From: Desulfosporosinus sp. Sb-LF
GTDB lineage: Bacteria; Bacillota; Desulfitobacteriia; Desulfitobacteriales; Desulfitobacteriaceae
Direction of reading: 5' to 3'
Assembly: GCF_004766055.1 (NCBI RefSeq)
Contig: NZ_SPQR01000006.1
Span: 248,001 to 312,000, forward strand
Length of the DNA: 64,000 nucleotides
Below, piece after piece: positions 1 through 64,000 of the stretch. A program made the translations under genes and the position numbers. The notes under the pieces are model-generated. The model saw only the letters and a list, made by a program, of their open reading frames with translations, was not told where the DNA came from and made no database searches. Numbering within the stretch: position 1 is the first letter of the stretch; each line of letters opens with the position of its first letter.

Positions 1-476
1 GATTCGTCCAGTGCGGTGTGGACATGATCAATGTTCATTGCAGTGGCGGGTATGATATGATGGCAAGGGCTGCGCACGCTGTGCGGGAAGCAGGGAGTAC
101 ATTAGAGCGTGTACCGAAAGTTATTGGAGTTACGGTCCTCACAAGTATGTCAGAAGATCAATTTAGACAAGAGATGGGGGTTGAACGGAAACTCCAGGAG
201 CATGTGGTGGAACTCGCGAAACTGGCAGAAAAGGCTGGATTAGACGGAGTTGTTGCTTCGGCTAGAGAAGCGAGGGAGATAAGGCGGAGCACCGAATCAG
301 GTTTTCTGATTGTCACTCCGGGGATCCGTCCAACATGGAGTGAGGCGCAGGACCAGTCACGTGTCCTAACTCCCCATGAGGCCTTGGAAGCTGGAAGCTC
401 GTATCTTGTGGTCGGGAGGCCGATTACACGTGCTGAAGATCCACGTCAAGCTTTGGAAAAACTTTGGGTACGGTAG
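1..476 (+). CDS. pyrF: Orotidine 5'-phosphate decarboxylase, 3' part (5' end outside window)
   Basis: This enzyme decarboxylates OMP to UMP, the last step of de novo pyrimidine synthesis. The reading frame is already open at the window edge, so the N-terminal part with the catalytic Lys/Asp cluster lies outside. Visible here are the DMINVHCSGG strand, the GLDGVVASAREA segment, the VTPGIRP phosphate-binding loop and the C-terminal VVGRPITRAEDP motif, all typical of bacterial PyrF and colinear with the B. subtilis enzyme. The GTG at 18 is an internal Val codon, not a start. pyrE follows after 18 bases, as in a standard pyr operon. Confidence 0.96.
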   Translation, partial: FVQCGVDMINVHCSGGYDMMARAAHAVREAGSTLERVPKVIGVTVLTSMSEDQFRQEMGVERKLQEHVVELAKLAEKAGLDGVVASAREAREIRRSTESGFLIVTPGIRPTWSEAQDQSRVLTPHEALEAGSSYLVVGRPITRAEDPRQALEKLWVR

Positions 477-494
477 GAAAAGGAGAGAAAAATA

Positions 495-1100
495 ATGGAT
501 AAGCAATCGAATATAAATAGAACCCCACTCACGTCCGATGAATATCTTGACTTGTTCAGAAAAAGCGAAGCTTTGTTGGACGGGCATTTTCTGTTAACTT
601 CAGGAAAACATAGTGCTCAGTACATGCAATGTGCTCAAGTACTGCAATACCCAGATAGAGCAGCCGTACTCGCAGAGGGACTCGCCGCATCATTCCGCGA
701 CAATGACATTCAAACCGTCATCGGTCCCGCCATGGGAGGGATTTTGGTGGCCCATGAAGTCGCCAAAGCCTTAGGGGTTCGAGCCTTATTCACAGAACGA
801 GAAAATGGAATCATGCGTTTGCGCAGAGGGTTTACTCTTTCCCCGGGAGAACGCGTGTTAGTTGTGGAGGACGTAATCACGACGGGTGGATCCGTTCGTG
901 AGGTGCTTTCTGCGGTTCGTGAATTCGGAGCCATTCCGGTGGGTGTCGGCGTGCTTGTTGATCGAACAGGCGGAAAGGTGGATTTTGGTCTGCCACAAAG
1001 CTCAATCATCCAGCTTAACATTCAGGCCTTTGAAGCGGAGGAATGTCCGCTATGTGCTCAAGGGATTCCTGCTATTAAACCTGGAAGCCGGAAAGTCTAA
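495..1100 (+). CDS. pyrE: Orotate phosphoribosyltransferase
   Basis: This enzyme transfers the ribose-phosphate of PRPP to orotate to make OMP, the substrate of the pyrF product upstream. The 201-residue protein has a type I PRTase fold. The substrate-binding GPAMGGILVAHEVA segment lies near residue 75, and the PRPP-binding loop VLVVEDVITTGGS near residue 120. A short tail with Cys-Pro-Leu-Cys follows, seen in the clostridial and archaeal subtype. The ATG follows an AAAGGAGAGAAAAATA ribosome-binding region. It is the last gene of the pyr operon here. No strong forward terminator follows; the hairpin at 1144-1168 serves mainly the opposite strand. Confidence 0.96.
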   Translation: MDKQSNINRTPLTSDEYLDLFRKSEALLDGHFLLTSGKHSAQYMQCAQVLQYPDRAAVLAEGLAASFRDNDIQTVIGPAMGGILVAHEVAKALGVRALFTERENGIMRLRRGFTLSPGERVLVVEDVITTGGSVREVLSAVREFGAIPVGVGVLVDRTGGKVDFGLPQSSIIQLNIQAFEAEECPLCAQGIPAIKPGSRKV

Positions 1101-1129
1101 GAAATGGTTTTATCGCTTATGAATGTAGT

Positions 1130-1168
1130 AATAAAATAAAAAAACACGCTCTTTAAGTACGAGCGTGT
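1130..1168 (-). terminator. Rho-independent terminator of the FlxA-like gene
   Basis: The arms ACACGCTC (1144-1151) and GAGCGTGT (1161-1168) form a perfect 8-bp stem with a 9-base loop. Read on the minus strand it is followed by a T-rich run (complement of 1130-1143). It ends the minus-strand gene at 1187-1495 and may also slow transcription arriving from pyrE. Confidence 0.8.
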
Positions 1169-1186
1169 AAAAGAATAAGATCTAGG

Positions 1187-1495
1187 TTAAGCTTGAATAT
1201 CAATTTTGTAGTTGTTGGAAACAGAAGCAGTTGAAGGCTGAGTTACTTGTTGATTACTTCCAGCCTGATCAGATTTTTTGGCTTGTAGCTGTTGTATTTG
1301 CATTTCAAGTTGTGCTATTTGTGTTTGCAGTAATTGGACTTTCGACTCTTTTGTTTTAGCATCATCTTTGCTTTGACCCTCCGTTGTTACTTGCTTCTGG
1401 AGATTTTTGATTTGATTTTGGAGTTGCTTTACCTCACTACCATTCCCCGATGAATATGAGGTACTCGATGAAGAAGAAATTGATGAAATATGCAT
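1187..1495 (-). CDS. FlxA-like coiled-coil protein
   Basis: A 102-residue hydrophilic protein. The N-terminus is a Ser-rich stretch with a Gly, Ser and Asn linker. Residues ~22-75 form a heptad-like coiled coil rich in Gln, Leu and Lys (QLQNQIKNLQKQV, then LQTQIAQLEMQIQQLQAKK). A polar Ser/Gln/Thr tail follows. This layout resembles the FlxA-like family (PF14282), whose E. coli namesake is transcribed with flagellar genes; the function is unknown. There is no signal peptide or membrane segment. The start is well supported by AAGGAGG placed 8 bases before the ATG. It is a monocistronic unit transcribed away from the phosphodiesterase gene. The family assignment is by pattern only. Confidence 0.72.
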   Translation of the reverse strand: MHISSISSSSSTSYSSGNGSEVKQLQNQIKNLQKQVTTEGQSKDDAKTKESKVQLLQTQIAQLEMQIQQLQAKKSDQAGSNQQVTQPSTASVSNNYKIDIQA

Positions 1496-1634
1496 AGCTG
1501 TAGCCTCCTTGTTAAATAGATTTGAGGTTGAAACGATCTCGAATTTACTTAGTCTATCGAAATAAACTCTTGGAAATATCTGTAGTTTAATTAACTTTTA
1601 CCAATCAATAACATTTATATAGTTAGTATATTCC

Positions 1635-1680
1635 AAGAGACCCGATGAATACAACTACTTCATCGGGTCTCTTTGTGTTG
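1635..1680 (+). terminator. Strong orphan terminator-like hairpin in a divergent intergenic region
   Basis: A perfect 15-bp stem is formed by 1635-1649 and 1659-1673 with a 9-base loop, then TTTGTGTTG. It sits between two divergently transcribed genes, so no forward gene ends here. It may end a small RNA or be a leader element upstream of the promoter at 1697-1724. Confidence 0.7.
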
Positions 1681-1696
1681 AAGTCTGAATCAAATC

Positions 1697-1724
1697 GTGA
1701 CAATAGATAAATATTTGATATAAT
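1697..1724 (+). promoter_or_regulatory. Candidate sigma-A promoter for the phosphodiesterase-like gene
   Basis: GTGACA at 1697-1702 and TATAAT at 1719-1724 are separated by 16 bases. The start codon at 1758 is 34 bases downstream of the -10 box and is preceded by AGAAGGGAG. Confidence 0.6.
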
Positions 1725-1757
1725 TAACCAAATAAGGTAGCGAGAAGGGAGCGAATC

Positions 1758-3239
1758 ATGAAAAAGGTAATTCTATTTGTGATCGACTCACTTCATCCGG
1801 CAGTCTTGCGGAGGATCCTTTCGGAGGGGAATGCTCCGGCACTTGCCTTTCTAGCTAAACACGGAACCTATTTTGATCGCGTTGTCTCCTCTTTTCCAAC
1901 CATGACCCCAGTAGCCACGAGTTCTATGATCACGGGAACTTGGCCTGATCGGCACAGGGTTCCTGGATTTATCTGGTATAACGAAGAAATTCGAAAGATC
2001 GTGGATTATGGAGCGACGTTGCAAAGTATCTTGAAAATTGGTCCAAAGAAAATTCTTCGCAACTTATTAATAAAGCTCAATGAAGAGCATCTTAATCCGG
2101 AAACACCAACTTTATATGAAGAATTGGAGTCCAGAGGATATAGTACGGGAAACGTTAATTTCTTTATGTATCGGGCAACACACCCGCACCAAGCGAAAAT
2201 ACCTTTTTCGCTTTCTTTGGCGACGGGTTTTCGGCTTAAACAAGAAACGGTTTCAGGCCCTTCTCATTTAACCTTAGGTCAGCTCGTTCACCCTCCTTTC
2301 TCAGGTCGGTTAACGTCCTACCCAAGAGGAGTGTTTCACCGTTTCGGCTTCAACGATGCCTTCTCAGGGAAAATAGTCGCTCAGCTCATCCGTGAGGGGA
2401 AGCAACCGGATTTTACTGTCGTTTATTTTCCGGATAATGATAAATATTCACATTACTACGGTCCATTACGCACCGGTCCTTCTATTGAACGTGCAGACCA
2501 GCAGGTTGCTTCGGTGCTGGATGAGTTTGGTTCTTGGGAGAAGGCCCTTGAAGAAAATGTCATGATTGTCACGGGAGACCATTCTCAGTCGACGGTCGGT
2601 TTGAGCGAGGAATACTTAATTGATTTAGATCATGCCTTAAAGTCCTTCAAACGACTAAGGGCTACGGAAGAGGCTAGCGAGGACAATAACAAAGAGATTG
2701 CCATTTGTCCAAATGAACGCATGGCCTTTATTTACCTTCTTCAGAGGAAAAGCGAAATTTTGCCTGAAATCGTGAGTATTCTGGCTAAAGATCCACGCAA
2801 TGCCCAGATCGCCTGGAGAGTGTCCGAAAATAGATATTGCGTCATCCAAGGCGGTACGGAAAAGCGGCTTTTCTTTTCTCGCACAGGTGCCTATCAAGAC
2901 GTATACGGACAAAGTTGGTCGTTGGAAGGGGACTTGTCCGTGGTAGGTGCCCAGGTTACGAGAGAACAAATAATTGAATTTGAGAAGTATCCAGACGCGT
3001 TCAATCGCCTATTTTCTGCCCTTGAGGCGCGGAGCGGTAGCAGGGTCGTCGTTTCTGCAGCATCAGGGTATGAGTATTTAGCCGTAGGGGCACCGATTCA
3101 CCCAGGCGGGGGGAGCCACGGATCCCTTGAGGAAGAGGATTCGACAGTGCCAATGATCATTTCTGGTATGTCGGTTAGATTGGAGCACCCTAGAATTATT
3201 GATTTGTATCCAATGATTTTGGAGCATTTTGGGTTATAG
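1758..3239 (+). CDS. Alkaline-phosphatase-superfamily phosphodiesterase/nucleotide pyrophosphatase-like protein
   Basis: This 493-residue protein belongs to the type I phosphodiesterase/NPP branch of the alkaline phosphatase superfamily. The first metal ligand is Asp10 in VILFVIDS. The predicted nucleophile Thr50 lies in FPTMTPVATSSMITG, followed by the family WPDRHRVPG segment. The second set of metal ligands appears as FPDNDKYSHYYG (~residue 223), VTGDHSQS (~275) and HPGGGSHGS (~450). There is no clear signal peptide, so it is likely cytoplasmic. The substrate cannot be named from sequence; a nucleotide or phosphonate ester is possible. It is monocistronic, with its own promoter and a long palindromic repeat right after the stop codon. 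Confidence 0.85.
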   Translation: MKKVILFVIDSLHPAVLRRILSEGNAPALAFLAKHGTYFDRVVSSFPTMTPVATSSMITGTWPDRHRVPGFIWYNEEIRKIVDYGATLQSILKIGPKKILRNLLIKLNEEHLNPETPTLYEELESRGYSTGNVNFFMYRATHPHQAKIPFSLSLATGFRLKQETVSGPSHLTLGQLVHPPFSGRLTSYPRGVFHRFGFNDAFSGKIVAQLIREGKQPDFTVVYFPDNDKYSHYYGPLRTGPSIERADQQVASVLDEFGSWEKALEENVMIVTGDHSQSTVGLSEEYLIDLDHALKSFKRLRATEEASEDNNKEIAICPNERMAFIYLLQRKSEILPEIVSILAKDPRNAQIAWRVSENRYCVIQGGTEKRLFFSRTGAYQDVYGQSWSLEGDLSVVGAQVTREQIIEFEKYPDAFNRLFSALEARSGSRVVVSAASGYEYLAVGAPIHPGGGSHGSLEEEDSTVPMIISGMSVRLEHPRIIDLYPMILEHFGL

Positions 3240-3240
3240 G

Positions 3241-3422
3241 AGGGAGGAAGTTTCTTAGCCCGTTCGCACACGCTCCATTGCTATTCGCTTGATGCCGCGG
3301 CTAAAACGCAAAACCTCTAGGTCGTTCTGCATGTGAACCGTTGCGTTTCTTAACGCCTTAGCATCTGTGCTCATTGACGCAATTCCGCTAACGTGCTTCT
3401 CTAAGCTAAGAAACTTCCTCAG
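3241..3422. repeat. Long palindromic intergenic element, copy A
   Basis: The element begins two bases after a stop codon. Its ends are perfect 16-base inverted repeats (GAGGAAGTTTCTTAGC and its complement). The interior holds a second arm pair (AAACGCAA / TTGCGTTT around 3307-3350), and GTTCTGCATGTG near the apex recurs in the element at 37144-37378. The outer 15-16 bases recur at 44101-44118, and a diverged version bounds 16826-16937. There is no coding potential beyond shadow frames. It may be a mobile MITE/REP-like repeat or an mRNA 3'-end structure. Confidence 0.75.
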
Positions 3423-3458
3423 GACTCGACTTTTGGGATTTTTATTGGATACTGGAGT

Positions 3459-4139
3459 GTGGAAGTGAGGCTGATTAATATTTTGACGAACTATAAAGAA
3501 GGTGGTTATGCAGTTGCATTTATGAAAAGCAGAGAGGAATTGCAAAAGCTGTTGCCCCAAAGTATTATGGAGGGGTCACTTTGCGAATTCAATTCCCCAA
3601 GGGGCTGCTTCAAAGTTGTTAGCTTCGGTCAAACCATCGAAATATCCTATCCAGAAGGGCAGATAATTAATATTGGTTCCGATACCACCCTCTCACTCGG
3701 TTGGAGATTAATCCTCCTTAATTATTTATCCTATGCGAAGAATATTCCGCTGTCAGGCCAACGGATATCTTACCGTGATTTACCATTAGGGAATGTTTTC
3801 TATCCAAATATTAGGAAGCATTCCCTTGAGCCCTTGGGTAACTTCTTTTCGAGTTGTGACCAAGATATATTACGTCAGAGCTTAATCGAAGCAGGGTTCA
3901 CTTTATTACAAGCCAAAGCTGATATCGCTGCAATGGGTTTCTTTGCTCCTAGGATTCCAGTACAGCTACACTTCTGGGAGGGAGAAGAGGGTATACCGTC
4001 TGCCTGTCAGATCCTTTTCGATAGTACGATTGTAGACCAAATGCATATTGAAGATAGTGCCGCCTTGTGTAGTGTCATAAAAGACCATATACTGCGAAAC
4101 TATGAGCTCCTTGTTCAGAGGACTAGATCCTTAAGGTGA
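3459..4139 (+). CDS. DUF3786 domain protein
   Basis: A 226-residue soluble protein. The arrangement of SLGWRLILLNYL, GQRISYRDLPLGNVFYPNI, an APRIPVQLHFWEGEEGIPSACQILFDS segment and a C-terminal helix matches the DUF3786 family (PF12654), common in anaerobes and of unknown function. The start chosen is GTG at 3459, which keeps the N-terminal NYKEGGYAVAF region typical of the family. ATG at 3522 is an alternative. The ribosome-binding site is weak for both. It stands alone between a palindromic repeat and a strong bidirectional terminator shared with rqcH. Confidence 0.75.
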   Translation: MEVRLINILTNYKEGGYAVAFMKSREELQKLLPQSIMEGSLCEFNSPRGCFKVVSFGQTIEISYPEGQIINIGSDTTLSLGWRLILLNYLSYAKNIPLSGQRISYRDLPLGNVFYPNIRKHSLEPLGNFFSSCDQDILRQSLIEAGFTLLQAKADIAAMGFFAPRIPVQLHFWEGEEGIPSACQILFDSTIVDQMHIEDSAALCSVIKDHILRNYELLVQRTRSLR

Positions 4140-4233
4140 GGCTCGGCCTAAAATAAATTGACCGAGCTCCGCTAAAGATTAACTCTTCTGACGTGCTGAT
4201 TCCAGGTTTATTTTACTGTCCCTTTGGTATAGT

Positions 4234-4280
4234 AAAAAACAAGAACAGAAATCTCTAGCGGATTTCTGTTCTTGTTTTTT
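4234..4280. terminator. Bidirectional rho-independent terminator
   Basis: Perfect 20-bp arms 4234-4253 and 4261-4280 flank a 7-base loop. Each arm starts with A6 or ends with T6, so the structure works on both strands. It separates the convergent DUF3786 and rqcH genes and overlaps the rqcH stop codon. Confidence 0.93.
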
Positions 4281-6126
4281 ACTCTGAAAGCTCTTCACTA
4301 GCCAGTAACTGTTCTAAGACCTCCAGCTTAGGCGTGAGGTATAAGGTCCAGTTCTGTTCGTAAATTACCATTCCGGGCTTTGCGGAGTTGGGTTTCTTTA
4401 GCTGTTTGACATGTGTGTAATCCACAGGGACTTGGGAAGAACCGCGAGCCTGACTGTAATAGATCGCTAGAGCAGCTGCTTCTTCAAGGGTGCTGTCATC
4501 CGGGAACTCTTCCCCTTCTTCTAGGGGGACTAGGACATGGGAACCAGGGATCTGCTTGACATGGAGCCAAAGATCATTGGGTTTGCCTTTGCGTAAGGAT
4601 AACCAGTCATTTTGAGCATTGTTTTTACCAACATAGATTATTCTGCCTTGGCTAGAACGGTACACCCTTGGGTGGATAGCCTCTTTGGGAGTTTTTACGT
4701 TCGCCTTTGATTTTGATTTGGTATTAGGGCGGCCTTTTTTAGGTTTGAAGTTATCCTTTTTCAAATGCTTTCCGGCCACATAACCTTGATTCACAAGTTC
4801 GACATGGATTTCATCAAGTTCAGCTAGAGTAGATGCTTGTTCTAAACTGACCCGTAAGGAATCGAGGTATCTAACTTCCTCAAGTGCGGCTTCTTTGAGC
4901 GGCTCAGTTTGGCGCAGTGTGGCCTTCGCTTTATTATACCGCTTGTAGTAGCGCTGGGCGTTGTCGATGGCACTAATATGAGGATTGAGGGGAATGACCA
5001 CAGAGGACAGTAAGGGGTCATAATAATCTTCCACCGCCACTTCAACCGATCCCTGAGAAATATGATAGAGGTTAGCGGTAAGAAGTTCTCCCCATTTTTG
5101 ATACGCCAGGCCTGAATTTGCATTGGAAAGGGCTTCATCATAGAGCTTCAGTTTCTTGCTGAAATGGGCGTGTTGATCTTGAACAACTTTTCGTAGAGAA
5201 CCACGTTTAGATTCAAGAGTGTTGTTGTTGGATTTCGACAGGTAAAAGCTCCTGATTGCGTCATTTAATGAGGAGGGGTTTTCTATCCTTAGCTCTTGGT
5301 ATTGTTGAAAGGGGACAAAGCTGAATGCAACGGGAGAGGATTGGGGTGTGGAATTATAATAGAGGCAGGGTCTAATCTCAGGAACCCCCTCGGGATTACT
5401 TAACCTTCGATAAGCCTGGTATAGTCGTGAAAAGTCAATGTCTCCGCATTGATGGAGGCGGATCTCCATATTCACCCCAGCCTGTATGACGATTTCTCGG
5501 GCCAATTCCGGACTGATTCCGGCAAAACGGGCGAGTAGTAAGCTAGTAATGGGGCGATCTAGATCTTCCTCATAGAGGGTCTTTCGCCATAGTTCTTCGT
5601 CCTCTAAAGGAGGCTGTTTTCCCTGTGAGGGGGGCGCGAGATAAGTTCGTCCGGGCAAGACTTCGCGATAGCGACTTATGGCGTGAGAGTACCGTTTTAG
5701 ACCGTCGAGAATCGTAGAGGTCGTCGGGTCAACGAGGATAAGGTTACTATGTTTACCCATGATTTCTAAGTGAAGATGCAAGGTGACTAAATCGCCACGG
5801 TCGTTGTAATTTTGAATCTCAAAGGTTACGACTCGTTCTAGCTCCCTTTGATGTAGGTCCACGATTTTTCCACCCTCGAGGTGTTTACGTAAAATCATAC
5901 AAAACATAGGGGGCGAGGGCGGGTTCTTCTTGTTTTCCTGAGTGAGGTGGAAGCGGGGGGAGGTTGCACTGGTACTAAGCAAAAGACGTATAGAACCGTG
6001 CTGTAGTCGCAGCTGAAAATGGACTTCATCTTTTTCGGGTTGAGAGATTTTATCAATACGTGCTCCGGTAAGTTGTGGAGCAAGTTCGCTAACTAAATAG
6101 GCGAGGGTTACACCGTCTAACGCCAT
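4279..6126 (-). CDS. rqcH: NFACT ribosome-quality-control protein RqcH (Rqc2 homologue, formerly fibronectin-binding protein)
   Basis: In B. subtilis RqcH (YloA) binds obstructed 50S subunits and recruits tRNA-Ala to add C-terminal alanine tails that mark stalled peptides for degradation. The 615-residue protein has the NFACT-N domain at the start (LDGVTLAYLVSEL, then SPPMFCMILRKHLEGG), a long central coiled-coil part, a basic Lys-rich linker (~residues 480-505) and a C-terminal NFACT-R domain (SSQGRIIYVGKNNAQND, DLWLHVKQIPGSHV). A longer frame opens at 6147, but AAAGGAG lies 8 bases before the ATG at 6126, which supports the shorter start. It is divergent from the calcium ATPase, its neighbour in B. 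subtilis too. A TGTTATACT extended -10 lies at about 6162-6170. Confidence 0.95.
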   Translation of the reverse strand: MALDGVTLAYLVSELAPQLTGARIDKISQPEKDEVHFQLRLQHGSIRLLLSTSATSPRFHLTQENKKNPPSPPMFCMILRKHLEGGKIVDLHQRELERVVTFEIQNYNDRGDLVTLHLHLEIMGKHSNLILVDPTTSTILDGLKRYSHAISRYREVLPGRTYLAPPSQGKQPPLEDEELWRKTLYEEDLDRPITSLLLARFAGISPELAREIVIQAGVNMEIRLHQCGDIDFSRLYQAYRRLSNPEGVPEIRPCLYYNSTPQSSPVAFSFVPFQQYQELRIENPSSLNDAIRSFYLSKSNNNTLESKRGSLRKVVQDQHAHFSKKLKLYDEALSNANSGLAYQKWGELLTANLYHISQGSVEVAVEDYYDPLLSSVVIPLNPHISAIDNAQRYYKRYNKAKATLRQTEPLKEAALEEVRYLDSLRVSLEQASTLAELDEIHVELVNQGYVAGKHLKKDNFKPKKGRPNTKSKSKANVKTPKEAIHPRVYRSSQGRIIYVGKNNAQNDWLSLRKGKPNDLWLHVKQIPGSHVLVPLEEGEEFPDDSTLEEAAALAIYYSQARGSSQVPVDYTHVKQLKKPNSAKPGMVIYEQNWTLYLTPKLEVLEQLLASEELSE

Positions 6127-6273
6127 GGGGGATACTCCTTTCATCACTTGAATCGCTTTTTAGTATAACACACTTGTTCTGACGAGGCATTTTTCAACTC
6201 CTTTGGGAATAAGCATGTACTACAAAAGGGACAAAGCCTTTTATGTGTTTTAAAGCAAAGGAGGAAAAACGGC

Positions 6274-9012
6274 ATGCGACAACAGGCATGGCATGTGTTG
6301 CCTTGGCTTGATGTGGCCAAGGCCTTGGATGTACATCCAGGCAAAGGGTTAAGTGTCAAAGAAGTGCGTCAGCGGTTAGTTGAGGTCGGCAAGAATGTTC
6401 TGGAGGTGAAGAAAGGGGTTCACCCAGTATTTTTGTTTCTAGGACAATTTAAAGATTTCATGGTTCTAGTCTTACTGGCGGCCACGGTTGTCTCTGGACT
6501 TTTAGGCGAAATGGCGGATGCCATTACGATTTTGGCGATCATTATTATTAATGCCATTCTTGGCTTTGTTCAGGAGTTTCGTGCGGAGCGTTCCATGGAA
6601 TCCCTCCGTTCCCTCACCGCCCCTGAAGCGCGGGTGTTGCGAGAAGGTATGGAGCAACGGATTCCGGCCGCGGATGTTGTACCTGGGGATATTGTGCTTC
6701 TTGAAGCGGGGGATCGTATTCCAGCAGATGTGCGTTGGATCCAGGCTGTCAATATGCAAGTGGAAGAGTCCGCCCTGACGGGGGAATCTCATCCAGTAGG
6801 CAAAAGTATTTCTCCACTCCAGGAAGAACTCACGCCCATGGCCGATCGCAAAAACATGGGGTATATGGGGACCTCTGTGGTCAATGGCCGGGGTGCCGGA
6901 GTTGTTGTGGCGACTGGTATGGAGACTGAGATGGGTGTTATCGCCGGAATGATTCAAAGTGTGGAGGAGGAAGAAACTCCTTTACAAAAACGTTTAGCAG
7001 AACTCGGTAAATGGTTGGTTCTGATTAGTTTGCTTGTCTGTGTCGTTGTGGTAGTCACTGGAGTTTTAAGGGGAGAAGATTTCTATAAAATGTTCTTCAC
7101 CGGAGTGTCATTGGCGGTGGCGGCCATTCCAGAAGGCCTGCCTGCCATTGTCACGGTGGCTTTAGCAGTGGGGGTGCAACGTATGGTTAAACGGCAGGCG
7201 ATCATTCGGAAACTTCCTGCTGTTGAAACCTTGGGGTGTGCGACGGTGATCTGTTCCGACAAGACTGGGACGCTGACCCAGAATGAAATGACCGTGCGCC
7301 AAATTTATTCGGATGGACGAAAAGTTGCCGTTTCTGGTCAAGGATACGACCCTAAAGGAGAGTTCAAAGGCGCTGATCCGGAGAAAGAACGGGATCCCTT
7401 ACATGCAGCGTTAAAGATTGCAGCACTGTGTAACAATTCCAAGTTGACCAAGAAAGGGGTTCAGGTTGCTGGGCTTTTTCGTTCCAAAGGAAGCGATGCC
7501 CCTTGGGGCATTGAGGGAGATCCGACGGAGGGGGCCATTTTAGTGGCTGCCGCTAAGGCGGGGATATGGCGTGAGGTTTTGGAACGCAAACAAGAGCGAA
7601 TTGGAGAATTACCGTTTGACTCGGACCGTAAGCGAATGAGCGTTGTTTACCAGACGAAACATGGCAAAATGGCTTACGCTAAAGGGGCCCCTGATATGGT
7701 TTTGAAACTTTGTCAGCGGGAGTTGACAGAGCAAGGGGTCGTGGAGCTGACAGCTGAACGCAAGCAAAGCATAATGCGAGCGAATGACGAAATGGCACGG
7801 CATGCCCTCCGTGTCCTAGCAGTTGCCGAAAAACCGTTGACAGATTCTGAGCCACTTGATGAGAACGTTGAACAAGGGTTGACGTTTGTCGGATTGCTGG
7901 GAATGATCGACCCACCGCGACCGAGTGCTATTAAAGCGATCAAAATTTGCCGACAGGCTGGCATCAAACCAGTCATGATTACGGGTGATCATCGCTTGAC
8001 CGCGGAAGCCGTTGCCCATGAGTTGGGGATTTTACGTGGAACGGGTGGCGGAGTTGTCACTGGGGAAGACCTTGAGCGAATGTCTGACCGAGATTTAAAC
8101 GAGCGTGTCATGGATATTTCCGTCTATGCACGTGTGACTCCAAAGGATAAACTCAGAATAGTGCGTGCGCTGAAGAGGCGTGGGCAAGTGGTTGCCATGA
8201 CCGGGGACGGGGTTAATGATGCCCCTGCGGTCAAGGAAGCGGATATCGGGGTAGCTATGGGCCTGACAGGAACGGATGTAACCAAAGAAGCATCTTCCAT
8301 GGTTTTAGGCGATGATAACTTCGCGACAATTGTAGCTGCTGTAGAAGAGGGACGAGGGATTTACGACAACATCCGCAAGTTCATCCGTTACCTGCTTTCT
8401 TGTAATTTGGGCGAAGTTCTGACCATGTTTTTGGCGACACTGGTGGGCTTGCCACTTCCGTTGCTTCCAATTCAGATCTTGTGGGTTAATCTTGTGACTG
8501 ATGGCTTGCCGGCAATGGCTTTAGGTGTCGATGGAGCTGAGCCGGGCATTATGAATCGTCTCCCCAGGGCTCCAGGAGAAAGTATTTTTGCACGGGGATT
8601 GGCTCGTAAAATAGGAGTACGAGGAACTATGATTGGACTTGGAACGCTCTTTGTGTTCGTTGTTGGTCTTTTGATGGGGGTTAACATGTTAGGCGCTCGA
8701 ACGATGGCCTTTACGACTCTCGTATTTTCCCAGTTGTTTCATGTCTTCGATTGTCGGTCTGAAGAACGAGGTATCTTTGAAGTTGGCCTTTTCACAAATC
8801 CCTATCTTGTTGGGGCGGTGCTGGTTTCTACGATCATGCAGCTGAGTGTGATCTATCTTTCTCCTTTACAAGCGATCTTCAAGACAGCGCCTTTAAACAG
8901 CTGGCAATGGATTTTAATTCTTTGCGTAGCTGGTGGACCTTCAGTCCTGATCGGATTTGCCCGGCTCATAAAGAACAGCTGGCTAGGAAAACCGTCTATA
9001 GCCAAGGGATAG
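6274..9012 (+). CDS. Calcium-translocating P-type ATPase (SERCA/PMR1-like, YloB type)
   Basis: A P2-type ATPase that exports Ca2+ across the cytoplasmic membrane. The 912-residue protein has a cation ATPase N-terminal domain, the ALTGES actuator loop (~residue 167), transmembrane helix 4 with PEGLP (~286), the phosphorylation motif CSDKTGTLT with Asp~329, the hinge [10 protein letters not shown] (~643) and about ten hydrophobic segments ending in a C-terminal helix bundle. AAAGGAGG precedes the ATG. B. subtilis YloB, at the same position next to rqcH, is a sporulation-associated Ca2+ pump, which supports the ion assignment. A palindrome follows the gene. Confidence 0.93.
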
Positions 9013-9026
9013 ATATTTATGAGCAG

Positions 9027-9054
9027 GTAGGGTCACGATACATCGTGACCCTAC
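9027..9054. terminator. Perfect palindrome after the calcium ATPase gene, possible terminator
   Basis: GTAGGGTCACGAT and its exact complement are separated by only two bases. It lies 14 bases after the ATPase stop. There is no T-run, so termination by this hairpin is uncertain; it could also be a protein-binding palindrome. Confidence 0.5.
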
Positions 9055-9330
9055 ACACTTCAAGGACACCACGTATAATGCTCTCTCAACTCGTGTATAC
9101 TTGGTTCAAAAGGTTGACCCACTTCATACAGCGTAGTATCCTTTTAAGGAGATAATACGTAGGATAGAGGAAGCTTGCTTGCTTGTGATGAGCACAAAAG
9201 CTCATACCATAAGATTAGTAGAGTTTATCCAGGGGCTTGGCGCCATTTTATCTTCCTATTAATGTGGACTATTAAGAAGAGGAGATCCTGTGGCTGTTAG
9301 CCGTCGGATCAGTATAGAGGGGGAAGCACG
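9055..9330 (+). promoter_or_regulatory. Upstream region of dapF: candidate promoter and long structured leader
   Basis: TTGACC (9114-9119) and TATCCT (9137-9142) are 17 bases apart and form a plausible promoter. This leaves a leader of about 180 bases before dapF. The leader holds a short hairpin with GATCC...GGATC outer and GGCT...AGCC inner pairs (9284-9310). It contains ATAGAGG but lacks the other conserved parts of a lysine riboswitch, so I do not call one. No gene is seen here. Confidence 0.45.
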
Positions 9331-10167
9331 ATGGAATTCATTAAAATGCATGGTCTGGGGAATGATTTTGTTTTCCTAGACCATTTTTCTGTCTCGGAGG
9401 ACTTAGATTATCCGAAGTTGGCTAAAAAGCTCTGTCATCGGCAATTCGGAATCGGAGGGGATGGGTTAGCTGTTATTCTACCTTCGAACGTCGCAGATGC
9501 TAGGATGCGTATCTATAATTCAGACGGATCTGAACCAGAAATGTGTGGGAATGCTATACGATGTTTTGCACGGTATGTTTACGATCAGGGGATTGTCCTA
9601 CATAACCCAATGCGTGTTGAAACCCTAGCGGGAGTTTTGACCTTAGGACTTGATATTCAAGAAGGCACTGTTCAAGGAGTACGGGTGGATATGGGTGAGC
9701 CCATTCTACGGGCGGACCTCATTCCAGTCCTGGGGGGTGAGGAACCGGTGGTTGCGCAGTCCCTTGAAGCAATGGGGGAGAAATTTCAATATACGGCCGT
9801 TTCCATGGGGAATCCGCACTGTGTAATCTTTGTAGAGGATTTTGCAACGTTGGATTTTGAACATATTGGACCGGCAATTGAAAAACATCCGTTGTTTCCA
9901 CGTAAGACGAATGTCGAGTTCATTCGTGTCGATTCTCCTCGTGAAATGACTATGAAAGTTTGGGAGCGGGGTGCTGGACCGACGCTAGCCTGTGGTACGG
10001 GTGCTTGTGGCTCTACGGTTGCTGCCGTGCTTAACCATAAGACAGAACGTGCTGTAATTGTTCATCTGCCAGGTGGGGACTTATTTATTGAGTGGGGAAA
10101 CGACAATCACGTCTATATGACTGGTCCCGCCACTTATGCGTTTAAGGGCGAATGGTTGGATTCCTAG
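9331..10167 (+). CDS. dapF: Diaminopimelate epimerase
   Basis: DapF converts LL- to meso-diaminopimelate without a cofactor, feeding lysine and peptidoglycan synthesis. The 278-residue protein starts with the family MEFIKMHGLGNDFV. It carries both catalytic cysteines: Cys72 in EMCGNAIRCFARY and Cys221 in LACGTGACGS. Length and motifs are complete. The ATG follows AGAGGGGGAAGC. It is a single-gene unit followed by a terminator at 10345-10370. No other lysine genes lie nearby. Confidence 0.97.
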   Translation: MEFIKMHGLGNDFVFLDHFSVSEDLDYPKLAKKLCHRQFGIGGDGLAVILPSNVADARMRIYNSDGSEPEMCGNAIRCFARYVYDQGIVLHNPMRVETLAGVLTLGLDIQEGTVQGVRVDMGEPILRADLIPVLGGEEPVVAQSLEAMGEKFQYTAVSMGNPHCVIFVEDFATLDFEHIGPAIEKHPLFPRKTNVEFIRVDSPREMTMKVWERGAGPTLACGTGACGSTVAAVLNHKTERAVIVHLPGGDLFIEWGNDNHVYMTGPATYAFKGEWLDS

Positions 10168-10344
10168 ATTTTCATTTAGGCTGTATTATGAGAGGGTAAT
10201 CTAGTTGATTGAAGCTTTGGAGGAGGTTTTCTCAATATATGAGGGTTAACTTCCGGATTTCGCTGACGATTAATACGGAACGATTTAGGGAAGCATTCTA
10301 GTGTTTGTAGGATAGCTCTGGGGAATTGGAACTTTAGCAAGGAT
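10168..10344 (+). other. Non-coding stretch between dapF and the yicC promoter
   Basis: No convincing gene is seen. A 20-codon frame at 10239-10301 (ATG to TAG) lies 13 bases after GGAGGAGG, but its spacing and lack of known relatives make it doubtful. Confidence 0.4.
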
Positions 10345-10370
10345 GGGAAACCTCTTGAGGTTCCCTTTTT
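10345..10370 (+). terminator. Rho-independent terminator downstream of dapF
   Basis: GGGAAACCTC, a TT loop and GAGGTTCCC form a stem with one bulged A, followed by five T residues. The T-run runs straight into the -35 box of the next promoter. Confidence 0.8.
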
Positions 10371-10397
10371 GCTTTATGGCCATAGGTAATTTATAAT
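10369..10397 (+). promoter_or_regulatory. Candidate sigma-A promoter for the yicC-remA-gmk-rpoZ-coaBC-metK operon
   Basis: TTGCTT (10369-10374), 17 bases, then TATAAT (10392-10397). The first gene begins about 110 bases downstream, after AAGAGGTG. Confidence 0.6.
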
Positions 10398-10506
10398 ATT
10401 AGGAAGGAGTAACTAGGTTTATATTCAGTTAAAGCGATCGATCGTGGCTTATTAATAATAAAGAGGTGAATAAACCTGGTTGGGCGATGCTCATGCCGGG
10501 TGGCCT

Positions 10507-11385
10507 ATGGCAAATAGTATGACTGGATTTGGACGAGGAGAGGCAAGTGGAAATGGTTATCAGTTCTCTATTGAGCTTAAATCCGTTAATCATCGTTTTC
10601 TGGAAATTGTAGTGCGTTCGCCACGTAACTTTACTAGTTTTGAGGAACGAATACGCAAAATACTACAAGCGGAGTTCCAGCGCGGTCGGATCGAAGTGCA
10701 TGTTAATGTGGTGGAAACAGAAGGACGAAAGAGATTGGTGAAGGTTGACAAAGAATTAGCCCTGTCGTATGATAAGGCATTGAAGGATCTCGCCTTAGCT
10801 CTACATACAGCGTATGAAGCGGATATTTACCGTTTAGTCACCTTGCCGGATGTTCTTGGGGTTGAAGAGCCTGAATTTGAGCTTGATGTTTTGTGGGAGG
10901 CATGTGCTGTAGCACTTTCGAAGGCCTCCGATGGTTTCAAGCAAATGCGCCGGAAGGAAGGAGAAAAGTTAACGATCGATCTATTACAAAGGCTCGATCT
11001 TATTGCTGAGTATCTGCAGACGATTGCCGGGCGTGCTCCAAATGTCGTAACAGACTATCAAGAACGCTTGCAGGGACGTATCCAAACACTCCTGGGAGAA
11101 GTTGAGTTGGATGCGGCGCGAATGGCAAATGAAGTGGTTTATTTTGCGGATCGTACATCAATTACTGAAGAGTTGGTTCGCTTTGACAGCCATCTAGCTC
11201 AATGTCGGGAAGCCTTGCGAAGTTGTGATCCTGTAGGGCGTAAACTTGATTTCTTAGTTCAGGAAATGAACCGAGAAATCAATACTATTGGATCGAAGGC
11301 TAATGATTTAAGGATTGGACAGCAAGTGGTTAGTGTGAAAAGCGAATTAGAAAAGGTGCGCGAGCAAATTCAAAATTTAGAGTAA
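10507..11385 (+). CDS. yicC: YicC family endoribonuclease-like protein (YloC)
   Basis: YicC/YloC proteins are stress-linked endoribonucleases; E. coli YicC takes part in turnover of the small RNA RyhB. The 292-residue product has the family N-terminus NSMTGFGRG, the [12 protein letters not shown] segment and the C-terminal DUF1732 part with [16 protein letters not shown] at 10480 opens a longer frame and has a better ribosome-binding site (AAGAGGTG). I chose ATG 10507 because it gives the family length and the conserved start. It is the first gene of a tight operon with remA, gmk and rpoZ, as in B. subtilis. Confidence 0.92.
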
Positions 11386-11398
11386 TGGAGGATTCCTC

Positions 11399-11674
11399 TT
11401 GGACATTAAGCTCATCAACATCGGGTTTGGCAATATTGTATCTGCCAATCGAATTATTTCGATCGTTAGTCCTGAATCCGCCCCGATCAAACGCATTATT
11501 CAAGAAGCACGGGATGCAGGCATGTTGATTGATGCTACCTATGGTCGGCGTACTCGCGCGGTAATTATTTGTGACAGCCAACATGTGATTTTATCCGCAG
11601 TTCAGCCTGAAACAGTGGCACATCGCCTTTCAACAAAAGAGTCTAGTACCCATGTAGAAGACCCGGCAGATTAG
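11399..11674 (+). CDS. remA: Extracellular matrix regulator RemA (DUF370)
   Basis: RemA is a small DNA-binding protein that activates biofilm matrix and osmoprotection genes in B. subtilis. The 91-residue product is nearly colinear with it, including [20 protein letters not shown], the basic [12 protein letters not shown] segment and [12 protein letters not shown]. The start is TTG with GGAGG 7 bases before it. It sits between yicC and gmk as in Bacillus. Whether it controls the same targets in this organism is unknown. Confidence 0.95.
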
Positions 11675-11683
11675 AGGTGTAGT

Positions 11684-12292
11684 GTGGAAAAAGGTCATGG
11701 TTTATTAATTATACTTTCGGGCCCTTCCGGGGCTGGCAAAGGGACACTTTGTCAAGAATTGCTTCGTCAAATGCCCGATCTGAGATATTCTGTCTCGATG
11801 ACGACGAGGACGCCACGACCTGGTGAAGTGGAAGGGGTTCATTATTTTTTTCGTCCACGTCAAGAATTCGAATCCATGATTGCTGGGGATGATTTGTTGG
11901 AATGGGCTGCGTTTTGTGATCATTACTATGGTACGCCACGATTTGCAGTAGAACAAGCGATTCGAGCAGGACAGGATGTCATTTTAGAGATTGAAATACA
12001 AGGGGCACTACAAATCAAGAAACGGTTTCCTCAAGGTGTGTTTACCTTTATTGTCCCGCCTTCGTTAGATGTTCTTTCTGAACGCATTCACAAACGGGGA
12101 ACTGAGACAGAGGAAGTCATTCAGAAACGGTTAGCCACTGCTATTCAGGAACTTGAATATATTAGTGAGTATGACTATGTCGTTGTTAACGATGAAGTTC
12201 CTGTCGCTGTCGATAAATTAAAGAGTATTCTCGTGGCCGAAAAATGTCGCGTTAAACGAAAACCGTTTGTTTTTAAGGGGGAGTCTACATGA
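11684..12292 (+). CDS. gmk: Guanylate kinase
   Basis: This enzyme phosphorylates GMP to GDP with ATP. The 202-residue protein has the P-loop GPSGAGKGT near residue 13, the GMP-binding TTRTPRPGEVEGVHYFF segment and the EIEIQGA motif. The start is GTG, 4 bases after an AGAGGTG site. It overlaps rpoZ by four bases, which implies translational coupling. Confidence 0.97.
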   Translation: MEKGHGLLIILSGPSGAGKGTLCQELLRQMPDLRYSVSMTTRTPRPGEVEGVHYFFRPRQEFESMIAGDDLLEWAAFCDHYYGTPRFAVEQAIRAGQDVILEIEIQGALQIKKRFPQGVFTFIVPPSLDVLSERIHKRGTETEEVIQKRLATAIQELEYISEYDYVVVNDEVPVAVDKLKSILVAEKCRVKRKPFVFKGEST

Positions 12293-12495
12293 AACAACCT
12301 TCACTGGACCGCCTAATGGATAAGGTGGATAGCAAGTACACGTTGGTCCTTGTGGTAGCCAAACGGGCTCGTGAGATAATGGAAGAGGCAAAGCACGAAG
12401 ATTTGGCTAAGGGTATAAAGCCTGTGAGTATTTCGCTCGAGGAGATTTCTAATTCCAAATTCACTTATGAATGTACTCCAGAAGAGAGTCTGTGA
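12289..12495 (+). CDS. rpoZ: DNA-directed RNA polymerase omega subunit
   Basis: The omega subunit helps fold and stabilise beta' in RNA polymerase. The 68-residue product has the usual PSLDRLMDKVDSKYTLVLVVAKRAR-type N-terminus and short length. ATG overlaps the gmk stop and its own TGA overlaps the coaBC ATG, so three genes are coupled. Confidence 0.95.
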   Translation: MKQPSLDRLMDKVDSKYTLVLVVAKRAREIMEEAKHEDLAKGIKPVSISLEEISNSKFTYECTPEESL

Positions 12496-13703
12496 TGCTT
12501 TCAGGGAAGAAAATTCTTGTCGGGGTCACTGGTGGAGTCGCTGCTTATAAGGCAGCGGAAATTATAAGCCGTTTGCGTAAGTTAAACGCTGAAGTTCATG
12601 TTGCAATGACGAAGTCCGCAACGGAATTTATTGCACCACTTACACTGCGGACACTTTCCGCTAATCCTGTGTACGTGGATATGTTTGATGAGCCCAAATT
12701 GTGGAATGTTGAGCATATTGCTTTAGCTGAGCATGTTGATTTAGTAATTGTTGCTCCGGCTACGGCCAATATGTTGGCAAAAATGGCTATTGGATTGGCG
12801 GATGATTTTCTTTCAACAGTTCTTCTAGCAACGCGTGCACCAATTTTTGTAGCACCAGCGATGAACCATGCGATGTATCTTCACCCTGCGACACAGGACA
12901 ATCTTGCTCGCCTTGTAGATCGAGGAATCCAAATTATTGGTCCTTCAACAGGCTTTCAAGCGTGTGGTACGGAAGGGATCGGGCGAATGAGTGAAGCGGT
13001 GGAGATCGTGGAATCGTTAACTCGGTTTTTATCCGGTGGTGGGTCTTTAAAGGGTAAGAAGGCACTTGTGACGGCTGGAGGAACTCAAGAACCGCTGGAC
13101 CCGGTTCGTTATCTCGGTAACCGAAGTTCTGGACGAATGGGGTATGCAATCGCTCAAGCTCTACAGGAAGCGGGTGCAGAAACCGTTCTCGTCAGTGCGC
13201 CAACAGATTTTAAAACCCCACCTGGAGTAACCCGTATATCCGTGCAGACAGCACTTGAGATGTATGATGCGGTCTTAGAGCGTTTCTCTGAGATTGATGT
13301 TGTTGTCAAGGCTGCGGCGGTTGCGGATTATCGCCCTGCTGTTCAGGCCGAACAGAAGATTAAGAAGAATGGGACTAATCGGATGATTGAGTTAGTCCCG
13401 AACCCGGATATCTTAGCTGAACTGGGTCGTAGGAAAACGTCCCAGGTTCTTATAGGATTTGCAGCCGAAACGGAGAATCTTTTGGCTAATGCTCAGGATA
13501 AAATGCACAGGAAGAACGTAAATCTCTTAGTCGCTAATGATGTTACCAAGCCGGGAGCTGGCTTTGGTAGCCCGACGAATATAGTCAGTTTTCTTTTTCC
13601 CGACGGAAGAAGAATAGATTTTCCTCAGATGAGCAAACTAGAGGTTGCGCGAAATCTCGTTCGTGAGATTGCCAGCCTCCTCGATGTGGAAACAAAGGAG
13701 TGA
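12495..13703 (+). CDS. coaBC: Bifunctional phosphopantothenoylcysteine decarboxylase / phosphopantothenate-cysteine ligase
   Basis: CoaBC couples 4'-phosphopantothenate to cysteine and decarboxylates the product, two steps of coenzyme A synthesis. The 402-residue protein has an N-terminal flavoprotein CoaC half (VGVTGGVAAYKA, the WNVEHIALAEH histidine, PATANML, the GFQACGTEGIGRM cysteine). The C-terminal CoaB half from ~residue 185 carries TAGGTQEPLDPVRYLGNRSSG and IKKNGT. A longer frame begins at 12471 inside rpoZ. The ATG at 12495, overlapping the rpoZ stop, is preferred because MLSGKKILVG is the usual N-terminus. Confidence 0.96.
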   Translation: MLSGKKILVGVTGGVAAYKAAEIISRLRKLNAEVHVAMTKSATEFIAPLTLRTLSANPVYVDMFDEPKLWNVEHIALAEHVDLVIVAPATANMLAKMAIGLADDFLSTVLLATRAPIFVAPAMNHAMYLHPATQDNLARLVDRGIQIIGPSTGFQACGTEGIGRMSEAVEIVESLTRFLSGGGSLKGKKALVTAGGTQEPLDPVRYLGNRSSGRMGYAIAQALQEAGAETVLVSAPTDFKTPPGVTRISVQTALEMYDAVLERFSEIDVVVKAAAVADYRPAVQAEQKIKKNGTNRMIELVPNPDILAELGRRKTSQVLIGFAAETENLLANAQDKMHRKNVNLLVANDVTKPGAGFGSPTNIVSFLFPDGRRIDFPQMSKLEVARNLVREIASLLDVETKE

Positions 13704-13708
13704 AGTAA

Positions 13709-14905
13709 TTGGTTAGAAAATTATTTACATCCGAGTCTGTGACAGAAGGACATCCAGATAAGATCTGTGATCAAATTTCAGATGCTATTCTTGATGCTAT
13801 TTATGCGCAAGACCCTAATGCTCGAGTTGCTTGTGAAACAACTGTGACGACGGGATTGGTTCTGGTTAGTGGAGAGATTACCACGACGTGTTATGTGGAT
13901 ATCCCTCATGTTGTAAGGGAGACAATTCGCGGGGTTGGTTATACACGGGCGAAATATGGTTTTGATGCGGATACCTGTGCGGTCTTAACTTCGATAGGGG
14001 AGCAATCAGCTGATATAGCGCTGGGTGTAAATCGAGCTTTGGAAGCGAAGACTGGCGATATGACGGACCGTGATATTGAAGCGATCGGAGCCGGTGACCA
14101 GGGTATGATGTTCGGCTATGCGACGAATGAGAGTGAAAGTTTCATGCCGCTTCCTATTGACTTAGCCCACCGCTTGGCACGAAAACTCAGTGAGATGAGA
14201 AAATCTGATTTTTTAAGCTACCTTCGTCCAGATGGTAAAACACAGGTTACCGTGGAATATGAGGACAACAAACCGATCCGTGTGGATACCATCGTAATCT
14301 CCACTCAGCATCATCCTGATGTCACCCAAGACCAAATCCGACGTGATTTGCTGCAATATGTTGTCTATCCAACCGTTCCTAAAGAACTTCTGGATGAGGA
14401 TACGAAGTATTTCATCAACCCAACTGGACGGTTTGTCATCGGGGGTCCCCAAGGGGATTGTGGTCTAACGGGACGTAAGATTATTGTCGACACGTATGGT
14501 GGAATGGCTCGCCATGGCGGTGGTGCGTTCTCCGGCAAAGACCCCACAAAGGTTGATCGTTCAGCAGCTTATGCCGCTCGTTATGTGGCAAAAAATGTCG
14601 TTGCTGCAGGATTGGCTGAGCGGTGCGAATTGCAAATCGCTTATGCAATTGGAGTAGCCCGTCCGGTATCCGTCTCGATTGAGACCTTTGGTACAGCAAA
14701 ACTACCCGATGCTCAGATTGCGGAGTTTGTCATGCAGATATTTGACCTACGTCCGGCGGGAATTATTAAAACGTTGGATCTTCGTCGTCCGATTTATCGT
14801 CAAACGGCAGCTTATGGGCATTTTGGACGAACGGACCTTGATCTCCCTTGGGAAAGAACAGATAAGGTTGAAGCCTTGAGGAAACTTGCGGGATTGCAAC
14901 TCTAA
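13709..14905 (+). CDS. metK: S-adenosylmethionine synthase
   Basis: MetK makes SAM from methionine and ATP. The 398-residue product carries the signatures [31 protein letters not shown] and [21 protein letters not shown]. The TTG start follows AAAGGAG. It is joined to coaBC by only five bases, so it has no leader and no riboswitch of its own. A SAM riboswitch instead lies 4.8 kb downstream, before priA. A terminator follows. Confidence 0.97.
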
Positions 14906-14923
14906 ATATAAACGTGGTTTGAA

Positions 14924-14963
14924 AGCGCCCTATATCACAATGCGTGATGTGGGGCGTTATTTT
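14924..14963 (+). terminator. Terminator of the yicC-metK operon
   Basis: GCGCCC and GGGGCG form the base of a hairpin whose upper stem pairs ATCAC with GTGAT. The sequence TTATTTTG follows. Confidence 0.72.
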
Positions 14964-14990
14964 GCCGTTAGTCGATCTTCAAAAGTTACC

Positions 14991-15020
14991 TTGACAAAAT
15001 GTTGATAATTTATGTATGAT
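14991..15020 (+). promoter_or_regulatory. Candidate sigma-A promoter for the phenylacetate-CoA-ligase-like gene
   Basis: TTGACA (14991-14996), 18 bases, then TATGAT (15015-15020). The leader to the start codon is about 100 bases. Confidence 0.65.
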
Positions 15021-15123
15021 AACCGAAACTGTATTATAGTAGTCTAACAAATTTTGATTTAGGTGGAACGTGTTATAGAAATGGATATTGTACATAAAAT
15101 TCAGGGTAGGGAGAGATTGGGTA

Positions 15124-16410
15124 ATGGACAAAGTAGAACATGAAGATATGGGAGCTGAGCTGGCAGAGAAACATTGGCTAAAAGGTCTTCGAAAAACGGT
15201 AGAGAGTGTGTTTCCTATTCCCTACTATCAAGAACGATTTAAAGCAGTGGGGATTAACCAAGCAGAGGATATTCAGACTCTGAGGGATTTTCAGAAAATC
15301 CCACTGACTACGAAGGAGGATTTGCGCCAAAATTATCCGTTTGGGCTTTTTGCCGAACCGATGGATAATATTGTGCGCCTTCATGCCTCTTCTGGAACAA
15401 CGGGTAAGCCGACGGTTGTGGGGTATACCCGTAATGACATATCGCTTTGGGCAAAGATCGTCGCAAGTGGACTTAAAAGAGCGGGCGTAACCCGGAAGGA
15501 TATCGTTCAAATTGCTTATGGATACGGCTTATTTACTGGCGGTATGGGGCTGCACTATGGCTGTGAAGAACTGGGTGCTGTGGTCGTGCCCATTTCAGGA
15601 GGAAATACTGCGCGTCAGCTCATGCTTATGCGGGATTTTGGTACAACTGTGTTGGCATGCACTCCTTCCTACGCGTTATATTTAGCGGAAAGTTTAGAAG
15701 AATCGGGGATTTCACGGGATGAATTAAAGCTGAGAATTGGAATCTTCGGAGCAGAGCCTTGGACAGAAGGCATGAGGGAGCAAATCGAAGCACGATTGGG
15801 TATCAAGGCGTTTGATATCTATGGGCTCAGTGAAACCATGGGACCGGGTGTAGCTTTGGAATGTCCGGCTCATCAGGGATTACATATTGACGAACATTTT
15901 TATCCGGAGATTTTGGATCCTGAGGGGAATCCATTGACTGAAGGAGAACGAGGGGAGTTGGTTATTACTAGTTTAGAAAAGGAAGGGTTCCCGTCTTTGC
16001 GCTATCGGACAAAAGATTTGACCACGTTAGATTATGGAACATGTTCCTGCGGAAACGTCGGCTGGACAATGGAACGAGTTTCGGCTCGAGTAGATGATAT
16101 GTTAATCATTCGAGGAGTCAATGTCTTTCCCAGTCAAGTTGAGGAGGCTATCCTTTCCTTGGGAGGGTTTGAACCGCATTATCTCTTAGTCGTTTACCGA
16201 GTGGGAAACTTGGATCAATTAGAAGTCCAGGTGGAAGTCAATGAAGCCAGCTTCTTTGACGAAGTACGAGAGTTGGAAGCGCGTCAAGAACTCCTAAAAC
16301 AGAGAATTGAAGAAATTCTGGGGATCTCGGTTCGTATTCGCTTGGTGGAACCCAAGAGCATTCCACGGAGTGAGGGGAAAGCCGTACGGGTTATCGACAA
16401 ACGTCAATAG
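15124..16410 (+). CDS. Phenylacetate-CoA ligase family protein (AMP-forming)
   Basis: This family activates aryl acids such as phenylacetate or indoleacetate to CoA thioesters with ATP. The 428-residue product has the adenylate-forming signature SSGTTGKPTVVGYTRND (~residue 91), the AMP-binding YGLSETMGPG (~235), LRYRTKDL and a C-terminal PaaK domain with RGVNVFPSQVEE. The frame opens at 15088, but ATG 15124 follows GGGAGAG and fits better. The first 20 residues are unusual for the family. It is followed by a tandem-ACT gene, a pair often found with indolepyruvate:ferredoxin oxidoreductase in anaerobes, although that enzyme is not here. The substrate is not defined by sequence. Confidence 0.88.
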   Translation: MDKVEHEDMGAELAEKHWLKGLRKTVESVFPIPYYQERFKAVGINQAEDIQTLRDFQKIPLTTKEDLRQNYPFGLFAEPMDNIVRLHASSGTTGKPTVVGYTRNDISLWAKIVASGLKRAGVTRKDIVQIAYGYGLFTGGMGLHYGCEELGAVVVPISGGNTARQLMLMRDFGTTVLACTPSYALYLAESLEESGISRDELKLRIGIFGAEPWTEGMREQIEARLGIKAFDIYGLSETMGPGVALECPAHQGLHIDEHFYPEILDPEGNPLTEGERGELVITSLEKEGFPSLRYRTKDLTTLDYGTCSCGNVGWTMERVSARVDDMLIIRGVNVFPSQVEEAILSLGGFEPHYLLVVYRVGNLDQLEVQVEVNEASFFDEVRELEARQELLKQRIEEILGISVRIRLVEPKSIPRSEGKAVRVIDKRQ

Positions 16411-16423
16411 GGAGGGGTAGAGT

Positions 16424-16825
16424 ATGTTACAATTATCGATTTTCCTGGAGAATGCAAAAGGGCGGTTGTCCGAGGTCATTAATCTACTCGCTGAACTTAA
16501 GGTGAATTTGCGGGCTCTATCGCTGGCGGATACCAAAGATTATGGGGTGTTGCGGATTATCGTGGATGAGCCTGAAGTAACAACGGAAAAATTACGGCAA
16601 CACAAAGTCGTTGTTTCCTTAACTCAGGTTTGGGTACTTAAGGTACCAGATCGCGCCGGAGGGCTGGCTGAGATGCTCAACGAACTTGTCAAAGAGGACG
16701 TTGTAGTGGAATATATTTATGCTTTTGTAGAAAAGGAAAATGAACAGGCCCAAGTTGTTCTCCGAGTACAAGATCAGGTGATTATGGAGAAGGCGATGCA
16801 GAAGATCAATTCGCTGATAAGGTAG
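16424..16825 (+). CDS. Tandem ACT domain protein
   Basis: A 133-residue protein made of two ACT domains: residues ~1-68 (LSIFLENAKGRLSEVINLLAE) and ~69-133 (LKVPDRAGGLAEMLNELVKE). ACT domains bind amino acids and act as allosteric sensors. GGGAGGGG lies before the ATG, 13 bases after the ligase stop, so the two form one operon. It probably senses an aromatic or branched amino acid, by analogy with other ligase-ACT pairs. A diverged palindromic repeat follows its stop codon. Confidence 0.85.
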   Translation: MLQLSIFLENAKGRLSEVINLLAELKVNLRALSLADTKDYGVLRIIVDEPEVTTEKLRQHKVVVSLTQVWVLKVPDRAGGLAEMLNELVKEDVVVEYIYAFVEKENEQAQVVLRVQDQVIMEKAMQKINSLIR

Positions 16826-16937
16826 GAGTCAGTTTCTCAGCCGTTTACATACGCGCTGCTTTGTTATCTTCTTGACGATGTTGCTAAAACCCATTAGAAG
16901 ACAACTAGAGTGCTCTCTACTGAGAAGCTTCCTCTAG
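16826..16937. repeat. Palindromic intergenic element, diverged copy B
   Basis: The element begins at the stop codon of the ACT gene. Its ends, TAGGAGTCAGTTTCTCAG and the complement of CTGAGAAGCTTCCTCTA, are imperfect inverted repeats resembling copy A at 3241-3422. An inner arm pair GTTATCTTC / GAAGACAAC is present. Confidence 0.6.
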
Positions 16938-17002
16938 GTAAGTCATTGGTGGGCGTTGGGTACGACGGTAAGAGAGGCGTTTGAATAGGATGACGACCGT
17001 TT

Positions 17003-17372
17003 CTAAGAGAGAAATAAGATGACGGAGGCAATGATGAGGTTTTTCGTTTCGGAAAAGTCTACTTTAGCCTCGATAAGAGTACGTAAACCTGCCGTGCCGA
17101 TCATCCCGAAGAGGAGTATGGTGACTCCACCCATAACTGCTGTAGGAATGGACATGATTGCGGCTTGTAAAGGATTGAACAGACTGAAGACGACGGCGAT
17201 GATCGCTGCCATCCAGATGTTGAAGGTACTATAAACCTTGGTTACAGCAAGCATTCCAATGTTCTCACCGTAGGTGGTCACCGGAGGACCTCCGAGAAAA
17301 CTAGCTACGGTGGTGGCTAAGCCGTTACCAAGAAGGACACGATGAAATCCGGGGTTATCAAGAAAGTTCAGT
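17003..17372 (-). pseudogene. Uracil permease, C-terminal fragment of an older gene
   Basis: The minus-strand frame from about 17372 to the TAG at 17003 encodes the second half of an NCS2 uracil permease, starting at NPGFHRVLLGNGLATTVASF and running through TTYGENIGMLAVTKVYST to the family EAKVDFSETKNLII. It is about 80% identical by eye to residues ~255-380 of the intact permease at 17867-19093. Homology begins abruptly near 17363 with no start codon or ribosome-binding site, and the last ~40 residues of the family are missing. It looks like a remnant of the same gene as the piece at 19340-19477. Confidence 0.85.
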
Positions 17373-17472
17373 CTATAAGAATAATTTTTTGGTGGTAACA
17401 CCAAATTACATCGAACATAGTGAAGATTACAAACAATAATACCCTGATTAGCTTCGATAAAAAGCCAAATCT

Positions 17473-17499
17473 AACACCTCCCATAAAACGGGAGGTGTT
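17473..17499. terminator. Hairpin between permease remnant and small ORF
   Basis: Perfect 10-bp arms AACACCTCCC and GGGAGGTGTT surround a 7-base loop, with CTCATTT after it on the plus strand. It could be a terminator or a subterminal hairpin of a former mobile element. Confidence 0.55.
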
Positions 17500-17528
17500 C
17501 TCATTTCGATATTATACGAGATTAGCAA

Positions 17529-17553
17529 ACTTCGCATCCTACTAATGCGAAGT
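17529..17553. repeat. Second perfect hairpin in the insertion boundary
   Basis: ACTTCGCAT and ATGCGAAGT form a 9-bp stem with a 7-base loop. On the plus strand it lies upstream of an A-run. It is not followed by a T-run on either strand, so it is not an obvious terminator. Confidence 0.5.
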
Positions 17554-17576
17554 AGCTCATAAAAAAATCACGTACT

Positions 17577-17777
17577 TTGATGAATCTTATTATACTATTA
17601 TATTTCACGACCTATATCGGTAAGCGCTATGAGATATGTACTGATTTAGAGAAGATGAAGCAAGGTGTGTCTTCTGAAAATGGTCGCATTTACCGACATG
17701 GTTCGGCTGGCACATCTGAGGAAGAAGCGATCCGTCAGTTTGAAGCGCAAGTCAGACGTATTGAGGATGCCAGTTAA
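17577..17777 (+). CDS. Small hypothetical ORF, doubtful
   Basis: A 66-residue frame that I do not recognise. The first 15 residues are hydrophobic. From Met27 onward (start 17655) the sequence is hydrophilic and ends in an amphipathic helix (SEEEAIRQFEAQVRRIEDAS), which looks protein-like. Neither start has a good ribosome-binding site. It ends 19 bases before a strong bidirectional terminator, consistent with a real or decayed transcript. It may be the 3' end of a gene lost in the rearrangement here. Confidence 0.3.
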   Translation: MMNLIILLYFTTYIGKRYEICTDLEKMKQGVSSENGRIYRHGSAGTSEEEAIRQFEAQVRRIEDAS

Positions 17778-17796
17778 GAATGTGCTGGTAATAGAA

Positions 17797-17832
17797 AACA
17801 GCCTAGCGAGGATATAATCCTGCTAGGCTGTT
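17797..17832. terminator. Bidirectional terminator between small ORF and uraA
   Basis: Perfect 11-bp arms AACAGCCTAGC and GCTAGGCTGTT. TTTCTT follows on the plus strand and TTTTCTATT on the minus strand, so it can end uraA (minus) and the small ORF (plus). Confidence 0.88.
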
Positions 17833-17866
17833 TCTTAGCTTGTAAGGAGTCGCAACATTAACTCTC

Positions 17867-19093
17867 CTATTTTGCGGCCTCTTTGGTCATATCTAATACC
17901 TCTTCAGTTTCAGCCTTGAGAATAAGATTTAAGAAAATTCCTGCTAGAGTAGCAAACATGATACCATGATTAGTTAACCCGATGCCTAAAGCGAATATTA
18001 CTGCTGCAATAATAAGGTTTTTGTTTTGTGAAAAATCGACTTTAGCTTCGATGAGAGTTCTTAGTCCAGCTGCGCCAATCATTCCGAATAATAGGATTAC
18101 TACGCCACCCATAACTGGGGTTGGAATGGACATAATCAATGCTTGCAAGGGGTTAAAGGTACTTAGAATAATGGCACTAATAGCCGCAATCCATATATTG
18201 AATGTGCTATATACCTTCGTAATGGCTAATACACCGATATTTTCTGCATACGTTGTCAGTGGAACTCCACCAAACAAACTGGCTATACCTGTTGCTAAAC
18301 CATTCCCTAAAACAACTCTATCAAAACCTGGGTCTTGAATTGGATCAGTATGAGTAATGTTACCAAGAATCATCATATGACCTAAATCTTCAATCAGTGT
18401 AATGAGAGCTAATGGAGCGAAAGTTAGTATAGCAGTTACATTAAAGTTGAGTGTGCCAAAACTGCTGAATGGTAAAACAAATGGCGTTTTAAAAGATGCA
18501 ATAATCTTGGCTGTATCAACTAATCCCATAAACCCAGCAAGTATATATCCTGCCACAATCGCTATAAGAATTGGTATGACTTTAGGAAACCCTTTAGCAT
18601 ATACACTGACTAAAATTGCTACTGCTAATGTAAAGATTGCTACAATCCAATTTGCACCTGCCATTGATATTGCTACTGGTGTTAAACTTAATCCGATAAT
18701 TGCTACAACACTTCCTGCAACAACAGGGGGGATTATTTTGTTTATCCACTTAGTACCAAATAGGCGAAGTATAAAGTAAATGAGAATATATGCTATACCT
18801 ACCGATAAAACTCCGGTCATTGCTGAAGCTAGATTATGCTGATCCTTGATAAATGCTGTTAAACTGGCAATAAAGGCGAAAGATGAACCGAGATAAGCAG
18901 GAACTTTGCTACGTGTTAGAAGTAAGAATACTATTGTCCCAATACCTGAACAAAACAATGCTGTGGCGGGACTTAGCCCCGTCAGGAAAGGCACTAAAAT
19001 TGTGGACCCCGTCATGGCAAACAAATGTTGCACTCCGAGGGGTATAGCTCTAGTTAATGGTAATCTTTCGTTAATTTGAACTTCATTCATCAT
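17867..19093 (-). CDS. uraA: Uracil permease (NCS2 family)
   Basis: A 408-residue integral membrane protein of the nucleobase-cation symporter-2 family that imports uracil with protons. It starts with RLPLTRAIPLGVQHLFAMTGSTILVPFLTG, matching UraA/PyrP, and has about 12-14 hydrophobic helices. The substrate-binding region is TLIEDLGHMMILGN, followed by TYAENIGVLAITKVYS. AGGAGG lies 8 bases before the ATG. Base composition looks more AT-rich than the flanking genes. It lies between the two halves of an older permease gene, so it was probably inserted or exchanged there. It may be transcribed from the older promoter and PyrR attenuator at 19496-19648. Confidence 0.92.
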   Translation of the reverse strand: MMNEVQINERLPLTRAIPLGVQHLFAMTGSTILVPFLTGLSPATALFCSGIGTIVFLLLTRSKVPAYLGSSFAFIASLTAFIKDQHNLASAMTGVLSVGIAYILIYFILRLFGTKWINKIIPPVVAGSVVAIIGLSLTPVAISMAGANWIVAIFTLAVAILVSVYAKGFPKVIPILIAIVAGYILAGFMGLVDTAKIIASFKTPFVLPFSSFGTLNFNVTAILTFAPLALITLIEDLGHMMILGNITHTDPIQDPGFDRVVLGNGLATGIASLFGGVPLTTYAENIGVLAITKVYSTFNIWIAAISAIILSTFNPLQALIMSIPTPVMGGVVILLFGMIGAAGLRTLIEAKVDFSQNKNLIIAAVIFALGIGLTNHGIMFATLAGIFLNLILKAETEEVLDMTKEAAK

Positions 19094-19339
19094 CTTGTCA
19101 TCCTCCTAATTGTACTTAATGCCTATACAGGCATGTAAACTCTCAGGTATTACTCTGAAGGAATCCTCCTTACAGTCGGTGCTGTCTTCGTTTCGCTAAC
19201 GCGAAACTCAGCTAGACCTTGTGTTCTTTTAACCCTTCGGGTTAGATTGGTTAGTAACTCAATCCAATCAATTACTACATATCTCATATAGAATTTTTAT
19301 GAAATAATAATGCCTCAACCCGTTGGTAATTAAGGTACT
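19094..19339 (-). other. Spacer between the permease remnant and uraA
   Basis: This stretch holds two short perfect hairpins (TAACCCGAAGGGTTA near 19230-19244 and TTTCGCGTTAGCGAAA near 19191-19206) and the uraA ribosome-binding site. Neither hairpin has a T-run. No PyrR-binding loop is found in this part. Confidence 0.5.
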
Positions 19340-19477
19340 CTAGTTATTATCGTAATATACACCGAGTTTAAAAGGGACAAGAACCGTAGCACCGAACATG
19401 GCAAAGACGTGTAGTGAACCGAGAGGGACCGCCTGGGCAAGGGGGAGTTTTTCGTGGATTTGAATTTCTGTAGACAT
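19340..19477 (-). pseudogene. Uracil permease, N-terminal remnant (45 codons)
   Basis: ATG at 19477, preceded by GAGGAGG, starts a frame reading MSTEIQIHEKLPLAQAVPLG, then HVFAMFGATVLVPF, clearly the N-terminus of an uracil permease. After about residue 36 the similarity stops, and the frame ends in an unrelated tail and TAG. The ribosome-binding site, PyrR leader and promoter upstream are intact. Together with 17003-17372 it is the rest of a gene broken by the segment 17365-19365. Confidence 0.88.
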
Positions 19478-19495
19478 CGTATTCCTCCTCTTTCT

Positions 19496-19599
19496 AAACA
19501 AAAAACCTCTTCCCTGCCCGCAAGCAAGAAAGAGGTGTCCATGTTTAATCCATGGTTCGCCATTCCCTTCTTAGTCTCACGGGACTAATTTAAAGGTGC
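19496..19599 (-). promoter_or_regulatory. PyrR-dependent attenuator (pyrimidine leader)
   Basis: On the minus strand the leader contains TTAGTCCCGTGAGACTAA (19588-19571). It holds AGTCCCGTGAGACT, which fits the PyrR-binding loop consensus ARUCCNGNGAGGYU with one accepted change. A terminator hairpin follows (ACCTCT / AGAGGT arms at 19536-19505, then T5GTTT). This is the standard design in which PyrR with UMP/UTP favours the terminator. It precedes the broken permease and probably still controls the downstream intact uraA. Confidence 0.9.
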
Positions 19600-19618
19600 A
19601 AGGATTTAACTTGTATTG

Positions 19619-19648
19619 AGCATACCATAATTCATTCTATTTTGACAA
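19619..19648 (-). promoter_or_regulatory. Candidate promoter for the PyrR leader
   Basis: On the minus strand TTGTCA (19648-19643), 18 bases, then TATGCT (19624-19619). The PyrR loop begins about 30 bases downstream. Confidence 0.65.
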
Positions 19649-19702
19649 GAGGTTATTAATTTCTTAGCCTCAATTATCTGGCTCGGCATGTTCAGCGGTG
19701 TG

Positions 19703-19731
19703 TTGACATACTGTCCTATAACTGTTACACT
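19703..19731 (+). promoter_or_regulatory. Candidate sigma-A promoter for the SAM riboswitch transcript
   Basis: TTGACA (19703-19708), 17 bases, then TACACT (19726-19731). The riboswitch P1 helix starts 20 bases later. Confidence 0.75.
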
Positions 19732-19750
19732 GTTTTTTAATTTCATAAAT

Positions 19751-19945
19751 CTCTTATCTGGAGTGGTGGAGGGACTGGCCCAATGAAACCCGGCAACCAG
19801 CCGTTAACTCTTGCGTTTTGATGCAAGGAAGCGGTATGGTGCTAATTCCTGCAGAAGACAGTTATAATGATTCTTCTGATAGATAAGAGGAGTGGCAAAT
19901 AATGGGCAAGCCTCTTCTCTTTTCAGAAGGGGCTTTTTGTTTCTT
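19751..19945 (+). ncRNA. SAM-I riboswitch (S-box) with terminator
   Basis: P1 is formed by CTCTTATC (19751-19758) and GATAAGAG (19882-19889). The core has GAGGGACTGGCCCAATGAAA, then CCCGGCAACC, and GGTGCTAATTCCTGCAGAA, all hallmarks of the S-box aptamer. A terminator follows: AAGCCTCTTCT (19908-19918) with AGAAGGGGCTT (19925-19935) and a T-run. The 3' strand of P1 (AAGAGG) can pair with CCTCTT of the terminator as an antiterminator, so SAM binding should stop transcription. The next clear gene is priA, followed by def and fmt, an unusual regulon for this riboswitch. Confidence 0.95.
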
Positions 19946-20075
19946 CTTAAATTCCTTTCGAAGATTTTCAGTTACAGATGCGGCGATGGAGCACTTTAAG
20001 GGGATTTATCTGATCACTCCTTTTAATTACTATGAGATGACGGTTGAGTTGACAAAGTATATAATGGTAAGGTAA
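19902..20075 (+). CDS. Possible 57-residue ORF inside the riboswitch expression platform, doubtful
   Basis: ATG at 19902, with GAGGAG ten bases upstream, opens a 57-codon frame that runs through the terminator hairpin and ends in the priA promoter region. The product (MGKPLLFSEGAFCFF...) is not recognised. The ribosome-binding site overlaps the 3' strand of riboswitch P1. It could be a SAM-controlled small protein or simply a chance frame. Confidence 0.2.
   Translation: MGKPLLFSEGAFCFFLNSFRRFSVTDAAMEHFKGIYLITPFNYYEMTVELTKYIMVR
20037..20065 (+). promoter_or_regulatory. Candidate second promoter for priA
   Basis: ATGACG (20037-20042), 17 bases, then TATAAT (20060-20065), placed 44 bases before the priA start. 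It would allow SAM-independent expression of priA. Confidence 0.5.
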
Positions 20076-20108
20076 TGTTGATATTTTTGCTGATAAGGAG
20101 GCGTCTTG

Positions 20109-22385
20109 GTGTTTCGCTATGCTGAAGTATTGGTTGATGTAGCAAATCGGCGCCTGGATCAAAGTTATCATTATGCTATTCCTGAGCATTTTGCCTTGAT
20201 AATAGGAATGCGAGTACTCGTCTTTCTTCAAAACCGTAAGGTTCAGGGACTTGTCGTGAATGTGACCAATGATCTGCCAGATGAACTGGCGTCTGTAAAG
20301 CTGAAACCCGTTCTGGAGATTGTGGACGAAGAGAGTCTTGTTCCTACGGAGCTGATTGAGCTGGCACATTGGTTAGCAAAAACGACAATCTGCTCTGTGG
20401 CACAATGCTTACATACGGTCTGGCCGCTACTCAAAGGAAAAGTAGAAGAGTGGATCATTCTCCAGGTATCTATTAAGGATCCAGATGTTCAGACTCTGCA
20501 GTGGCTGGATACGGATGCTTATCGTGCGATTTCGGTGCTTAACCGGGCGCGGAGTAAGTCTATATCTCTAAAGATCTTCTTAAAACGAGCGAATATCTCC
20601 GTGGAGATGCTTGAGAAACTTATCCAACAAGGGTTGGCGAAAAAGGAAACTCGCTTTGTTTCGACCGGGGAAGGGTCTAAAAGGAAAGCATCTTGCAATG
20701 AAGGTCCATTAGAGATCAATGGCTCCAACTCTCCTTCAGGTCGGACTTACGAATTAACCGTGGAGCAAGCCTCGGCAGTGAGCAAAGTGTCGGCTGCATT
20801 AGAGGGAGGTTCATCTCAAACTGTTTTATTGCATGGTGTGACAGGTAGTGGAAAAACGGACGTCTATCGAGAGTTGATCACAAAGGTATTAGTCGAAGGT
20901 GGAGATGCCATTCTCCTTGTACCTGAGATTTCCTTGACTTCTCAAGTTGCTCGTTATTTCGAAACTCAATTCGGCGGGAAAGTCATAATTTTGCACTCTG
21001 GCTTACAGCCAAGGGAAAAAATGAAAGCCTGGGAAGACATTTTATCTGGGCAAAAGCGGATCGTCATCGGGGCTCGTTCGGCTGTGTTTGCACCTCTGCC
21101 AAATTTACGTCTCATCATTTTAGATGAGGAACACGATGGCGCGTATAAACAAGATGAGAATCCCAAATACCATGCACGAGATGTTGCCCGTAAGCGGATG
21201 GAACAGCGAAAGGGTGTGGTATTACTCGGGAGTGCGACTCCTTCCTTAGAAGCCTATGCTGCAGCGCAATCGGGTAAAATACACTTGTTAACGATGACTG
21301 CGCGGATTGGAATGAGTGTCTTACCGCCCGTTGAAATCGTGGATATGCGGGAGGAACTTTTAAATGGAAATCGGAGCATGTTTTCTCTTCTTCTACAACA
21401 AAAATTGAGGGAAAGACTTGAACGTGGCGAGCAAACCATGCTTTTTTTAAATCGCAGGGGGTATTCCACCTTTGTAGTTTGCAGGGAATGTGGTTATGTG
21501 ATGGGTTGTCCTAATTGTGATATTGCCCTCACTTATCATAGTCAAGGGCAGGCTATGTGTTGCCACTATTGTAACCACAAAGAGCTTCCTCCTCATACGT
21601 GTCCGCAATGTGGTAGTCGGTACATCCGGTTTTTTGGACAAGGAACACAGCGTGTGGAGGAGGAGCTTCAGGGCTTGTTGCCAGAGGTTCCTATATTGCG
21701 ATTAGACTTCGATACGACACGATCTGGCGAAGCACATCGCACGATCTTGGAAAGTTTTCGTCGTCAAAAAGCATCTATTCTGGTAGGGACGCAAATGATG
21801 GCCAAAGGGCTCGATTTTCCGAATGTCACGTTAGTTGGAGTGATTGCCGCAGATCAGATGCTCAATATGCCCGATTTCCGGGCCAGAGAACGGACGTTTC
21901 AACTTTTAACTCAGGTCGCTGGTCGAGCGGGGCGGAGCATAAAAGCGGGTGAAGTTGTCATTCAAACGTATTCGCCGACAGAGGGTGCTATTTTGAGGGC
22001 AGCCCATCATGATTTCCAAGGGTTTTTTTGGGAAGAGATTCGGTATCGTAAAGTGCGAAGGTATCCGCCGTTCACCCATATCATCCGTGTCCTACTACTT
22101 CATGAAAAAGAGGATCGGGTCATCAGAGGGGCTAATGATTTGGGGGCATGTCTGCAGCAGGGAATGCAAAACCCTAAATTTGGAAATAATGAATTAGATA
22201 TCCTGGGACCCGCTCCAGCTGTTTTACCTAGACTTAAGAATCAATGGAGATGGCAAGTATCCGTTAAAGGGACAAATTTGGATCAACTCAGGGCGTTTTT
22301 GCATCGAGGGGTTCAAATGTTTTACAAAAATTCTGCTAGTAGTGGCGTTGTTTTGAACATTGAAGTCGACCCCCTTTCCAGTTAA
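20109..22385 (+). CDS. priA: Primosomal protein N' (replication restart helicase PriA)
   Basis: PriA recognises abandoned replication forks and reloads the replisome; it is a 3'-5' DNA helicase. The 758-residue product has the N-terminal fork-binding domain (FRYAEVLVDVANRRLDQSYHY), Walker A GVTGSGKTDVY (~residue 245), the DEEH box (LIILDEEHDGAYKQDENP) and a zinc-binding region with four CxxC-type pairs (CRECGY, CPNC, CHYC, CPQC; ~residues 460-505). Helicase motifs V-VI follow (GTQMMAKGLDFPNV, QVAGRAGR). GTG 20109 lies 7 bases after AGGAGG; TTG 20106 is an alternative. It heads priA-def-fmt. Confidence 0.97.
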   Translation: MFRYAEVLVDVANRRLDQSYHYAIPEHFALIIGMRVLVFLQNRKVQGLVVNVTNDLPDELASVKLKPVLEIVDEESLVPTELIELAHWLAKTTICSVAQCLHTVWPLLKGKVEEWIILQVSIKDPDVQTLQWLDTDAYRAISVLNRARSKSISLKIFLKRANISVEMLEKLIQQGLAKKETRFVSTGEGSKRKASCNEGPLEINGSNSPSGRTYELTVEQASAVSKVSAALEGGSSQTVLLHGVTGSGKTDVYRELITKVLVEGGDAILLVPEISLTSQVARYFETQFGGKVIILHSGLQPREKMKAWEDILSGQKRIVIGARSAVFAPLPNLRLIILDEEHDGAYKQDENPKYHARDVARKRMEQRKGVVLLGSATPSLEAYAAAQSGKIHLLTMTARIGMSVLPPVEIVDMREELLNGNRSMFSLLLQQKLRERLERGEQTMLFLNRRGYSTFVVCRECGYVMGCPNCDIALTYHSQGQAMCCHYCNHKELPPHTCPQCGSRYIRFFGQGTQRVEEELQGLLPEVPILRLDFDTTRSGEAHRTILESFRRQKASILVGTQMMAKGLDFPNVTLVGVIAADQMLNMPDFRARERTFQLLTQVAGRAGRSIKAGEVVIQTYSPTEGAILRAAHHDFQGFFWEEIRYRKVRRYPPFTHIIRVLLLHEKEDRVIRGANDLGACLQQGMQNPKFGNNELDILGPAPAVLPRLKNQWRWQVSVKGTNLDQLRAFLHRGVQMFYKNSASSGVVLNIEVDPLSS

Positions 22386-22513
22386 AAAGCAATTTTATTT
22401 GATAACGAAATAAAGTATATTATGGATAATTGCAAAATTACTTACTAGAAAGCATAGATAAAATAGTGACAAAAGACTTCAGTTAGGGCTTTATTGAAAG
22501 GAGTAATTGAAAA
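22386..22513 (+). other. priA-def spacer
   Basis: 128 AT-rich bases with no clear hairpin terminator and no convincing promoter. It ends in the GAAAGGAG ribosome-binding site of def. Confidence 0.5.
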
Positions 22514-22966
22514 ATGGCTGTTTATAAGATTGTTGAAATGGGTGCAGAGGTATTACGTGAAAAGGCAAAAGAAGTTAAAGAAATTAATCCTTCTATCATA
22601 AAACTCCTTGATAACATGGTTGATACAATGCGTGCTGCAGAGGGAGTGGGGTTGGCCGCTCCTCAAATCGGAGTATCCAAGAGGGTCGTCGTTATTGAAG
22701 TAGGAGATAGGTTGTTGGAACTCATTAATCCTGTCATTTTAGAAAAAGAGGGGGAGCAAATGGATGAGGAAGGGTGCCTTAGCATTCCAAAGATGACAGG
22801 TGATGTACTGAGGGCTGCTAAAGTTCGTGTTCAGGGCCTAAATCGCCAAGGAGAACTGTTGGATATTCAGGCGGATCGTTTGTTGGCTCGGGCTTTACAA
22901 CACGAAATTGACCATCTCGAAGGAATTTTATTTGTTGATGTTGCGAAAAAGACCTATAGAAGCTGA
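22514..22966 (+). CDS. def: Peptide deformylase
   Basis: Def removes the formyl group from nascent N-formylmethionine peptides, using Fe2+ or Zn2+. The 150-residue protein has the three motifs GVGLAAPQIG, EGCLSIP (metal-binding Cys) and QHEIDHLEG (two metal-binding His and the catalytic Glu). It starts MAVYKIVEMGAEVLREKA, typical of type 1 enzymes. AAAGGAG precedes the ATG. It pairs with fmt, which adds the formyl group, separated by a palindromic element. Confidence 0.97.
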   Translation: MAVYKIVEMGAEVLREKAKEVKEINPSIIKLLDNMVDTMRAAEGVGLAAPQIGVSKRVVVIEVGDRLLELINPVILEKEGEQMDEEGCLSIPKMTGDVLRAAKVRVQGLNRQGELLDIQADRLLARALQHEIDHLEGILFVDVAKKTYRS

Positions 22967-22971
22967 ACGCT

Positions 22972-23078
22972 GGCGGGTTAGGCTGTCGAGAGCGCTTTCT
23001 GCAAGCGTCAGTTGGTTGCGTCGCTGCTCTATGGACAGCACCTTCTAACTCATCCGCTTAGCAGAAACGTTCCGATCC
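22972..23078. repeat. Palindromic intergenic element, type C (between def and fmt)
   Basis: Outer arms GCTGGCGGGTTAGGCTGTC and GACAGCACCTTCTAACTC...CGC pair imperfectly, and an inner pair GAGAGCG / CGCTGCTCT adds to the stem. It begins right after the def stop, like copies A and B, but shares little primary sequence with them. Confidence 0.55.
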
Positions 23079-23111
23079 ACGAACTTCGGACTTCGAGAAG
23101 GGGGAATCAGT

Positions 23112-24074
23112 ATGCGTTTAGTTTTTATGGGTACACCGGATTTTGCCGTACCTTCTTTACGAGCCTTGGTGAATGGAGGACATGATGTTGTGGGGGTCTT
23201 TACACAACCTGATCGGCCGGCTGGGCGAGGCAAAAATTTAAAGCCCAGTCAGGTTAAAGTTGCGGCAGAGGAATTAGGAATACCTGTTTTTCAACCGAAA
23301 AAGATTAAAACTTCGGAAGGAATCCAGTTGCTACGGGTCTTAGCTCCAGATAGTATTATTGTTGTTGCCTATGGACAAATCTTATCAAAGGATATTTTGC
23401 AATTGCCTCCAAAGGGGTGTATTAATGTCCATGCTTCCCTGTTACCCGCTTACCGTGGGGCAGCCCCAATTCATTGGGCGGTCATGAAGGGAGAATCCCA
23501 TACGGGAGTGACTACTATGCTTATGGATGAAGGTTTAGATACAGGGGACATATTGCTAAAACAAGAGGTTCCAATTTCTAACGAAGCAACAACCGGCGAG
23601 ATTCATGATGAGTTAGCCGCTCTCGGTGGAGGTCTCTTAATAGAAACTCTACGTGAATTGGAAATGGGAAGTTTAATTGCTACACCTCAAATTGGAGAAT
23701 CCAATTATGCGCCCCTGCTGAAACGTGAACATGAAGGTGTCGATTGGTCACGTAAGGCGACTGAATTGCATGATCAGATTCGCGGGTTGAATCCTTGGCC
23801 AGGCGCGTTTTCGACTTTTCGGGGAGAAAATCTTAAGATTTGGCGAAGCATGCCCTTTTCCTGGTCAGACAAGGATTTAGAAACGGAAGGGTTTGCGAGG
23901 GAAGTAACCGCTGAACCGGGTCAAATAATCGAGATGCTTGGGACTGGGTTACTGGTTCAGACTGGGAATGGAATTCTTCGAATTATAGAGGTCCAACCAG
24001 CAGGGAAACGTGCTATGTCAGCTCGTGATTTCTTTAATGGTCGGCATGGGCAGATTGGAGAGAAATTCAACTGA
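23112..24074 (+). CDS. fmt: Methionyl-tRNA formyltransferase
   Basis: Fmt formylates the initiator Met-tRNA using 10-formyltetrahydrofolate. The 320-residue product starts MRLVFMGTPDFAVPSLRAL. It carries the catalytic region INVHASLLPAYRGAAPIHWAV (Asn, His and the SLLPAYRG loop), the Asp-containing TGVTTMLMDEGLDTGDIL segment and a C-terminal OB-like tRNA-binding domain. AGAAGGGGG lies upstream of the ATG. It functions with def, completing the formylation cycle. Confidence 0.97.
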   Translation: MRLVFMGTPDFAVPSLRALVNGGHDVVGVFTQPDRPAGRGKNLKPSQVKVAAEELGIPVFQPKKIKTSEGIQLLRVLAPDSIIVVAYGQILSKDILQLPPKGCINVHASLLPAYRGAAPIHWAVMKGESHTGVTTMLMDEGLDTGDILLKQEVPISNEATTGEIHDELAALGGGLLIETLRELEMGSLIATPQIGESNYAPLLKREHEGVDWSRKATELHDQIRGLNPWPGAFSTFRGENLKIWRSMPFSWSDKDLETEGFAREVTAEPGQIIEMLGTGLLVQTGNGILRIIEVQPAGKRAMSARDFFNGRHGQIGEKFN

Positions 24075-24182
24075 TAGATTCAAGAGTTAAGCTATTACGG
24101 GTTATATATCTACAATAATCAGATATTAATTAGAAACTCCTGCTTTGGGGATTTTACACTGGTTGTAAATGGAGGGTGCATT

Positions 24183-24869
24183 ATGTTTTGGGATTCTACA
24201 ATGGTCCTTTTAATTCCGGCAATATTACTCTCTTTATTCGCGCAATACCGAATTTCTTCTGCCTACAAGCATTATTCTTCCATACGTGCCCAGTCGGGGC
24301 TTACGGGAGCACAGGCTGCGCGAGCAATATTAAATGGTAACGGGCTTTACGATGTGCGTGTGGAACCGATTGGGGGGCGGCTAAGTGATCACTACGACCC
24401 GCGTAGCAGGGTCATTAATCTCAGTGAAGATGTCTATCACGGTAATTCACTTTCTTCCGTGGCAGTGGCGGCTCATGAAACGGGTCATGCGTTACAACAC
24501 GCGTCAGGGTATTTTCCCATGCAACTTAGGTCGTCCTTTGTCCCTGTGGCTAATATTGGCAGTGGGGCTGGCCCGATTCTAATCATGATAGGTCTTTTTA
24601 TGCCGAGTTTTGGCTGGCTCCTTCAGTTGGGGATTTTGGCGTTTACATTTGCAGTCCTGTTTCAGTTGATCACCCTTCCTGTGGAATATAATGCCAGTCA
24701 CAGAGCGTTGTTGCTCTTACAGGAGGGACGTATGTTGGGGAGTGATGAAGTCCGTGGCGCACGTTCGGTGTTAAATGCGGCTGCGTTGACCTATGTTGCC
24801 GCTGCCTTGGCTGCAGTACTGCAGTTGGCTCGGTTTATTCTGATAGCTAGAGGTAGAAGTGATGATTAA
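24183..24869 (+). CDS. Membrane zinc metallopeptidase (YugP-like, DUF zinc-metallopeptidase family 2)
   Basis: A 228-residue membrane protein. An N-terminal transmembrane helix (residues ~5-20) is followed by a soluble part with the zincin motif AAHETGHALQHA (HExxH, ~residue 99). Two or three further hydrophobic helices at ~118-165 and ~195-220 follow. This matches the YugP/neutral zinc metallopeptidase family; its substrates are unknown. GGAGG lies before the ATG. Its end overlaps rsmB by 8 bases, so the two are coupled. Confidence 0.88.
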   Translation: MFWDSTMVLLIPAILLSLFAQYRISSAYKHYSSIRAQSGLTGAQAARAILNGNGLYDVRVEPIGGRLSDHYDPRSRVINLSEDVYHGNSLSSVAVAAHETGHALQHASGYFPMQLRSSFVPVANIGSGAGPILIMIGLFMPSFGWLLQLGILAFTFAVLFQLITLPVEYNASHRALLLLQEGRMLGSDEVRGARSVLNAAALTYVAAALAAVLQLARFILIARGRSDD

Positions 24870-26220
24870 GGAAACCGCACGGAAGATGGCAGTTCAGATC
24901 CTGACACGAGTCGAAGCAGAGGGAGGCTACGCCAATCTCGTGTTACAGAAAACCATTGGTAGGCTCACAGATTCTAGAGACCGCCAATTTGTCACGTTAT
25001 TGGTAAATGGCTCACTTAAACACCGCCTAACCTTGGATTATGCGCTACGTTTTTATTTGAGCAAACCAATGTCGGCACTTCCTCATGAAGTTCGCGCAAT
25101 TTTGCGTATCGGAGCTTTTCAACTGCTTTATCTCGATAAAGTTCCGCACGCGGTCGCGGTCAATGAAAGTGTCGAGTTAGCAAAAACCTTCCCTAAATTC
25201 ACTGGATTGGTGAATGTCGTCTTGCGGAGAGTCATGAATAAAGGGTGGGATTTTCCTTGGCCGGATTCGAAGCGGGAAACAGTACGCTACCTTTCGGTGC
25301 GCTACTCTCACCCGGAATGGATGATTCGACGATGGCTAAAGCGTTGGGGCTTGGAGGAAACGGAGGCTTTGTGTCATGCCAATAATGAGCCAGCCCAAAC
25401 TTGGATTCGTACAAATACACTTAAGATTTCACGCGAAGATTTAGTGGAGCGTCTCACGCGAGAAGGAATTGCGGTCGAATTGGGTACTCGGATACCGGAA
25501 AGTTTAAGAATTCAAAATTTCGGGGCGCTAGACCAACTCGAGAGTTTTCGGGAGGGGCTTTTTACGGTTCAGGATGAAAGCTCTCAACTTGTTGCACATG
25601 TTGTTGATCCAAAACCAGGACAACGCGTGTTGGATACCTGTAGTGCTCCTGGTGGAAAAACGACGCACTTAGCGCAAAGGATGAACGATGAGGGAGAAAT
25701 TCAAGCGTTTGATATCCATACTCACAAACTGGAACTTATTGACCAGCTAACCCAAAGACTTGGTATTACGATCGTTCAATCTCATGGGGGCGATGCTCGG
25801 GATTTACCTGGAATACAACTTTGCTCGCAACATCGCGTGTTGGTTGATGCTCCTTGTTCTGGTTTGGGTGTTCTTAGACGTAGGGCAGATCTGCGTTGGC
25901 AGAAAGAAGAACAGGATTTGAAGGATTTACCTCCGCTTCAACTGGCTATTTTAGAACGTGCCGCTTCTTGTGTTGATGTAGGAGGAGATTTAATCTACTC
26001 GACCTGTACGACTGAACCGGAAGAGAACTTTGAACTAGTTAAGATGTTTCGCACTTCGCATCCTGAATTTGAGCCTGTCAATTTGGTGGAGGATTTGCCT
26101 TTTACCCTTGAAGATTCACGCGATATTCAACAGGCGAGTAAAGGGATGCTGCAACTCTTACCGCATCGGCATGGGATGGATGGATTTTTCTTAGCAAAAT
26201 TTCATCGTAAGGAAGTTTAA
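24862..26220 (+). CDS. rsmB: 16S rRNA (cytosine-967-C5) methyltransferase RsmB
   Basis: RsmB methylates C967 of 16S rRNA using SAM. The 452-residue protein has an N-terminal NusB-like domain (residues ~1-135), then a Rossmann methyltransferase domain. SAM motif I is DTCSAPGGKTTHLA (~residue 255), motif IV DAPCSGLGVLRR, and the catalytic cysteine lies in YSTCT. The frame also has GTG at 24859; ATG 24862 is chosen, with an AGAGGTAGAAGT purine-rich site before it. In B. subtilis the same gene (yloM) lies between fmt and rlmN. Confidence 0.95.
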   Translation: MIKETARKMAVQILTRVEAEGGYANLVLQKTIGRLTDSRDRQFVTLLVNGSLKHRLTLDYALRFYLSKPMSALPHEVRAILRIGAFQLLYLDKVPHAVAVNESVELAKTFPKFTGLVNVVLRRVMNKGWDFPWPDSKRETVRYLSVRYSHPEWMIRRWLKRWGLEETEALCHANNEPAQTWIRTNTLKISREDLVERLTREGIAVELGTRIPESLRIQNFGALDQLESFREGLFTVQDESSQLVAHVVDPKPGQRVLDTCSAPGGKTTHLAQRMNDEGEIQAFDIHTHKLELIDQLTQRLGITIVQSHGGDARDLPGIQLCSQHRVLVDAPCSGLGVLRRRADLRWQKEEQDLKDLPPLQLAILERAASCVDVGGDLIYSTCTTEPEENFELVKMFRTSHPEFEPVNLVEDLPFTLEDSRDIQQASKGMLQLLPHRHGMDGFFLAKFHRKEV

Positions 26221-26250
26221 GTGGAATGAATTGGGTGAATAATAAAGATT

Positions 26251-27312
26251 ATGGAAAGTGTTGAGCTGCGCGGTTGTTCAATCGATGAACTGATTGAGAT
26301 TTGTCAAGAGATAGGCCTAAAACGGTTTCGGGCGACCCAATTATTTCAATGGGCGCAACAAAAAGCAGTGCGTACTTGGGACCAGATGAAAACTGTTGGG
26401 GAAGGAGACCGCCAAACGTTAAGTTCCCACTTGCATCTTTATCCGTTGGAGCGGATTCGTGAACAGCGTTCCCAGGATGGCACACGTAAATATTTGTTTC
26501 GTCTTAACGATGGAGAAACCATTGAGTGTGTTTTAATGGATTATGCGCGCACTATATCACGAGATCGTCATACCGTTTGTGTCTCTACTCAAGTTGGGTG
26601 CGCGGTAGGGTGCGCATTTTGTGCTACTGGGTTGGAAGGCTTTCGGAGAAATCTAAGTGTCGCTGAAATTGTGGGTCAAGTTCTAGATATTACCCATTAT
26701 GTCCGTCAGGAAGATCCGGATTTCCAGGTGACCAACATTGTCTTTATGGGTATGGGCGAGCCCCTACTCAATTATGATCAGGTTCTCAAGGGGATCCAAC
26801 TTTTGAACCATGGGCAAGGCCAGGCTATTGGCATGCGACGGATGACGATTTCAACCTGTGGGGTGGTGCCTAAGATTATTCAACTGGCTAAAGATAATCC
26901 CCAGGTTGGGCTGGCTGTTTCGCTTCATGCAGCTCAGGACGAAGTGCGAAATGATTTGATTCCGATGAATCGGCGTTATCCACTGGCTCAACTGATGGAG
27001 GCTTGTCAAGAATACAGCCAAATCACGCATCGTCGGATCACCTTTGAGGTCGCTTTGACCTCGAAGAATGCGAGGCGGGGGGAAGCAGAGGCGCTCGCGA
27101 GACTACTAAAAGGACAGCTAGGGCATGTCAATTTGATTCCGGTAAACCCAGTCGAGGGGACTGGGATGGAGCGTCCCGATATAGAACAGATCAAGAGGTT
27201 CGCTCAGGTGTTAGAAAATGCCGGTATTCCCGTCTCTTCGCGGGAGGAACGGGGGGGAGATATTGACGCAGCTTGCGGTCAACTTCGTAGAAAGTGGGAG
27301 GGTGAGTTGTAA
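26251..27312 (+). CDS. rlmN: 23S rRNA/tRNA adenine-C2 methyltransferase RlmN
   Basis: RlmN is a radical-SAM enzyme that methylates A2503 of 23S rRNA and A37 of some tRNAs. The 353-residue protein has the 4Fe-4S motif CAVGCAFCATG (~residue 118), GMGEPLLNYD, and the catalytic cysteine near the C-terminus in DIDAACGQLRRKW. The ATG has a weak ribosome-binding site and lies 30 bases after rsmB. Its TAA overlaps the ATG of the next gene. Confidence 0.96.
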   Translation: MESVELRGCSIDELIEICQEIGLKRFRATQLFQWAQQKAVRTWDQMKTVGEGDRQTLSSHLHLYPLERIREQRSQDGTRKYLFRLNDGETIECVLMDYARTISRDRHTVCVSTQVGCAVGCAFCATGLEGFRRNLSVAEIVGQVLDITHYVRQEDPDFQVTNIVFMGMGEPLLNYDQVLKGIQLLNHGQGQAIGMRRMTISTCGVVPKIIQLAKDNPQVGLAVSLHAAQDEVRNDLIPMNRRYPLAQLMEACQEYSQITHRRITFEVALTSKNARRGEAEALARLLKGQLGHVNLIPVNPVEGTGMERPDIEQIKRFAQVLENAGIPVSSREERGGDIDAACGQLRRKWEGEL

Positions 27313-28118
27313 TGAGCTTATTGGCCCGATTTGAAGGAATGGCCGAATTTCTATTTACCGGAGCTTTCAAAAAAGGTGCGGCCCGGCTCCAACCAGTAGA
27401 AATCGCTAAAGAACTTGTGAAGGCAATGCTTAGAAATAAGCAAGTCAGCATTTCACAAGTGTATGTACCGAATATTTACCGGGTTTATCTTCATTCAAGT
27501 GATTGGGGGCCATTGGCTAACTTTGGGGATGTATTTCTCATTGAACTTTCAAAGTATCTATTTGCAGAAGCACAGCGGAATGGGTACACGTTTTTATCGA
27601 AACCAGCCATTGAACTTCATGCCGATGAGACGGTGAATCCCCGAGAAATGGCTATTGAAGTTGATTTCGATGACTCTATTGAGGTAGACTGGGGAGACGA
27701 GGAAGATGAGCATAATGACGCAGCTCCTGAACAAGATTGGCGCGAAAATACTACGATCTTTCGAGAAAGTGTTAAGACAAACTTAACCGAGGTTGAGCAG
27801 TTAGGAAGGAATTCAGAATACTTTCTCGAAATTATTGAAGGACCAGATGTTGGTGAGTCATTTTCTCTGCAGGATGGAGATGTGTTCATTGGCCGTCATG
27901 GGCAATGTGACCTCGTACTTCACGACCCTGAGGTTTCACGACGGCATTTGAAAATTGCTTCAGGGGAGAACAGTTGGTGGTTGGATGATTTGGGAAGTAC
28001 AAACGGTTCGTTTGTTAATGGCCAAAGAATTACTCATCAAATGACGGCTCCAGGTGACCGTATTCAAATTGGACAAAGTGTCTTGGTCATACAAAGATCA
28101 CCTCTAGTAGGACTATAA
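27312..28118 (+). CDS. FhaA-like protein (DUF3662 domain plus FHA domain)
   Basis: A 268-residue cytoplasmic protein. Residues ~1-115 form the DUF3662 domain (FEGMAEFLFTGAFKKGAARLQPVEIAKELVKAM), followed by an acidic linker with Glu/Asp stretches. The C-terminal FHA domain has the phosphothreonine-binding residues FIGRHGQCDLVL, VSRRHLKI and DLGSTNGSFVNG (~residues 190-260). The architecture matches actinobacterial FhaA, which links PknB to cell-wall lipid II export. It is the first gene of a six-gene signalling and cell-wall module. Confidence 0.92.
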   Translation: MSLLARFEGMAEFLFTGAFKKGAARLQPVEIAKELVKAMLRNKQVSISQVYVPNIYRVYLHSSDWGPLANFGDVFLIELSKYLFAEAQRNGYTFLSKPAIELHADETVNPREMAIEVDFDDSIEVDWGDEEDEHNDAAPEQDWRENTTIFRESVKTNLTEVEQLGRNSEYFLEIIEGPDVGESFSLQDGDVFIGRHGQCDLVLHDPEVSRRHLKIASGENSWWLDDLGSTNGSFVNGQRITHQMTAPGDRIQIGQSVLVIQRSPLVGL

Positions 28119-28165
28119 ATTGGAGGCTTTGCGAAGCACCTCTGATTTTTGATTTGGAGGGTTGT

Positions 28166-28615
28166 ATGCAATTTGTTTTTGTCATTGGACGGCTAGTTTT
28201 TGTCGCCCTTATCTATCTTTTTATCTTTCGTATTTTTACAGCACTTTTAGCAGATCTGCAACTAAAGGGGATTTTTCAACGCTCGATTACCGAATATGGC
28301 CGATTAGAGGTCCTGACTGGATCAGAATCGCTTTCCAGAGGACGAATCTTTAAAGTAGATGGGAAAGGCCTGCGATTAGGACGTGGTAAGCATAATGATA
28401 TCGTTTTACCGGATCATTTTGCTTCCATCGATCACGCTATTTTTCGGTTGCAAAAAGGACAGACCATCGTGGAAGACCTTGGAAGCACGAATGGAACTTG
28501 GGTTAATGGCGAGCAAATTCATTCTCCAGTACAAATGGTTGCAGGAGATTATGTGAAAATTGGAAGTATTACCTTCCAATACTCGAGGTGGCAAAATGAG
28601 AGTACTAAGCTTTAG
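28166..28615 (+). CDS. Membrane-anchored FHA domain protein (FhaB-like)
   Basis: A 149-residue protein with one N-terminal transmembrane helix (residues ~5-28) and a cytoplasmic FHA domain (LRLGRGKHNDIVL, DHAIFRL, DLGSTNGTWVNG). FhaB of mycobacteria has the same layout and is bound by PknB. ATG 28166 lies 5 bases after TTGGAGGG; the TTG at 28154 overlaps that site and is rejected. It overlaps the phosphatase gene by 20 bases. Confidence 0.9.
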   Translation: MQFVFVIGRLVFVALIYLFIFRIFTALLADLQLKGIFQRSITEYGRLEVLTGSESLSRGRIFKVDGKGLRLGRGKHNDIVLPDHFASIDHAIFRLQKGQTIVEDLGSTNGTWVNGEQIHSPVQMVAGDYVKIGSITFQYSRWQNESTKL

Positions 28616-29315
28616 CGAAAAAGGGTGTATTCGTAAAAACAATGAGGATTCTTTATTAGTGATGCTTTCCCAAGGCCTGTATGCGGTGGCTGACGGGATG
28701 GGAGGCCACCGGGCGGGTGAAGTAGCTTCTTCGACAGCTTTGCATGAATTGGAAAAATTAGTAGTTCACTTTGGCGATCTTGAAATTCAGGCCTTGGAAA
28801 GTAAGTTGGCTGAAGCCTTTGTTCAAGCTAATCAGGTCGTCTATCAATCGTCAATAACGGATCCCGAAAATGCTGGGATGGGAACGACTCTGACAGTTTT
28901 GTTGGTGCGCAACACAATGGCCGTAATTGCTCATGTAGGAGACAGTCGGGCTTATCTATGGCGCGATGAGGTGTTAACACCCTTGACAATCGATCACTCA
29001 CTCGTTGGTGAACTTGTGCGGTTAGGACAGATCTCCCCTGCAGAAGCGGAAAAACACCCTCAACGGAATGTTCTGATGCGTGCAGTGGGAGCAGACCCAA
29101 AGATTGAAGTGGATTGTCGGAGTATAAGCTTACAGACAGGAGATGTTTTTCTCCTGTGTACTGACGGTTTTTCTAATATGATTCATGATCGAGAGCTTGC
29201 AAAAGAATTTATGGAGCAGTACTCCTGGGAAGAACGGCTTGAGAGATTGCGTCATCTTACCTTAGAACGGGGTGCACCGGATAATTTCACAGCCTTGTGC
29301 TGTATTATGGAGTAA
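28596..29315 (+). CDS. prpC: PP2C-type serine/threonine phosphatase (PrpC/PstP)
   Basis: This metal-dependent phosphatase reverses phosphorylation by the PrkC kinase encoded downstream. The 239-residue protein has the PPM motifs NNEDSLL, VADGMGGHRAGE, GTTLTVLLV, GDSRAYLW, LCTDGFSNMI and GAPDNFT, with the metal-binding aspartates present. The actinobacterial PstP has an additional transmembrane tail that is absent here. ATG 28596 with GAGGTGG upstream is chosen over an upstream in-frame ATG at 28560. It lies inside the end of fhaB. Confidence 0.95.
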   Translation: MRVLSFSEKGCIRKNNEDSLLVMLSQGLYAVADGMGGHRAGEVASSTALHELEKLVVHFGDLEIQALESKLAEAFVQANQVVYQSSITDPENAGMGTTLTVLLVRNTMAVIAHVGDSRAYLWRDEVLTPLTIDHSLVGELVRLGQISPAEAEKHPQRNVLMRAVGADPKIEVDCRSISLQTGDVFLLCTDGFSNMIHDRELAKEFMEQYSWEERLERLRHLTLERGAPDNFTALCCIME

Positions 29316-29319
29316 GCTG

Positions 29320-30603
29320 ATGATTCAGAGATTAACTTCGCGCTTATTAATTTTAGGAATAATGTGGGTGGGACTCAGCTTGCTGAAATGGGGGAGCCAG
29401 AAAAACCAAATCTTCTGGCTAGCACTTATTTTTTCAGGCATAATCTTCCTAGGGAGCTTGATGGAGCAGATCCTCCATTATCGAGGTGATCCCTATATTC
29501 TGCCTGCAGTTCAGGCCATTATGGCCATAGGACTTGTGTTTGTGGTGCGAATTAATCCGGAAATTGCAGTGCGCCAATTTTGGTGGGCAAATATCGGTCA
29601 GTTGATCTTCTATGCGGTTTTATGGTCGATCCGAGATTATCGAAAGTTGGGAAGGTTTAGATACCTCTGGGGACTTTTAGCAGTGGGATTGTTGTTGGTG
29701 ACACTATTGTTCGGTTCTACGGCAGGTGGAGCAACAAGTTGGCTACACATTGGGGGAATCGGCATTGAACCGGAGGAATTTGTCAAGCTAGCCTTACTTT
29801 TATTCATGGCGACGTATTTGGAAGAGAATGAAGAATTGTTGCGTGTAGGAACAGTGCAATGGGGAAAATTCTCTTTGCCAGATTGGCGGACTTTGGGACC
29901 GTTTATGATCATGGTTGCTTTCGTTCTTGGGATTTTGGCGGCGCAGAAAAGCTTGGGGACGGCCTTGGTGTTTTATATGCTTTTTGCGCTTATGCTATAT
30001 GTGGTAACGGAACGAGCTCTTTATTTAGGAATATCGTTGCCTATTTTCCTTTTAACTGGAAGCGTGGGTTATATGCTCTTTAGGCACGTACGTGTTAGGG
30101 TTTTGGTATGGATGAATCCTTGGCAGGATCCCACAGGGGGAGGATACCAAATTGCCCAATCTCTTTTTGCGATTGGCGGAGGTAATATCCTTGGTACGGG
30201 ATTAGGCAACGGTATAGGGGCATCGACAGTACCAGCAGCTAGTACGGATTTTATCTTTTCTGTGATTGCTGAAGAACTTGGATTTGCCGGGGCTATGGCT
30301 GTACTCGTACTTTTTCTCATTGTTGTCATGAGAGCTTTTGCTGTAAGTCTCAAGGCGAAGGATCGGTTCGGGCAAATCTTAGCTGCTGGAATTGGAATTC
30401 TCCTGGGAACAGAAACGTTGATTATTCTCGCTGGAGTGACTAAATTACTTCCTTTGACAGGCATACCACTTCCCTGGGTGAGTTATGGTGGAAGTTCTCT
30501 CATTGTTCATTTCATTTTGCTGGGGGTGTTGCAGAATATCTCGATCCCCACCACAGTGGGTTCCCTCAGCACCAAGAATAATGGAAGGGAGTATGCAACA
30601 TAA
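29320..30603 (+). CDS. SEDS-family peptidoglycan glycosyltransferase (FtsW/RodA/SpoVE)
   Basis: SEDS proteins polymerise lipid II into glycan strands together with a class B PBP. The 427-residue product has about ten transmembrane helices, an extracytoplasmic loop with GGATSWLHIGGIGIEPEEFVK (the conserved SEDS segment) and the C-terminal GIPLPWVSYGGSSL motif. ATG 29320 follows GGAG and lies 4 bases after the phosphatase stop. Position before pbpA and pknB is that of actinobacterial rodA. Confidence 0.93.
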   Translation: MIQRLTSRLLILGIMWVGLSLLKWGSQKNQIFWLALIFSGIIFLGSLMEQILHYRGDPYILPAVQAIMAIGLVFVVRINPEIAVRQFWWANIGQLIFYAVLWSIRDYRKLGRFRYLWGLLAVGLLLVTLLFGSTAGGATSWLHIGGIGIEPEEFVKLALLLFMATYLEENEELLRVGTVQWGKFSLPDWRTLGPFMIMVAFVLGILAAQKSLGTALVFYMLFALMLYVVTERALYLGISLPIFLLTGSVGYMLFRHVRVRVLVWMNPWQDPTGGGYQIAQSLFAIGGGNILGTGLGNGIGASTVPAASTDFIFSVIAEELGFAGAMAVLVLFLIVVMRAFAVSLKAKDRFGQILAAGIGILLGTETLIILAGVTKLLPLTGIPLPWVSYGGSSLIVHFILLGVLQNISIPTTVGSLSTKNNGREYAT

Positions 30604-32006
30604 TGCGAGGGGTACGTCGGGTAGCACTAGGGATGGCTTTGAGTTTTTTTGTACTGAGTCTTGGTTTAGCGTATTGGCAAGTTGTCCAGGCGGATACACT
30701 TCTGGAGAATCCATCCAATAGACGTTTGATTCTTATGGAAAGCCGAGTGACTAGGGGAGGAATTTTTGATCGCAACGGCGAAATAATAGCACAAACCCAA
30801 ATTTCTAAGGAAAAAAAGGTCCGGGTCTATCCGAAAGGAGAGATGTTTGAACCTGCCTTGGGTTATTCGACTGTAAAATTGGGTGCTTCTGGTCTCGAAG
30901 GAACCTTAGCAGATTGGTTGCTGGGAATTAAGAACGCGACGCCCACCCAGTCAGTTCAGCAACTCTTTGCACTTCCCCGCCAAGGGGATGATGTTGTACT
31001 CACCTTGGATTCCCGTTTGCAGAGCATTGCTTATAATGCGCTTAAGGGGAAAATGGGAGCAGTTGTAGCCATTGATCCCCGGACAGGAGAAGTATTGGCC
31101 TTGGTGAGCCAACCAAGCTTTGATCCTACATCCCTCGAACAAAACTGGAAGGATATCGTTAGTCGCAAACAGGAAAGGCCGCTTGAAAATCGCGCTTTTT
31201 CCCTCTTTCCTCCGGGATCGACCATGAAGGTTGTTACGTCTGCCTCTTTATTTCGTAGTGGAATCAATACGACCGATCTCTATGAAAGTACAGGATCAGC
31301 GATTATTAACGGTCAAGTCATTAAGGAACAAAACGGCAAGGCTTTTGGCTGGGTTAACTATAATATGGCGTTGGCCGACTCCTGCAACACATACTTCGCA
31401 ACGTTTGGGGTTCAGGCGGGGGATAAAAATTTTCTTTCCGTAGTTAAAGGCTTTGGTTTCGGTCAGAAAATTCCTCTGGAACTCAATGTTCCAACGAGTT
31501 CAATTACAAACTCAGCGAAAATCCCTGCAACGTTAAATACAAATCTTCTTGCCGCAAGTGCTTTCGGGCAAGGAGAAGTTTTGGTCACCCCATTTCATAT
31601 GGCCTTAATTACGGCCGGTATTGCAAACCACGGAGTTATTATGACCCCACATCTTGTAGAACGCGTCCTAGACCCCTCTCAAACCGTAATCTTCGAACAG
31701 AAACCTCAGCCTTGGTTGACTGCGCTTACTAAAGAGGAAGCGGATAAGATTACGAGTGCAATGGTGACCGCAGTAACCGATGGAACAGCTGCGCCAGGGG
31801 CTCTAGACGATGTTCAGGTAGCCGCCAAGACGGGTTCAGCAGAACCCGGAGGTAATGTCCCAACTCATGGCTGGTATATTGCTTTTGCGCCAGCCGATGC
31901 CCCAAAGATCGCGATAGCTGTTATTGTGGAACATGGGGGAACAGGAGGAGGGGCGGCCGCCCCGATTGCGCGGCAAATCATGCAAGAAGCATTGATTAGA
32001 AAGTAG
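30603..32006 (+). CDS. Class B penicillin-binding protein (PbpA-like transpeptidase)
   Basis: A 467-residue bitopic membrane protein with a signal anchor at residues ~5-25, a short pedestal domain and a transpeptidase domain. The active-site motifs are PPGSTMK with Ser206 and Lys209, the SCN triad at Ser260 (ADSCNTYFA) and KTGSAEPGG at Lys409. It is shorter than division PBP2B/FtsI enzymes and lacks PASTA domains, like actinobacterial PbpA. Its ATG overlaps the TAA of the SEDS gene, its likely partner. Confidence 0.94.
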   Translation: MRGVRRVALGMALSFFVLSLGLAYWQVVQADTLLENPSNRRLILMESRVTRGGIFDRNGEIIAQTQISKEKKVRVYPKGEMFEPALGYSTVKLGASGLEGTLADWLLGIKNATPTQSVQQLFALPRQGDDVVLTLDSRLQSIAYNALKGKMGAVVAIDPRTGEVLALVSQPSFDPTSLEQNWKDIVSRKQERPLENRAFSLFPPGSTMKVVTSASLFRSGINTTDLYESTGSAIINGQVIKEQNGKAFGWVNYNMALADSCNTYFATFGVQAGDKNFLSVVKGFGFGQKIPLELNVPTSSITNSAKIPATLNTNLLAASAFGQGEVLVTPFHMALITAGIANHGVIMTPHLVERVLDPSQTVIFEQKPQPWLTALTKEEADKITSAMVTAVTDGTAAPGALDDVQVAAKTGSAEPGGNVPTHGWYIAFAPADAPKIAIAVIVEHGGTGGGAAAPIARQIMQEALIRK

Positions 32007-32016
32007 GTGACAAATA

Positions 32017-33774
32017 GTGAGTAAAATCTTCGGGGGACGATATGAGGTCTTGGAGCGAATTGGTGCCGGCGGGATGGCAAATGTTTATAAGGCCAAGGAT
32101 CTTCTACTTAACCGTGTTGTGACGATCAAGGTGCTCCGGGAGCAGTTTGTCACAGATGAAGACTTTATTCGCCGTTTTCGGAGGGAAGCCCAGTCAGCAG
32201 CGAGTTTGTCCCATTCCAATATAGTTTCTGTCTATGATGTGGGTAAAGAAGGAGATACTGAATATATTGTCATGGAATATGTGGAGGGTCGCAATCTTAA
32301 AGAAATTATACGAGATTACGCTCCACTATCCACTGACCAAGCCATAAACCTTGCTCGGCAAATCACAGGGGCTGTTCAAAATGCCCATGAACATCATATT
32401 ATCCATAGAGATATTAAACCGCACAATATTTTAGTGACAGCTGACGGACACGCTAAGGTTACAGATTTTGGAATTGCGCGAGCCGTCTCTTCGGCAACCG
32501 TAACACATACTGGTGATATCATAGGTTCGGTTCATTACTTGTCGCCCGAACAGGCCAAGGGACTTCAAAGTAACGAACAATCGGACATTTACTCCCTCGG
32601 AATCGTACTCTACGAATTGCTCACGGGTAAAGTTCCCTATGATGGAGAAACTCCGATCGCCATTGCCCTAAAACATCTTCAGGAACAACCTGTTCTGCCG
32701 AGTAAGCTAAATCCTCGAATCGAAAAGGAATTTGAGGCTGTCATTATGCGTGCTATCGCAAAATCGCCTGAGCAACGATACGTGTCTGCTAAAGATCTGT
32801 TGGAGGATCTGAACCATATCCAAGCTGGTCGACCGATTAAACAGCAGGAAATTCCTTTCGTTGCTGACCCAGAAGCAACTCAGACTCACAAAGGAATGGG
32901 CGATGTTCTGGCGCCAATTATCGCAAAGGATTCTATGGGTGTAAATCCTTCCCTCGGTAAGATTGGTCATAGGAAGCGTTGGCCTTGGATCGTGGGGGGC
33001 CTAGTACTTCTGTTCTTCTTGCTCGGAGGGTTTGCATTAAAGAACTATTTAGCGGGAGGATCAACAAAGGTTCCCGATGTTATCGGGAAAACTGTGCCTG
33101 TTGCAGGAGATTATATGAAACAGGCAAAACTGAAACTTAGTCCAGATGTTACCTACGAGTTCGATAACAAAGTCGAAAAAGATAGAATCATTGATCAAGA
33201 ACCAAAGGCAGACCAAATGGTTAAACTCGATCGGGAAATTAAAGTCGTTGTGAGTAAAGGCCCCGACGTAGGGAAATTTCCAGATGTCACGACTGGGCAA
33301 ATGTCTAAAGAAAGTGCCATGAACCTTATTCAAAATGCGGGATTTACTGGAACTATAACCTTTGACACTAAGCCCAGTGAGAACGTGGTCAAAGATAATG
33401 TCTCCGAACAGAGTCCAGCACCAGGTGCTTCTTGGCCGAAAGACGGGGCTATTCGTCTTACTATAAGTGCGGGATCTCAATGGCAAGTGATCAATATGCC
33501 CAATGTGATTGGCAAGACATCCTCCGATGCCAGGAGTTTGCTTGAACAGAATAAATTGGTTGTTCTTATAGAAACTCAGGATTCTACCACTTCTCCTGCA
33601 GATGTGGTGATGAGCACGACTCCCAAACCAGGAGAAACGGTCAAACAGGGTGCTGAAGTCACGATGGTCGTTTCGCGTGGTCCGGGGCCCCTCGCTCAAG
33701 CAATTGATGCAAGGGCAATCCTAGCTCAAATTCTTGGCGTCACACAGAAAAATGGCAAAGGTAAGAAACATTAA
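32017..33774 (+). CDS. prkC: PASTA-domain serine/threonine protein kinase (PrkC/PknB)
   Basis: This sensor kinase detects muropeptides or lipid II and controls cell-wall synthesis and, in B. subtilis, spore germination. The 585-residue protein has a Hanks-type kinase domain at ~1-275 (GAGGMANVYKA, Lys38, HRDIKPHNIL with Asp132, DFG, a Thr-rich activation loop). A juxtamembrane linker, one transmembrane helix (~residues 322-341) and three PASTA repeats outside the cell (~348-415, ~418-483, ~487-555) follow. GTG is the start. It is followed by rsgA, a known PrkC substrate in other Firmicutes. Confidence 0.96.
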   Translation: MSKIFGGRYEVLERIGAGGMANVYKAKDLLLNRVVTIKVLREQFVTDEDFIRRFRREAQSAASLSHSNIVSVYDVGKEGDTEYIVMEYVEGRNLKEIIRDYAPLSTDQAINLARQITGAVQNAHEHHIIHRDIKPHNILVTADGHAKVTDFGIARAVSSATVTHTGDIIGSVHYLSPEQAKGLQSNEQSDIYSLGIVLYELLTGKVPYDGETPIAIALKHLQEQPVLPSKLNPRIEKEFEAVIMRAIAKSPEQRYVSAKDLLEDLNHIQAGRPIKQQEIPFVADPEATQTHKGMGDVLAPIIAKDSMGVNPSLGKIGHRKRWPWIVGGLVLLFFLLGGFALKNYLAGGSTKVPDVIGKTVPVAGDYMKQAKLKLSPDVTYEFDNKVEKDRIIDQEPKADQMVKLDREIKVVVSKGPDVGKFPDVTTGQMSKESAMNLIQNAGFTGTITFDTKPSENVVKDNVSEQSPAPGASWPKDGAIRLTISAGSQWQVINMPNVIGKTSSDARSLLEQNKLVVLIETQDSTTSPADVVMSTTPKPGETVKQGAEVTMVVSRGPGPLAQAIDARAILAQILGVTQKNGKGKKH

Positions 33775-33811
33775 ATAAATGATCTCAGCAAGGTAATAGT
33801 GAGGAATAGCT

Positions 33812-34702
33812 ATGATTGATGGAGTCTTACTCAAAGGATATGGTGGATTTTATTATGTCTATGGAGAGGACCGAGTGTGGGAATGTTCCCTGCGCGGTCG
33901 CTTTCGTGTTAAGGATCAAGACTTTTTGCCTGGAGATCGGGTGAAAATCCTAGTGGAAGAGGATAAAGCGACGATCGAAGCTGTCGAGCCACGGCACAAC
34001 GCTTTGATTCGGCCAGCGATTGCCAATGTGGATCAGGCCATTCTCGTCTTTGCGATGACATCTCCTAAGCCTGATCTTAATCTTCTGGACCGATTGTTGA
34101 TTCAGGTACTGGACGAAGAAGTTGAGCCTGTTTTAGTTTTCACTAAATTGGACAAGTTTAGGGAAGCCGCCGCTTTAACGACAAGTTCTGAGGAACATAC
34201 TATTACGGATGTTTACCGCAAAATAGGATACAATGTTTATGAGGTTTCGAATGAGACGGGACAAGGAATAGAGGAAGTTAGAGCTCAGTTAGTGGATAAG
34301 ATTAGCGTACTGGCCGGGCCTTCCGGGACTGGTAAATCTAGTCTTTTCAATGCGTTATCTCCTGGAAAGAAACTAAAAACAGGGGAAATAAGCCTGCGGT
34401 CTAAGCGCGGTCGCCACACCACACGCCATGTCGAACTGATGGTTTGTGCCGGGGGATTGGTGGCGGATACGCCGGGTTTTTCGTCTCTCTTTTTACCGAA
34501 TTTGAAACGCGCAGAATTGGCAAATTATTTTCCGGAATTTGTGGATCGTCGCCGACAGTGTCGATTTAACAGTTGCCTGCATGATAAAGAACCAGATTGT
34601 GCAATTAAAGCTGCCTTAGAAAGCGGGGAGATTTCTCCTGATCGTTATGAGCACTACCAAATATTCTTGCAAGAAGTCATAGAAGCAGAGAGGAGATATT
34701 AA
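33812..34702 (+). CDS. rsgA: Ribosome small subunit-dependent GTPase A
   Basis: RsgA is a late 30S assembly GTPase. The 296-residue protein has the circularly permuted order of G motifs: G4 (VFTKLDK), then G1 (GPSGTGKSS, ~residue 170), then G3 (DTPGF). An N-terminal OB fold precedes these, and a C-terminal zinc site of one histidine and cysteines follows (CRFNSCLHDKEPDC). It follows prkC directly, as in B. subtilis (cpgA). Confidence 0.96.
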   Translation: MIDGVLLKGYGGFYYVYGEDRVWECSLRGRFRVKDQDFLPGDRVKILVEEDKATIEAVEPRHNALIRPAIANVDQAILVFAMTSPKPDLNLLDRLLIQVLDEEVEPVLVFTKLDKFREAAALTTSSEEHTITDVYRKIGYNVYEVSNETGQGIEEVRAQLVDKISVLAGPSGTGKSSLFNALSPGKKLKTGEISLRSKRGRHTTRHVELMVCAGGLVADTPGFSSLFLPNLKRAELANYFPEFVDRRRQCRFNSCLHDKEPDCAIKAALESGEISPDRYEHYQIFLQEVIEAERRY

Positions 34703-34703
34703 C

Positions 34704-35363
34704 GTGATTCAGATTGCCCCTTCTATTTTATCCGCCGATTTCTCGCGACTGGGGGAACAGGTACAGTTAGTGGAAGATGCAGGCGCGGAGGTTTTACATA
34801 TTGATGTTATGGACGGGCACTTTGTCCCGAATCTTACCTTTGGTCCGTCTTTGGTCAAGTCTTTAAGGGATCATTCGCGTATGCGTTTTGATGTTCACTT
34901 AATGGTTGAAGAGCCAGAGCGTTTTATTGCAGATTTTGCTGCTGCGGGTGCTGATCATATTACCTTTCATTTAGAGACGTCTCGCCATGCGCATCGAGTG
35001 ATTCAACAGATTAAAGAACTTGGAATGACGGCCGGAATTGCACTTAATCCTGCTACACCGCTTGATGGTCTCAAGTATATCCTGCAGGATTTAGACATGG
35101 TGCTATTGATGACGGTCAACCCCGGATTCGGAGGACAAAATTTTATTTCAAATGTTATTCCTAAAATCCAGGTCCTTCATCGTCATCTTGAACAGACGCA
35201 ATCCTCTTGTCTAATTGAAGTGGATGGGGGAGTTAATTTGGAAACAGCCCCGGTGGTCGCAAACGCAGGTGCTCATATTTTGGTGGCAGGAGCCGCAGTT
35301 TTTGCTCAACCTGATCCTAAACAAGCAGTGCTAGAGCTTCGTCAAGCAGCGGGTTTAAAGTAG
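34704..35363 (+). CDS. rpe: Ribulose-phosphate 3-epimerase
   Basis: Rpe interconverts ribulose 5-phosphate and xylulose 5-phosphate. The 219-residue TIM barrel has APSILSADFSRLGEQV, the metal ligands in HIDVMDGHFVPNLTFGP, VHLMVE, VNPGFGGQ and EVDGGV. The start is GTG after AGAGGAG. It lies one base after rsgA and one base before thiN. Confidence 0.97.
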   Translation: MIQIAPSILSADFSRLGEQVQLVEDAGAEVLHIDVMDGHFVPNLTFGPSLVKSLRDHSRMRFDVHLMVEEPERFIADFAAAGADHITFHLETSRHAHRVIQQIKELGMTAGIALNPATPLDGLKYILQDLDMVLLMTVNPGFGGQNFISNVIPKIQVLHRHLEQTQSSCLIEVDGGVNLETAPVVANAGAHILVAGAAVFAQPDPKQAVLELRQAAGLK

Positions 35364-35364
35364 G

Positions 35365-36027
35365 GTGAATAAGATCAAGAAGCTTGCCGTGTTGGCAAAT
35401 GGCGCATGGGATCACGACTGGGGAAAACGAATCCTCAAGGAAGTCGATTTCTTGATATGTGCGGATGGAGGGGCAAATTATGCTATTCTTTCTGGACGTA
35501 TGCCTAACCTTCTGGTCGGAGATTTGGATTCGATCTTACCGGAAAACTTGGTTCAATGTAAAACCGCGGGTTGTGTCATAGAACAATATCCCTGCGAGAA
35601 GGATGAGACAGATCTCGAATTGGCCCTTTCTCGGGCCGAGGAACAGGCCTTCCTCGCGGGTGAACAAGATATTTGGCTGTATGGGGCGACTGGAAAGCGA
35701 ATCGATCATTTCTTAGGTAATGTGGCCCTTATGCTCGGATATGCTCAAAAAGGGTACCGAGTCCGCTTAGTTGATCCCGATCATGAAATGTGGGTCCTTC
35801 GAGATTGCGAAAGGATAAGGGGATTGAAGGGACAAGAGCTCTCTTTGATCCCCTTATCAGAGAAAGCGGTTGTCACGACAGAGGGGCTGTATTATCCACT
35901 CCATCGGGGAGTACTTCCTCAGGCATCCCCGCGTGGCATAAGCAATGTATTTCTTGGAGAGGAAGCCGTGATCGAGGTTCACGAAGGATGGGTTTTGGTG
36001 GTTTTGCTGACGGGGGAGACGGTGTGA
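35365..36027 (+). CDS. thiN: Thiamine pyrophosphokinase
   Basis: ThiN converts thiamine to thiamine diphosphate with ATP. The 220-residue protein has the conserved ICADGGANYAI segment, VGDLDSI, a DETDLELAL metal-binding motif and GATGKRIDHFLGN. A C-terminal thiamine-binding beta domain follows. The start is GTG. It is the last gene in this tight run and is followed by a perfect hairpin at 36030-36083. Confidence 0.96.
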   Translation: MNKIKKLAVLANGAWDHDWGKRILKEVDFLICADGGANYAILSGRMPNLLVGDLDSILPENLVQCKTAGCVIEQYPCEKDETDLELALSRAEEQAFLAGEQDIWLYGATGKRIDHFLGNVALMLGYAQKGYRVRLVDPDHEMWVLRDCERIRGLKGQELSLIPLSEKAVVTTEGLYYPLHRGVLPQASPRGISNVFLGEEAVIEVHEGWVLVVLLTGETV

Positions 36028-36029
36028 AG

Positions 36030-36083
36030 AGCACGGCACAAGTTCACCTCAGGGTAATACCTGGTGTGAACTTGTGCCGTGCT
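36030..36083. repeat. Perfect 18-bp inverted repeat after thiN
   Basis: AGCACGGCACAAGTTCAC (36030-36047) and its exact complement (36066-36083) flank an 18-base loop that can pair further (CAGG/CCTG). There is no T-run. It begins three bases after the thiN stop and may act as an mRNA 3' stabiliser or belong to the adjacent repeat module. Confidence 0.7.
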
Positions 36084-36107
36084 AACGCCGAATAATTTAA
36101 GCAAGGT

Positions 36108-36175
36108 TGACGCGACTCTGCTGGATGGGTTCGCTCCGCAAATTAACACCATTCTGGGTTTGGAACGACGAAGGT
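36108..36175 (+). repeat. Module shared with the element at 37330-37397
   Basis: The stretch from TTGACGCGACTCTGCTG to GAACGACGAAGGT matches 37330-37397 at roughly 80% of positions by eye. In the second copy it forms one arm of a 235-base palindrome; here the other arm is missing. Confidence 0.7.
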
Positions 36176-36252
36176 TGGGAACGATGTGGTAGAGGACATT
36201 CCGTGCCACATCTGATTCAAGTAACTGAACGATTTAATAAAGGAAGAGATTA

Positions 36253-37137
36253 ATGCAACAGGATGAATTATGGATCGGCACAATGCTTGAGGGTAATGCT
36301 CGTTGGGTTTTGGTAAGGTCAACGGACACGGTAGAAGAGGCTCGCAAACGTCACGGGATGTCACCGGTTGCTACGGCAGCTTTGGGGCGCCTGATGACAG
36401 GAGATCTTATCTTGGCTAGTTCACTCAAGGGGGAAGAGAACATCACCTTGCGCTTACTGGGAGACGGTCCTTTAGAGGGGGTTGTAGCAGTAGGAAATGC
36501 GCAGGGAGAGGTTCGGGGTTATGTCAGGGAACCTTTGGTAGATTTACCGTTGAAAGCTTCTGGGAAACTTGATGTGGCTACAGCGGTTGGTTCTGGCGAG
36601 TTGGCAGTTAGCCGAAGTTTGCAAAATGGCGAAGTTTATACAGGGATGGTTCCGTTGGTTAGTGGCGAGATTGCCGAAGATCTCGTGCATTATTTGTTGA
36701 CCTCTGAACAGATTCCTTCCGCTATGCTTCTTGGGGTATTGGTCGAAAAGGATTATCATGTGGCTGGGGCGGCAGGTCTATTAATTCAACCGTTGCCTGG
36801 AGCGACTGAAGGGGATATCCAAGCGATTGAAAGTCTACTGGGGCAGATAAGGGTAGGTATCAGTGAACTGGCATCTCAGAGCCAAAGTATGGACGAATTG
36901 CTTGCTCATCTGATGGGACAACTCTCTTATCAAGTCCTTGAACGCCGGACTGTTAAATTTTTATGTACGTGTTCAAAAGCACGCTTGAGTGATACTTTGG
37001 TTTCACTGGGGAAAAAAGAAATAGCAGACCTGATCTCGGATGGGAAAGCCGAGATAGTTTGCCATTTTTGTAATGAACATTATTTGTTTAACGTGGAAGA
37101 GCTTCAGCAGATTTCGGAGCAGGCAGGAATGGTGTGA
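36253..37137 (+). CDS. hslO: Hsp33 redox-regulated chaperone
   Basis: Hsp33 is a holdase activated when its zinc-bound cysteines are oxidised. The 294-residue protein has the N-terminal Hsp33 fold with NGEVYTGMVPLVSGEIAEDLVHYL. The C-terminal redox switch has CxC (FLCTCS, ~residue 238) and CxxC (VCHFCNEHY, ~273). ATG follows GGAAGAG. It is flanked on both sides by palindromic repeat sequence, which sets it apart from its neighbours. Confidence 0.96.
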   Translation: MQQDELWIGTMLEGNARWVLVRSTDTVEEARKRHGMSPVATAALGRLMTGDLILASSLKGEENITLRLLGDGPLEGVVAVGNAQGEVRGYVREPLVDLPLKASGKLDVATAVGSGELAVSRSLQNGEVYTGMVPLVSGEIAEDLVHYLLTSEQIPSAMLLGVLVEKDYHVAGAAGLLIQPLPGATEGDIQAIESLLGQIRVGISELASQSQSMDELLAHLMGQLSYQVLERRTVKFLCTCSKARLSDTLVSLGKKEIADLISDGKAEIVCHFCNEHYLFNVEELQQISEQAGMV

Positions 37138-37143
37138 AATTAG

Positions 37144-37378
37144 GGATGGAGTGAAATTGCTCCGCTCACCACAGCGCCGTCGCTATCTCGCTTAATTACG
37201 AGGCGAGCGTGGCAAACCCCTGGGTTGTTCTGCATGTGTGTCGCTCATTGCCATCCTTGGCACCGTGACATCAGTCCATCCATGGACAAGTCCCGCTGCC
37301 ACGCTTTGCGCCTCGTAATCTAAGCGCGATTGACGCGACTCTGCTGAATGGTTCGGCTTTGCAAATTAACTCCATCCG
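37144..37378. repeat. Long palindromic intergenic element, copy E (~235 bases)
   Basis: Outer arms GGATGGAGTGAAATTGC and GCAAATTAACTCCATCC are nearly complementary. Inner arms CGCTTAATTACGAGGCGAGC and the complement of GCGCCTCGTAATCTAAGCG pair over ~25 bases, continued by GCGTGGCA / TGCCACGC. GTTCTGCATGTG in the upper part is shared with copy A at 3241-3422. The right arm is shared with 36108-36175. It holds no credible gene. Confidence 0.75.
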
Positions 37379-37442
37379 GGCTGGGAACGACGAGGGTACC
37401 ACGAGAGCAAGGAACGGATTGGCTGAGAATATGAGGAAAATG

Positions 37443-37470
37443 AAAAAAGCCCGACAAATGTCGAGCTTTT
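37443..37470 (-). terminator. Terminator of rpmB
   Basis: On the minus strand AAAAGCTCGACA, a two-base loop and TGTCGGGCTTTTTT form a hairpin with one G-T pair and a T-run, 6 bases after the rpmB stop. Confidence 0.88.
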
Positions 37471-37476
37471 GATTCA

Positions 37477-37668
37477 TTAGCTAGCGCGCTGAACTTTGCC
37501 GGAACGTAAGCATCTGGTGCAAACTTTAATCCGGGCTGGAGTACCGTTCACAATTGCGTGAACGCTTTGCAAGTTTGGTTTCCAAGTTCGCTTTGTCCGT
37601 ATATGAGAGTGGCTGACTTGAAATCCAGTTTTTACTCCTTTGGCGCATACTGCACAAACATTAGCCAT
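37477..37668 (-). CDS. rpmB: Large ribosomal subunit protein bL28
   Basis: A 63-residue ribosomal protein. It keeps both zinc-binding CxxC pairs (CAVC near the N-terminus and CTRC near residue 51), so it is the zinc-dependent form. AAAGGAGGT lies 8 bases before the ATG. The gene is on the opposite strand to its neighbours, as is rpmB in the B. subtilis ylo region, and has its own promoter and terminator. Confidence 0.96.
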   Translation of the reverse strand: MANVCAVCAKGVKTGFQVSHSHIRTKRTWKPNLQSVHAIVNGTPARIKVCTRCLRSGKVQRAS

Positions 37669-37707
37669 GCTCTAAAACCTCCTTTGCAACCGAAATGACA
37701 CTTGTAT

Positions 37708-37736
37708 ATTCTATCAAAGGTCTTGCGGGTTGGCAA
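37708..37736 (-). promoter_or_regulatory. Candidate sigma-A promoter of rpmB
   Basis: On the minus strand TTGCCA (37736-37731), 17 bases, then TAGAAT (37713-37708). Confidence 0.7.
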
Positions 37737-37825
37737 GGTTTCTCGAGAATTTTCTTGGAGCTTGTTAAAAAAACCCAAGAAAGTTTCGCTAGGAGAAGAT
37801 TTCCATAAGATATTTGAATTTTTCT

Positions 37826-37854
37826 TTGAACATTTCTCATTTAATTGATAGAAT
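37826..37854 (+). promoter_or_regulatory. Candidate sigma-A promoter of the asp23-fakA operon
   Basis: TTGAAC (37826-37831), 17 bases, then TAGAAT (37849-37854), 43 bases before the GTG start. Confidence 0.7.
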
Positions 37855-37896
37855 AGACTCTATATGGACGATACCGGGAAGAGGAGGTCCTTTTTT

Positions 37897-38253
37897 GTGG
37901 GTAAAGAAATTTTAAATAGTTTAGGGAAAATAAATATTTCTGAAGAAGTTATAGCTACTATCGCAGGTGCCACGGCAGTTGAATGTTACGGCTTGGTGGG
38001 AATGGCCTCACGCAAAATTACAGACGGTTTTGTGGACTTACTAGGACGGGAAAATCTGGCCCGTGGTGTTGTGGTTTCGATTAAAGACAATGAGGTTGTT
38101 ATTGATCTCCATATTGTTGTCGGGTATGGTGTTAGAATTTCTGAAGTTGCAGCCAGTGTTATGGAACGCGTTCGTTATACGACTGAAAAACTTACTGGAT
38201 TGAACGTGTCCCAAGTGAATGTGAATGTTCAAGGAGTTCGAATATTAGAGTAG
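37897..38253 (+). CDS. Asp23/Gls24 family envelope stress protein (YloU)
   Basis: A 118-residue protein with NISEEVIATIAGATAVECYGLVGM, then VIDLHIVVGYGVRISEVA, the Asp23 signature. Asp23 proteins lie at the membrane and relate to cell-envelope stress. The YloU branch is always next to the DAK/FakA gene. The GTG start follows GAGGAGG; an upstream ATG at 37864 gives a longer frame but no ribosome-binding site. Confidence 0.93.
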   Translation: MGKEILNSLGKINISEEVIATIAGATAVECYGLVGMASRKITDGFVDLLGRENLARGVVVSIKDNEVVIDLHIVVGYGVRISEVAASVMERVRYTTEKLTGLNVSQVNVNVQGVRILE

Positions 38254-38276
38254 TTCAAGAGTAGGGGGATACTGTT

Positions 38277-39977
38277 TTGAGGCCAGCTACGGACATAATA
38301 AGTGTTCTTGATGGAAAACTATGGAGAAGTATGATGGTGGCCGGCGCAAAGGCCCTAGAGCTGAGAAAGCACGATGTTGATGCCCTGAACGTTTTTCCAG
38401 TGCCTGATGGTGATACGGGGACAAATATGTTTCTAACGATTCAATCCGCGGCCAGGGATGCAGAAAAAATGTCTAGTAATTCGATCAGGGAAGTAGCGAC
38501 TGCAGCTTCGATGGGTTCATTAATGGGGGCACGCGGAAATTCAGGGGTGATTCTATCTCAGATTTTACGTGGGATTGCCAAAGGGTTTGATGGATTACAT
38601 ACGGCAAACCCAATCCAAGTGGCACAAGCCTTGCAATCTGGGGTTGACACGGCGTATAAGGCGGTAATGAAGCCTGTCGAGGGCACGATCCTGACGGTTT
38701 CAAAAGAAACGGCGCGGGGTGCTTTAACTAGGGCAAAGGCAGGAGGTTCACTTCTCGAAACTCTTCAAGAAGCTGAGCGCAAGGGTTTAGAATCCTTAGC
38801 GAAAACTCCCGAATTGTTATCAGTGTTAAAACAAGCGGGTGTGGTCGATGCAGGAGGGCAAGGGTTCCTTGTCATTCTAAGCGGATGGATCTCTGTTCTG
38901 ACTGGAGAAATGATCAATCTTGATACTCCGACTGGACAAGAAGATAAGCCTGTTTCTCTTGTTAAAGACAACCAAGAAACTAAATGGGAATCTTTGAAGA
39001 TCGAAAATCTTGATTACCCGTATTGTACTGAATTCCTGGTTAAGGGAAACCATTTAAAGGTTGAACAGATACGACAGGATTTAAAAGATCGCGGGGACTG
39101 CTTACTAGTAGTCGGAACACAAGAAGTGGTGAAGATTCATGTACATGTTAAAAATCCGGGTAAGATTTTAGATTATGCCTTACAGTGGGGTTCGCTTCAC
39201 GAAGTCCAAATACATAACATGTTAGAACAAAATGAGAACATGGCTCACGCGAATAAGACTGAATCGTCCGATTCAGTAGAAGCTCAAATAAACACTACAA
39301 GTGAAGACCAACCCCTGAAAGAATATGGTGTGGTTGCTGTTGCGATGGGAAAAGGTATTGCGGATGTTTTTGTTAGTTTGGGTGTCGATGAAGTTGTGTA
39401 TGGCGGACAAACCATGAATCCCAGCACGGAAGATCTTGCTGAAGCTGTTCGCAAGGTTCAGGCGCGCAATGTCTATATTTTACCAAATAATGGTAACATC
39501 ATTATGGCAGCTCGACAAGTTAAAGATGTTGTTCAGGACTGTGAAGTACATGTCATATCCAGTAAATCGATACCTCAAGGAATTTCCGCTCTTTTAAACT
39601 TTAATGCAGAAGGGGAAATTGAGACTAACAGTAAAAATATGGAACGTGCGCTAGGCAATGTTCGCTCTGGAGAAGTAACCTATGCGGTTCGTGATTCTCA
39701 GTATGGGGCTCTAAGCATTTCGGATGGAGACATTTTGGGGTTGGTAGAAGACGTAATTGTCACAACAGGCCAAACGTTATTTGAAGTAGCCAAGTCAACC
39801 TTGGAAAAAATGGAATGGCAAACGCACGATTTGGTAACAATATTTTATGGGGAAGAAACAAAACAAGAAGACGTTGAACAGCTTCAGAATTGGCTTCATG
39901 ATGAGAATTCGAACGTCGAAGTAGAGGTTCATCCCGGTAGGCAACCGCTCTACTATTATATCTTTGGTGTGGAATAG
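38277..39977 (+). CDS. fakA: Fatty acid kinase FakA / DAK2 domain protein (YloV)
   Basis: FakA phosphorylates fatty acids carried by DegV-type FakB proteins to make acyl-phosphate for phospholipid synthesis. The 566-residue protein has an N-terminal DhaL-like kinase domain with NVFPVPDGDTGTNMFLT and MGARGNSGVILSQILRG. A middle domain and a C-terminal DegV-like fold domain (VYILPNNGNIIMAA) follow. The TTG start has GGGGG upstream. No fakB is in the window. Its product would feed the same pool as PlsX at 51400. Confidence 0.92.
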   Translation: MRPATDIISVLDGKLWRSMMVAGAKALELRKHDVDALNVFPVPDGDTGTNMFLTIQSAARDAEKMSSNSIREVATAASMGSLMGARGNSGVILSQILRGIAKGFDGLHTANPIQVAQALQSGVDTAYKAVMKPVEGTILTVSKETARGALTRAKAGGSLLETLQEAERKGLESLAKTPELLSVLKQAGVVDAGGQGFLVILSGWISVLTGEMINLDTPTGQEDKPVSLVKDNQETKWESLKIENLDYPYCTEFLVKGNHLKVEQIRQDLKDRGDCLLVVGTQEVVKIHVHVKNPGKILDYALQWGSLHEVQIHNMLEQNENMAHANKTESSDSVEAQINTTSEDQPLKEYGVVAVAMGKGIADVFVSLGVDEVVYGGQTMNPSTEDLAEAVRKVQARNVYILPNNGNIIMAARQVKDVVQDCEVHVISSKSIPQGISALLNFNAEGEIETNSKNMERALGNVRSGEVTYAVRDSQYGALSISDGDILGLVEDVIVTTGQTLFEVAKSTLEKMEWQTHDLVTIFYGEETKQEDVEQLQNWLHDENSNVEVEVHPGRQPLYYYIFGVE

Positions 39978-39982
39978 GTTAT

Positions 39983-40009
39983 CCTCCGGAAATTTTCCGG
40001 AGGTTTTTT
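39983..40009 (+). terminator. Terminator after fakA
   Basis: CCTCCGGAAA and TTTTCCGGAGG form a perfect stem followed by TTTTTT. It separates the asp23-fakA unit from the serine dehydratase operon. Confidence 0.9.
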
Positions 40010-40028
40010 AATTTAGGAGGACAGAGTT

Positions 40029-40700
40029 GTGGGTAAAAGTAATGTGTTTGATCTTCTCGGGCCAATCATGGTTGGTCCGTCAAGTTCACATACGGCCGGT
40101 GCGGTCCGTTTGGGAGCCATGGCCAAAAAGATATTGGGGGAAGAACCGATTGAGGGAACGATCACTCTCCATGGTTCATTTGCGAAAACGGGCAAGGGGC
40201 ATGGGACAAATTTAGCGTTGGTTGCCGGCCTTTTAGGAATGTCACCAGATGACGAACGTATTCCTGAAGCGCCTAAGATGGCAAAAGAACGTGGACTCAA
40301 TTTCAATTTTGAAACTTCGGACCTCGGAGATGTTCATCCAAATAGTGTGAAATTTAATTTATTAGGCGTGAATGGTGGCCGTGTACAGGTAGTCGGGTCG
40401 TCCATTGGGGGAGGATCCATTGTCATTCGAGAGATCAATGATTTTCAGGTGGAGATTAAAGGGGACTATCCAACATTGGTTGTTCTTCACCAGGATCTAC
40501 CGGGAGTTGTCGCACAAGTAACGCTCCTTCTGTCAACTGCACAGATCAACATTGCTCGAATGTTAGTTTCTCGTGAAAAAAGAGGGGCTCAAGCTCTGAT
40601 GGTATTGGAGACAGATCAAAGAATAGACAACGCCGTCCTCGGCTTAATGAGGAAACTACCAAGAATCGATCAGGCATTAGTTATTGAGTCGTTGGAATAG
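40029..40700 (+). CDS. sdaAB: L-serine dehydratase, iron-sulfur type, beta subunit
   Basis: With the alpha subunit it deaminates L-serine to pyruvate and ammonia. The 223-residue protein has the SDH beta domain (GPIMVGPSSSHTAGAVRLG) and a C-terminal ACT domain (LVVLHQDLPGVVAQVT). GTG start after AGGAGGACAG. sdaAA follows by 13 bases. Confidence 0.95.
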   Translation: MGKSNVFDLLGPIMVGPSSSHTAGAVRLGAMAKKILGEEPIEGTITLHGSFAKTGKGHGTNLALVAGLLGMSPDDERIPEAPKMAKERGLNFNFETSDLGDVHPNSVKFNLLGVNGGRVQVVGSSIGGGSIVIREINDFQVEIKGDYPTLVVLHQDLPGVVAQVTLLLSTAQINIARMLVSREKRGAQALMVLETDQRIDNAVLGLMRKLPRIDQALVIESLE

Positions 40701-40713
40701 GAGGGATTGAAGC

Positions 40714-41577
40714 ATGCGCGCCTACGAAGATTGGGTAATTAAAGCTGAAACAAAAGGATTGAAAATCAGTGAAGTGATACTCCAAAATCAGATGGAAGAA
40801 TTAGAACAATCGGAGCAAGCGCTTTTTCAACGTATGAATAAAAATTTAAACGTGATGCGAAAATCGGTTGAAGTGGGTCTCAGTGGAGAGCGTCGTTCAT
40901 TGTCTGGTCTGGTAGGGGGAGACGCAGCAAAAGTTGAGAGTCACCGAAAAAAAGGTGAAAGCCTCATTGGAGAGCAAATGAGCGGTGCGATTGCTAAGGC
41001 GCTTGCTGTGGTGGAAGTGAATGCTTGTATGGGCAAAATTGTTGCTGCACCGACCGCGGGTTCCTGCGGGGTACTTCCGGCTGTTCTTTTGACGGTTGAG
41101 GAGTCGCTTCAAGTTTCTGAGCAAGAGATTTTACTTGCCCTTTTTACGGCGGCGGGATTAGGAATGATATTTGCGGACCGCGCAAGCGTTTCTGGCGCTG
41201 AGGGCGGATGTCAGGCAGAAATAGGGTCTGCTGCCGCGATGGCGGCAGCAGCGGCAGTGGAATTAGCAGGAGGATCGCCAAGACAGACGGCGGACGCTGC
41301 AGCGATCGCTATGAAATCAATGCTTGGTTTAGTATGTGATCCGGTGGCAGGACTTGTAGAGGTTCCTTGTGTCAAGCGAAATGCAATAGGAGCGACGATT
41401 GCATTGTCGGCAGCTGAAATGGCCCTTTCGGGTGTCAAGAGCGCGATTCCGATTGATGAGGTTATCGATACTATGGCTCAGATTGGTAAACAAATGTCGT
41501 GTGCTTTAAAAGAGACAGCTCAAGGCGGCCTTGCTGTGACGCCGACAGGACGACGCATCCAGGCGGATTTTCTATGA
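40714..41577 (+). CDS. sdaAA: L-serine dehydratase, iron-sulfur type, alpha subunit
   Basis: The catalytic subunit of the 4Fe-4S serine dehydratase. The 287-residue protein includes APTAGSCGVLPAVLL, the SGAEGGCQAEIGSAAAMAAA region and CDPVAGLVEVPCVKRN, whose cysteines bind the cluster. It overlaps recG by four bases (ATGA). Confidence 0.96.
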   Translation: MRAYEDWVIKAETKGLKISEVILQNQMEELEQSEQALFQRMNKNLNVMRKSVEVGLSGERRSLSGLVGGDAAKVESHRKKGESLIGEQMSGAIAKALAVVEVNACMGKIVAAPTAGSCGVLPAVLLTVEESLQVSEQEILLALFTAAGLGMIFADRASVSGAEGGCQAEIGSAAAMAAAAAVELAGGSPRQTADAAAIAMKSMLGLVCDPVAGLVEVPCVKRNAIGATIALSAAEMALSGVKSAIPIDEVIDTMAQIGKQMSCALKETAQGGLAVTPTGRRIQADFL

Positions 41578-44099
41578 AACTTACACAGGTGCAACTTGTC
41601 TTAAATAATTTCCAACGGGCACTCTTAGCAGAAGAAAAACAGGGTTTTATAAATACTGGGGCGTTAGGTGGTTTTAATGCTTTTCTGCGTGGAATTCTTC
41701 CACGGCTAGAGCAACTTTTCCCCCTGCATGACATGAACTTGTTGAGGGATTTGGCGAAGCAATATCCTACCTGGAGCCCACTTCGCCGTAGGGAAGCCTT
41801 CTCAGAACTTCACCGCTTTATGCAAGAAGTTATGCTGGAAGCTCAAGATATCTCACCTCAGGATGTGCCATTAAGGGAGGATTCAAAACGCCTAGAACAA
41901 GAAGCGCTTCCGAGTCAAATGGTGCCAGAAGAGCAGGAAATGCAGGGGGAACAAAGAAGATCAGTAAACAAAGTAGACGCTAAAACTATTGAAGCATACG
42001 GCGAAAACAGTGAAAACAGTGGAGCTCATGAAACCCCCAAACTACATAAGGCACGACCTACACAAGAAATAAAACAACAAAAAACGGGGTCCTTACAATA
42101 TCTTAAAGGGGTTGGCCCAGAAAGAGCCAAGCAACTTGAAAAGCTAGGGATTCACAATGAGCAAGATTTATTCACCTACTTTCCGCGTCGGTACGAAGAT
42201 CGCCGCCAGAGGACCATTGAAGAGTTGAAGGATGGTGAAATGGCAACGATTAGCGGAGAAGTAGTTGCAGGACATGTTACGAATGGCAAGATGAAGGTAG
42301 TCAAGTTGAGTATTGAGCAACAGGGGCGCTTGTTTCACGCAACTTGGTTTAACCAAACATTTATTCTCAAGCAATATCCCGTGGGAACGCAAGTCGTTGT
42401 GACGGGGAAAGTTCGCTGGCAACAACGGGTGCCTGAGGTTCTTGTTTCAGACATTGAAAAGGCTAGTACAAGTAGCTCGGTGAATGCTCTTAACCAGGGT
42501 TCACAAATGATTCTTCCAGTTTATTCCGAAACAGCACGTTTATCTTCGAAAGTAATACGCGGCGTAATCCAGGGTGTTCTAGGTCGGGTTGAAGAATATT
42601 TTCAAGAGATTATCCCGCAAGAAGACTTACGGGGGTGGATGGGGCGACCTCAAGCTTATCGGGAAATTCATTTTCCAAACAATTATGAGAGTTTGGAACA
42701 AGCAAGGGATCGGCTGGTGTGGGAGGAGGTTCTCTTTTTGCAATTAGCCGTCGCTGGATTACGTCAGGGAATAGTGCGGCTCGGAAGCCCTCTACTTTTA
42801 GGAGGGGAAGAACTGCTCCAAGGCTTTTATAAGGCACTGCCTTTTCAATTGACTAAAGCTCAACAACGAGTGATTCAAGAGATAGCTCACGATCTAGCTA
42901 AACCGCAGGGAATGGCTCGATTGGTCCAAGGGGATGTGGGATCCGGTAAAACGGCGGTTGCTATGGCTGCTCTGCTACGCGCGGTAGGATCAGGGTACCA
43001 AGGGGCAATGATGGCCCCTACGGAAATTTTGGCTGTACAACATTTCCAGTCGCTTGAGAAAGTGTTCACCCCCTTGGGTATAACAATTGTTTGTTTACTG
43101 GGTAGTCAGAGCAAAGGCGTTCGGGAGAGTGCATTGGCGATGATTGCGGATGGACGAGCACAAATCATCGTGGGAACCCATGCTCTTATTCAAGAATCGG
43201 TGGTTTATAAAGCGCTAGGTTTGGCTGTGACAGACGAACAACACCGTTTTGGGGTTCGGCAGCGTTCCTTGCTTCAGAGCAAAGGCGAAAGTCCTCACGT
43301 TTTGGTTCTCACCGCGACTCCGATTCCACGGACGTTAGCGCTGACGCTCTACGGTGACTTGCAGCTCTCTGTCCTTGATGAGATGCCAGTAGGGCGAAAA
43401 CCGATTATTACCCGCAAATTGACGGAACGTTCCCGACCAAAGTTGGAGAAATTTATCGACGAGCAAATCAATCTTGGAATGCAAATTTACGTTGTATGCC
43501 CTTTAGTAGAAGAATCAGAAACGCTGGATCTGATTTCAGCAACGCAACGTGCTACAGATCTTCAAGTGAGGTTTCCTGAGCGTCGTGTCGCCCTCATACA
43601 CGGAAGAATGAAGGGTGCGGAAAAGGAATCCATCATGACAGCGTTTCATATAGGGAAAATTGATATTTTAGTCGCCACGACTGTTGTGGAAGTTGGAGTA
43701 AATGTCCCGAAAGCCTCGGTGATGGTGATCGAATCAGCAGAACGATTTGGCCTGGCGCAATTGCATCAACTTAGAGGACGAGTTGGTCGGGGGAGTGAAC
43801 AATCTTACTGTTTCTTGTTGTCTGACAAAGACAGTCGTCGTTTAGATATTCTTTGCCAAACGGAAGATGGGTTTAAAATTGCCGAGGAAGATATGCGTCT
43901 GCGTGGAACGGGAGAACTATTAGGAACCAGGCAACACGGTCTAGCAGAATTGCACCTGACGGATCTCTCCCATGATGGACAGCTTGTCGAGAAAGCGTAT
44001 CAGATGGCACAGAAAGCTTTACAGAATCCAGATAGATATGCGTTGCTTTTCCAAGAGGTGCAGAGAATGTTTCCACCGGAGAAAATCGGGGTGCATTAG
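41574..44099 (+). CDS. recG: ATP-dependent DNA helicase RecG with N-terminal extension
   Basis: RecG remodels stalled forks and branched DNA. The 841-residue product is longer than the ~690 residues usual in Bacillus. Canonical RecG begins near residue 170 (QYLKGVGPERAKQLEKLGI). Before it are a helical domain (~residues 1-95) and a polar linker rich in Glu, Gln and Lys. The wedge/OB domain follows, then Walker A GDVGSGKT (~454), the DEQH box, TATPIPRTLALTLYGDLQ and QLRGRVGRG. The frame opens at 41499, but ATG 41574 overlapping the sdaAA stop fits. A half-repeat follows the stop. Confidence 0.95.
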   Translation: MKLTQVQLVLNNFQRALLAEEKQGFINTGALGGFNAFLRGILPRLEQLFPLHDMNLLRDLAKQYPTWSPLRRREAFSELHRFMQEVMLEAQDISPQDVPLREDSKRLEQEALPSQMVPEEQEMQGEQRRSVNKVDAKTIEAYGENSENSGAHETPKLHKARPTQEIKQQKTGSLQYLKGVGPERAKQLEKLGIHNEQDLFTYFPRRYEDRRQRTIEELKDGEMATISGEVVAGHVTNGKMKVVKLSIEQQGRLFHATWFNQTFILKQYPVGTQVVVTGKVRWQQRVPEVLVSDIEKASTSSSVNALNQGSQMILPVYSETARLSSKVIRGVIQGVLGRVEEYFQEIIPQEDLRGWMGRPQAYREIHFPNNYESLEQARDRLVWEEVLFLQLAVAGLRQGIVRLGSPLLLGGEELLQGFYKALPFQLTKAQQRVIQEIAHDLAKPQGMARLVQGDVGSGKTAVAMAALLRAVGSGYQGAMMAPTEILAVQHFQSLEKVFTPLGITIVCLLGSQSKGVRESALAMIADGRAQIIVGTHALIQESVVYKALGLAVTDEQHRFGVRQRSLLQSKGESPHVLVLTATPIPRTLALTLYGDLQLSVLDEMPVGRKPIITRKLTERSRPKLEKFIDEQINLGMQIYVVCPLVEESETLDLISATQRATDLQVRFPERRVALIHGRMKGAEKESIMTAFHIGKIDILVATTVVEVGVNVPKASVMVIESAERFGLAQLHQLRGRVGRGSEQSYCFLLSDKDSRRLDILCQTEDGFKIAEEDMRLRGTGELLGTRQHGLAELHLTDLSHDGQLVEKAYQMAQKALQNPDRYALLFQEVQRMFPPEKIGVH

Positions 44100-44100
44100 G

Positions 44101-44118
44101 GGAGGAAGTTTCTTAGTC
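44101..44118 (+). repeat. Half copy of the palindromic element end
   Basis: GGAGGAAGTTTCTTAG repeats the left end of copy A (3242-3257) exactly, at the same position right after a stop codon. The complementary right arm is not found downstream. Confidence 0.65.
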
Positions 44119-44170
44119 TTTTGGCACATGAATGAAAAAGTCTTGGAATGATTTGCCGGGTATGATTATG

Positions 44171-44200
44171 GTCATACAATCGAATAATAAGACCATACTA
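44171..44200 (+). promoter_or_regulatory. Candidate sigma-G/sigma-F promoter for the SASP gene
   Basis: GTCATA (44171-44176), 17 bases, then CATACTA (44194-44200), an exact match to the forespore -10 box. The -35 is imperfect. A GCAGCAG/CTGCTGC hairpin lies in the leader. Confidence 0.6.
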
Positions 44201-44274
44201 AAGGGTTAAAAATATATGCAGCAGCGAAGCAGGTCTGCTGCCTTAATCAAATAGTATCTAAGGAGGTGTAAGCT

Positions 44275-44403
44275 TTGACTGACCCAACTAAGACTATGGT
44301 CCAACTCACACCCGAATTAGAACAATTTAAGTATGAAGTCGCTCAAGAGATTGGGATTGCTAATCGTAAACACAAACGCTTTCCCAACACGCCACAACAA
44401 TAA
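44275..44403 (+). CDS. Short alpha/beta-type small acid-soluble spore protein
   Basis: A 42-residue frame with TTG start, 8 bases after a strong AAGGAGG. LTPELEQFKYEVAQEIGI matches the first conserved block of alpha/beta SASPs (LEQFKYEIAxEFGV), including the site cut by the germination protease. The second block (GGEITKRLV) that completes DNA binding is absent, and the protein ends in a basic tail (ANRKHKRFPN). It faces gpr convergently across a terminator. It is probably a minor spore protein or a shortened paralogue. Confidence 0.7.
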   Translation: MTDPTKTMVQLTPELEQFKYEVAQEIGIANRKHKRFPNTPQQ

Positions 44404-44413
44404 TCTATAAAGA

Positions 44414-44462
44414 AACAGAAATGGGTCGAGTCGGTGCTGCACCAACTTGACCCATTTCTGTT
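44414..44462. terminator. Terminator between SASP gene and gpr
   Basis: AACAGAAATGGGTC (44414-44427) and its complement (44449-44462) form a 14-bp stem with extra AGT/ACT pairing inside. It serves the SASP gene; the T-run is short. Confidence 0.75.
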
Positions 44463-44660
44463 CATCACAGGGCCCCTTGCGCTCTCTTCGACGTTTCTTA
44501 GCTCGTCCTCGTAGTATCCCAGCCGATGTTCCTACCTAACCGTAACTAATTCCGTCGTAACCAAGCCACGGCGCAGCCAAACCAAAGAATAAAATGAAAT
44601 TGCAAAAGGAACCGTTTAAGCCAACACTAAAAAAATGCTTCTTCATTCCGTCCCAAGCAT
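44463..44660. other. Non-coding stretch downstream of gpr
   Basis: No gene is seen. A short CGTTTCTTAGCTCG segment recalls the palindromic element ends but is too short to call. Confidence 0.4.
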
Positions 44661-45647
44661 TTACTGCAAATAACGTTCATAGTCTTCGCGATCAATTCCT
44701 GGATGTAGACTGATCGCCAGAGCACCAGCAATGATTTTAGCGGTTGTTTTAATGAGTGAATCAATTTCTTTGGGTGTAACCATTAGATTTCCTTGGAACG
44801 GGGAAAGTACATCATCAATGATTTGTGCAAATACTTCTGGTTTAATGCCCTTATAAAGTTGGTATAATTTGGGGCTAGTAACGAATTGCTCAAATACTCC
44901 TTCCACTACATCGTGGGCAATTACAGCGGCATTGACAACTGTTGGAAGACCAATGGCAATTACTTTACACCCTAACGTTTCTTCGGTAAGGCCAGCTCGT
45001 CGGTTTCCTACGCCTGAACCAGGATGAATGCCTGTATCTGCGAGTTGGATACTTGTGCCAATCCGCTCTAGGGAGCCTGCGGCAAGGGCATCAATAGCAA
45101 TGATTAAATCCGGCTTGACATGTTCAGCGATACCACGAATGATTTCGGCGGTTTCGATTCCGGTTATTCCTAATACCCCAGGTGAAATGGCACTTATTTT
45201 TCGCATTTTACCTTGTAATTCATCGGGAGAAAGTTTGAAAAGATGGCGAGTAACCATTGTTTTTTCAATGACTTGAGGTCCCAATGCATCAGGTGTGGCG
45301 TTCCAGTTGCCCAGTCCGACGATCAGAATGCTAGCATCTTCTTTGAGATTCATGAGTGCAACCAATTTATCTGCTAAAATGTTGGTAATGCTTTCATGGA
45401 CAAGGTAGTTATTTGTACGTATTTGAGGGGCATCAATGGTTATGTACTGTCCTTTGGGTTTACCGATAGCTTCGGCTCCTTCGTCAGTTTCCACGGTTAT
45501 GATGGTTACTTTAGCATGTTCGAGTTCTTGTTCATCCATAAGGACGCCGGAAATTTCTTCCCCACTTTCCCCACGAAGGAGCTGATGTGCTTCAACGGCT
45601 AAATCAAGCTGAACATTGAGGTGTCGATAGAGGTCTTTTTTTCTCAT
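44661..45647 (-). CDS. gpr: Germination protease GPR
   Basis: GPR is the aspartic-type protease that degrades SASPs at germination. It is made in the forespore as a zymogen. The 328-residue product has the A25 family segments GLGNWNATPDALGPQVIEK, IIAIDALAAGSLERIGTSIQLADTGIHPGSGVGNRR and a short N-terminal propeptide (MRKKDLYRHLNVQLDLAVEAHQ). AAAGGAG lies 9 bases before ATG 45647; the longer frame to 45671 lacks a site. A forespore promoter lies upstream and an SASP gene lies opposite. Confidence 0.97.
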   Translation of the reverse strand: MRKKDLYRHLNVQLDLAVEAHQLLRGESGEEISGVLMDEQELEHAKVTIITVETDEGAEAIGKPKGQYITIDAPQIRTNNYLVHESITNILADKLVALMNLKEDASILIVGLGNWNATPDALGPQVIEKTMVTRHLFKLSPDELQGKMRKISAISPGVLGITGIETAEIIRGIAEHVKPDLIIAIDALAAGSLERIGTSIQLADTGIHPGSGVGNRRAGLTEETLGCKVIAIGLPTVVNAAVIAHDVVEGVFEQFVTSPKLYQLYKGIKPEVFAQIIDDVLSPFQGNLMVTPKEIDSLIKTTAKIIAGALAISLHPGIDREDYERYLQ

Positions 45648-45680
45648 AGTAATTTTCTCCTTTAAATACATTTAAAAAAG

Positions 45681-45705
45681 TCACTGGGGCTAAAAGCTCC
45701 AGTGA
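45681..45705 (-). terminator. Terminator-like hairpin in the gpr leader
   Basis: On the minus strand TCACTGGAGC, a short loop and GCCCCAGTGA form a hairpin followed by CTTTTTTAAATG. It lies between the candidate gpr promoter and the gpr start, so it would act as an attenuator or end a short upstream transcript. Confidence 0.6.
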
Positions 45706-45786
45706 ACAGAGAGGAAAAACGAAAGGAAGAGTTGGATGGGGGAAGGGCATTCGATACGTAAGATCATCGTTATCGTCCGCCAAATT

Positions 45787-45816
45787 TAGTATTAACAAAA
45801 ACTAAAATGATATTCA
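45787..45816 (-). promoter_or_regulatory. Candidate sigma-F/sigma-G promoter of gpr
   Basis: On the minus strand TGAATA (45816-45811), 17 bases, then AATACTA (45793-45787), close to the forespore consensus. B. subtilis gpr is under the same sigma factors. Confidence 0.72.
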
Positions 45817-45938
45817 GGGATTTTTTAGGGGAAGAATTAATTTGCTGTGGTATACTGATAGGTAAAGATGTGTTTTTTATCTAATAATTATGGCTGTAAA
45901 GCTTAATAAGCTCTGCTATAATATAATGTGGAGGGTTT

Positions 45939-46490
45939 ATGCGGATTATTGCAGGTGAAATGCGAGGCCGTCAACTGAGGGCCGTAGAAGGAATGCAAAC
46001 GCGCCCGACCTCTGATAAAGTAAAGGGTGCAATTTTTAGCGTTCTTGGGGACAAGGTCTTAGATGCACGCGTATTAGATCTTTTTGCTGGAACTGGTAAC
46101 TTAGCGATTGAGGCGCTTTCTCGGGGTTCTCGCGAAGCGGTGTTGGTAGAAAAGAGTTTTAGTGCGCATCAGGTTATCCGAGAAAATCTCGAACGGGTTG
46201 GGGTTAGCCATAAGGCTAATCTTCTATTGATGGACGCTTTTAAGTATATACATAGATACCCTAACGAAGTTTTTAACCTTGTTTTTTTGGATCCCCCTTA
46301 TCATAAGGAACTTGTTTCCAAGGCCATCTTGATTTTAAAGGAATCCACTTTTTTAGCACCTGGCGGTGTCATTGTCGCTGAAACCGCTAAGGATGAAGAA
46401 CTAAACGATGATATCTATCCGTTTGAAATTCGGAAAACAGGGGAATATGGAGACACAATGATACGGTACTTACAGAGAATGGATATATAA
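45939..46490 (+). CDS. rsmD: 16S rRNA (guanine-966-N2) methyltransferase RsmD
   Basis: RsmD methylates G966 of 16S rRNA. The 183-residue protein starts MRIIAGEMRGRQL, has RPTSDKVKGAIFSVLG, SAM motif I (VLDLFAGTGNLAIEALSRG) and the catalytic DPPY. ATG follows GGAGGG, with an AT-rich TATAATATAAT region upstream. In many Firmicutes coaD follows rsmD; here it does not. Confidence 0.95.
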   Translation: MRIIAGEMRGRQLRAVEGMQTRPTSDKVKGAIFSVLGDKVLDARVLDLFAGTGNLAIEALSRGSREAVLVEKSFSAHQVIRENLERVGVSHKANLLLMDAFKYIHRYPNEVFNLVFLDPPYHKELVSKAILILKESTFLAPGGVIVAETAKDEELNDDIYPFEIRKTGEYGDTMIRYLQRMDI

Positions 46491-46509
46491 CGAGGGGGAG
46501 GATTATTAA

Positions 46510-47010
46510 GTGGAAAGCGATATCTTGAGTTTGCTCAATGAAGTAGAAGAGGTTGTCGATCACGGGCCTAAAATCCCAATGACGGGGAAGGTTTTGGTTG
46601 ATGACACTGTGATCTTTGAATTACTAGATCGTGTACGTGCGGCCTTGCCTGAAGAGTTAACCAATGCTAAATGGGTTTTAAAAGAGCGACAACGAATTCT
46701 TGACGAAGCAGAAGCGGAAGCCCAGAAGCTTCTCGAACGAGGAAAGACATATGTTGAGAAGATGGCAGTGGAAAACGAAGTAGTTAAGCAAGCCCAGAGC
46801 TATGGAGAAGATATTGTTAGGCAGGCGCAAAAGTTTGCCTATGACGTAAAGTCTGGCGCTGTTCAATACGCTGATGAAATGCTCCAGCATGTCGAGAAAA
46901 GCCTATATGAGACGCTTCAATCACTTCGTAAAAATCGTGAGGAATTAAAAGGGTTAGCCAAAGAAGAACGGGATCAAACTGGTAATTCCCAAAGGGAGAC
47001 GGGTGAGTAA
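46510..47010 (+). CDS. Coiled-coil protein of unknown function, ATP-synthase-stalk-like
   Basis: A 166-residue soluble protein. The first ~60 residues include DILSLLNEVEEVVDHGPKIP and a conserved DDTVIFELLDRVRAALPEEL segment. Residues ~65-155 are a long charged helix (EAEAEAQKLLERGKTYVEKM), similar in feel to V/F-type ATPase peripheral-stalk subunits. Related small proteins follow rsmD in clostridia, usually labelled ATPase or hypothetical. The GTG start follows GAGGGGGAGG. A terminator overlaps its end. Confidence 0.7.
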   Translation: MESDILSLLNEVEEVVDHGPKIPMTGKVLVDDTVIFELLDRVRAALPEELTNAKWVLKERQRILDEAEAEAQKLLERGKTYVEKMAVENEVVKQAQSYGEDIVRQAQKFAYDVKSGAVQYADEMLQHVEKSLYETLQSLRKNREELKGLAKEERDQTGNSQRETGE

Positions 47011-47027
47011 ATCTCACCCCTTTTTTG
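47001..47027 (+). terminator. Terminator of the rsmD unit
   Basis: GGGTGAG and CTCACCC form a 7-bp stem followed by CTTTTTT. It overlaps the end of the coiled-coil gene and faces the convergent ylbJ. Confidence 0.85.
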
Positions 47028-47041
47028 CTGTTAGTGGGGTT

Positions 47042-48193
47042 TCACCGTATAGGATGCCGGATCAAGGCGAGTGTGAGAAGAACGGTCATGATCCCGATAA
47101 ACACGAGTGAGCTTAAGTGCCACGTATTCCACATAAGAATCGATGTGTTGGGGATTTGAATAGGGAGAGCTGTTGTGGGTACTTCGGCAATGAGGAGGAA
47201 GAGCTGACTTAGTCCTAGAGCGATTAAACCTTGAAGTGTTCGAGCGATTACGAATGGGTAGAAGCGTATATCAGTTCCACTAATAAATCCAGCGACTTGC
47301 GCGAATACAGATAGACCACTCCAGCCCATGAGTAATACTAGAAGCGCCACTTGTTGATTGAGGATGGGAAGGGCATGGATAGTACCTTGGCAGCCTAACG
47401 TCATTTCAAAAAGGCCGTTAAAAAAGGCATGCCATACGGAACTAGGAATGACCGGGATCACGCCATGAATAAGCGTAGCCAAAAATGATGTTATATGCCA
47501 GATGTTTAATAGTTGAAGGATCACTGAGAAAAAGGCCATAAAACCGGCAACCATGAGAACGGTTGTAGTGCTCCGTTGGATGGCATCGCCAAGGATTTGC
47601 CCGAAAGCTCTGTTATCTTTGCTTTGAGCGTTTTTCATTTCTTGCCAAGCTCGTTTAAAGGACGGAAATCGCGTCGGTCGTTTAGTGCCAGGTGTGCAAC
47701 GATAAAATCGAAAGAGAATCCCAACAATTAAGTTGGCGACATAAACAGAACTTGCGAGTAGTATGCCTAGCGTGGGTTTTCCTAACATCCCGGAGGCGAC
47801 GGCACCAAACATAAATCCTGGGCTGGGGTTATTGGTAAAAGCTAAAAGACGTTCACCTTCCTCACGGGTGATTTCTCCAGCTTGACGAAGACGAGCGGTC
47901 AGAACCGCTCCCATAGGAAAGCCGGATGTGTAGCCCATAGCCACAACAAAGGCGGCTTGACCTGGGAGGCGAAACACAGGACGCATGAATGATTCCAGTA
48001 GGACACCGAGGAAATGAACAAATCCTGTTGCCATTAGTAGTTCAGATAGAATAAAAAAGGGGAGTAAGGCGGGAAGGACGAAACGCCACCACAAGGTCAG
48101 CCCGCCGCCAGCAGAGCTGAGCACTTCTTGGGGATAAAGAAACATGCCGAAGGCCAGGAGACTTAAAGCTACGACGCGGGCAGTGGTGCGCAT
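47042..48193 (-). CDS. ylbJ: Sporulation integral membrane protein YlbJ
   Basis: YlbJ is a mother-cell membrane protein needed for spore cortex formation in B. subtilis. The 383-residue product has about eight to ten hydrophobic helices, with two nucleoside-transporter-like gate segments: PALLPFFILSELLMATGF, then GYTSGFPMGAVLTARL, and NNPSPGFMFGAVASGML. ATG 48193 follows GAAGGTGAT; a longer frame to 48238 lacks a site. I found no clear sigma-E promoter. Confidence 0.9.
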   Translation of the reverse strand: MRTTARVVALSLLAFGMFLYPQEVLSSAGGGLTLWWRFVLPALLPFFILSELLMATGFVHFLGVLLESFMRPVFRLPGQAAFVVAMGYTSGFPMGAVLTARLRQAGEITREEGERLLAFTNNPSPGFMFGAVASGMLGKPTLGILLASSVYVANLIVGILFRFYRCTPGTKRPTRFPSFKRAWQEMKNAQSKDNRAFGQILGDAIQRSTTTVLMVAGFMAFFSVILQLLNIWHITSFLATLIHGVIPVIPSSVWHAFFNGLFEMTLGCQGTIHALPILNQQVALLVLLMGWSGLSVFAQVAGFISGTDIRFYPFVIARTLQGLIALGLSQLFLLIAEVPTTALPIQIPNTSILMWNTWHLSSLVFIGIMTVLLTLALIRHPIR

Positions 48194-48528
48194 GAAGACT
48201 ATCACCTTCCTTCGTAAATTTATATGGAAGAATGCCAAGACCTAGAAGTCTGGTTTATTAGGTAAAAAAAGGTAGGCTTCTTTGGCAGAAAGTATAGCCT
48301 TGGAGGAATCTTCTGAAATTAGGAGAATGATGTAGTAAGGGCTTGTAATAACCTAAAATTCTGTGCTACACTCACTTAGGATAAAAAAATATTGTCAGAA
48401 CGATATGGCATCTGGAAAGAAGTGAAAAAATAGAGGTCATTTGGGGAAGACTATCTTTGGTTATACTTTTGTAGAAAGAAACGAAAGAATAGGGTTGAGC
48501 GGAAAAGTTACAAGGGGGATATAAAAAC
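48194..48528. other. Divergent intergenic region between ylbJ and ackA
   Basis: AT-rich stretch of 335 bases with no gene. It must hold both promoters. A TATACT lies near 48463 but no matching -35 at good spacing was found. The ackA ribosome-binding site is CAAGGGGG. Confidence 0.5.
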
Positions 48529-49722
48529 ATGAAAATTCTTGTTATTAACTGTGGAAGTTCTTCACTGAAATATCAGTTGATCGATATGGTCACTAAGAAT
48601 CCTATCGGTAAAGGCTTGGTAGAGCGCATAGGGCTTCAAGGGTCAGTGTTGACGCATCGGACGGGATCTGGAGAGAAGGTAGTTATTAAGGACGAGATTT
48701 CGAATCATACCGTGGCTATTAAGCTCGTACTGGAGGCATTGGTGTCCCCAGAGTATGGTGCTGTTCAAGATTTGAAAGAGATTTCTGCTATAGGTCACCG
48801 CGTTGTTCATGGGGGAGAGAAATTTTCAACATCCGTGATTATTGATGACGCGGTCATGGAAGCGCTTAAGGACTGTATCGAGTTGGCACCGCTTCATAAC
48901 CCTCCCAATATTGCTGGGATTAAAGCATGTCAGAAAATGATGCCTGGGGTTCCTCAAGTGGCAGTTTTTGATACGGCTTTCCATCAAACAATGCAGCCCG
49001 ATAGCTATATCTATGGATTACCCTATGAGTATTATGAAAAATATGGGATTCGGAAATATGGCTTTCACGGGACATCCCACAAATATGTCAGTCAACGTGC
49101 CGCAATTCTTCTGCGAAAACCACTGGAAGAACTGAAGCTAATCAGTTGCCACTTAGGTAATGGTGCTTCGATTACGGCTATCAAGGGAGGAAAATCCATT
49201 GAAACATCGATGGGATTTACCCCTTTGGATGGGTTAATGATGGGGACGAGATCGGGAACTTTAGATCCTGCGATTGTTACCTATATACAGTGTCGAGAGA
49301 ACTACAATTGCGAGCAAATTAATGATTTTCTAAACAATAAATGTGGGGCTTTAGGGGTTTCGGGGGTGAGTAGTGATTTCAGAGACATTGAAGTTGCGGC
49401 AGCCCAAGGGAATTACCGCGCGAAGTTAGCGCTAGATATTTTTGAACATGATGTCAAGCTATTTGTTGGCTCCTATGCGGCTATAATGGGTGGGGTTGAT
49501 GCTATCATATTTACAGCAGGGGTGGGAGAAAATGCACCAAACACGCGTGCTGGAATTTGTAGCAACATGGATTATCTGGGAATAAGTCTTGATCTTGAGA
49601 AAAATAAGGTTCGAAGCGAAGAAGTGGACGTTTCCAAAGCAGATTCTCGTTGTCGTGTTCTTGTAATTCCAACCAACGAAGAACTCATGATTGCTTTAGA
49701 AACGCTCGAATTAACTCAATAA
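48529..49722 (+). CDS. ackA: Acetate kinase
   Basis: AckA makes ATP and acetate from acetyl-phosphate, or the reverse. The 397-residue product has [46 protein letters not shown], the GNGASI phosphate loop and [10 protein letters not shown]. pta is not adjacent, so acetyl-phosphate is made elsewhere. The B. subtilis and clostridial neighbours DUF177 and rpmF follow. Confidence 0.97.
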
Positions 49723-49791
49723 CTAAACCTTTGCAATCTTGGGTATGATAAGTGTATATAAGATTAACGGATTCGTTGTAAAGAGTTTTCC

Positions 49792-49820
49792 TTGACAAAG
49801 AAAAATGTGCCAACTATAAT
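49792..49820 (+). promoter_or_regulatory. Consensus sigma-A promoter of the DUF177-rpmF operon
   Basis: TTGACA (49792-49797), 17 bases, then TATAAT (49815-49820): a perfect consensus promoter 26 bases before the start codon. Confidence 0.88.
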
Positions 49821-49846
49821 AGTGGTTGTGTATTGGGGTGGATAAT

Positions 49847-50356
49847 ATGAAAGTGAATGTAGCCCAGGTTCGTCACAATGAAGGTGAAAGTGTCCGTTAT
49901 GATTTAGTGGAAGATTTTTCTCTCTTCGATTTGGGAACAGAAGCCCTCGCGTTTCAAGCACCGGTACACGTACAACTTCAAGTAAACAACACAAGTAAAG
50001 CAATGCTAGTTCACGGTAAGATTCAAACGGAACTCAATGTGACGTGTGGACGCTGTCTAGAGTCGTTTGTTTATCCATTAAGTCTCTCCTTCCAAGACGA
50101 ATGGGTTTTCCGCGCTCAGGCTACAGAAGATCTTCTGGAAACTGCACTCATTTTGGACAAAGACGAGATCGAGATCAATGAACGAATCTTTGAACAAATT
50201 GTGTTAGCTTTACCGATGAAGTTTGTTTGTTCAGCAGAGTGTCAGGGGCTATGCCCGACCTGTGGTGCAAATCGAAATTTGACCCCATGTAATTGCGGCC
50301 AAGACAACATTGACCCTCGGTTAGCAGCACTGGCCAAGTGGCAATCCAATGACTAA
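49847..50356 (+). CDS. DUF177 (YceD-like) protein
   Basis: A 169-residue protein of the YceD/DUF177 family, nearly always next to rpmF and thought to be linked to 23S rRNA processing or precursor accumulation. It has TCGRCLESFVYPLSLSFQDEWVF and a C-terminal CxxxCQGLCPTCGANRN zinc-like cluster. ATG 49847 follows GGGGTGG; an upstream GTG at 49826 would lie only six bases from the -10 box, so it is rejected. Confidence 0.92.
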   Translation: MKVNVAQVRHNEGESVRYDLVEDFSLFDLGTEALAFQAPVHVQLQVNNTSKAMLVHGKIQTELNVTCGRCLESFVYPLSLSFQDEWVFRAQATEDLLETALILDKDEIEINERIFEQIVLALPMKFVCSAECQGLCPTCGANRNLTPCNCGQDNIDPRLAALAKWQSND

Positions 50357-50387
50357 TTAATTTAGAGAACCTAAAGGGGGTGTAATT

Positions 50388-50567
50388 ATGGGTGTTCCTC
50401 AACATCGCCAATCGAAATCTAGAGTGCGAAAACGTCGGGCTATGTGGAAACTTACTGCACCAAACCACATCGAATGCCCCCAATGCCATAAACCAAAAAT
50501 GCCGCATTATATATGTCCTAGCTGTGGATATTACAATTCTAAGGTCGTTATTTCTGTTGAAGCATAA
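50388..50567 (+). CDS. rpmF: Large ribosomal subunit protein bL32
   Basis: A 59-residue ribosomal protein starting MGVPQHRQSKSRVRKRRAMW. It has two CxxC pairs (CPQC and CPSC), so it is the zinc-binding form. AAGGGGGTG lies before the ATG. It follows DUF177 by 31 bases and ends in a strong terminator. Confidence 0.96.
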   Translation: MGVPQHRQSKSRVRKRRAMWKLTAPNHIECPQCHKPKMPHYICPSCGYYNSKVVISVEA

Positions 50568-50580
50568 GGTTTGCGCGCGA

Positions 50581-50620
50581 AAACAAAGAGTCCTTCTTTT
50601 GAGGGGTTCTTTGTTTTTTT
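50581..50620 (+). terminator. Terminator of the DUF177-rpmF operon
   Basis: AACAAAGAGTCC and GGTTCTTTGTT form a stem with a short internal mismatch and are followed by seven T residues. Confidence 0.87.
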
Positions 50621-50731
50621 ATACCCTTTATAAAGTGTGAGTTTCAGGAGACATTCAACCTTCTGTCGAACTTCCTGTAGTTTTAGATTGGGTATATTTT
50701 ACATTTACGTTGTTTTCGACAGGGTTATTTC

Positions 50732-50776
50732 TTGAAATGTAGGGTGAGATAGTCTATAATTGTGACCAGGTCATAA
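50732..50776 (+). promoter_or_regulatory. fapR promoter with a probable FapR operator
   Basis: TTGAAA (50732-50737), 17 bases, then TATAAT (50755-50760). Overlapping and just downstream is the 17-base near-palindrome TTGTGACCAGGTCATAA (50760-50776). Seven of eight half-site positions match, and its ACC-N-GGT core and TT/AA ends fit the FapR box. This is the expected place for autoregulation by FapR, relieved by malonyl-CoA or malonyl-ACP. Confidence 0.75.
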
Positions 50777-50814
50777 ATCAGGAGAAAAACGCAAGGTATA
50801 AAATGGTGATATAG

Positions 50815-51399
50815 ATGGCTCGATATTGTAAAGTAGAGCGCCGCAAAGTATTGGGAGAGGAACTCTCCAAACATCCATTCTTTACTGATGAGGAGCTTGC
50901 GGAAAGGTTTGGGGTGAGTGTCTCAACGATACGTTTAGATCGTGGAGAACTGGGGATTCCTGAATTAAGGGAACGGACCTGGGCAGTAGCTAATGAGGCA
51001 TATTCTGCGTTGAAGTCTTTAGATAATAAAGAACTGATCGGAGAATTGGTAGAACTCGTTGTTGGAGAGAGCGCTTGTTCAAAGTTGATGATTGATGAGA
51101 GTATGGTCTTGGCAAAGGCCAGAGTGGCTCGCGGGCATTATTTATTTGCTCAAGCAAATTCCCTTAGTATTGCCTTAGTAGATGCACCAATGGCTTTGAC
51201 TGGGAGTGTCGAGTTAAAATTTGTAAGGCCCGTTCACTTAGGTGAGATTGTTGTGGCGCAAGGAAGTGTGCTCAAACGAAAACAAAATAAATATTGGGTC
51301 CAAGTATCCTTGAACGTTGATTCTGAGGAAGTATTTCTAGGGAATTGGATTCTATTTGCGATCGAAGATCCTTCAGCTACTGGAAACGGAGATGGATAG
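50815..51399 (+). CDS. fapR: Fatty acid and phospholipid biosynthesis transcription regulator FapR
   Basis: FapR represses lipid synthesis genes until malonyl-CoA binds. The 194-residue protein has an N-terminal helix-turn-helix (FTDEELAERFGVSVSTIRLDRGELGI) and a C-terminal hot-dog effector domain (RGHYLFAQANSLSIALVDAP). The ATG is preceded by a weak GGTGAT site. It overlaps nothing; plsX starts at the next base. It is the lead gene of the fab cluster. Confidence 0.95.
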   Translation: MARYCKVERRKVLGEELSKHPFFTDEELAERFGVSVSTIRLDRGELGIPELRERTWAVANEAYSALKSLDNKELIGELVELVVGESACSKLMIDESMVLAKARVARGHYLFAQANSLSIALVDAPMALTGSVELKFVRPVHLGEIVVAQGSVLKRKQNKYWVQVSLNVDSEEVFLGNWILFAIEDPSATGNGDG

Positions 51400-52395
51400 A
51401 TGAGAATAGCAGTAGATGCGATGGGGGGCGATTATGCCCCAGAGGAGATCATTAAAGGGGCACTGATGGCTGCAGAAGCAAGTCCCGAAGTCCAAGTCAT
51501 TCTCGTAGGACAAAAAGAGCGAATCCAACCCTTTTTGACAGGCACCATTCCTAAAAACCTATCGTTCTATGAAGCATCTGAGGTGATAGAAATGGACGAG
51601 CATCCAGCCAATGCTGTTCGTAAGAAAAAGGACGCTTCGATTGTAGTGGCGACGAGATTAGTAAAGCTGGGTGAAGCCGATGCCGTTGTGAGTGCGGGTA
51701 GTACTGGTGCACAAATGGCTGCCGGACTTTTGGGCCTAGGGCGTATTAAGGGGATCGAAAGACCTGCCATTGCCACCGTTTTGCCAACGTTGGAAGGCGG
51801 AAAACTTATGCTAGATGTAGGTGCTAATCTGGACGCCACACCTGGGCAACTTAACCAATATGCGCTAATGGGTAGCATCTACGCAAAGAAAATCTTGGGG
51901 TTTTCAAATCCGCGTGTTGGTCTTCTAAATATAGGGAGTGAAGAGGGAAAAGGTAACGAGCTTACCCAAAAAACCTATGCGCTACTCAAAGAAGCCCCTG
52001 TTAATTTTATCGGGAATGTTGAGGGACGGGATGTTCCCTATGGACGTGCAGATGTGATTGTCTGTGAAGGGTTTGCCGGAAATGTGCTGCTTAAAACGGC
52101 GGAAGGACTGGCCGGAGTATTATTTCAGCTGATTAAGGAGAAAATTACTTCAAATATGATCCGTAAGTTAGGCGCGCTGGCAGTGAAACCGGGTTTGAAA
52201 GAGATCGCTCAGATGATGGACTATGCTGAGTATGGTGGTGCTCCTTTGCTTGGAGTTAATGGAATTAGCATTATTTGCCACGGAAGTTCGAAGTCAAAAG
52301 CGATTCTTAATGCAATTCGGGTTGCTAAGGAATGTGTGCAATTGCATTTGATTGAACAGATTCAGGAAGATCTCCCCAAGAAGCCTGATGTATAA
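51400..52395 (+). CDS. plsX: Phosphate acyltransferase PlsX
   Basis: PlsX converts acyl-ACP to acyl-phosphate, the donor for PlsY. The 331-residue product has IAVDAMGGDYAPEEII, SAGSTGAQMAAGLLGLGRI, DVGANLDATPGQL and VCEGFAGNVLLKTAEGL. Its ATG abuts the fapR TAG, so the two are translationally linked. Confidence 0.97.
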   Translation: MRIAVDAMGGDYAPEEIIKGALMAAEASPEVQVILVGQKERIQPFLTGTIPKNLSFYEASEVIEMDEHPANAVRKKKDASIVVATRLVKLGEADAVVSAGSTGAQMAAGLLGLGRIKGIERPAIATVLPTLEGGKLMLDVGANLDATPGQLNQYALMGSIYAKKILGFSNPRVGLLNIGSEEGKGNELTQKTYALLKEAPVNFIGNVEGRDVPYGRADVIVCEGFAGNVLLKTAEGLAGVLFQLIKEKITSNMIRKLGALAVKPGLKEIAQMMDYAEYGGAPLLGVNGISIICHGSSKSKAILNAIRVAKECVQLHLIEQIQEDLPKKPDV

Positions 52396-52418
52396 TTGAG
52401 AAAAGAGGACACGCGATT

Positions 52419-53420
52419 ATGTGGAGTGTAGGGATTGTAGGGACAGGGTCATATGTTCCTGAGAACATTTTAACGAATGTGGATTTAGAAAAAATTGTTG
52501 ACACAAACGATGAATGGATCATAACTCGTACAGGGATCAAGGAACGTCATATAGCCCCAAAGGATATGCCTGTCTCGGAATTGTGCTACCAAGCTGGTTT
52601 GAGGGCTTTAGAGGATGCGCAGGTAGCTCCCGAAGAAATTGATCTCGTTCTTGTAGCGACGATAACACCGGATTACGCGTTTCCTGCGACTGCTTGTTTG
52701 GTTGCTGATCGCTTAGGGGCAAAAAATGCCGCTGCTTTTGATTTGGAAGCGGGATGCACTGGCTTTATTTATGGAGTGGCAACGGCCAGCCAGTTTGTGG
52801 CCACAGGAATGTATAAAAAGGTACTTGTTATTGGCGGGGAAACCTTGAGCAAAATTCTTAACTGGGAAGATCGTTCTACGTGCATTCTCTTCGGTGATGG
52901 TGCAGGAGCGGCGGTTTTACAACGAGTTGAAGAGGGATTTGGGCTTTTGAGCTTTGAATTAGGTTCAGACGGCTCAGGAGGTAAGTTGCTCAGCCAACCG
53001 GCGGGGGGTTCTAAATTGCCAGCAAGTCTAGAGACAATCGAGAAAAACTTACACACAGTTCAAATGGAGGGTAAGGAAGTCTATAAGTTCGCCGTTCGGA
53101 TTATGGGTGAGGTTTCCGTGAATGTCCTCGAGAAAGCAGGTTTAACAAAGGACGATATCGATCTTTTAGTCCCACATCAGGCCAATATGCGAATTGTAGA
53201 TGCTGCGGTCAAACGACTGGGAATTTCACCGGATAAAGTGGTCATTAATTTGGACAAGTATGGAAACATGTCGGCTGCGTCTATTCCAGTGGCCTTAGAT
53301 GAAGCGGTTAAAGCGGGACGACTTGCCGAGGGAGATATTGTCGTTATGGTTGGATTTGGCACAGGTTTGACTTGGGGTGCTTGTGTTTTGAAATGGACGA
53401 AAGTAGGCATACAAGGATGA
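52419..53420 (+). CDS. fabH: Beta-ketoacyl-ACP synthase III
   Basis: FabH condenses acetyl-CoA or a branched primer with malonyl-ACP to start fatty acid synthesis. The 333-residue protein has the catalytic triad: Cys in DLEAGCTGFIYG (~residue 113), His in VPHQANMRIV and Asn in LDKYGNMSAAS. AAGAGGA lies upstream of the ATG. It overlaps fabK by four bases. Confidence 0.97.
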   Translation: MWSVGIVGTGSYVPENILTNVDLEKIVDTNDEWIITRTGIKERHIAPKDMPVSELCYQAGLRALEDAQVAPEEIDLVLVATITPDYAFPATACLVADRLGAKNAAAFDLEAGCTGFIYGVATASQFVATGMYKKVLVIGGETLSKILNWEDRSTCILFGDGAGAAVLQRVEEGFGLLSFELGSDGSGGKLLSQPAGGSKLPASLETIEKNLHTVQMEGKEVYKFAVRIMGEVSVNVLEKAGLTKDDIDLLVPHQANMRIVDAAVKRLGISPDKVVINLDKYGNMSAASIPVALDEAVKAGRLAEGDIVVMVGFGTGLTWGACVLKWTKVGIQG

Positions 53421-54373
53421 TTAAAACAAAGATATGTGAATTAATTGGAATTGAGTATCCGATTTTTCAAGGCGGAATGGCTTGGGTTGCGACTGGAGAA
53501 TTAGCTGCAGCGGTCTCGGAAAGTGGGGGCTTGGGCATTATAGGGTCGGGGCAGGCTCCCGCAGATTGGTTGCGTCAAGAAATTCGTAAAGTGAAAGCGA
53601 TTACTAAAAAGCCTTACGGGGTTAATGTAATGCTAATGTCTCCGTTTGTGGATGAAGTCATGCAGGTAATTCTGGAGGAACGTGTTCCGGTGATTACAAC
53701 GGGAGCAGGAAATCCCGGGAAATATGTGCCCATGCTGAAAGAAGTCGGCACGAAAATAATTCCCGTAGTGGCTTCTGTCGCATTAGCCAAACGACTGGAA
53801 AAGGCTGGGGTTGATGCCTTAATTGCAGAAGGAATGGAGTCCGGCGGACATATCGGAGAAATTGGAACCTTCCCGCTTGTTCCCCAAGTAGTCAATGCTG
53901 TTCAAATTCCGGTAATTGCTGCTGGAGGAATCCTTGATGGTCGAGGTTTGGTCGCGGCTTTAGCCCTGGGTGCCGAAGGAGTACAAATGGGGACACGCTT
54001 TATGTGCGCAGAGGAATGTACCATTTCACCGCTTGTAAAAGATAGAATTATTAAGGCTAAGGACCGTGCTACTGTGGTTACAGGACGTTCGACTGGTCAT
54101 CCGGTTCGTTGTTTGGATAATCACTTTACCCGTGAAATAGATCAACATGAACGGGAAGGAATGGCACCTGAAGAGATTGAAAAACTAGGTCTCGGAAGAT
54201 TACGTTTAGCTATGGTGGAAGGGGATTTAGAGAACGGCTCCATTATGGCGGGTCAAATTGCTGGAGCGGTTACCCGCCTCGAATCTTCAGCAGCAATTAT
54301 TCAAGACATCATGCAATCTGCTGAACGGGAATACGAGCGTCTCTCTGCACGGTTTGGAGAGAGGAGGGGCTGA
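53417..54373 (+). CDS. fabK: Enoyl-ACP reductase FabK (FMN-dependent)
   Basis: FabK is the flavoprotein form of enoyl-ACP reductase, using NADH and FMN. The 318-residue TIM barrel has YPIFQGGMAWVATGELAAAVS, GGLGIIGSG, AGNPGKY, EGMESGGHIG and GAEGVQMGTRF. It belongs to the nitronate monooxygenase superfamily; position between fabH and fabD argues for FabK. The ATG overlaps the fabH stop and an upstream frame to 53372 is ignored. A second, more distant FabK-like gene lies at 56481. Confidence 0.92.
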   Translation: MIKTKICELIGIEYPIFQGGMAWVATGELAAAVSESGGLGIIGSGQAPADWLRQEIRKVKAITKKPYGVNVMLMSPFVDEVMQVILEERVPVITTGAGNPGKYVPMLKEVGTKIIPVVASVALAKRLEKAGVDALIAEGMESGGHIGEIGTFPLVPQVVNAVQIPVIAAGGILDGRGLVAALALGAEGVQMGTRFMCAEECTISPLVKDRIIKAKDRATVVTGRSTGHPVRCLDNHFTREIDQHEREGMAPEEIEKLGLGRLRLAMVEGDLENGSIMAGQIAGAVTRLESSAAIIQDIMQSAEREYERLSARFGERRG

Positions 54374-54374
54374 A

Positions 54375-55313
54375 TTGGGTAAGCTAGCCTTTATATTCCC
54401 AGGGCAAGGGTCTCAGTATGTCGGAATGGGAAAAGAACTATTTCAGACTTCCAGTGGTGGGAGTGCCTGTGAGACAGCGCGAGGGATTTTAGGAAACAAG
54501 TTTATTAATTTACTGGAGGAGGGACCAGCGGAAGAACTTCAACAGACGGCCTGTACTCAACCAGCAATATTACTTGTGAGTGTGGTAGCGTGGCTACAAC
54601 TACGAGAAGCGGGAATTAAACCGGATTATGTGGCGGGTCATAGTCTCGGTGAGTACTCGGCCCATGTCGCTGCTGGTAGCCTGGACTTGGCTACGGCACT
54701 GCGTGTGGTGAGAAGGCGTGGAGAGCTGATGCAAGAAGCGGTTCCAAAGGGTCTAGGGGGAATGGCCGCGATCCTGGGGCTCTCTGGAGATCAAGTGGAA
54801 GAGGCATGCCGCCTTGCGGCAGTGCGCGGCGTTGTTGCACCGGCGAATTACAATTGCCCGGGACAAGTGGTTATTTCTGGGGAAATAAACGCATTAGACT
54901 ATGCCATCGAAATCGCCAAGGAATTGGGGGCCAAACGCGCTATACCGCTTGTAGTAAGTGGCCCGTTTCACTCCAGTCTAATGGAGAAGGTAGGGGAAGA
55001 ACTACAATCGGTTTTAGAGGGCGTATCTTGGCAAAATCCACGTTGCCCTATCATTTCGAATATTGACGCCACCGAGGTCACCTCTCCGTTTCGTACGGTA
55101 AGTACGTTGGTTAGGCAAGTCAGTGGTGCAGTTCGTTGGGAACAATCCATTCGTTACCTTCTAGACTTAGGGGTTGATACCTTTATTGAGTGTGGTCCGG
55201 GTAAAGTTTTGACAGGTTTAGTGAAAAAAATTGCCCCTGATGTCAATCTCTTGCGGGTAGAAGACAGGGCGTCCTTGGAAAAGTCACTTGCATATTTGAA
55301 GGAGAGTCGTTAA
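54375..55313 (+). CDS. fabD: Malonyl-CoA:ACP transacylase
   Basis: FabD loads malonate onto ACP. The 312-residue product has AFIFPGQGSQYVGMGKEL, the catalytic Ser in GHSLGEYSA and the His in VSGPFHSSLM. The start is TTG with GGAGG 7 bases upstream. It begins one base after fabK and ends one base before fabG. Confidence 0.96.
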   Translation: MGKLAFIFPGQGSQYVGMGKELFQTSSGGSACETARGILGNKFINLLEEGPAEELQQTACTQPAILLVSVVAWLQLREAGIKPDYVAGHSLGEYSAHVAAGSLDLATALRVVRRRGELMQEAVPKGLGGMAAILGLSGDQVEEACRLAAVRGVVAPANYNCPGQVVISGEINALDYAIEIAKELGAKRAIPLVVSGPFHSSLMEKVGEELQSVLEGVSWQNPRCPIISNIDATEVTSPFRTVSTLVRQVSGAVRWEQSIRYLLDLGVDTFIECGPGKVLTGLVKKIAPDVNLLRVEDRASLEKSLAYLKESR

Positions 55314-55314
55314 A

Positions 55315-56058
55315 ATGATGCTGAATGATAGCGTGGCTGTTGTTACTGGGAGCGGTCGAGGGATTGGGCGCGCCATAGCTTTGGAATTAGCAGCGGCGGG
55401 GGCGAAGGTTGTTATTAATTATGCAGGTCGTTCCGATAAGGCAGAGGAAACAGTCGAGTTGATTCGTAATGCTGGGGGAGAAAGTCTGGCTGTACAGGCG
55501 GATGTAAGCCAAGCGGACGATGTTAATCGATTGATACAGACTGCTTTGGATCACTTCGGTAAGATCAACATTCTCGTCAACAATGCCGGAATCACACGAG
55601 ATTCACTGTTGCTTCGTATGAAGGAAGCGGATTGGGATGCAGTCTTGGACACTAATCTTAAGGGAGTGTACCTTTGCACCAAAGCAGTGAGCAAAGCAAT
55701 GCTTAAACAGCGCTCAGGGGTTATTGTTAATATTTCCTCGGTAGTGGGTCTCTCCGGGAATGCGGGACAAGCCAACTATGCAGCGGCCAAAGCAGGGGTT
55801 ATAGGATTTTCGAAATCTATTGCCAAGGAGTTTGCGCCACGCGGGATTCGTGTCAATGTTGTAGCCCCAGGGTATATTTCCACAGAGATGACGGAAACCT
55901 TATCAGAAGGGGTCCAAAGTGAAATTATGCGTGCAATACCGCTCGGTCGCATAGGAAAGGCCGAAGATGTTGCCAAAGTAGTTAGGTTCCTTGTGTCCCC
56001 GGAGGCATCTTACATTACAGGGCAGACCTTGTGCGTTGATGGGGGTATGGAAATATAA
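55315..56058 (+). CDS. fabG: 3-oxoacyl-ACP reductase
   Basis: FabG reduces beta-ketoacyl-ACP with NADPH. The 247-residue short-chain dehydrogenase has VVTGSGRGIGRAIALELA, the NNAG motif (LVNNAGITRDSLL), the catalytic Ser, Tyr and Lys (ISSVVGLSG, YAAAKAG) and the C-terminal GQTLCVDGGM. ATG 55315 follows AAGGAG at ten bases. Confidence 0.96.
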   Translation: MMLNDSVAVVTGSGRGIGRAIALELAAAGAKVVINYAGRSDKAEETVELIRNAGGESLAVQADVSQADDVNRLIQTALDHFGKINILVNNAGITRDSLLLRMKEADWDAVLDTNLKGVYLCTKAVSKAMLKQRSGVIVNISSVVGLSGNAGQANYAAAKAGVIGFSKSIAKEFAPRGIRVNVVAPGYISTEMTETLSEGVQSEIMRAIPLGRIGKAEDVAKVVRFLVSPEASYITGQTLCVDGGMEI

Positions 56059-56090
56059 TTTTGATCTGCGAGAGGAGGTGAAGAAGCAGA

Positions 56091-56318
56091 ATGGAAGTTT
56101 TCGAAAAAGTTAAAGCCATCGTCGTCGAACAACTTGGGGTTGATGAAGCCAATGTTACTCAGGAGACCTCCTTTGAAGAGCTGAATGCGGATTCTTTGGA
56201 TATCGTAGAATTGATTATGGCTCTTGAGGAAGCGTTCGACTTGGATATTCCTGATGAGGAAGCCGAAAAGATCCGAACAGTTGGAGATGCAGTAAGCTAC
56301 ATCAAGGATAACAAATAA
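56091..56318 (+). CDS. acpP: Acyl carrier protein
   Basis: ACP carries the growing acyl chain on a phosphopantetheine arm. The 75-residue acidic product has the modified serine in the [16 protein letters not shown] motif. GAGGAGGTG precedes the ATG. A terminator follows, which would let short and long transcripts differ in acpP level. Confidence 0.97.
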
Positions 56319-56324
56319 TTAAGA

Positions 56325-56358
56325 AAAGGTCCCGTATTAAGATGCGGGGCTTTCTTTT
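56325..56358 (+). terminator. Terminator after acpP
   Basis: AAAGGTCCCGTAT and ATGCGGGGCTTT form a stem with a G-T pair and a short loop, then TCTTTT. Confidence 0.8.
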
Positions 56359-56429
56359 AGGAGGTTTTCTTTCTCCTTTGCGACTAAATGTTATAGGAGA
56401 GAGTTTATATAGACGTAATGAAAATTTTG

Positions 56430-56457
56430 CTACTCTTGTTGATAGGACAATGAGTAG
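56430..56457. promoter_or_regulatory. Inverted repeat upstream of the second FabK-like gene
   Basis: CTACTCTTGT and ACAATGAGTAG pair with one bulge and lie 24 bases before the start codon. It could be an operator or a leader hairpin. No FapR-like ACC-N-GGT core is seen. Confidence 0.4.
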
Positions 56458-56480
56458 AACTCTCATGGGGAGGAAAGATT

Positions 56481-57440
56481 GTGAAAATACCCGAACTTCG
56501 TATTGGTAATTTAGTGGCTAAAATTCCTGTTATACAAGGAGGAATGGCCGTAAGGATATCCATGGCCCCTCTTGCGGCAGCTGTTGCTGAAGAGGGTGGG
56601 ATCGGAATCATTGCAGGAAGTGGGTTGTCTGTCGAGGAACTCAAAGCAGAAATCCGTGAAGCACGTCGGCGTACCAAAGGAATCATCGGGGTGAACATCA
56701 TGTTTGCGGTTCGTGAATTCGCTCAGCTGGTACATGCTGCGTTCGATGAAAAGATTGATCTCCTGGTTTCTGGGGCAGGCTTTTCAAGGGACATGTTCAC
56801 TTGGGGTAAGGAAAAGGGTATTCCAGTGGTGCCGATTGTTTCATCAGATAAGCTAGCAAAATTATCCGAAAAGCTAGGGGCGGCGGCTGTGATTGTGGAG
56901 GGAATAGAGGCTGGCGGCCATTTAGGGACAGACCGTTCCATACATGATATCCTACCAGAGGTAATTGCGGCCGTGAACATTCCAGTTATAGGTGCAGGAG
57001 GCTTTACAAACGGGCAGGACGTTGCGAAAGCACTGAAGCTCGGGGCAGATGGGGTGCAAATGGGAACTCGATTTGCACTTAGCGAAGAGAGCGGTGCCGC
57101 TCTCGAATGGAAAACGGCGATGTTAAAGGCACGAGAAGAGGACATTGTATTTGTCCATAGTCCAGTTGGATTACCCGGGCGGGGAATCAGGAATCCCTTT
57201 ACTCAGGCACTCGAGGAAAATGTGGATGTTAAGCCGAAGGAATGCAATCGCTGTCTCAAACGTTGTGAGGGGAACTTTTGTATCATGAGTCGATTAGTTA
57301 AGGCACAACAGGGCAATGTTCAGGAGGGGCTTATATTTTCGGGAGCTAAAGTCTATAAAATTAAAGAAGTTTTGTCCGTGCATGAGATTCTAGAGGATAT
57401 AAAAAAAGGCATACTCAGCTTTAAGGAGGAAGAGTGTTGA
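56481..57440 (+). CDS. FabK-like nitronate monooxygenase family flavoprotein with a cysteine cluster
   Basis: A 319-residue TIM-barrel flavoprotein, paralogous to FabK at 53417. It shares IPVIQGGMAVRISMAPLAAAVA, GGIGIIAGSG, EGIEAGGHLG, GAGGFTNGQDVAKAL and GADGVQMGTRF. Unlike the first copy it has a C-terminal cluster CNRCLKRCEGNFC (Cys255, 258, 262, 267; spacing C-x2-C-x3-C-x4-C) that looks metal or Fe-S binding. GTG start after GGGAGG. It overlaps fabF, so a role in lipid synthesis is likely, perhaps a second enoyl reductase or an isomerase. The exact reaction is not known. Confidence 0.82.
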   Translation: MKIPELRIGNLVAKIPVIQGGMAVRISMAPLAAAVAEEGGIGIIAGSGLSVEELKAEIREARRRTKGIIGVNIMFAVREFAQLVHAAFDEKIDLLVSGAGFSRDMFTWGKEKGIPVVPIVSSDKLAKLSEKLGAAAVIVEGIEAGGHLGTDRSIHDILPEVIAAVNIPVIGAGGFTNGQDVAKALKLGADGVQMGTRFALSEESGAALEWKTAMLKAREEDIVFVHSPVGLPGRGIRNPFTQALEENVDVKPKECNRCLKRCEGNFCIMSRLVKAQQGNVQEGLIFSGAKVYKIKEVLSVHEILEDIKKGILSFKEEEC

Positions 57441-58675
57441 AACACCGTGCAGTTATTACGGGAATGGGTGTTGTCACTCCCGTAGGGAATCAAATAGATG
57501 AATTTTGGGATAATTTGATGGCAGGTAAATCCGGGATTGGATTATTGACGCGTTTTGATACTACAGATTTATCGACTAAGGTTGCGGCTGAGGTCAAAGA
57601 CTTCGAACCAACGGATTGGATCGAAAAAAAAGAAAGCAGACATATGGACCGCTTTGCTCAGTTTGCTATTGCAGCCGCGAAAATGGCGCTGAAGGACTCC
57701 GGCCTAGATTTGGATAAATTGAACAAAGAACGGGCAGGCGCCGTCATGGGATGCGGAATTGGCGGAGTCACAACGTTCGAGGAACAAAAAGAGGTGCTCA
57801 TGAAGAAGGGGAGCAGCAGGATCAGCCCGTTTTTTGTTCCAATGTTGATAAGCAACATGGCAGCCGGACATTTATCCATCGCGTTCGGATTGCAAGGATC
57901 TAGTATGACGATTGTTACAGCTTGTGCTTCGGCTACGAATGCGATTGGGGAAGCGCTACGGATTATTCAACATGGGGAAGCTGATGTTGTGTTTTGTGGT
58001 GGAACCGAGGCCCCGATTACAAACTTGGCTTTTGCTGGTTTTTGCTCCATGAAGGCAATGTCTACTGAAAAAGAAAATCCTGATCAAGCTTGCCGACCGT
58101 TTGATAAGCGTCGTAGTGGTTTTGTAATGGGTGAAGGTGCAGGGGTTTTGGTCGTAGAATCTCTAGAACATGCTAAGGCCCGAGGTGCACGTATTTATGC
58201 CGAACTAGCAGGCTATGGTAGCTCATCTGATGCGTATCATATAACGACACCAGTCCCTGGAGGGGCTGGTGCAGTTCGAGCAATGCGACTTGCCTTAAAT
58301 GATGCGGGAGTAAGCCCTGAAGAGGTTGACTATATTAATGCACATGGCACTGGCACAGGGCCCAATGATGCGACTGAAACTGCCGCTATCAAAACTTTGT
58401 TTGGTAGCCATGCATCTAAGTTGGCGATTAGTTCGACTAAATCAATGACAGGTCATTTGATGGGGGCAGCTGGAGCTATCGAGGCCGTAATTTGTGCCCT
58501 TGCCATCGACAGAGGGGCCATACCGCCCACGACCAACTATGGGCAACCAGACCCAGAATGTGATCTGGACTATGTTCCTAATAGTGCACGAAAACAAGAA
58601 GTAACAATGTCAATGTCTAATTCCTTAGGTTTTGGTGGGCATAATGCTACTATTGTATTGAAGAAATTTGTCTAA
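57437..58675 (+). CDS. fabF: Beta-ketoacyl-ACP synthase II
   Basis: FabF elongates acyl-ACP with malonyl-ACP. The 412-residue product has the catalytic Cys in VTACASATNAIGEA and the two His in NAHGTGTGPND and KSMTGHLMGAAGA. TTG 57437 lies seven bases after AAGGAGG; GTG 57434 would be too close to the site. It overlaps the FabK-like gene by four bases. No fabZ or acc genes are in the window. Confidence 0.96.
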   Translation: MKHRAVITGMGVVTPVGNQIDEFWDNLMAGKSGIGLLTRFDTTDLSTKVAAEVKDFEPTDWIEKKESRHMDRFAQFAIAAAKMALKDSGLDLDKLNKERAGAVMGCGIGGVTTFEEQKEVLMKKGSSRISPFFVPMLISNMAAGHLSIAFGLQGSSMTIVTACASATNAIGEALRIIQHGEADVVFCGGTEAPITNLAFAGFCSMKAMSTEKENPDQACRPFDKRRSGFVMGEGAGVLVVESLEHAKARGARIYAELAGYGSSSDAYHITTPVPGGAGAVRAMRLALNDAGVSPEEVDYINAHGTGTGPNDATETAAIKTLFGSHASKLAISSTKSMTGHLMGAAGAIEAVICALAIDRGAIPPTTNYGQPDPECDLDYVPNSARKQEVTMSMSNSLGFGGHNATIVLKKFV

Positions 58676-58693
58676 AGATAAGGAGACTCATGA

Positions 58694-59476
58694 ATGGTCG
58701 AAAAGAGACGAAATGAGACTGGAAAATTGAAAAAAACAGAAGGAAGGCCGGGGCGAAAGAAATACGCCCCGACTTCCCTCGTCCGTGAACCAGGCCTCAA
58801 GTTAGCAAAACGCTTGGGCCTTGAAACTCCTAATCGCCTGTTTGTCACGGCTTTGACTCATCCTTCATACGTGTTTGAAAATCCACAGTTCTGTCGAGAA
58901 AATAACCAACGGCTTGAATTTCTAGGCGATGCGATTTTGGACTTTGTGATTGCTGAGTACCTGTATTTGAGTTATCCAGATCGACCAGAAGGGGAACTCA
59001 CGAAGATGCGGGCCGCAGTCGTTAATGAGACGACGTTAGCTCTTAAGGCGCACGAAATTGAGTTAGGACAAGAACTTTTGTTAGGCAAGGGCGAGCAGGT
59101 ATCGGGGGGGCGGGAAAGACCCTCTATTTTGGCAGATGCCTGGGAAGCAGTGGTTGGAGCGATATACTTGCAATACGGACTTCAAGAAGCTCGAAGAATT
59201 ATTTTGGAGTTATTAAAGCCGTCTATAGAAGAAGTTGCTGCAGGAAATTATGGAGATTACAAAACTGTGTTACAAGAAAAGGCACAACGAGAAGAGAAAG
59301 AGGTAAACTATCAAATCCTGGTAGAGGAAGGGCCAGATCATAATAAATGCTTTACTGCTGGCGTCTTTCTTCAAGGGGATTTAATGGGGAAAGGTATGGG
59401 CCGCACCAAAAAGGAAGCAGAGCAACATGCAGCGAGGCAGGTGCTGGAACACTGGGGGAGGGAGAGCGATGGCTAA
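58694..59476 (+). CDS. rnc: Ribonuclease III
   Basis: RNase III cuts double-stranded RNA in rRNA processing and mRNA turnover. The 260-residue protein has a basic N-terminal extension of ~30 residues (ETGKLKKTEGRPGRKKY), then the catalytic signature NQRLEFLGDAILDF and the acidic pair in ILADAWEAVVGAIYL. A C-terminal dsRNA-binding domain (DYKTVLQEKAQ, KGMGRTKKEAEQHAAR) follows. AAGGAG lies 8 bases before the ATG. It overlaps smc by eight bases. Confidence 0.96.
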   Translation: MVEKRRNETGKLKKTEGRPGRKKYAPTSLVREPGLKLAKRLGLETPNRLFVTALTHPSYVFENPQFCRENNQRLEFLGDAILDFVIAEYLYLSYPDRPEGELTKMRAAVVNETTLALKAHEIELGQELLLGKGEQVSGGRERPSILADAWEAVVGAIYLQYGLQEARRIILELLKPSIEEVAAGNYGDYKTVLQEKAQREEKEVNYQILVEEGPDHNKCFTAGVFLQGDLMGKGMGRTKKEAEQHAARQVLEHWGRESDG

Positions 59477-62400
59477 ACCTGAGGATTTCCCAGTTTTTTT
59501 AAAGGGAATTCATATTCAGGGATTTAAGTCGTTCGCTGATCGTGTAAAGTTAGATTTAGGCCAGGGTTTAAGCGTCATTGTGGGTCCGAATGGGAGCGGA
59601 AAAAGCAATGTAGCGGATGCAGTTCGCTGGGTTCTGGGAGAACAAAGCGCTAAGAGCCTCCGAGGGGCAAAAATGGAAGATGTGATTTTTGCTGGAAGTA
59701 CACAGCGTCGCCCTGTCGGCATGGCAGAAGTTTCCCTTGTCTTTGATAATGCAACGGGAATTTTTCCATTGGACTTTCGAGAAGTCACGATTACACGGCG
59801 CGTCTACCGTGATGGTGACGGGCAATATCTAATCAATAAAGCGCCCTGCCGGCTCAAAGATATTCAGGAACTATTCATGGATACGGGAGCTGGTAAAGAA
59901 GGGTTTTCGATCATTGGGCAGGGGCGGGTTGAGGAAATTTTAACTCTGAAATCGGAAGAACGCCGATCGCTCATCGAAGAGGCTGCTGGCATTATTAAGT
60001 ACCGTTTTAGAAAGCGAGAAGCTTTGAAGCGTCTTGATGACACGGTATCAAACCTCCAACGTCTTGAAGATATATTGCAAGAAATCGAGAGACAATTGAC
60101 TCCTCTGGCTGCCCAAGCCCAAGTGGCCGAACAAAGCCTCGCACTCTCGGCTGAGCACAAACGACTAGAAATTCAATGGGTTGTACAAGACATTTCCGAA
60201 ATAATGAATAAGCTGTCAACAGCTACGAACGATTCGGAAACTTTACAATCCAGCTTAGTAGAGGCACAAGCTACATTGGGGCTTAAAGAAAGCCAAGCAA
60301 TGGAAGATAAGATTGGACTCAAAAAATCAGAGGATGATATACAGCGTAAGCAAGGGGAAGCTTTCCAGGCAGAGCAGGCACTCAATGCTTTAAAACATGA
60401 CCGAAGCCTTCGTATTGAGCGCTTCGGATATTTTGATGAGCAAATCACGAGGTTGTCCCAAGAGATCCTAGAGGATGAGGGCAAACTAAAACGTTTGCTG
60501 GAACGAATCAAAACCCTTGAAGCAAAGCAAGCAGTTTTAAAGCACACTGTAGTAGAATCACAAAATAGAGTCAAGGAGCAAGAACAAAAGCTTAGTATAG
60601 TTCGTGAAAATAACCGAATTGAGGATATCGAACGACTTAAGACCGACTTATTTCAAGCCCTTTCAGAGCAGGCCGATTGTTCCAATAAATTGACTGGGAT
60701 GCGCCACACGATAGCTTCGCTTGAACAACAATTACTTCAAATAGAGCAAGAGCAAGACTTAAAAGAAAAAGAGCGCCGATCTTTGGGTGAGATTAGTGAA
60801 GCCCAAGAAAAAGAATGGGTTCAGAGAGAAGAGCTGGCCCGAGTCGCAGAAGAAGAGAGATCAAGGTTAAAAGAACAGTGGAATAAACTTACAGAACTTC
60901 TCCAAATAAAGAAACTAGAACTACAGAAACATAAAAATCTTACTGATCAATCCAGAGCAAGGCTGCATGCTTTACAGTCCTTGGAAGATTCCTTGGAAGG
61001 ATATCAACGCGGGGTACGCGAGGTGATGCTCGCGAAGAAGAAAGGAACGCGTGATTGTCTGCGCCTTTGTGGGACGGTTGCTGATCTGATTTCTGTCAGT
61101 GAAAACTATGAACTAGCCATTGAAACAGCACTGGGAGCTGGGATGCAAAATGTTATTGCAGAGAATGAGCAGGCGGCCAAAAATGCAATTGCTTACTTAA
61201 AATCTCATCAATGTGGACGGGTAACCTTTCTTCCCCTCGATGTAATTCAAGGGAGCCGTATGTCAGTGAGCCATGCTGTGGAAAAGGATGCTGGCTACAT
61301 CGGGATCGCAGTCGACCTAGTGACACATGATGAACGATATCGCCCGGCAATGGAGTTCCTGCTTGGGCGAATTGTGGTCGTTTCGGATATGGAAGCTGCG
61401 ACTAGAATTGCTAAGGTAGCTGGGTATAGACTGCGCATTGTAACCCTTGAAGGGGATCAAGTTCATCCCGGAGGATCGCTGAGCGGTGGGAGTGTTCAAC
61501 GCAAGGGAGGAAATTTGCTGGCCCGTTCCCGTGATATTGATACCCTTCGTGTCGCATTGGTCAACTTAGAAAAGGACTTAACGGAAAAAGAACAGGAATC
61601 CCTGGAGTTTGATACACGCCAACGAAAGATTCAAGAAAGCATTGAGCACTTAGGCTTAAAGCAACGGGAAGCCAAAGAGCATCAAGTGATGCTTAGAGCC
61701 ACTCACGAGAATGTTTTAAATCAAATTAGACGACTAGAGAACGATTTGCTGGGGTTAGGTCTTCGACACCAAGAAACTGTGGCGAAAAGGAACGAACAAT
61801 CTCTTCACTTAAACGGCTTTATTGAACGTATGGAAATCGCAGAAAAAACGTCGGTTGATTTAAGAGCGGAGTTCAATCAGCGGGAGCAAGAAGCCAAAAT
61901 TGCTGCTGGAGAGATTGAATCGAAGAGAGAACGACTGACCCAAGAAAAAGTGAGCTTTGCTAAATGGGAGCAAGAATTAACTCAATGCACGGAGCAACTG
62001 GAAATAGAACGTGCGGTGATTTTAGAGAACGAGTCCAATCTTAAACAAAAGAAACTGGAACGGGACAGTGTTCAACGTGCCCGTCAGACAGTCGAAGAGG
62101 AACAAGGAGCCTTGAGCTTGCAGTTAGAGCAGCAATCCCTTGTTCAAGAAGCACAACAATATGTCCTGATGCAACTTAGACAAGACCGAGAGGGTTTATC
62201 TAAGCGCGTCCTTGAACTGGAGCAGGAGATATCTTCTATGCGCCAAGGAGCGTATGCGCTCGAGCAACGTCTTCATGCCAATGATGTTCGTGTTGTCCGT
62301 TGGGAAACCGAGCGAGAAAATTGTATAACTCGTTTAGCTGAGGAATTTTTTCTATCATGGGAAGAGGCTATGTTATATCAAGGTGAGGAAGAAAAATCTG

Positions 62401-63065
62401 TCTTGTTACGAAGGCTTCAAGACCTTAAACAGCAAATCGAACAATTAGGTCCAATCAACCAAGCGGCTATCGAAGCATATCCCATAATGCTCAAACGGCA
62501 GGAATTCATGTTGACACAGAAGAAGGATTTGGTAGAAGCCAATCAGACTTTGCGCCAATTGATTTCCGAACTTAACAAGACCATGAGTGAACGATTTTTA
62601 GAGAGTTTCAATGCAGTAAATGCAGCTTTTCAAGAGGTGTTTAAGGAACTCTTTCATGGTGGAAGTGCAGAGCTTCGCATGGTAGATCCAGAACATTTGT
62701 TGGAAACTGGCGTCGAGATTATTGCTCAGCCACCGGGCAAAAGGCCTCAACTTCTTTCCCTGCTGTCTGGAGGAGAACGAGCCTTAACGGCTATTGCCCT
62801 CTTGTTTGCCCTCCTGCGGGTCAAACCGAGCCCGTTTTGTATCCTAGATGAGATTGAAGCATCCCTAGATGATGCTAATGTTCAGCGATTTGCACAATAT
62901 ATTCATCGTTTATCTCATTCAACTCAGTTCGTGGTGATTTCTCATCGTAAAGGTACTATGGAGTCAGCCAATGTATTATACGGAATTACTATGGAGGAAT
63001 CTGGAGTTTCTAAATTACTTTCCGTTCAGCTGGAGGAACGTAGAGATACGCCCCATACGGCTTAA
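59469..63065 (+). CDS. smc: Chromosome segregation protein SMC
   Basis: SMC is the condensin ATPase that folds and separates chromosomes with ScpA/ScpB. The 1198-residue product has Walker A GPNGSGKSN (~residue 39), a first coiled-coil arm (~170-500) and the hinge (~510-670, ending in GGSLSGGSVQ). The return arm (~675-1030), the ABC signature LLSGGERALTAIALLFALL (~1097) and Walker B/D-loop DEIEASLDDANV follow. ATG 59469 has GGAGGGAG upstream; an in-frame ATG at 59427 inside rnc is not needed. Length is typical. Confidence 0.97.
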   Translation: MAKPEDFPVFLKGIHIQGFKSFADRVKLDLGQGLSVIVGPNGSGKSNVADAVRWVLGEQSAKSLRGAKMEDVIFAGSTQRRPVGMAEVSLVFDNATGIFPLDFREVTITRRVYRDGDGQYLINKAPCRLKDIQELFMDTGAGKEGFSIIGQGRVEEILTLKSEERRSLIEEAAGIIKYRFRKREALKRLDDTVSNLQRLEDILQEIERQLTPLAAQAQVAEQSLALSAEHKRLEIQWVVQDISEIMNKLSTATNDSETLQSSLVEAQATLGLKESQAMEDKIGLKKSEDDIQRKQGEAFQAEQALNALKHDRSLRIERFGYFDEQITRLSQEILEDEGKLKRLLERIKTLEAKQAVLKHTVVESQNRVKEQEQKLSIVRENNRIEDIERLKTDLFQALSEQADCSNKLTGMRHTIASLEQQLLQIEQEQDLKEKERRSLGEISEAQEKEWVQREELARVAEEERSRLKEQWNKLTELLQIKKLELQKHKNLTDQSRARLHALQSLEDSLEGYQRGVREVMLAKKKGTRDCLRLCGTVADLISVSENYELAIETALGAGMQNVIAENEQAAKNAIAYLKSHQCGRVTFLPLDVIQGSRMSVSHAVEKDAGYIGIAVDLVTHDERYRPAMEFLLGRIVVVSDMEAATRIAKVAGYRLRIVTLEGDQVHPGGSLSGGSVQRKGGNLLARSRDIDTLRVALVNLEKDLTEKEQESLEFDTRQRKIQESIEHLGLKQREAKEHQVMLRATHENVLNQIRRLENDLLGLGLRHQETVAKRNEQSLHLNGFIERMEIAEKTSVDLRAEFNQREQEAKIAAGEIESKRERLTQEKVSFAKWEQELTQCTEQLEIERAVILENESNLKQKKLERDSVQRARQTVEEEQGALSLQLEQQSLVQEAQQYVLMQLRQDREGLSKRVLELEQEISSMRQGAYALEQRLHANDVRVVRWETERENCITRLAEEFFLSWEEAMLYQGEEEKSVLLRRLQDLKQQIEQLGPINQAAIEAYPIMLKRQEFMLTQKKDLVEANQTLRQLISELNKTMSERFLESFNAVNAAFQEVFKELFHGGSAELRMVDPEHLLETGVEIIAQPPGKRPQLLSLLSGGERALTAIALLFALLRVKPSPFCILDEIEASLDDANVQRFAQYIHRLSHSTQFVVISHRKGTMESANVLYGITMEESGVSKLLSVQLEERRDTPHTA

Positions 63066-63101
63066 TGTGCTCCCTTTGAAGAGTTCATGTCGTCAAAGAA
63101 T

Positions 63102-63130
63102 TTGAGAGCACCCATGAATTATGTTAAAAT
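63102..63130 (+). promoter_or_regulatory. Candidate sigma-A promoter of ftsY
   Basis: TTGAGA (63102-63107), 17 bases, then TAAAAT (63125-63130). A GTGCTC/GAGCAC inverted repeat spans 63067-63112 and may terminate smc transcripts weakly. Confidence 0.65.
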
Positions 63131-63165
63131 AACGACAATAGTCTACCTGAGAGGAAGGAATAATT

Positions 63166-64000
63166 TTGGCAGGATTTTTTGCGCAGCTTAAAGCGGGGCT
63201 AACGAAAACACGACAGAACTTTGTGGAAAAGATTGAACAGGTTTTCACTGGCCGCAAAAAGATTGACGAAGAGTTATATGAAGAATTAGAAGAGGTCTTG
63301 ATTCGTTCAGATGTTGGTGTCAATACATCCTTCGAACTAGTTGAACGTTTACGTAAAGAAGTTAAACAACGCAAACTTTCGGATCCTAGTGAGCTTACTC
63401 AGGTATTACAAGAATTGATTGCGGAATTATTGGGAGAGGAAGAACCGCTTAACTTTGCAAAGCAAGGCCCAAGCATTATTCTGGTAGTTGGAGTTAACGG
63501 GGTTGGTAAGACAACGACGATCGGTAAGCTAGCTAACCGTTTAAAAAAAGATGGAAAACGAGTTATGATGGCAGCCGGAGATACATTTCGGGCTGCGGCT
63601 ATTGATCAACTGGAGGTTTGGGGAGAACGATGTGGGGTCGAGGTGATTAAACAGCGGGAAGGGGCAGACCCTGCAGCGGTTGCATATGATGCAGTACAAG
63701 CGGCAAAGTCTCGTAATATAGACGTTGTTCTTGTGGACACCGCTGGTCGCCTTCATAATAAAGTAAACTTAATGGAAGAATTGCGTAAGGTTAAGCGGGT
63801 AATTGAACGTGAAATTCCAGGGGCTCCTCAAGAGGTGTTACTCGTACTTGATGCTACAACGGGTCAGAATGCACTACAACAAGCGAAGCTTTTTCAGGAA
63901 GTGGCCGGAGTCACTGGAATTGCCCTAACGAAGCTTGATGGGACTGCCAAAGGGGGGGTTGTGCTGGGAATTCAAGGAGAAACTCGGATCCCTGTGAAAT
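63166..64000 (+). CDS. ftsY: Signal recognition particle receptor FtsY, 5' part (3' end outside window)
   Basis: FtsY is the membrane-associated GTPase that docks SRP-ribosome complexes. The frame from TTG 63166, with AGGAAGG upstream, stays open to the window end (278 codons). It has a short N-terminal region without a long acidic A domain, the NG-type N domain (DEELYEELEEVLIRSDVG), G1 VGVNGVGKTTTIGKLA, G2/insertion-box DTFRAAAIDQL, G3 DTAGRLH and G4 TKLDGTAKGG. ATG is absent at the start; TTG is chosen by spacing and homology. Confidence 0.96.
   Translation, partial: MAGFFAQLKAGLTKTRQNFVEKIEQVFTGRKKIDEELYEELEEVLIRSDVGVNTSFELVERLRKEVKQRKLSDPSELTQVLQELIAELLGEEEPLNFAKQGPSIILVVGVNGVGKTTTIGKLANRLKKDGKRVMMAAGDTFRAAAIDQLEVWGERCGVEVIKQREGADPAAVAYDAVQAAKSRNIDVVLVDTAGRLHNKVNLMEELRKVKRVIEREIPGAPQEVLLVLDATTGQNALQQAKLFQEVAGVTGIALTKLDGTAKGGVVLGIQGETRIPVK

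What the first reader, a model, noticed from the sequence alone, without database searches (positions are those of the whole stretch)
3241..3422. Long palindromic element with perfect 16-base ends directly after a stop codon (family A)
The 180-base element has perfect terminal inverted repeats and a conserved apical GTTCTGCATGTG. A half copy lies at 44101-44118 and a diverged copy at 16826-16937, all within two bases of a stop codon. That position suggests insertion targeting or a role at mRNA 3' ends, like REP/BIME elements.
Basis: seen in the sequence. Interest (0 to 1): 0.52.

Follow-up and report, generated by a model that had tools for sequence, protein, structure and literature searches.

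The report
Hairpin repeats that follow stop codons
This is one copy of a large, modular family of dispersed DNA repeats in Desulfosporosinus that fold into long hairpins and sit, far more often than chance would allow, directly behind the stop codon of a gene, especially TAG; how they move and what they do there is unknown.

Summary
Window 3244-3420 belongs to a repeat family with 39 structure-model matches in its own Desulfosporosinus genome and BLAST matches in 24 of 29 genus genomes. In 51 aligned copies the proposed pairs hold in 93.2% of cells; 22 of 41 pairs changed on both sides in step (shuffles 10.1).

The same architecture and apical motif recur with entirely different, still complementary stems in four further subfamilies, one with a copy in this window that was not listed (37144-37379).

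Of 47 copies with a co-directional left gene, 22 begin 0-9 nt after its stop codon. Stops not supplied by an element are TAG in 18 of 23, against 33% in the background.

Sister elements match Rfam's orphan RF01731 TwoAYGGAY on the opposite strand.

REP/RAYT membership is not supported: no Y1 transposase in this genome. No target-site duplication was found. Best reading: non-autonomous mobile hairpin elements with a stop-codon preference, moved by unidentified machinery. A minus-strand structured RNA is the main rival.

The parts
3244..3420 (+). family A body; outer stem 3244-3259 with 3405-3420; inner stems 3277-3281 with 3379-3383, 3291-3301 with 3355-3365, 3304-3310 with 3342-3348
   Evidence: inverted repeat; model match 3243-3423, 203.5 bits, though this copy is one of the 51 in the model; pairs counted; inner coordinates converted by me from the columns of A1
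3312..3339 (+). apical motif AACCTCtrGGt..TTCTGCATGTGAACC
   Evidence: read; motif in 49 of 51 family A copies and 47 of 58 matches of other stems
3237..3239 (+). TAG stop of ORF 1758-3239, 4 nt before the stem
   Evidence: the same stop is kept in many relatives without the element
3421..3437 (+). degenerate remnant of the common tail (consensus TGGGCTTGGGTCGACGGGG)
   Evidence: by eye against the other copies
16825..16937 (+). diverged, internally deleted family A copy directly behind TAG 16823-16825
   Evidence: 31.2 bits, E 9.6e-6; sequence
37144..37379 (+). F-type copy with a different stem and an apical insert of about 54 nt; begins 6 nt after TGA 37135-37137, directly behind an in-frame TAG 37141-37143
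   Evidence: 77.6 bits, sequence, RNA fold z -9.0
37380..37396 (+). tail of the F-type copy (gctgggaacgacgaggg)
   Evidence: by eye
44102..44117 (+). left-end fragment of family A, 2 nt after the TAG stop of recG
   Evidence: one mismatch; context

Best explanation
The element belongs to a superfamily of non-autonomous, modular hairpin repeats, probably mobile, that have spread in Desulfosporosinus. Shown: many dispersed copies; a conserved fold with compensatory change; a constant apical motif carried on interchangeable stems; a 3' tail shared by different bodies; a strong excess of left ends directly behind stop codons, mostly TAG. Inferred: that copies arise by insertion, that insertion prefers (or survives best at) the point just behind a stop codon, and that a copy is then carried in the 3' untranslated part of the upstream gene's mRNA. 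Not identified: the enzyme, the true right end, and any benefit to the host.
For: Copies: 50 BLAST matches and 39 model matches in this genome, 24 of 29 genus genomes. Patchy occupancy: behind the window gene, 3 of 28 orthologous loci (G000, G027, remnant in G020); behind recG different families or none. Copies at orthologous sites are mutual best matches in only 2 of 16 pairs. Stop adjacency: 22 of 47 within 0-9 nt; none of 24 copies whose left gene points away (read). TAG 18 of 23 against 86 of 264. Covariation. Shared tail of families A and B. Left-end fragments in front of full copies and right-end remnants behind some, as nested insertions would leave.
Against: No target-site duplication (mean longest match 6.32 against 6.30 in controls). 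No transposase candidate found: no Y1 in this genome, and no long element bounded by the 15-base ends; other enzymes were not searched for. No clean empty site with both flanks was seen. Copies at shared sites could equally be old sites homogenised within genomes. 25 of 47 co-directional copies do not start within 0-9 nt (some of these have their left arm replaced or a second left end in front). The consistent minus-strand folding bias is not predicted by a plain DNA element.
Confidence: 0.55

Rival explanations
1. A structured RNA made from the minus strand, antisense to the end of the upstream gene, of the TwoAYGGAY kind: dispersed small-RNA genes or sponges for an RNA-binding protein.
For: The minus strand folds better as RNA in 91 of 95 copies of five subfamilies, against 25 of 25 for the known strand of SAM riboswitches from the genus; by shuffle z in 57 of 69 against 2 of 25. 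A-C mismatches, which are G-U on the minus strand, number 23 against 5 G-U. Sister elements match RF01731 on that strand.
Against: Copies are related, so the counts are not independent. Only two weak promoter-like sites on the minus strand right of the window copy, about as many as shuffles give. Patchy occupancy and left-end fragments look like mobility. No expression data. The window copy itself has no Rfam match up to E 10.
Confidence: 0.2
2. An mRNA 3'-end hairpin kept by selection directly behind the stop codon, where a terminating ribosome would cover the base of the stem and so couple translation to mRNA decay or to reading of the next gene.
For: Stop adjacency; recurrence at the same gene ends in several species; compensatory changes.
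Against: Most orthologous loci lack it; 24 of 72 copies lie behind no co-directional gene; the plus strand is the less stable RNA.
Confidence: 0.1
3. A REP/BIME-like element moved by a RAYT or other Y1 transposase.
For: Dispersed palindrome near stop codons; GTAG REPs often supply TAG stops (PMC3733652, passages). 24 of 29 genus genomes have a Y1 domain.
Against: 0 Y1 matches in this genome (99.99% complete) and in G023 and G024, all with copies. No fixed tetranucleotide.
Confidence: 0.05
4. A MITE of a TA-targeting DDE transposon whose first base is G, so that insertion at the TA of a stop codon always leaves TAG.
For: Terminal inverted repeats; TAG excess.
Against: Two host genes had TAG already in relatives without the element; the linker between TAG and stem varies from 0 to 8 nt; several left ends have no TA; a 2-bp duplication could not be tested because the right end is unknown.
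Confidence: 0.07

Closest known systems
Rfam RF01731 TwoAYGGAY RNA
   Same: Family B, which shares the tail and the position behind stop codons with family A, matches it on the minus strand at 44.0 and 42.6 bits (cut-off 43). RF01731 matches in the genus also sit behind co-directional genes.
   Different: The window copy has no match up to E 10; the F-type copy reaches only 18.1 bits. The original paper lists the motif as probably an RNA and not cis-regulatory, without a role (PMC2864571, passages).
YPAL/RU-2 of Yersinia
   Same: About 168-nt palindromic dispersed repeat, found with upstream genes in one transcript (review PMC2229807, passages).
   Different: Different phylum; YPAL makes duplications of 3-26 bp (same passages), none found here. 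No sequence comparison was made.
REP/BIME with RAYT
   Same: Palindromes near stop codons, some supplying TAG (PMC3733652, passages).
   Different: 20-40 bp units (abstract) against about 180 nt; no Y1 gene in this genome.
Bacterial MITEs (ERIC, NEMIS, RUP)
   Same: Non-coding, inverted ends, many copies.
   Different: No duplication and no parent transposon found; inner structure covaries in detail.

Membership tests
REP/BIME (RAYT-mobilised) | Y1/RAYT gene in the genome | tested here: not met
   0 matches to PF01797 in G000
REP/BIME (RAYT-mobilised) | short (20-40 nt) hairpin with a GTAG or CGTC tag | tested here: not met
   about 180 nt; preceding bases vary
MITE of a DDE transposon | terminal inverted repeats | tested here: met
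   16 of 16 pairs in the window copy; outer helix 92.9% paired in 51 copies
MITE of a DDE transposon | target-site duplication | tested here: not met
   69 copies, mean 6.32 against 6.30; a 2-bp duplication would be missed
MITE of a DDE transposon | parent element with the same ends | tested here: inconclusive
   29 end matches in this genome; by reading the list, facing pairs lie only about 180-350 bp apart; other genomes not scanned for this
RF01731 TwoAYGGAY | covariance-model score at or above 43 bits | tested here: not met
   window family A copy none up to E 10; F-type copy 18.1 bits. Family B copy in L153 meets it (44.0 bits)
Structured RNA | covariation of paired positions | tested here: met
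   22 of 41 pairs, shuffles 10.1; does not tell RNA from DNA hairpins
Structured RNA | transcription | not testable with these tools
   no expression data held

The most novel reading that the evidence does not exclude
A bacterial, SINE-like superfamily: structured non-coding elements with interchangeable bodies and one common tail that are copied by a host or foreign enzyme and delivered to the point directly behind TAG stop codons, with the orphan TwoAYGGAY RNA as one branch.
Probability: 0.12. Interest if true: 0.85.

Novelty: new variant of a known kind. Interest (0 to 1): 0.6.

Why it matters
Dispersed bacterial repeats near gene ends are known. A superfamily that keeps a fold and an apical motif while replacing its stems, shares one tail between different bodies and starts at the stop codon itself poses a sharp question about how the target is chosen. 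It also gives a genomic context, dispersed repeats behind stop codons, for an Rfam motif that has had no assigned role.

Tried and rejected
RAYT/REP: no Y1 gene in this genome. Target-site duplication: none. Truncation of genes by insertion: rejected for two hosts, whose TAG is shared with relatives lacking the element. Truncation polarity as a sign of target-primed reverse transcription: solitary left and right ends 13 each, by an automatic criterion that misses mutated partners, so not supported. A DNA-only palindrome from the lack of G-U in family A (5 of 1947 paired cells against 44 of 667 in SAM riboswitches): weakened, because RNAalifold's own structure for the same alignment gives 62 G-U of 1664 and subfamily C gives 61 of 719. 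Plasmid and phage records: no match. A tail-hairpin pattern found only 6 places in the genome. Integron attC sites were considered from memory (no GTTRRRY-like ends seen) and not tested with a tool. No account of these repeats in Desulfosporosinus was found in searches, which cover open-licence PMC text only and of which I read the listings; of PMC3733652, PMC2267715, PMC2229807, PMC2864571 and PMC11701678 I read passages only.

Full report
What is there. The window carries a perfect 16-nt inverted repeat at 3244-3259 and 3405-3420. The host genus is Desulfosporosinus: a 23-base pattern from the element found 56 stretches of DNA in the genome collection, all in contigs titled Desulfosporosinus except three titled Bacillota bacterium bin54. 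The window's genome (G000, 30 contigs, 4.27 Mb) has 50 BLAST matches to the element, whole and partial, and 39 matches to a covariance model at E up to 0.01. In the genus 24 of 29 genomes, G000 included, have a BLAST match.

Structure. Of 72 distinct long copies in the fetched loci I kept those without large inserts or replaced left arms (53, 51) and aligned them. For a structure written by hand, 93.2% of cells pair; 22 of 41 pairs have a change on both sides (shuffles 10.1, sd 1.6); 120 cells are doubly changed (shuffles 30.3); versions slid by 1-3 columns pair 27-46%. The structure was derived from these sequences, so the percentage paired is favoured by construction; the double changes are the evidence. 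RNAalifold finds 34 pairs, 16 of them with double changes.

A superfamily. A model built from the 51 copies finds matches with quite different stems in G007, G011 and G028. I read 49 of the 58 matches found in 40 fetched regions letter by letter and grouped 44 of them into subfamilies that I call C, D, E and F. The apical motif AACCTCtGGG..CTGCATGTGAACC, with up to 2 and 3 mismatches, is in 47 of the 58 and in 49 of 51 family A copies; shuffled copies give 0 of 2180. The model has no match up to E 1 in 35 control loci of 104 kb. One F-type copy lies in the window at 37144-37379 and folds with z -9.0 as RNA. In the order, 55 of 73 genomes and 17 of 22 genera have a match at E 0.001, but I did not see those sequences; in 17 out-of-genus loci fetched for another reason the model found only one stem-only match of 13.1 bits.

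Modules. Some copies carry an extra hairpin domain in the left part or an apical insert; the domain occurs repeatedly and nested. Right of the body many copies continue with TGGGCTTGGGTCGACGGGG and a second small hairpin. A different body, family B, behind recG in G016 carries the same tail.

Position. Using ORFs scored by codon usage, 47 of 72 copies have a co-directional gene on the left. In 22 the element starts 0-9 nt after its stop, in 1 it overlaps by 2 nt, and in 3 the stop is the element's own TAG. Uniform placement in downstream intergenic DNA would give 3.8%, an expectation biased low because these intergenic regions contain repeats. As an internal control, read, none of 24 copies whose left gene points away starts within 9 nt of that gene, and none of 24 right neighbours pointing toward the element ends within 9 nt of its right end. 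Of 27 copies within -20 to 12 nt, 22 have TAG. Leaving out the 4 whose stop is inside an element end, 18 of 23 are TAG against 86 of 264 background genes, p 9e-6; with orthologous hosts collapsed by hand and one mixed group left out, 12 of 16, p 0.0006. In the other subfamilies adjacency is seen in part of F (0, 6, 16 nt and one overlap among 6) and is not evident in D and E.

History. Behind the gene left of the window copy, 28 orthologous loci in the genus show the element in G000 and G027 and a remnant in G020; the stop TAG is shared with many relatives that lack it. Behind recG the stop is followed by a family A fragment (G000), a family A copy (G024), family B (G016, G020, G027), part of B (G003), or none of these; one of 29 loci was too short to read. 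Twelve orthologous host groups carry copies in two or three species, giving 16 pairs; only 2 are mutual best matches, both in hosts of about 95% and 99% protein identity. Either the same sites are hit repeatedly or copies within a genome are homogenised.

Link to TwoAYGGAY. Family B matches RF01731 on the minus strand at 44.0 and 42.6 bits, cut-off 43. RF01731 matches occur in 36 of 73 genomes of the order. Of 51 contexts examined (one further locus at a contig edge left out), 36 have a co-directional left gene when the Rfam strand is taken as minus; in 31 the match begins within 70 nt of the stop (TAG 15, TGA 11, TAA 5), and my stem finder puts the stem within 9 nt in 16 of 36. Several TGA are supplied by the element. 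Outside the genus stop adjacency is not clear.

RNA or DNA. The minus strand is the more stable as RNA in 91 of 95 copies of five subfamilies, and by dinucleotide-shuffle z in 57 of 69 (25 of the 51 family A copies were sampled); for 25 SAM riboswitches of the genus the known strand wins 25 and 23 times. In family A, G-U pairs are very rare (5 of 1947 paired cells against 44 of 667 in SAM), which would suit a DNA hairpin, but RNAalifold's structure gives 62 of 1664 and subfamily C 61 of 719. I regard the question as open.

Machinery. There is no Y1 transposase in this genome, and in the genus its presence does not follow copy number. No long element bounded by these ends was seen in this genome. 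There is no target duplication. Left-end fragments of 9-40 nt stand in front of full copies and often differ from them in sequence, in family A and in the RF01731-like family, and some copies are followed by right-end remnants. This suggests nested insertion near the left end.

Verdict. A real, covarying, genus-wide repeat superfamily with a strong stop-codon bias. Mobility is likely but inferred; the enzyme, the right end and any function are unknown.

Noticed in passing
window 19751-19889: SAM riboswitch (RF00162, 82.7 bits), used as family for an RNA control.
   Followed up: partly
window 36031-36084: A near-perfect 16-bp hairpin directly behind ORF 35365-36027 (stem-only model match, 11.6 bits); probably an ordinary terminator.
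   Followed up: no
window 44540-44640: A stretch (CGTCGTAACCAAGCCA..) that recurs next to other copies (L057, L045): probably another dispersed repeat close to the recG fragment.
   Followed up: no
window 41499-44099: The 866-aa recG frame overlaps the ORF before it, and 24 of the 28 orthologues with a match hold an in-frame stop inside the aligned stretch or lack its start: the real start is probably further in.
   Followed up: no
L248, L034, L090 and others: A second repeat with GGGGACGGTTCTTG lies beside many copies, so these intergenic regions are mosaics.
   Followed up: no
G000 contigs C6 and C9: Copies are concentrated on two contigs of 337 and 228 kb, mostly in one orientation on each; the largest contigs have few.
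   Followed up: no
L221-L226, L235, L253, L256, L257: D and E subfamily copies stand as facing pairs about 340 bp apart, with 65% G+C in D, in several genomes.
   Followed up: partly

Follow-up and report, generated by a model that had tools for sequence, protein, structure and literature searches.

In Firmicutes, uracil permease genes of the Bacillus subtilis pyrP type are attenuated by PyrR, and the classic cases of gene displacement in situ were deduced from trees after the old gene had gone. How a foreign gene lands exactly at the resident's place is seldom visible. In the terms in which two later papers cite it (PMC1847511, PMC2259305), displacement in situ, or xenologous (orthologous) replacement (Omelchenko et al. 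2003, Genome Biol 4:R55), has a horizontally acquired homologue take the resident gene's own locus; homology-facilitated illegitimate recombination, in turn, offers a single-step entry of foreign DNA without homology at one end (PMC6382021). Here we describe a locus of Desulfosporosinus sp. Sb-LF (G000) at which the old gene is preserved on both sides of the incoming one, with its regulator in front, and for which congeners show apparent later stages at the same position. The locus shares with the described displacements the takeover of a resident gene's own place by a horizontally acquired homologue, and it differs from them in two respects: parts of the resident gene can still be seen to either side of the newcomer, and within one genus the exchange has taken place repeatedly at one locus. 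Literature searches found no described case in Desulfosporosinus. The kind of event is known, while its preserved intermediate and its recurrence are unusual; we consider that the worth of the locus is that of a natural experiment (and not of a new system), in which the order of events, the type of junction, the rate of decay and regulatory capture are measurable within one genus.

The window (the whole stretch of 64,000 nucleotides analysed) lies within a 337-kb contig of the 4.27-Mb genome. Between an ACT-domain gene and priA it carries a PyrR leader, the N-terminal part of a permease gene, a linker (linker 2), an intact permease gene, a further linker (linker 1) and the C-terminal part of the broken gene, all in minus-strand orientation (Table 1). 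Throughout, uraB denotes the intact permease gene and uraA the broken resident one.

Table 1. Features of the uraA/uraB locus, with positions counted from the first letter of the window.
Feature	Position	Strand	Evidence or remark
ACT-domain gene, resident downstream flank	16424..16825	+	same neighbour in nearly all congeners
uraA C-terminal fragment, ~120 codons, truncated at both ends	17003..17363	-	DNA identity to congener uraA; junction alignment; PF00860 E=3.6e-36
Linker 1, came with or after uraB	17364..17786	.	over its length only in G000
Small ORF, 66 aa, inside linker 1	17577..17777	+	no relative found
Hairpin 3' of uraB, likely its terminator	17796..17833	-	perfect 12-bp inverted repeat; same hairpin after G024 uraB
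uraB, intact foreign gene for a predicted uracil permease, 408 aa	17867..19093	-	PF00860 E=1.5e-87; TIGR00801 above cut-off; foreign clade 100/100
Carried-over spacer of the upp-uraB arrangement, with the uraB ribosome-binding site	19094..19164	-	83% identity over 72 bp with the spacer between upp and uraB in CTSoil_071 (L144)
Linker 2	19165..19367	.	first part common to other Desulfosporosinus uraB loci; ~19236-19367 without matched source
uraA N-terminal fragment, 36 codons	19369..19477	-	DNA identity to congener uraA; frame continues to a stop at 19340
Predicted PyrR-binding leader of resident uraA, now ahead of fragment and uraB	19498..19600	-	RF00515 51.9 bits, E=2.9e-5
Promoter-like site of the leader	19619..19648	-	consensus scan only
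priA, resident upstream flank	20106..22385	+	adjoins uraA across the order

Two features of the surroundings may be mentioned. A SAM riboswitch (19751-19889, 82.7 bits) precedes priA, from which nothing but a short frame (19902-20075) separates it. The gap between the ACT-domain gene and uraA or uraB (16826-17002 in the window) holds unrelated genes in several congeners: it measures ~5 kb in G019 and G027, contains rubrerythrin-like genes in G001 and G018, and carries other frames in G002, G005 and G021.

The two fragments are the remains of one resident gene. The C-terminal fragment is 75-86% and the N-terminal one 79-91% identical in DNA to the resident uraA of congeners, both match uracil-permease profiles (E=1.4e-46 and E=1e-9, respectively), and both are closest to the resident uraA clade and not to uraB. 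The N-terminal fragment is contiguous with the resident PyrR leader (which has 94-96% identity with the G024 and G008 leaders), and the C-terminal one with the ACT-uraA intergenic stretch, which is still recognisable in G017. Moreover, uraA stands at the same locus, beside priA and with the PyrR leader, without an insert in 18 congeners (a few draft contigs end nearby), which excludes chance as the source of the split gene, and a gene of the same type adjoins priA, with a leader, in further genera and families of this order, for which reason we take uraA to be the ancestral occupant. In comparison with the uraA of G008, ~650 bp are absent between the fragments and ~2.0 kb stand in their place. 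An earlier sequence-only reading of this DNA had proposed a permease gene split around an intact permease, the two halves in the same orientation, its middle interrupted or replaced by ~2 kb and similarity stopping near 19368 and 17363; it had suggested comparing the fragments with permease lineages, and the locus with that of relatives, and on all these points the comparison with congeners agrees and neither of the two outcomes that it had named as contrary was seen, the breaks being sharp and lying at ~17363 and ~19367-19369 in the alignment to seven intact congener genes. Its length of 36 residues for the N-terminal part also stands; its span of 19340-19477 was too wide, since the 36 codons occupy 19369-19477 and the frame from 19340 adds nine unrelated codons. 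To that reading the present analysis adds the foreign clade to which uraB belongs, the spread of uraB through several lineages at this locus, and a second fossil in G010 (see below).

We consider it highly probable that these remains record an in situ displacement by a xenologous gene, preserved at an intermediate stage. Ancestrally, the locus would have consisted of uraA behind its PyrR leader; a uraB segment, of a lineage known otherwise from syntrophomonad-like Clostridia and already circulating among Desulfosporosinus, would then have been inserted into uraA in the same orientation, replacing ~650 bp of its middle. A single event would in this manner have broken the old permease gene and placed uraB (which has its own ribosome-binding site) behind the old PyrR-controlled promoter, so that regulation and function would continue while the coding sequence changes and the remnants of uraA decay. 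Insertion and deletion were probably one event. The join was probably illegitimate, as neither end shows usable homology; in this it departs from homology-facilitated illegitimate recombination, which is a candidate route. Campbell-type integration through uraA/uraB homology was also considered and rejected: it would leave hybrid genes, and neither fragment runs into uraB at its break. The chemistry of the junctions is unreadable, because the immediate donor is absent and both linkers are unmatched. A third break, at 17003, counts against a one-step account: the last ~42 codons of uraA and its terminator are gone, and this loss of the C-terminal end needs a second deletion. As for age, the fragments carry 5 changes at 107 columns invariant among intact uraA genes (0-3 in each intact gene), and decay appears to have begun but to be young; the age of the event is poorly bounded, because the reading frame of the C-terminal fragment remains open and has changed at few amino acids.

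The score of the leader (51.9 bits) falls just below the RF00515 gathering score of 54; five uraB congeners and L117 exceed the latter, and homologous leaders of other genes reach 49.7-53.1 bits. Every uraA or uraB locus of the genus that was tested has a homologous leader. PyrR is encoded in the genome, and from the attenuator to uraB the minus strand has no terminator-like site. These observations are consistent with uraB being transcribed from the PyrR leader and hence under PyrR control. As in genes of the B. subtilis pyrP type (and RF00515), a PyrR-binding leader with its terminator stands directly upstream of a uracil permease; here, however, the leader is that of the old gene, and what follows it is a broken 45-codon frame and a foreign permease. 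In another congener (G020; L061, contig 339, 80-1834) the PyrR leader of uraA is apparently split by ~1.75 kb.

With regard to its family, the uraB protein reaches 294 bits against PF00860 and 321 bits against TIGR00801 (cut-off 292), and it falls short of the cut-off of the NCBIfam equivalog PRK10720 (389.7 vs 477 bits), for which reason we name it a uracil permease by context and residues. It is a full-length homologue of the NCS2 transporter UraA of Escherichia coli (PDB 3qe7, 5xls, 8omz) and, in the alignment to 3qe7, retains F73, E241, H245, Y288 and E290; it differs from UraA in having Ala at G289 (TYAEN) and in missing the equivalog cut-off. We take E241, H245, Y288 and E290 to be uracil-contact residues. 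uraB probably transports uracil, and the agreement of family, binding residues and leader points to a functional equivalent of uraA.

The origin of uraB lies elsewhere than that of the gene it interrupts. Its protein is ~66-71% identical to the uraA proteins of the genus and groups (100/100) with those of four Clostridia outside the family (syntrophomonad-like: CTSoil_071, a Syntrophomonadaceae bin, HGW-Firmicutes-12 and AS01afH2WH_13), and a single clade of the genus' uraA and uraB is rejected (AU p=1.6e-5). Phylogeny accordingly shows uraB to be foreign to the locus, a xenologue of uraA in a separate clade, and the term paralogue applied to it by the sequence-only reading does not hold. In three of these genomes (CTSoil_071, the Syntrophomonadaceae bin and HGW-12) uraB stands after upp (upp being read from its protein sequence), and the spacer of this arrangement in CTSoil_071 matches the 72 bp directly upstream of uraB in the window; from this match it appears that uraB brought along the end of an old operon spacer together with its own Shine-Dalgarno sequence. 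No uraB was found in viral contigs. The intact gene is AT-richer than its surroundings, as had been remarked (GC 38.2% vs 45.5% for the window and 48-49.5% for the uraA fragments), and this is largely a trait of its lineage, since the other Desulfosporosinus uraB genes also have a GC of 39.7-44.1%. Such an unlike composition could raise the suspicion of an assembly or contamination artefact. We regard this as extremely improbable: the locus is interior to its 337-kb contig, uraB stands at the same locus in seven other assemblies, and the estimated contamination is 1.16%.

These seven further Desulfosporosinus genomes are G010, G002, G001, G018, G011, G021 and G024. No genome was found in which both types are intact, and G000 holds no intact second copy. 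The carriers share one uraB group, yet they occupy five places on the rpoB+gyrB tree (G010, G002, G001 and G018 together; G011, G021, G024 and G000 each alone), and a single clade of carriers is rejected (rpoB p=1.8e-4, gyrB p=4e-6, joined p=1e-39). Between G000 and G024 the dS of uraB is 0.28, one seventh of the 2.0 of rpoB (a value near 2 is close to saturation and to be taken as 'large'), while pairs of uraA give uraA/rpoB dS ratios of ~0.8-1.7; as its dS in this pair is far under that of rpoB, uraB must have moved between Desulfosporosinus lineages. On repeated occasions, then, uraB has taken the place of uraA at its own locus, with the old PyrR switch in front: an ancestral resident orthologue has given way to a homologue from another lineage that conflicts with the species tree and, in G000, sits in the same place and orientation with the resident broken. 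That both types occur at one locus and belong to the NCS2 family might alternatively suggest an ancient tandem pair of ordinary paralogues, of which each lineage lost one copy and G000 keeps the last remnants. To this we assign hardly any probability, given that no genome has both intact, that genes from outside the family are nearer to uraB than uraA is, and that the fragments enclose uraB and do not lie beside it; tandem paralogy with differential loss is ruled out by the dS of uraB and by its external clade.

The congeners differ in what is left of the resident gene. In G010, a frameshifted piece of the uraA N-terminus lies between the leader and uraB (score 46 vs at most 30 in 500 shuffles, 0/500 being as good), and this older, decayed remnant indicates that the G010 lineage also held uraA first. 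In G024 the leader and uraB meet at GGTATTCCTC, a word beside the resident start codon. Searches by tblastn found no C-terminal uraA remnant in the other uraB genomes, and for the N-terminus no significant remnant was found in G001, G002, G018 and G011, and only a 10-bp junction word in G024. Some of these observations would also follow if a single ancestral Desulfosporosinus insertion had made a block of leader, fragment and uraB, and if homologous recombination in the flanking DNA had later carried this block to other lineages, each of which trimmed it in its own way, and G000 least of all. The N-terminal fragments of G000 and G010 are broken in the same region and have ~70 bp of adjacent linker 2 in common, and the join in G024 fits a later deletion. 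We nevertheless consider such an old composite rather unlikely, as the fragments of G000 are barely decayed in comparison with the frameshifted one of G010, the fragments and leader of G000 are closest to G008 and not to G010, and its flanks resemble G024 no more closely than they resemble G008. The near-identity of G000 to G024 covers uraB only (~0.87-0.98 in 60-bp windows, most at 92-98%; 0.75-0.89 at the 5' end), and since the flanks do not share it, a simple homologous flank exchange with a G024-like donor fails for G000. Within uraB, a stretch of low identity to G024 (18940-19040, 75-85%) is either a small mosaic or a fast-changing stretch.

The uraB of G021 may have been taken from a different donor: its protein groups with ClostAS01 (100/95). 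On the other hand, a single clade holding every uraB of Desulfosporosinus narrowly escapes rejection (AU p=0.053), and G021 shares the short uraB leader. More broadly, the swapping of uraA for uraB may be a recurrent, selected cassette exchange, in which the conserved leader would anchor or favour incoming DNA and a foreign permease would repeatedly capture the regulated promoter of the resident in one step, G000 representing the first step (an insertion into the resident gene and not beside it); we hold this extension of the displacement reading to be possible, though doubtful. Outside the window, G000 carries a second full gyrB over the family cut-off (L185, C20:10287-12167), which is placed among other congeners than the main copy (C2:322753) and is either a foreign extra gyrase gene or stray assembly DNA.

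Neither linker has a match over its length in the genus or a second copy in the genome, and the small ORF of linker 1 has no relative in the family, in a phylum sample of 398 genomes, or in plasmids or phages. One may ask whether the linkers represent eroded termini of a small transposon that carried uraB as its passenger, the swap being a by-product of transposition into uraA. A perfect 13-bp inverted repeat (17628-17640 with 19276-19288; 2/200 shuffles as good) flanks uraB, part of linker 2 belongs to a repeat dispersed in the genus, and 17536-17605 is similar to the sequence that precedes a tyrosine recombinase and transposase-like pair in G022 (L065), with a second copy in G027 (L066); L065 and L066 have 255 bp in common at 82%. 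Nonetheless, among the features that define an insertion sequence (transposase, terminal repeats, target duplication, further copies), only the 13-bp inverted repeat is present: the insert has no transposase frame, no target duplication was seen by eye, and no second full-length copy of the linkers occurs in the genome or the genus. Furthermore, the linker ends are absent at other uraB loci, and the 38-45 bp upstream of uraB in common with an outside genome are operon spacer and not the end of an element. We consequently deem a mobile element improbable as the cause of the displacement. A hairpin-like stretch, GGTGCTGTCTTCGTTTCGCTAACGCGAAACTCAGCTAGACC (window 19162-19241), recurs at unrelated intergenic places in G016, G020 and G002, as a dispersed repeat of the genus.
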